The position numbers were made by a program, and so were the translations under genes. A stretch of DNA of 15,123 nt, taken from Candidatus Nomurabacteria bacterium. Lineage in GTDB: Bacteria; Patescibacteriota; Saccharimonadia; Saccharimonadales; Saccharimonadaceae. The stretch is taken from the NCBI GenBank assembly GCA_031262565.1, contig JAISHL010000004.1, positions 1 to 15,123 of the forward strand, given 5' to 3'. Below are positions 1-15,123 of the stretch, one piece after another. Numbering within the stretch: the first letter of the stretch is position 1; every line of letters begins with the position of its first letter. A model generated the notes under the pieces. It was not told the origin of the DNA and searched no databases. It saw nothing but the letters and a program-made list of their open reading frames with translations.

Positions 1-1
1 A

Positions 2-613
<612 letters not shown>

Positions 614-624
614 GAGGAAGCATA

Positions 625-3600
625 ATGTCAAAATACGATGACAAAGCAATCGCTGACTTTGACGCCGTTCGCTTGGCGGTTGCGTCGGCTGACGACGTTT
701 TGGCGTGGTCTTATGGTGAGGTTTTGAAGCCAGAAACCATCAACTATCGCACCCAAAAACCAGAGCGCGACGGTTTGTTCTGTGAAAAAATCTTTGGACC
801 AGTCAAAGATATTAACCCGCACGACGCGAAGCTGAAAGGCGTTCGTTCTCGCGAGGCTGCTGTTGATAAAAATGGCGACTTGGTCACAAAGAGTAGTTCG
901 CGTCGCGAGCGCATGGGGCATATCAAATTGGCTACCCCTGTTGCGCATATTTGGTTTATGCGTGGCGTGCCAAGTGCAATGTCGCTGTTGCTTGATTTGA
1001 CGGTGAAAAATTTGGAACGTATCGCCTACTTCCAATCTTATGTGATTTTGTCGGTTGATAACGAAAGAATTGATCAGATGAAAGCAGATAACGAAGCAGA
1101 ATTTGAGGCTGGTCGTGCGGCGATTAAAATGCGCTACAATGAAGCGGCTGGCATGACGGCGGACGGCGCAGCTGAATCTGATAACACGGTTGATATTAAG
1201 GCTTTGTCGGCGGAAATGAATCACGAGCTTGAAGATTTGACCGAAAGTTATAATGAGAAAAAGCGAATTTTGGAGAGCTTGAATAAGTCGGCGTTGATTA
1301 GCGAAAATGCTTACCGTAACTTGCCAGAAGAATATGAAGAATTGGTTGAAGTTGGTATGGGCGGCGACGCTATTCATCGCTTGCTATCAGAGATAGATTT
1401 GCCAAAATTGATCGCTGAACTTGCCGAAGAAGCTGAGGGTAAAAAAGGTCAATCCAAAAAGCGCATTCAGAAGCGTCTCAAAATGCTTGAAGGTATGAAC
1501 GCGGCTGGTGTAAAACCAGAATCAATGTGCATGACGGTGTTACCTGTTATTCCTCCTGATTTGCGCCCAATGGTTCAATTGACTGGTGGTCGTTTTGCAA
1601 CATCAGATTTGAACGATTTGTATCGTCGAGTTATTAACCGCAATAATCGCTTGAAGAAATTGGCAGAATTGAACGCGCCAGAAGTGATTACGCGAAACGA
1701 AATGCGTATGTTGCAAGAGGCGGTTGACGCTTTGATCGACAACTCCGCAACTCGTGGCACGCGCGCTGCTCAGTCTACGGGCAACCGACGACGCTTGAAG
1801 TCATTGTCGGATCTCTTGAAAGGCAAACAAGGTCGTTTCCGTCAGAATCTTCTCGGTAAACGTGTTGACTACTCTGGTCGCTCGGTTATCGTATCTGGTC
1901 CAGATCTAAAACTTAATGAATGTGGTTTGCCAAAAACAATGGCAATGGAGCTATTTAAGCCTTTTGTGCTGGCGAAACTTTTGGAGTGGGAACAGGCGCA
2001 TAATATTCGCACTGCAACTCGCTTGATTGAGGCTGGCGACCCAATAATTTGGGACGCGCTCGATGAAGTAATTCAGGGTAAATATGTGCTTTTGAACCGC
2101 GCTCCTACTTTGCACCGTTTGTCAATTCAGGCGTTTCAGCCAAGATTGATTGAGGGTCAGGCGATTCAGTTGCCGCCGCTAGTGACCTCTGGATTCAATG
2201 CGGACTTTGACGGCGACCAAATGGCTGTTCACTTGCCACTTTCGGATGAGGCGCAGGCTGAGGCTCGCGACTTGATGTCGGCAGCAAATAACCTTTTGAA
2301 GCCAGCTGATGGCTCGCCAGTTCTTTCAATCTATCAGGATATCGTGCTTGGTTGTTACTATTTGACTTACGACAAGCCGTCCGCACAGTTGAAAGAGGGT
2401 GAAAAAGCGAAAGCTTTTGTTGATGTTGCGGAGGCGACTTTGGCAAAAGATGCTGGCGAAATTGAATATCAGACTCCAATTTTGATCAAGTTCCGTGGCG
2501 AAATGCGCGAAACAACTTTGGGTCGTATATTATTCAACGAAGTTTTGCCAGAAGACTTCCCATTTGTTAACGAAGTTTTGAATAAAAAAGCGGTTAGCCG
2601 CGTTTTGGCTCGAATCTTCAATAATTATGGCGCAGAAATCACCGCTCGCACATCTGATGCGATTAAGGATTTGGCGCTTGAACATGCCACTCAATCGGCT
2701 TTGTCGGTGGGCATGGAAGATTATAAGGGCTTGAAGAACTGGGATGAGATTTTGAGCGAAGGTGATGCAAAAGTTTCCGCAATCGCTAAGGATTTTGACG
2801 AAGGTTTGATCACCGAAGATGAGCGCTATAATCTTGTTATGAAGACTTGGCGCGACATTGACAAACGCATTACGGACGAAGTTAAGGAAAGCTTGGTTGG
2901 CGTTGACTCGTCGTCTGCAATTCTTGCTAACTCTGGCGCGCGCGGTTCGGTTGACAACATTAAACAAGCCGCAGCGATGATCGGTATTCAGGTGGACGCA
3001 CTTGGTCGCGCAATCGAGTTGCCAGTTCGCCACAGCTATAAGTTTGGTATGACGCCACTTGAAGCCTTCGTAGTGACGCGTGGTTCGCGTTTCGCTGAGG
3101 TCTCCAAGGCGCTTAAAACTGCCGACTCTGGTTATTTGACTCGTCGTTTGGTTGACGTGGCGCAAGATGTGTTCACGATCGCCGATGACGCCGCCGAAAC
3201 AGAAGATCCAGGCTTTACAGTTTATCGTCGCGAATCAGAAGAGACAATGATTTTGTTCTCTGACCGTATTGCTGGTCGCTATGCGGCGGCTGATGTGGCA
3301 AATTACGTCAAGAAGGGTGATCTGATTACATTAGCTATTGCCGATCAGATTCAGAATGATGAAGTAATTACAGAAGTAAAAATTCTCTCTGCCCTTTCAA
3401 CGCCTGAGCTTAACGGTATTCCGCAGAAGTCTTACGGTATTGATATGTCCACTGGATTCTTGGTTAGCGCGGCTGAACCTGTCGGTGTTATCGCGGCGCA
3501 GTCCGTTGGTGAACCAGGCACGCAGTTGACGCTTGACACGAAACACCAAGTCGCAGGCGGAACTGGCACAAGTCAAGGTTTGGCTCGTGTTGATGAGCTT

Positions 3601-4353
3601 TTGGAAGTTCGCACGCCAAAGGGTGAGGCTATCTTGTCGGAAACCGCTGGTATGGTTACGATTGAAGAGAAAGATGAAAAATATGTCATCAGTATCGTTC
3701 CGACCGAAAGCGACAAGCAAGCTAATGAATCTGTATCTAATAAGCGTTATGAAATTCCATCATACCGTCAGTTGACTATCGAAAACGGCGATCATGTGGT
3801 TATTGGCGATCGCTTGACGACTGGTTCTATCAACTTGCAACAGTCATTGCATTTGCGTGGCGTATCAGAGACAGAACGCTATATTATCAACGAAATCTTG
3901 CGCATTTATGCGGCTCAGGGTCAGGCAATTTCGCCAAAACACCTTGAAATCGTTGTGCGTCAGATGTTCAGTCGCGTTCAGATTGATGAGTCTGGCGATA
4001 GCTCGTTTATCGCTGGCGACATCGTATCGCGCGCTTTGGCGGTTCATACCAATAAGCAACTTGAAGCCGAAGGTAAAGAGCCTGCTCAATTTACGCAACT
4101 CTTGCTCGGTATCACGAAAGTTTCGATTTATAGCGACTCGTTCTTGTCGGCTGCCTCATTCCAAGATACAACTCGTGTCTTGATTAGCGCTGCAACATCT
4201 GGTCGTGTCGACCACTTGTATGGTTTGAAAGAGAACGTTATCTTGGGCCGCAAGATTCCTGTTGGAACTGGCGCAATGTCAGAGGAAGAATTTGCGGAAG
4301 AGCAATTTGGTGATCCGCTCGACACCGAGAATCAGATGGATTTAGCTGAATAA
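625..4353 (+). CDS. rpoC: RNA polymerase beta' subunit
   Basis: This is the catalytic subunit of RNA polymerase, 1242 residues, with a start chosen by an AGGAGG site 6 bases upstream. The catalytic [12 protein letters not shown] motif is intact at about 525-536 (Mg-binding Asp527, 529, 531), as are the [20 protein letters not shown] block (403-422), the [21 protein letters not shown] region (~491) and the bridge helix ([20 protein letters not shown]). Two things are odd. The N-terminal zinc-binding region (63-92) has the expected length but no cysteine, and the second zinc site before [16 protein letters not shown] is also cysteine-free (GIPQKSYG, 931-938). The trigger helix reads LTLDTKHQ, keeping His974 but with Asp971 and Lys973 where R and F are usual. 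The whole protein has only about four Cys. The frame is open throughout and the core is conserved, so this is a functional divergent enzyme rather than a decayed copy. Confidence 0.98.
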
Positions 4354-4383
4354 TCGGTTAAATCCCCTGAAACGCAAAAAGCA

Positions 4384-4413
4384 ATTCCCGTCAATATAAG
4401 GCGGGAATCTTTT
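4384..4413 (+). terminator. Rho-independent terminator of rpoBC
   Basis: ATTCCCG (4384-4390) pairs perfectly with CGGGAAT (4402-4408) around an 11-base loop and is followed by CTTTT. It lies 31 bases after the rpoC stop, where the operon should end. The U tract is short, so termination may be partial. Confidence 0.75.
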
Positions 4414-4468
4414 GTATTCTGCCGAAATGCTCCGTGAAAGATTTTATAATAACATAAAACGCTTATAC

Positions 4469-4499
4469 TTGCAAAACAGAGAGAGAGAGATGCTATTAT
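4469..4499 (+). promoter_or_regulatory. Promoter of the small Cys protein, with AG-repeat spacer
   Basis: An extended -10 box (TGCTATTAT, 4491-4499) is preceded by a -35-like TTGCAA (4469-4474) with a 19-base spacer. Transcription would start near 4506, giving a ~16-base leader that holds just the ribosome binding site AGGAG (4511-4515). The spacer contains 13 bases of alternating AG. Other -10-like hexamers (TATAAT at 4445, TATACT at 4464) occur upstream but lack a good -35 partner. Confidence 0.55.
4478..4490 (+). repeat. AG dinucleotide repeat in a promoter spacer
   Basis: Thirteen bases of uninterrupted alternating A and G lie between the candidate -35 and -10 boxes of the gene at 4522. 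Losing one AG unit would shorten the spacer from 19 to the optimal 17 bases. Repeats of this kind are prone to slippage. Confidence 0.8.
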
Positions 4500-4521
4500 G
4501 GGAGTGAGAAAGGAGTAGAAT

Positions 4522-4740
4522 ATGTTGAGATGCAATAACGAAGGTTGTCCAAAAAATGCCCAGAATGGTTTTTGTGGCGATGAAGCTAGCAAGATAGTTG
4601 ATCGTATAACTAGCGCTGACGAGCGAAGCAATGCTGATGAAATGGCATACGTTTGTTTAAATTCTTTAGATAGTGTTTATCCAAATTTAGCTGAGTTCAT
4701 TAACGATCTTCATAGTGATTTACCAGAAGTCGAAGAATAA
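4522..4740 (+). CDS. Small cysteine-containing protein of unknown function
   Basis: The 72-residue product is not one I recognise. The start is supported by AGGAG six bases upstream and a plausible promoter. The N-terminus has Cys4, Cys9 and Cys18 (RCNNEGCPKN, then GFC), with a fourth Cys at 45; the first three could be part of a metal site or a structural Cys cluster. The rest is acidic and probably helical, ending DLPEVEE. It has no signal peptide or membrane segment, so it is probably cytoplasmic. It is a single-gene unit between the rpoBC terminator and a terminator shared with trigger factor. Its own promoter, good ribosome site and uneven residue composition argue that it is a real gene, but with no homolog to compare the function stays open. 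Confidence 0.7.
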   Translation: MLRCNNEGCPKNAQNGFCGDEASKIVDRITSADERSNADEMAYVCLNSLDSVYPNLAEFINDLHSDLPEVEE

Positions 4741-4754
4741 TTTTTGACAGATTT

Positions 4755-4781
4755 TTGTCATTCTGAACTTGTTTCAGAATC
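4755..4781 (+). repeat. Solo half-unit of the palindromic repeat found in hisS
   Basis: This 27-base unit folds as ATTCTGAA (4760-4767), loop CTTGT, TTCAGAAT (4773-4780). It is identical over all 27 bases to the reverse complement of the right arm (7729-7755) of the element inside hisS. It lies 15 bases after the stop of the small Cys gene, so it may also add structure to that transcript's 3' end. Confidence 0.85.
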
Positions 4782-4806
4782 TAGTGATTAATCTTAATTA
4801 AATTAA

Positions 4807-4832
4807 AAAAGCAGGTTTAATCGCCTGCTTTT
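4807..4832. terminator. Bidirectional terminator between convergent genes
   Basis: AAAAGCAGG (4807-4815) pairs with CCTGCTTTT (4824-4832) around an 8-base loop. The + strand has a T-rich tail (TTTTCGTTTT) and the - strand continues into TTTTTTAATT. It serves the small gene on the + strand and trigger factor on the - strand. Confidence 0.88.
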
Positions 4833-4853
4833 CGTTTTACCTCTTACTCAAAA

Positions 4854-6140
4854 CTACTTGCTATTCAACTCTGCTAGCTTTTGTAAAGTTTTATCGGAGA
4901 TGAGTTTCTGCTCGATGCGTGATTTTGCTTCGTCATTAGCGAACTGAGATTTAATCTTTGGATCGTTATATTGCGCCAAAAGTTCAGCTTGCTTTGCTTC
5001 GATCTCTTCAGTGCTCGCCGAAATTTTCCATTCATCAACGAGTTGCGCCAAAACCATCGAGCGACGCACCATTTTTTCAGAGGCTGGTTTTAATTCTTTT
5101 TCAATCCACTCCTCTTTCGTCTTGAACTTATTCATCTCTAAATATTGATCAAGCGATACGCCCTGATACATCAAATTCGCGGTAAAATTGCGCTCCGACG
5201 CTTCAAGTTGGTCGTTAATTAAAATCTCTGGCACGGTCACTTTGGATTTTTCCGCCAGCTCGTCCAATAAATCATCCTCGAACTTTTTCTGAGTTTCCTG
5301 CTCGGCACGCGCGGTCAATTCGCTCTTAATGTCCTTTTTCAAGTCGTCTAACTTTTTGAACTCTGGGGAAATTTTAGCGGCAAATTTATCATCCAGCTCT
5401 GGTAATTTAACTTCGTTAACTTTTTTCAAGACAATCTTGAAAATCACGTCCTTACCCGCCAAATCTTTTGCGCCGTAATCTTTAGGAAAAGTCAGCGGAA
5501 TGTCAAACTCGTCGCCAGCTTTATGTCCGATAATCGCGTCTTCAAAGCCAGGGATAAACGATTTTGAGCCGAGCGTTAGCGGATAATCAGTCGCTTTCCC
5601 GCCGTCAAACTCCACGCCATCTTTTAATCCCGTGAAATCAATGATCGCTTCGTCACCATCTTTTGCTTCGCGTTTGGCTTCAGCTTTCTCTTTGTCGTTC
5701 TTTTGCAAACGCTCCAAGACATCATTGATTTCTTTGTCGCCAATCTCAACCTTTTCTTTTTTGGCTTTCAACTTCGCTGGATCGGCAAGTTTAATTTGCG
5801 GAACAATCTCGATGACGGCAGTAAATTCCAAGACTTGCGCAGGCACAAATTTTGTAACTGAGATGTCTGGACGATCGAGCAATCGCAATTTTTCGGCTTG
5901 AATCAGTTCAATCAACGCCGTATTTACCGCATTGTTAACCGCTTCGTCGGCAAGTTTGACTGGGTCGATATGCTTCGTCGCGACTTCCAAAGGCACGTGA
6001 CCAGCGCGAAAACCGGCAACTTTAACGTCGCGCGCCAATTTTTTCGTGGCTGCGTCGTGATGCTTTTTGACTTCCTCTTCATTTAATTCAACTTTGTATT
6101 CGATCTTGCTCTCTGATAAATCTTTTCTGGTATGTTTCAT
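4854..6140 (-). CDS. tig: Trigger factor, ribosome-associated chaperone
   Basis: Trigger factor binds the ribosome at the tunnel exit, shields nascent chains and has peptidyl-prolyl isomerase activity. The 428-residue length is normal. The N-terminal ribosome-binding domain (1-~115) carries the signature loop as GFRAGHVP at 43-50 (the usual form is GFRKGKVP). The FKBP-type isomerase domain spans about 160-245, with DFTGLKDGVEFDGG, SFIPGFEDAIIGHKAGD and the FPKDYGAKDLAGK segment. The helical chaperone domain follows (250-428). The start at 6140 gives the expected family N-terminus (MKHTRKDLSESKIEYKVEL). No Shine-Dalgarno lies upstream; instead a promoter ends about 9 bases before the ATG, so the mRNA is probably almost leaderless. 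The gene is single, divergent from the gene at 6216 and closed by the terminator at 4807-4832. Confidence 0.97.
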   Translation of the reverse strand: MKHTRKDLSESKIEYKVELNEEEVKKHHDAATKKLARDVKVAGFRAGHVPLEVATKHIDPVKLADEAVNNAVNTALIELIQAEKLRLLDRPDISVTKFVPAQVLEFTAVIEIVPQIKLADPAKLKAKKEKVEIGDKEINDVLERLQKNDKEKAEAKREAKDGDEAIIDFTGLKDGVEFDGGKATDYPLTLGSKSFIPGFEDAIIGHKAGDEFDIPLTFPKDYGAKDLAGKDVIFKIVLKKVNEVKLPELDDKFAAKISPEFKKLDDLKKDIKSELTARAEQETQKKFEDDLLDELAEKSKVTVPEILINDQLEASERNFTANLMYQGVSLDQYLEMNKFKTKEEWIEKELKPASEKMVRRSMVLAQLVDEWKISASTEEIEAKQAELLAQYNDPKIKSQFANDEAKSRIEQKLISDKTLQKLAELNSK

Positions 6141-6149
6141 AGTATAACA

Positions 6150-6178
6150 ATTTTATCAGATATCGCGACGACTGTAAA
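6150..6178 (-). promoter_or_regulatory. Promoter of tig, nearly leaderless
   Basis: On the - strand TTTACA (6178-6173) and TAAAAT (6155-6150) are separated by exactly 17 bases. The predicted transcription start, near 6143, is only ~3 bases before the tig ATG at 6140. TATACT next to the ATG is an alternative -10 but would start transcription inside the gene. Confidence 0.6.
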
Positions 6179-6179
6179 C

Positions 6180-6208
6180 TTGACTTATTGCGTAAAGTAG
6201 TGTATAAT
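6180..6208 (+). promoter_or_regulatory. Near-consensus sigma-70 promoter, leaderless start
   Basis: TTGACT (6180-6185), a 17-base spacer and a perfect TATAAT (6203-6208) make the best promoter in the window. The expected +1 falls at 6215-6216, which is the A of the ATG of the next gene. Its -35 is separated by one base from the -35 of the divergent tig promoter, so polymerase could hardly occupy both at once. Confidence 0.85.
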
Positions 6209-6215
6209 ACATGGT

Positions 6216-7034
6216 ATGTCTAAGAATAAATATTCTGCAATATATCGTTCTATTGGTGTCGCGCCTCCTCAGAATCTATGCTGGCGTGTTTGCGACGGTT
6301 ATGCTCCTATGTTTATTGACAACGAGCTAGGCTATGTATCATATAGAATGAATCCAATTTGTCGACGCTCCTGTAAGTGTCCTCAGTCTAGCGACGAGCG
6401 CTCAATTCCAGGATCGTTCACGGCATTGATGATGGCTGCCAACCAAGAAAAAACACCAGATACTTTTCTCTTTACAATGAACTCGGCTATTGCGGTAGCT
6501 GACGCAGTGCGCGGCTACTATGAAACCTTGCGCCAGCCTACTCCGAACCTATGTCCAATTCGTGGTGCGGGTAATTTTCGCAAGTATAAAGATGTCTTAT
6601 CGAGCGAAGAGTCGATTGACAAAAATATTCGTGACAAAAATGTAGTTGTCGTTGATCAATATGTTGCTTCGTGCGGAACGCTATATAATGCGCGAAATTT
6701 AGCATTTGATTATGGGGCTAAAGCTGTATTGTCAAACTGTGAGACGCGTTGGTATCATCAAGGAAGTTATAAGGGTTGGGAGGATAAGGCGGCAGATGAG
6801 GAAACTTATGATGCCGACAAAAATCCAGAACTGATTCAAATGACCAGTATATACAAAGATTTTATGTATGGCATGGGCGTATTAGCTGCGAAATTTTTAT
6901 CAGATCCAGAAAATCGCGCATGGTTGAAGCCATATATAGAAAATTTGCCATCTTGGAACTTGTGTTGGACTGAGCGCTATTCAACGGATGAATACAGTGA
7001 TCAAGATGAATTACTTGGTCTTCTGAGAGATTAA
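6216..7034 (+). CDS. Unknown protein with a degenerate phosphoribosyltransferase-like core
   Basis: I do not recognise this 272-residue protein as a named family. Residues 142-171 (NVVVVDQYVASCGTLYNAR, then a helix and GAKAV) match the shape of the phosphoribosyltransferase PRPP loop, a hydrophobic strand then D-D-x4-TGxT then a helix and GA. The second Asp is Gln148 and the TG is replaced by SCG. An upstream strand-loop-helix (DTFLFTMNSAIAVADAVRGYY, 82-102) could be the equivalent of the pyrophosphate-loop region. An N-terminal stretch has clustered Cys (22, 26, 49, 53, 55), which could bind metal or form disulfides. No signal peptide is visible. The start at 6216 coincides with the predicted +1 of a strong promoter, and no Shine-Dalgarno is present, so translation is probably leaderless. 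The 3' end overlaps hisS, on the opposite strand, by 24 bases with no terminator between. Confidence 0.8.
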   Translation: MSKNKYSAIYRSIGVAPPQNLCWRVCDGYAPMFIDNELGYVSYRMNPICRRSCKCPQSSDERSIPGSFTALMMAANQEKTPDTFLFTMNSAIAVADAVRGYYETLRQPTPNLCPIRGAGNFRKYKDVLSSEESIDKNIRDKNVVVVDQYVASCGTLYNARNLAFDYGAKAVLSNCETRWYHQGSYKGWEDKAADEETYDADKNPELIQMTSIYKDFMYGMGVLAAKFLSDPENRAWLKPYIENLPSWNLCWTERYSTDEYSDQDELLGLLRD

Positions 7035-8417
7035 GATTGATAGTGGTTGTTGCTCGCCAGTTGTTAGATTCTTCAATATAATCTCGCCCGATTCAATCTC
7101 TGTTTCGCCAATGAATGCCACAAATTGAATATTGGCTTTGGCGGCAGCTTTGATCTTTTTATCAGTTTTGCGATCTGTAAAATCAATCGCCACATTAAAC
7201 TTCTGCTCGCGCAAGTTATTTGCCACATCAGTTACATCAATATCGCCCATCGGGATTATCATCACGTCGGTCGCAGGTTTTAGTTCTGGAATTAAATCGT
7301 GTCCACGCAAAAACTCGATTGTCGTCGTTTCGCCAATTCCCGCTCCCACCACAGGCAGTGGTTCAACACCGAACAAGCTAATCAGCCCATCATAGCGACC
7401 ACCACCGAACATTGCGCGTCGGTTGTCGGGATTTTGATCAAATACTTCAAAGACTGTTCCCGTGTAATAATCAAATCCGCGCATTAACGTCGGATCAAAT
7501 ACGGCAGAAGAAATGCCAGATTTTTCCAACTTCTCAAATAGTTCTTTCAGCTCGTCAATCGGCGCATTTTCGGGCATGTTTTTGATAAATTCGTCCAAAC
7601 TTTTCGCCTCAATGATTTTATTTATTTTCTTAATAATATTTTTGCTATCCTTAATGTCATTTTTATCATATTGAATACCAATATTGTCATCCTGAACTCG
7701 TTTCAGGATCTCTGCACTCTCTTTACTGGATTCTGAAACAAGTTCAGAATGACAAGCAGAATCGAGTTGAGATTGACTATTTGCAACAATCTCCGCAACC
7801 TCCGTTTCAAATTCTTCCACGGAGATTTTTTCGCGTCGATCAAACAATTTAATCATCGCGCCAGCCTGATTCTCATCAAGCTCCAAATATTTTCGCATGA
7901 CAAAATCCGTCAAACGGCGGTCGTTTACGCGAATTTTAAACATCGCCTCGTCAGCTCCGAGTTTGCGCATAATCTTGTCGCTCATCGTGATGATTTCCGC
8001 ATCTGCCGCCACGCCGTCCACGCCAAACAAATCCATATTAAACTGCCAAAATTCGCGCTCGCGTCCCTTTTGCGGGCGCTCATATCGCATAAAATTGGAA
8101 ATTGAAAACAGGCGTGCGGGCATCGGCATTTCTTGACGACGTGCGGCAACCATGCGCGAGATTGACGGTGTCATCTCTGGTCGTATTGCAACCGTGCGAT
8201 CACCGCGATCTGTAAATGTATAAGTTTGATCGTTAACGATCTCTTGTCCAGATTTTGCCGCATAAATTTCCAGCGATTCAAGCAGTGGTGCGTCGTATTC
8301 TTCGTAGCCAAAACTCTCCGCGACCGTCCGCCACGTATTAAAAATGTAATTTCGCAGGCGCATATCCTCTGGATAAATGTCGCGCGTGCCTTTATAACTT
8401 TGTAAACTTAAACTCAT
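7011..8417 (-). CDS. hisS: Histidyl-tRNA synthetase carrying an in-frame repeat insertion
   Basis: This class II synthetase attaches histidine to tRNA-His in the cytoplasm. Visible motifs are the N-terminal YKGTRDIYPEDM, motif 2 (RPEMTPSISRMVA at 79-91; MRYERPQKGREREFWQFN at 110-127), the histidine-specific GFDYYTGTVFE (314-324), motif 3 (GGGRYDGL, 338-345) and a C-terminal anticodon-binding domain (~383-468). At 468 residues it is somewhat longer than usual; most of the excess is residues 221-245, encoded by a palindromic element (7684-7755), plus a following Lys/Asp/Asn-rich stretch (246-268). These lie in the linker/insertion between motif 2 and the GFDYYTG block, a position likely to tolerate extra residues. 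The start has AAGGAG seven bases upstream and overlaps the stop of the preceding gene (ATGA), so translation is probably coupled. All catalytic motifs are intact, so the enzyme is likely active. Confidence 0.97.
   Translation of the reverse strand: MSLSLQSYKGTRDIYPEDMRLRNYIFNTWRTVAESFGYEEYDAPLLESLEIYAAKSGQEIVNDQTYTFTDRGDRTVAIRPEMTPSISRMVAARRQEMPMPARLFSISNFMRYERPQKGREREFWQFNMDLFGVDGVAADAEIITMSDKIMRKLGADEAMFKIRVNDRRLTDFVMRKYLELDENQAGAMIKLFDRREKISVEEFETEVAEIVANSQSQLDSACHSELVSESSKESAEILKRVQDDNIGIQYDKNDIKDSKNIIKKINKIIEAKSLDEFIKNMPENAPIDELKELFEKLEKSGISSAVFDPTLMRGFDYYTGTVFEVFDQNPDNRRAMFGGGRYDGLISLFGVEPLPVVGAGIGETTTIEFLRGHDLIPELKPATDVMIIPMGDIDVTDVANNLREQKFNVAIDFTDRKTDKKIKAAAKANIQFVAFIGETEIESGEIILKNLTTGEQQPLSILISQKTK
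7684..7755. repeat. 72-bp double-hairpin palindromic element inside hisS
   Basis: Two 27-base arms (7684-7710 and 7729-7755) form an inverted repeat with 3 mismatches around an 18-base centre. Each arm is also its own hairpin: ATCCTGAA/TTCAGGAT on the left and ATTCTGAA/TTCAGAAT on the right, each with a 5-base loop. Two of the three mismatches are a compensating pair that preserves the left arm's own hairpin. The element is 24 codons long and open in the hisS frame, encoding a peptide with HSELVSES near its start and KRVQDD near its end. It resembles in kind the palindromic elements of Rickettsia that insert in frame in genes; descent from them is not implied. Confidence 0.9.
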
Positions 8418-8968
8418 GATTTTTCTCCTTCCTTACATTTTAACATATTTAGCAATAGTTTGACGGCTGTTCTAGGTGATTTGGCGATGAAAAATTTAGC
8501 CGTCCGTCGTTCATCTAAAAAATCCAATTCTGCCACGCGATCCGTCCAACCGCCAAATCCCGTAACCAGAACTACTGGTTTACTCATACGATAAGCGACA
8601 CAAAGCTCTTGTAATGTTCCCGCGCCGCCACCGATTGATATGATTCCATCCGACATTCCGACTAACTGCGATGGTCCACGAAAAGCCGAATCCCCAGTGA
8701 TAACTTCGATGTCGACAAAGTCGTTTGATTCGCCTCGCCCCAATCCTGCAATCTCCGCGGCGACGATACCGCCAGCCGATTTTGCCCCGCGGCCGACTGC
8801 TTCCATGACACCGCCCTTACCCCCGTTAATAACGATCGCGCTATTTTTAGCAAGCTCTCGTCCGATTTCTTCCGCCGCAGTAAACATTTTGATGTTTGGT
8901 TTATCAAAATTATATTCCTCAGTTCCCGCTGACCCTATCACACCGATTTGCAATTTTTTACGCATCAT
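8414..8968 (-). CDS. LOG/SLOG-superfamily Rossmann-fold protein (TIGR00725-like)
   Basis: This 184-residue protein has the Rossmann-like fold of the LOG/DprA-related SLOG superfamily, which includes cytokinin-riboside 5'-monophosphate phosphoribohydrolases and presumed nucleotide-binding proteins. Visible motifs are an N-terminal beta strand and Gly loop (IGVIGSAG, 8-15), GGKGGVMEAVGRGA (49-62) and GGGAGTLQE (113-121), the counterpart of the PGGxGTxxE active-site motif. The GGG replacing PGG favours the small TIGR00725-type branch over true LOG enzymes, so substrate and reaction are uncertain. Two in-frame ATGs adjoin (8968 and 8965); GGAG is 4 bases from the first and 7 from the second, so the second may be the true start. 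The gene overlaps the upstream phosphoribosyltransferase and downstream hisS by up to 4 bases each, marking one transcription unit. Confidence 0.85.
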   Translation of the reverse strand: MMRKKLQIGVIGSAGTEEYNFDKPNIKMFTAAEEIGRELAKNSAIVINGGKGGVMEAVGRGAKSAGGIVAAEIAGLGRGESNDFVDIEVITGDSAFRGPSQLVGMSDGIISIGGGAGTLQELCVAYRMSKPVVLVTGFGGWTDRVAELDFLDERRTAKFFIAKSPRTAVKLLLNMLKCKEGEKS

Positions 8969-9555
8969 TTTTCTCCATTCTGAATTAAGTTACGCATTTC
9001 CTCTGCCGATTTATCAAAGTATCGTTCTAACAAAGTGTCCAGAACACCCGTTTTATTAGCCATTAACGCATCCAGCGAATTCAGTGGCGTTTTTTCGCCG
9101 TTTTTGTTTGCATAAATCACTGCCGCGCGAATATCATTCAAGCCGATTTGCTTACGCGTGCGCTTGCTCTGGTATAATAATCCGATCAGGGCAGTCTCGG
9201 TCGGATTACCGTCAATCGCCAATTTATTTTTTACTTCACTGAGGGTTTTCCCTGTTACTGCAACGTCGTCAATCAAGATTGGGCGCGATATAGTTAGTTC
9301 AGGTTCGCCAACTGTCAAGATACTTTTTAGCCGATTACGATTCCAGTCAGTCGTCGTGACAGAGATAATCGGTGTATCTGATTGAATCATTTGCGCAAAT
9401 CGCCCGCCGCTACCGCCGACACCGATTAGTCGCGTTAATTCGTCTGGTGCGATTTGTTCGATTAGCTTTCGCGCGACTAATCCCATATCAGCACAGATGA
9501 ACTGACCTCCCGCTAAAATTCGCCAATTCTTCAATTTGCCCCACAAAATCCGCAC
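8965..9555 (-). CDS. Phosphoribosyltransferase domain protein (main part, probably frameshifted)
   Basis: This is the body of a type I phosphoribosyltransferase, a fold that usually transfers or releases a base on phosphoribosyl pyrophosphate. The PRPP-binding loop ILIDDVAVTGKT (93-104 of this frame) is canonical, and GVGGSGGRFAQ (45-55) fits the pyrophosphate-loop position. The base or target is not identifiable. The frame can begin only at a GTG (9555) with no ribosome binding site, and its first ~14 residues look out of frame. A better N-terminus, with a strong AAGGAG site, lies in the other frame at 9670-9488. The two would join at a single-base shift, best placed at the four-base A run 9515-9518 (+ strand), giving a ~234-residue protein. 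The 3' end overlaps the next gene by 4 bases. Confidence 0.82.
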   Translation of the reverse strand: MRILWGKLKNWRILAGGQFICADMGLVARKLIEQIAPDELTRLIGVGGSGGRFAQMIQSDTPIISVTTTDWNRNRLKSILTVGEPELTISRPILIDDVAVTGKTLSEVKNKLAIDGNPTETALIGLLYQSKRTRKQIGLNDIRAAVIYANKNGEKTPLNSLDALMANKTGVLDTLLERYFDKSAEEMRNLIQNGEK

Positions 9556-9670
9556 TGGGCGGTGTTTCGGTTAAAATCACGTTGCTATTATCCGAAAAAC
9601 ACATTTGCACTGCTCCGTTTTTGCTCATCAAGCAATCGTTAAATTCACGCGTGTTTTTAATATTTTCCAT
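9488..9670 (-). pseudogene. N-terminal fragment of the frameshifted phosphoribosyltransferase
   Basis: Sixty residues begin at an ATG with a textbook AAGGAG site (9677-9682) six bases upstream. The frame runs to FVGQIEELANF and then leaves the family-like sequence before stopping at 9488. Removing one base from the run at 9515-9518 continues it as ANLAGGQFICADMGLVARKL into the phosphoribosyltransferase body. I read this as the true start of that gene, interrupted by a frameshift that is real, an assembly or sequencing error, or bypassed by ribosomal slippage. A separate 60-residue gene is less likely. Confidence 0.6.
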
Positions 9671-9975
9671 AAAATTCTCCTTAAACTTAGTTGATTTTAC
9701 GCTGGTATTGTAATTATTTTCCTGCGTTTCGTTTTCTAAAAAAACTTAAAAGCGCCGAGTGACTGGCGCTTGTTTTTATCTTAGAGAATCACAAAACTGC
9801 CAGTCAGCTCGGCAAAACATGGGCGTGAGTTCGTGAAAATGAAATCATAATTAGAATAATAACACAGTTTTTTATAAAACGCAAATGGATAACTGTTTTT
9901 ATTAAAATTCTACATACTCTATGCTAAAAATCAAACAACGCCCATCTCTGAGCGCCGTTTAACTAAAACACTAAG
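9671..9975. other. Non-coding stretch with terminators
   Basis: About 305 bases with no convincing gene. It holds the Shine-Dalgarno and presumably the promoter of the phosphoribosyltransferase-LOG-hisS cluster at its left end (TACAAT or TAAAAT on the - strand are possible -10 boxes without good -35 partners), the terminator at 9750-9776, and a weak imperfect hairpin (about 9937-9959) followed by T-rich sequence on the - strand, just after the surface gene's stop. ACAGTT (9864-9869) can pair with AACTGT (9891-9896) ahead of a T run on the + strand, but no + strand gene precedes it. The 9780-9860 part shows nothing I can name. Confidence 0.5.
9750..9776. terminator. Terminator downstream of the beta-helix surface gene
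   Basis: AAGCGCC (9750-9756) pairs with GGCGCTT (9765-9771) around an 8-base loop. The + strand continues as GTTTTT and the - strand as TTAAGTTTTTTT, so it can work in both directions. On the - strand it would insulate the phosphoribosyltransferase-hisS cluster from the surface-protein gene. Confidence 0.8.
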
Positions 9976-11568
9976 TTACATTCGCTTAGCTGTTTTCTTT
10001 CGCACTAATACTACCGCGCCAATTATCGCACCCAAAGCTATTATCGCCGAAATCAAGATCTTTGATTCTACTGCCATGGATCCGAATAATCCTGTCGCCG
10101 GTGCGTCTAGTATTGGATCGCTAGCTAAGTTTAGCTTGGTTGTCGAGATCACGATACCCGAAAACTTCACATCTTTAAGTTCGTAATTTCCCTCCGCGTC
10201 GGCGATAAATTCTTTGAGGAGAGTTACATAGCCCTCGTCATCGTAATGATATGCGTAGTATTTTTTGCCAGCTTCGAGGTTTGCAAGATTAACAGTTCCA
10301 GTTCCATGTCCGTTTGCGGTGATTAAGATTGCACTATCCTCAATATCTGCAAACCATACTGGAACTAAGCTGCGCAAATTTTCCGACAAGACCGTTGATT
10401 TTACTAATAGTAATTCGCCGCCTTCCGTTTTTACATCTGAATCGATTGGCGTTGCTTTGATAAATTTACTTACGTCGCTTGAAAATGTCCCGCCAGTAAT
10501 AAATCCTTCGGAGAATTGTTCAAGAAAATCCTCGGTGGTTACTATTGCGTCTAATCCCTTTGCGCTAGTGAAAGTTCCGCCACTGATTAAAACATTTGTC
10601 ATTGCCGTTCCCTCGCAGCCGTATCCGAAAATCGCATAGCCGTTATCGCTAGTAAATGTTCCACCGCTAATTGTTAGGTCGATATTTCCTGTATAGGCTG
10701 GCATATCTGATTCAACTTGAATCGCCGCACCTGTCGCCTCAATTCCAGTTAGGCTACAAACGCTACCTGCTTTCGGTCCTGTTGCTTTAAATGTTCCACC
10801 GTTGATTGTCCATTTTCCAGCTTTCATGCCAATAGCCGACTCAACGCCAGTAATAATCGCACCCGAGTCGATTGTCCAATCCGCATAACCCTCTGCAAAA
10901 ATTGGCACGCCAGTCGCGCTAATATTTGCCGTTTCGCCGATCGCAATTGTTATTGGATTTTCTATATTGTGAATTGTTCCGTTCGTGTAAACTCCCGCGC
11001 CCGTATTTCCCTCTTGGTCATTTAATCCAATGATCGTTCCATTTATAGTGATATTTACGCCATAAGCTACGCCACAATGATCGCCACTACAACTAGGATC
11101 GGTTTTTGATGAAACTTTAACACCAGCCCAACCTTGAAGTGTTACGCCATCATCGACTACTAATGACGAGTAATTTTGAGCTTCTGAACTATCAGAGCCT
11201 TTGAGTTGTATCACGCTGTCGTCTGGCGCGGTTTCGACCAAACTGCCTCTGCCAGTCAATACTAAATGTCCACCATCTATACTAAAGAATTTATCGGGCT
11301 TTGTGAGCGTATATCCATTCAAATCAATTGTCAGACTATATTCGCTCATTATAGTGATATAATCACTGCCAGTAAGAGCAATATCATTACTGAGCGTAAT
11401 TGTGTCGTCATCTGGACCAGCGTCAGCCTCTGCGATCGCATTCATAAAATCGTCAGCATTACCGACGGTTGCATCAATTGCATTCGCTGGGTCCGCCTTG
11501 AATCCGACAATCAAAGCCACACCCAAAGCTAACGTTAACCCTAAAATTTTTTTAATTTTCATCCCCAT
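9976..11568 (-). CDS. Secreted beta-helix-like surface protein with C-terminal anchor
   Basis: This 530-residue protein is predicted to be exported and held at the cell surface. It has an N-terminal signal peptide (MKIKKILG, a hydrophobic core, cleavage likely after ANA at 28-30). A long repetitive body contains DLNGYTLT (82-89) and four GGTF turns (257, 302, 330, 359; e.g. ISGGTFTS), typical of right-handed parallel beta-helix proteins. The C-terminus has APATGLFG (489-496), a hydrophobic segment (~504-522) and a basic tail (RKKTAKRM), an order like sortase sorting signals. No catalytic motif is evident, so adhesion or a structural envelope role is more likely than enzymatic activity, but that is inference. 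The second Met (11562) may be the true start because it is better spaced (9 bases) from AAGGGG. Its own promoter lies upstream. Confidence 0.85.
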   Translation of the reverse strand: MGMKIKKILGLTLALGVALIVGFKADPANAIDATVGNADDFMNAIAEADAGPDDDTITLSNDIALTGSDYITIMSEYSLTIDLNGYTLTKPDKFFSIDGGHLVLTGRGSLVETAPDDSVIQLKGSDSSEAQNYSSLVVDDGVTLQGWAGVKVSSKTDPSCSGDHCGVAYGVNITINGTIIGLNDQEGNTGAGVYTNGTIHNIENPITIAIGETANISATGVPIFAEGYADWTIDSGAIITGVESAIGMKAGKWTINGGTFKATGPKAGSVCSLTGIEATGAAIQVESDMPAYTGNIDLTISGGTFTSDNGYAIFGYGCEGTAMTNVLISGGTFTSAKGLDAIVTTEDFLEQFSEGFITGGTFSSDVSKFIKATPIDSDVKTEGGELLLVKSTVLSENLRSLVPVWFADIEDSAILITANGHGTGTVNLANLEAGKKYYAYHYDDEGYVTLLKEFIADAEGNYELKDVKFSGIVISTTKLNLASDPILDAPATGLFGSMAVESKILISAIIALGAIIGAVVLVRKKTAKRM

Positions 11569-11602
11569 TCACCCCTTCCCTTTAATTGTTGTAAACACAA
11601 CC

Positions 11603-11630
11603 ATGATACCATACATTTTGTTTGCGTCAA
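11603..11630 (-). promoter_or_regulatory. Promoter of the beta-helix surface gene
   Basis: On the - strand TTGACG (11630-11625) is followed after 16 bases by TATCAT (11608-11603), with TG one base upstream (extended -10, TGGTATCAT). Transcription would begin near 11596, giving a ~28-base leader containing the GGAAGGGG ribosome site. Confidence 0.7.
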
Positions 11631-11687
11631 ACATTTTTTTCAACAATTTTCGGACGCTTTTTGACGATTTAATGCGACTATAAAATC

Positions 11688-14042
11688 TTAGACTGCGACG
11701 AGTTTTTTACTCTGTCTGCGACTGATAACTTTTTGTAAAATAATGGCGGCGCTTACGCAAATTGCAGCGATAATCACCAAGAATATAATCGCGCGCCCAG
11801 AAATCACGTCGAGCTTGACGAAATCAGTAAACCAGCGTCCGAGAATATACGCCGACAGATAGAACCCGATCATTGAAGTCGTGAACAAAAACGCGCGAAG
11901 CTTACTGAATGGCAGACAAGCCTTGAAAACGCCAATCAGCGTGATCGTGCCGAGCGTGTAATACATCAGTGTGGTTGTTTCCATATTGCCCCAGCCTTGA
12001 ACTGTTGTCCAGATATAAATTGCCACCAAGCTCAATGTGACCATAATTGACTGAGGTAGAGCTTTTAGGAGTGAGCTTTTGAGGAATGTTTTAATAATTG
12101 GTCGCTTGTCGCCTTCAAATGAGATGAAGAACGTCGGATAACCTTCAAGCACCTGATCGATCACGGTAATTTGTATGGCGATAAATGGAAAGACGACAGG
12201 ATGACCAGTGATCGCGCTAAGCGCGCAAAGCGTCGCCACAAAGAACGAATACATGGTTTTAATGAAGAAGATTGACGAAACGCGGAACATATTATTAACA
12301 ACTCGTCGCCCCTCAAAAAGCACGTCAGGCAGTTCGGTAAAATTCGATTCTAAAAGCACGATATTGCCAATTTGCTTAGTCGCCGAATCGCCCTCTGCCA
12401 TAACGATTGACAGATCAGATTCACGGAGTGCTAAAATATCGTTCACGCCGTCGCCAGTCATTGCCACTGTTTTGCCAAGAGCTTTTAATTCTCGAACGAT
12501 AACGCGCTTCTGATACGGACTGACGCGCCCAAAAATCGCAGTATCAGGCACGACGGCGCGCAATTCATCATCATTCAAGCCCGAAACGTCCAAATATTTT
12601 TTATAATTTTCAAAGCCTGCTCGCTCGGCGATCTTTGACACGGTCATCGGATTGTCGCCAGAGATCACGCGCGTTTCAACTCCCTGCTCACGCAGATAAT
12701 CAAGCGTTTCTTTTGCGCCTTTTCGGATGCTATCTTCGAGGTTAATCATTGCCAGCGGTCGCACTCCTGTCAGGTCTTTTTTACTTGTTATGTCGTGCTT
12801 ATCGGAAATTCCTAGTCCCAGCACACGCAAGCCTTTTTTCTGCTGTTTAATAATTTCCTCTGGAACTTGCTCAAAAATTCGCTCTGGCGCGCCAAGAACA
12901 ATCATGCCAACGCCGTCCAAATGCACCGCGCCCCATTTGCGATCAGATGAAAACGGAATAGATTTGTCCGAATTATAATTCTTGTTTATCTCAAAAAAAG
13001 TCTTCAACGCTTCGTTTGTTGAATTATTGTCAGTGGTATTGCCGAGATAACTCCCCATGATTTCGGTGATATATTTTTTCGGATAGCTCGAATCTAACAT
13101 CTCAAAATCTCGCACGCGCAGTTTGCCGTCAGTTAGTGTGCCAGTTTTATCAAGACAAATCATATCAATGTGTGCCATCGTTTCAACCGAATAAATCTCT
13201 TGAACCAAGACTTTTTTGCGCCCCAGCTTAAACACCGCGGTAATCAGTGCGATAATCGTCAAGATCGCTAAGCCCTTTGGAAGCATGCCAATAAGTGCAG
13301 CCGCCGTTGATACGACAGAATTTTTCAAGCCGTCCTGACGCATGAGAAGCGCCTCTAAGAGCAAAATCAATCCCAAAGGCAAGATAACTCGGCTTGTAAA
13401 ACGGGAGATTACATTGATTGACCCCAGAATCTCGGAGTGAATCGGTTTGTGAGTTTTTGCCTCAATTGTGAGTTTTGTAACGTAATTGTCAGCGCCGACA
13501 TGTTTGACTTCGGCGTAACACTGTCCGCTCGTCACATAGCTTCCCGATAACAACTCGCCACCGCGTTTTTTTACGATCAGATCTGGCTCGCCCGTTAAAA
13601 GCGCCTCGTTTACTTCAATTGAGCCCTGCAAAATCGTTGAGTCGGCAGGAATTTGATCGCCAGCCACAAGTTTCAAAATGTCGCCAAGAACCACCGTGTC
13701 AGGATCAATGTGCTCCTCATTGCTATCGCGGACGACTTTAACTTTGTTTTTATTGAGCAGAGTCAATTTTTCCACGATATTTCGCGCGCGCAATTCAACG
13801 ACAATTCCAGAGGCGGTTCCGACCATAACGAAGACCATAAACAACGCGTTCGTGTATGATCCAACCAAAATCAACGCCGTCGCAATCAATGCATTAAGTA
13901 GCCAGAAAATGTTAAAAATATTATCAGCGATAATTCGCCAAACGGTTTTTTCAGATTTTACATCATAAAAATTAACTTTACCCTCTAATGTTAGCGCTTG
14001 AACCTCGCCCTGCGTCAAGCCAGCTGGAATTTTTTCATTCAT
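11688..14042 (-). CDS. Cation-transporting P-type ATPase, CtpE-like
   Basis: An integral membrane pump of 784 residues driven by ATP. Visible are the actuator-domain TGEP (150-153), the phosphorylation site DKTGTLT (Asp298), the nucleotide-binding FSSDRKWGAV (~364) and LGAPERI segments, SGDNPMT (461) and the hinge TGDGVND (529-535). Transmembrane helices occur at about 43-83, 217-270, and from 590 to the C-terminus. The N-terminal GLTQGEV, the VLVQEIYSVETMAHID stretch before the Asp site and the PTFFISFE motif resemble CtpE-type pumps, for which calcium transport is reported in mycobacteria. The M4 motif is PKGL (255-258), where P2-type pumps normally have PEGL; a Lys replacing the ion-binding Glu makes the substrate uncertain. 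There is no Shine-Dalgarno, and an extended -10 ends 9 bases before the ATG, so the mRNA is probably nearly leaderless. It lies between two surface-protein genes on the same strand, but each has its own promoter. Confidence 0.93.
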   Translation of the reverse strand: MNEKIPAGLTQGEVQALTLEGKVNFYDVKSEKTVWRIIADNIFNIFWLLNALIATALILVGSYTNALFMVFVMVGTASGIVVELRARNIVEKLTLLNKNKVKVVRDSNEEHIDPDTVVLGDILKLVAGDQIPADSTILQGSIEVNEALLTGEPDLIVKKRGGELLSGSYVTSGQCYAEVKHVGADNYVTKLTIEAKTHKPIHSEILGSINVISRFTSRVILPLGLILLLEALLMRQDGLKNSVVSTAAALIGMLPKGLAILTIIALITAVFKLGRKKVLVQEIYSVETMAHIDMICLDKTGTLTDGKLRVRDFEMLDSSYPKKYITEIMGSYLGNTTDNNSTNEALKTFFEINKNYNSDKSIPFSSDRKWGAVHLDGVGMIVLGAPERIFEQVPEEIIKQQKKGLRVLGLGISDKHDITSKKDLTGVRPLAMINLEDSIRKGAKETLDYLREQGVETRVISGDNPMTVSKIAERAGFENYKKYLDVSGLNDDELRAVVPDTAIFGRVSPYQKRVIVRELKALGKTVAMTGDGVNDILALRESDLSIVMAEGDSATKQIGNIVLLESNFTELPDVLFEGRRVVNNMFRVSSIFFIKTMYSFFVATLCALSAITGHPVVFPFIAIQITVIDQVLEGYPTFFISFEGDKRPIIKTFLKSSLLKALPQSIMVTLSLVAIYIWTTVQGWGNMETTTLMYYTLGTITLIGVFKACLPFSKLRAFLFTTSMIGFYLSAYILGRWFTDFVKLDVISGRAIIFLVIIAAICVSAAIILQKVISRRQSKKLVAV

Positions 14043-14051
14043 AACTTGAAT

Positions 14052-14060
14052 ATTTTAGCA
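14052..14060 (-). promoter_or_regulatory. Extended -10 promoter of the P-type ATPase gene
   Basis: On the - strand TGCTAAAAT (14060-14052) is an extended -10 box without a good -35. The expected start near 14045 leaves about three bases before the ATG at 14042, and no Shine-Dalgarno is visible. Confidence 0.6.
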
Positions 14061-14083
14061 TACATTGCGTGACTTTTGCGGCG

Positions 14084-14116
14084 AAAACAAAAATCCCTCG
14101 CGAATTTGCAAGGGAT
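14084..14116 (-). terminator. Terminator of the 306-residue surface gene
   Basis: Read on the - strand, ATCCCT (14116-14111) pairs with AGGGAT (14098-14093) around a 12-base loop that can add two inner pairs, followed by TTTTGTTTT. It ends the upstream surface gene ~25 bases before the ATPase promoter. Confidence 0.82.
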
Positions 14117-14136
14117 AAAATAGTTTTTTTGAGATA

Positions 14137-15057
14137 CTATTTTTCTGAAGCGCGCTGGCGAGCGATCATCCAAGCGATTACGCTTGCGAAACCAATTGCC
14201 GAGATTGCGCCAAGAATTGTAACATCTACTACGCTCTCAGCTTTCACTGTGTCGCCACCAAGACCTGTTGAAGGTGCTGCGATTGTAGTTTCTTCGTCGT
14301 CGGTGATTGCTGGGGTTAGAGGTAAAACGACATTGTTATTGTTGCCAGTATTCAAAGTGCTTTCATCTACCCAAGTTCCGTTATCTAATACATAAGTAGT
14401 AGTACCAACAATGATTTCGTCAGCAACGATTTTGCCCTTTAATGCATCAAAGTCAGTAGTATTGTTCATTGTGACAGTTTTTGCATTAAGCGAGAAGTTA
14501 TCCAAGTAAGCGATCGCGCCGCCAGGAAGATTTGCGCTGATATTTACATTGCTAAGATCTACGTTTTCAGCTTCTACTGCAATCTTTGTGGTATTTTGAA
14601 TACCTAATTTTGTCTGATTTGCGATTGCTGCGGTAGCGATTTTACCGATATTGAGCAAATCGTCTTCCGATAAGTCGTCGGCAAAATTGATATTTACGTC
14701 AGTGATTGCACCTGTAATAGCGCTTGGATCAAATCCGCCCACTAAATCAATCGCTGCTTGGATTTCTGCGATTTTAGCGTCTATACCCCACAACGCCCAT
14801 TCTGCGTCCGCAATGTTGAATGTAATTGTATCGACTGGATCGCAAGTCTCCCCATTTACAATAGCGGCAGACATTGCCGTTGGATCAGCAATGCTATTCC
14901 AAGTGGTATTATTTGCTATGTCAATAATCACCTGATTACCGTCGCATTTTACTATGCCTGGAATTAAATCTGTTGCCGCAAATGTTGATGCAACTGGGGC
15001 AAAACTCATCCCAAGTGTCGCAACTATACCTGCGCTAACTAATAAACTTTTCTTCAT
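14137..15057 (-). CDS. Secreted, membrane-anchored surface protein of unknown function
   Basis: This 306-residue protein begins with a clear signal peptide (MKKSLLVSAGIVATLGMSF, cleavage likely after STFA, ~27). The mature part has two Cys (Cys38 and Cys73) and an asparagine-rich, probably extended or beta-rich region (e.g. DLSNVNISANLPGG; TGNNNNVV) with no domain I recognise. A Thr/Glu/Asp-rich stalk leads to APSTGLGG (261-268), a hydrophobic helix (~277-299) and a basic tail (RQRASEK), closely parallel to the C-terminus of the surface protein at 9976-11568. An AAAGGA ribosome site lies 9 bases before the ATG. Upstream is a candidate promoter overlapped by a palindrome and an ACT trinucleotide repeat, which could switch or tune expression. 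A strong terminator follows, so it is a single-gene unit. Confidence 0.82.
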   Translation of the reverse strand: MKKSLLVSAGIVATLGMSFAPVASTFAATDLIPGIVKCDGNQVIIDIANNTTWNSIADPTAMSAAIVNGETCDPVDTITFNIADAEWALWGIDAKIAEIQAAIDLVGGFDPSAITGAITDVNINFADDLSEDDLLNIGKIATAAIANQTKLGIQNTTKIAVEAENVDLSNVNISANLPGGAIAYLDNFSLNAKTVTMNNTTDFDALKGKIVADEIIVGTTTYVLDNGTWVDESTLNTGNNNNVVLPLTPAITDDEETTIAAPSTGLGGDTVKAESVVDVTILGAISAIGFASVIAWMIARQRASEK

Positions 15058-15088
15058 TATTATACATCCTTTCTTATTAAAATTAATA

Positions 15089-15094
15089 ATGATA
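15089..15094 (-). promoter_or_regulatory. Candidate -10 box of the 306-residue surface gene
   Basis: TATCAT on the - strand (15094-15089) is the same -10 hexamer as at the other surface gene. It would start transcription near 15082, ~25 bases before the ATG. The expected -35 position (about 15112-15117) falls in the trinucleotide repeat and has no consensus match, so an activator or repeat-dependent activity is possible. Confidence 0.4.
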
Positions 15095-15108
15095 GTATGA
15101 TCATACTA
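15093..15108. repeat. 16-bp perfect palindrome in the surface-gene promoter
   Basis: TAGTATGATCATACTA is a perfect inverted repeat with no spacer. It overlaps the candidate -10 box and the spacer, where an operator for a dimeric regulator would act. It has no known name. Confidence 0.7.
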
Positions 15109-15123
15109 CTACTACTACTACTA
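15105..15123. repeat. ACT/TAG trinucleotide repeat, cut off by the window end
   Basis: At least six consecutive ACT units (AGT when read towards the gene) run to the last base, so the full length is unknown. They occupy the -35 region of the surface-gene promoter. Confidence 0.85.

Follow-up and report, generated by a model that had tools for sequence, protein, structure and literature searches.

The window, the whole 15,123-nucleotide stretch of DNA analysed here, begins within the RNA polymerase genes, of which the following features were located.

2-613: end of rpoB, upstream of rpoC
625..4353, + strand: rpoC, RNA polymerase beta' subunit, 1242 codons (amino acids) in one open frame, the lone copy found
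2197..2217, + strand: catalytic NADFDGD motif, intact, RpoC residues 525-531

The RpoC of the window scored 1335.6 bits with the NCBIfam model TIGR02386 (cut-off 963.5), over model positions 2 to 1145 of 1147, and contains five Pfam domains. Residues 525 to 536, which begin with the catalytic motif, read NADFDGDQMAVH, and all 110 of 110 rows carry either NADFDGDQMAVH or NADYDGDQMAVH. Judged from these sequence features, this protein is a normal beta' subunit apart from its zinc sites. Residues 145 to 218 (positions 1057-1278) form an insertion for which two long helices are predicted. This insertion is missing from two aligned clostridial beta' chains, a mycobacterial beta' aligns across it in one stretch, and it may match the actinobacterial clamp insertion.

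Elsewhere in the window, a palindromic repeat at 7685-7754 lies in frame inside hisS (7011-8417, - strand), the histidyl-tRNA synthetase gene, with a hairpin of -32.5 kcal/mol (z -6.86). A genome-wide count of its half-element pattern, allowing at most two mismatches, gave 72 occurrences versus 0 for the reversed control, and the pattern recurs once in the window, at 4756-4780; a repeat search with a 9-base seed did not report the hisS palindromic repeat. Two proteins encoded on the - strand at 9976-11568 and 14137-15057 have no Pfam matches and contain, close to the C terminus, APATG or APSTG. Downstream of this motif both have a hydrophobic stretch with basic residues after it, an arrangement that by eye resembles sortase-type anchors.

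Structural zinc in beta' generally counts as a fixed part of the bacterial enzyme. We take its ligands in E. coli to be Cys70, Cys72, Cys85 and Cys88 for the site that we call Zn1 (site 1) and Cys814, Cys888, Cys895 and Cys898 for Zn2 (site 2). Alignment to RpoC of E. coli K-12 MG1655 (NC_000913.3, b3988) placed the first of these sites within residues 58 to 100 of the window protein, which read GPVKDINPHDAKLKGVRSREAAVDKNGDLVTKSSSRRERMGHI.

811..900, + strand: former zinc site 1, zinc-less replacement segment, RpoC residues 63-92, ungapped against E. coli beta' 68-97 (offset 5)
817..819, + strand: Pro65 at the position of E. coli Cys70, Pro in 123/126 of the order
823..825, + strand: Asp67 at the position of Cys72, Asp in 126/126 of the order
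862..864, + strand: Val80 at the position of Cys85, Val in 115/126 of the order
871..873, + strand: Asn83 at the position of Cys88, variable in the order (N/E/K/R/D)

The alignment bears out the original prediction that all four N-terminal zinc cysteines are gone without a gap relative to E. coli, and P, D, V and N occupy the places of the CxC...CxxC pattern exactly as it had listed them (P65, D67, V80 and N83). The same alignment revealed a second loss, which that prediction did not contain. None of the eight cysteines that serve as zinc ligands in E. coli is present in the window protein, and the site-2 positions are filled as follows.

3190..3192, + strand: Ala856 at the position of Cys814, by alignment to E. 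coli RpoC
3400..3402, + strand: Thr926 at the position of Cys888, by the same alignment
3421..3423, + strand: Pro933 at the position of Cys895, by the same alignment
3430..3432, + strand: Ser936 at the position of Cys898, by the same alignment

The distribution of both losses was read from three sets of sequences. The RpoC search covered 195 genomes of the class, 191 of them with matches, and was repeated on 32 of those 195 that lie outside the order, where 28 gave matches; a phylum-level search covered 145 genomes, 140 with matches. A further 80 RpoC loci were taken from named contigs and assigned by similarity and tree, without a taxonomy code, to the order of the window, which we take to be Saccharimonadales. 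The order set comprises 126 non-redundant RpoC, namely, those of 52 genomes, the 80 named loci and the window, minus 7 identical sequences; 5 rows were removed as one genome seen twice, loci L139, L140, L155 and L158 were excluded, and the order genomes with handles whose residues were read number 53, the window's own included. The sister-order set consists of 28 RpoC, which is every matched genome of the repeat search. The set of other Patescibacteria draws on the 130 matched genomes outside the class, from which 80 were read, for the most part a single one per family; four added later bring the number to 84. Beyond Patescibacteria the sample consists of E. coli in full and two clostridial chains in the alignment only, so other losses may exist elsewhere.

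At site 1, none of the four cysteines occurs in any of the 126 order sequences, and all four are present in 27/27 covered sister-order rows (of 28) and in 79/79 covered rows of other Patescibacteria (of 80), with four more read later likewise. The replacement is confined to a single clade among 232 covered rows. At least 120 listed proteins, out of 4455 matches, have no cysteine in the segment (120/120); these were picked by likeness to the segment itself, so they only show that the form is widespread. After removal of near-copies and fragments, 129 RpoC (26 from the order, 25 from sister orders and 78 others) went into a FastTree phylogeny in which the zinc columns were masked. In this tree the order forms one side of a branch with a local support of 100, and the states at site 1 require one change and those at site 2 require two. 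On the sequences read, the loss of site 1 is ancestral to the order, with one change at its base. The proposed alignment of RpoC across Saccharibacteria and other CPR lineages has in this way placed the cysteine loss throughout the order and outside its sisters, and the suggested lineage-specific remodelling of the polymerase stands: neither the sister orders nor the other Patescibacteria sampled show it.

At site 2, no ligand cysteine remains in 113 order rows, one remains in 9 and two remain in 3, with one row gapped (125/126 covered); such relics are expected of decay after loss. The site is complete in 26/26 covered sister rows and in 78/79 covered rows of other Patescibacteria. The surroundings of its CxxC have an entropy of 0.912 and a pN of 0.290 in the order, and an entropy of 0.978 in the sisters (0.916 for the protein). 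In both groups the variability of this stretch is close to the mean of the protein, so only the ligand positions speak for the loss. An explanation of the site-2 loss as drift of a variable stretch was rejected, given that the zinc-bearing sisters are equally variable there.

The single exception among other Patescibacteria, locus L222 (genome G202) of the distant family f39, has lost all four site-2 cysteines and has an intact site 1. Its site-2 loss is a separate event on the tree, where L222 carries a flag for being joined with a second long branch. Four further genomes of this family keep site 1 (4/4), and site 2 retains three of four cysteines in L311 and is full in the other three.

The trigger loop also varies. 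Its RTFH motif (E. coli 933-936) is DTKH in the window protein (residues 971-974, positions 3535-3546), and across the order (n = 126) RTFH occurs 42 times, DTKH 40, NTFH 18, KTFH 15 and other forms 11. Lysine at position 973 requires 11 changes on the 129-row tree, which indicates that it arose repeatedly. The histidine of the motif is an arginine in L312 and L314, two members of family f39.

The replacement segment at site 1 is strongly conserved. Its mean column entropy is 0.374 bits in the order versus 0.833 for the whole protein, and the same segment in the zinc-bearing sister orders has 0.439 bits versus 0.916; being below the protein mean on both sides, it appears as constrained as the zinc-bearing form. 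Among 26 order sequences, pN is 0.146 in the segment versus 0.230 for the protein, the latter from a one-in-three codon sample, with pS saturated at about 0.8. The low entropy and low pN indicate that the replacement is held by selection and is not decaying. Asp62, Asp67, Gly72, Arg74, Arg76, Ala79, Asp81, Gly84 and Thr88 are invariant in all 126 order sequences. The basic residues within the segment are nearly as fixed (Lys69 in 125/126, Lys71 in 123/126, Arg74 and Arg76 each in 126/126), and every one of the 126 has Lys or Arg at positions 69, 71, 74 and 76. The sisters have Lys in 27/27 at positions 69 and 71, Arg in 24/27 at position 74, and Lys or Arg in 27/27 at position 76. From these patterns, the simplest reading would be that the nucleic-acid face was preserved and the core alone exchanged.

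Two further explanations of these observations were weighed. The loss could be an artefact of misassembly, a pseudogene, or a state compensated by a second intact rpoC elsewhere. The genome is 70.85% complete in 89 contigs, and its missing part could hide such a copy; a second rpoC was looked for in this genome and not found, and the gene in the window has an open frame and shares its segment with 125 other non-redundant RpoC. Chance or assembly error is made very unlikely by the lack of the four cysteines in all 126 order sequences together with their near-identical replacement sequence. Misassembly and a second rpoC were rejected on these grounds, and an artefact of any kind is extremely unlikely. 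Of the findings that had been named as able to overturn the prediction, neither relatives with CxC...CxxC nor a second intact rpoC turned up in the search. Alternatively, the element could bind a metal through other ligands, such as His66, Asp67, Asp81 or others, and in the order His66 is present in 123/126 and Asp67 and Asp81 in 126/126. However, Asp81 is also Asp in 27/27 sisters with the four-cysteine site, position 83 varies, and 3/126 lack His66, so that no fourth fixed ligand is evident. Metal binding of this type is improbable.

The reading that we prefer is that a Saccharimonadales ancestor swapped structural zinc site 1 of beta' once, with site 2 also lost in the order. A zinc-free core around the order-fixed residues Asp67, Gly72, Arg74, Arg76, Ala79, Asp81, Gly84 and Thr88 would hold the element, which would still fold and still serve the RNA exit and clamp region and the movements of the clamp. 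The basic positions 69, 71, 74 and 76 would keep its nucleic-acid-facing surface. We consider it quite probable that the zinc knuckle gave way a single time, in the ancestor of the order, to a folded and working element without zinc, and that site 2 was lost as well. With both sites replaced in zinc-free form, the polymerase of this order of Saccharibacteria would carry no structural zinc, and it probably works without it.

An AlphaFold model of the window protein (1200 residues, 103 order sequences) reached a mean pLDDT of 71 and a pTM of 0.52, with pLDDT below 50 across most of residues 31 to 113, around site 1, and ten-residue blocks of 76 to 92 over residues 851 to 940, near site 2. The control, a zinc-bearing sister protein (1200 residues, 20 sequences), reached a mean pLDDT of 55 and is unusable as such. 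All of the best 50 of 689 Foldseek matches are RNA polymerase entries. The original prediction that the element must fold without zinc is likely correct, but at this pLDDT the model gives zinc-free folding of site 1 no support. The role that it gave to the element, gripping DNA, is incomplete. In a structure of the E. coli elongation complex, the beta' zinc-binding domain is positioned where the RNA exit channel opens, and it contacts RNA; its binding of the HK022 put RNA is mainly by polar contacts (PMC9378689).

Zinc sites in other proteins were compared in 30 genomes, 15 each from the order and from sister orders. Ribosomal protein L36 is free of cysteine in 15/15 order genomes, among them that of the window, and has three cysteines in the 14 matched sisters (BLAST). 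The four-cysteine finger of RecR is present in 12 matched sisters, and just its first cysteine remains in the 14 matched order genomes. S14 has no CxxC in 14/14 matched order genomes and also none in 7/14 sisters, for which reason its loss was rejected as order-specific. The incomplete genome of the window itself yielded neither RecR nor S14. All four CxxC of DnaJ persist in 15/15 order genomes; among the sisters, the DnaJ-like match scores below the family cut-off and lacks any CxxC in 7/13 matched genomes (G001, G006, G010, G014, G026, G029 and G032). Glycyl-tRNA synthetase (GlyRS) keeps its four cysteines in 11/15 order genomes, the window's among them, and has lost them in 3/14 sisters read; a hint from a single pair that this loss was order-wide did not survive the 30-genome test. 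The zinc uptake protein ZnuA is absent from 14/15 order and 14/15 sister genomes, and being equally rare on both sides, it does not discriminate between them.

The direction of CxxC loss was examined in one genome pair, order genome G058 and sister genome G002, through 335 reciprocal best hits. Among 54 CxxC motifs of the sister, 32 are kept in the order genome, 2 are half kept, 12 are lost and 8 fall in gaps. Conversely, of 36 motifs in the order genome, 32 are shared with the sister, 1 is half present, 0 are absent and 3 fall in gaps. The motifs of PriA, RadA, DnaJ and a 940-residue protein are all kept, and those wholly or half lost belong to GatB, MetRS, two PilB-like ATPases, a histidine kinase and one further protein. 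Cysteine makes up 0.704% of residues in the order genome versus 0.546% in the sister, which argues against general cysteine avoidance.

These results allow two accounts of what drove the loss. A low-zinc ancestor may have permanently stripped structural zinc from its most abundant machines, the ribosome and the polymerase, a lasting version of what bacteria with zinc-free ribosomal protein paralogues do when starved of the metal. This account agrees with the losses in L36 and RecR at sites present in the matched sisters, with S14 in every matched order genome, with the 12 motifs lost versus 0 absent in the pair, and with an order genome that is not cysteine-poor. Several observations count against it: the retained sites of DnaJ and, mostly, of GlyRS, whose site is also lost in sisters; the motifs of PriA, RadA, DnaJ and the 940-residue protein kept in the pair; the S14 state of half the sisters; the failure to find RecR and S14 in the incomplete genome of the window; the like rarity of ZnuA on both sides; and a directional trend that comes from one genome pair. 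The suggestion of an adaptation to low zinc is only partly supported, by the sites lost from L36 and RecR in every matched order genome, but the retention in DnaJ and GlyRS speaks against it, and we put this account forward tentatively, as falling well short of an even chance. In the other account, a zinc-free core arose stepwise by chance in a small streamlined genome, without selection on zinc, and was fixed by co-adaptation within the machine. Zinc sites do turn over in the class, S14 and the DnaJ-like protein differing among sisters and GlyRS within both the order and the sisters, and outside it site 2 was lost independently in L222 and reduced to three cysteines in L311. However, the site-1 replacement occurs in just a single clade of the 232 covered rows, and L36 and RecR follow a matching order-versus-sister pattern; together these make chance alone less likely, and this account is a real possibility that comes a little short of an even chance. 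Partial zinc saving in abundant machines and chance replacement are about equally likely. It is likely that the RNA polymerase of the order is zinc-free, with a knuckle replaced once by a protein-only core and a zinc loss linked to those of L36 and RecR.

If this is correct, an order without beta' zinc provides a natural experiment on the role of the knuckle in pausing, termination and RNA binding, and on the way in which an essential enzyme can have a zinc site replaced. The order loci include oral Saccharibacteria (Nanosynbacter, L043, and TM7 HOT 348, L052). Some relatives of oral Saccharibacteria can be grown with a host, which makes the prediction testable. Among the literature matches listed, no title or opening of an abstract reports the loss of an RpoC zinc site in Saccharibacteria or Patescibacteria; most subscription journals lie outside that coverage, and the evidence of novelty is correspondingly weak. 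Ribosomal proteins in zinc-free versions are already known, and an order-wide zinc-free RNA polymerase would be a new case of this type if metal analysis confirms it.

Compared with known systems, window RpoC shares with the canonical bacterial beta' its gene, domain order, NADFDGD motif and the length of the site-1 segment, and differs from a beta' with Zn1 and Zn2 in that all eight ligands are absent. The RpoC of family f39 (G202, L222) has lost site 2 too, with a similar GIPQxxYG remnant, but L222 keeps all four site-1 cysteines and its loss is a separate event on the tree. Another parallel lies in the C- (zinc-independent) forms of ribosomal proteins, for example L36 and L31 paralogues, which are reported to be made under zinc limitation (PMC5912738, PMC13343924). 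The likeness is that cysteine ligands are replaced in a protein that stays conserved, and the L36 of the window's genome is itself without cysteine. In the RpoC of the order, likewise, the ligands were lost and the site-1 segment stayed under purifying selection (entropy 0.374 versus 0.833; pN 0.146 versus 0.230). Unlike the C- ribosomal proteins described there, the protein concerned here is the polymerase, the search for a zinc-bearing paralogue gave none, and the whole order carries the change permanently.
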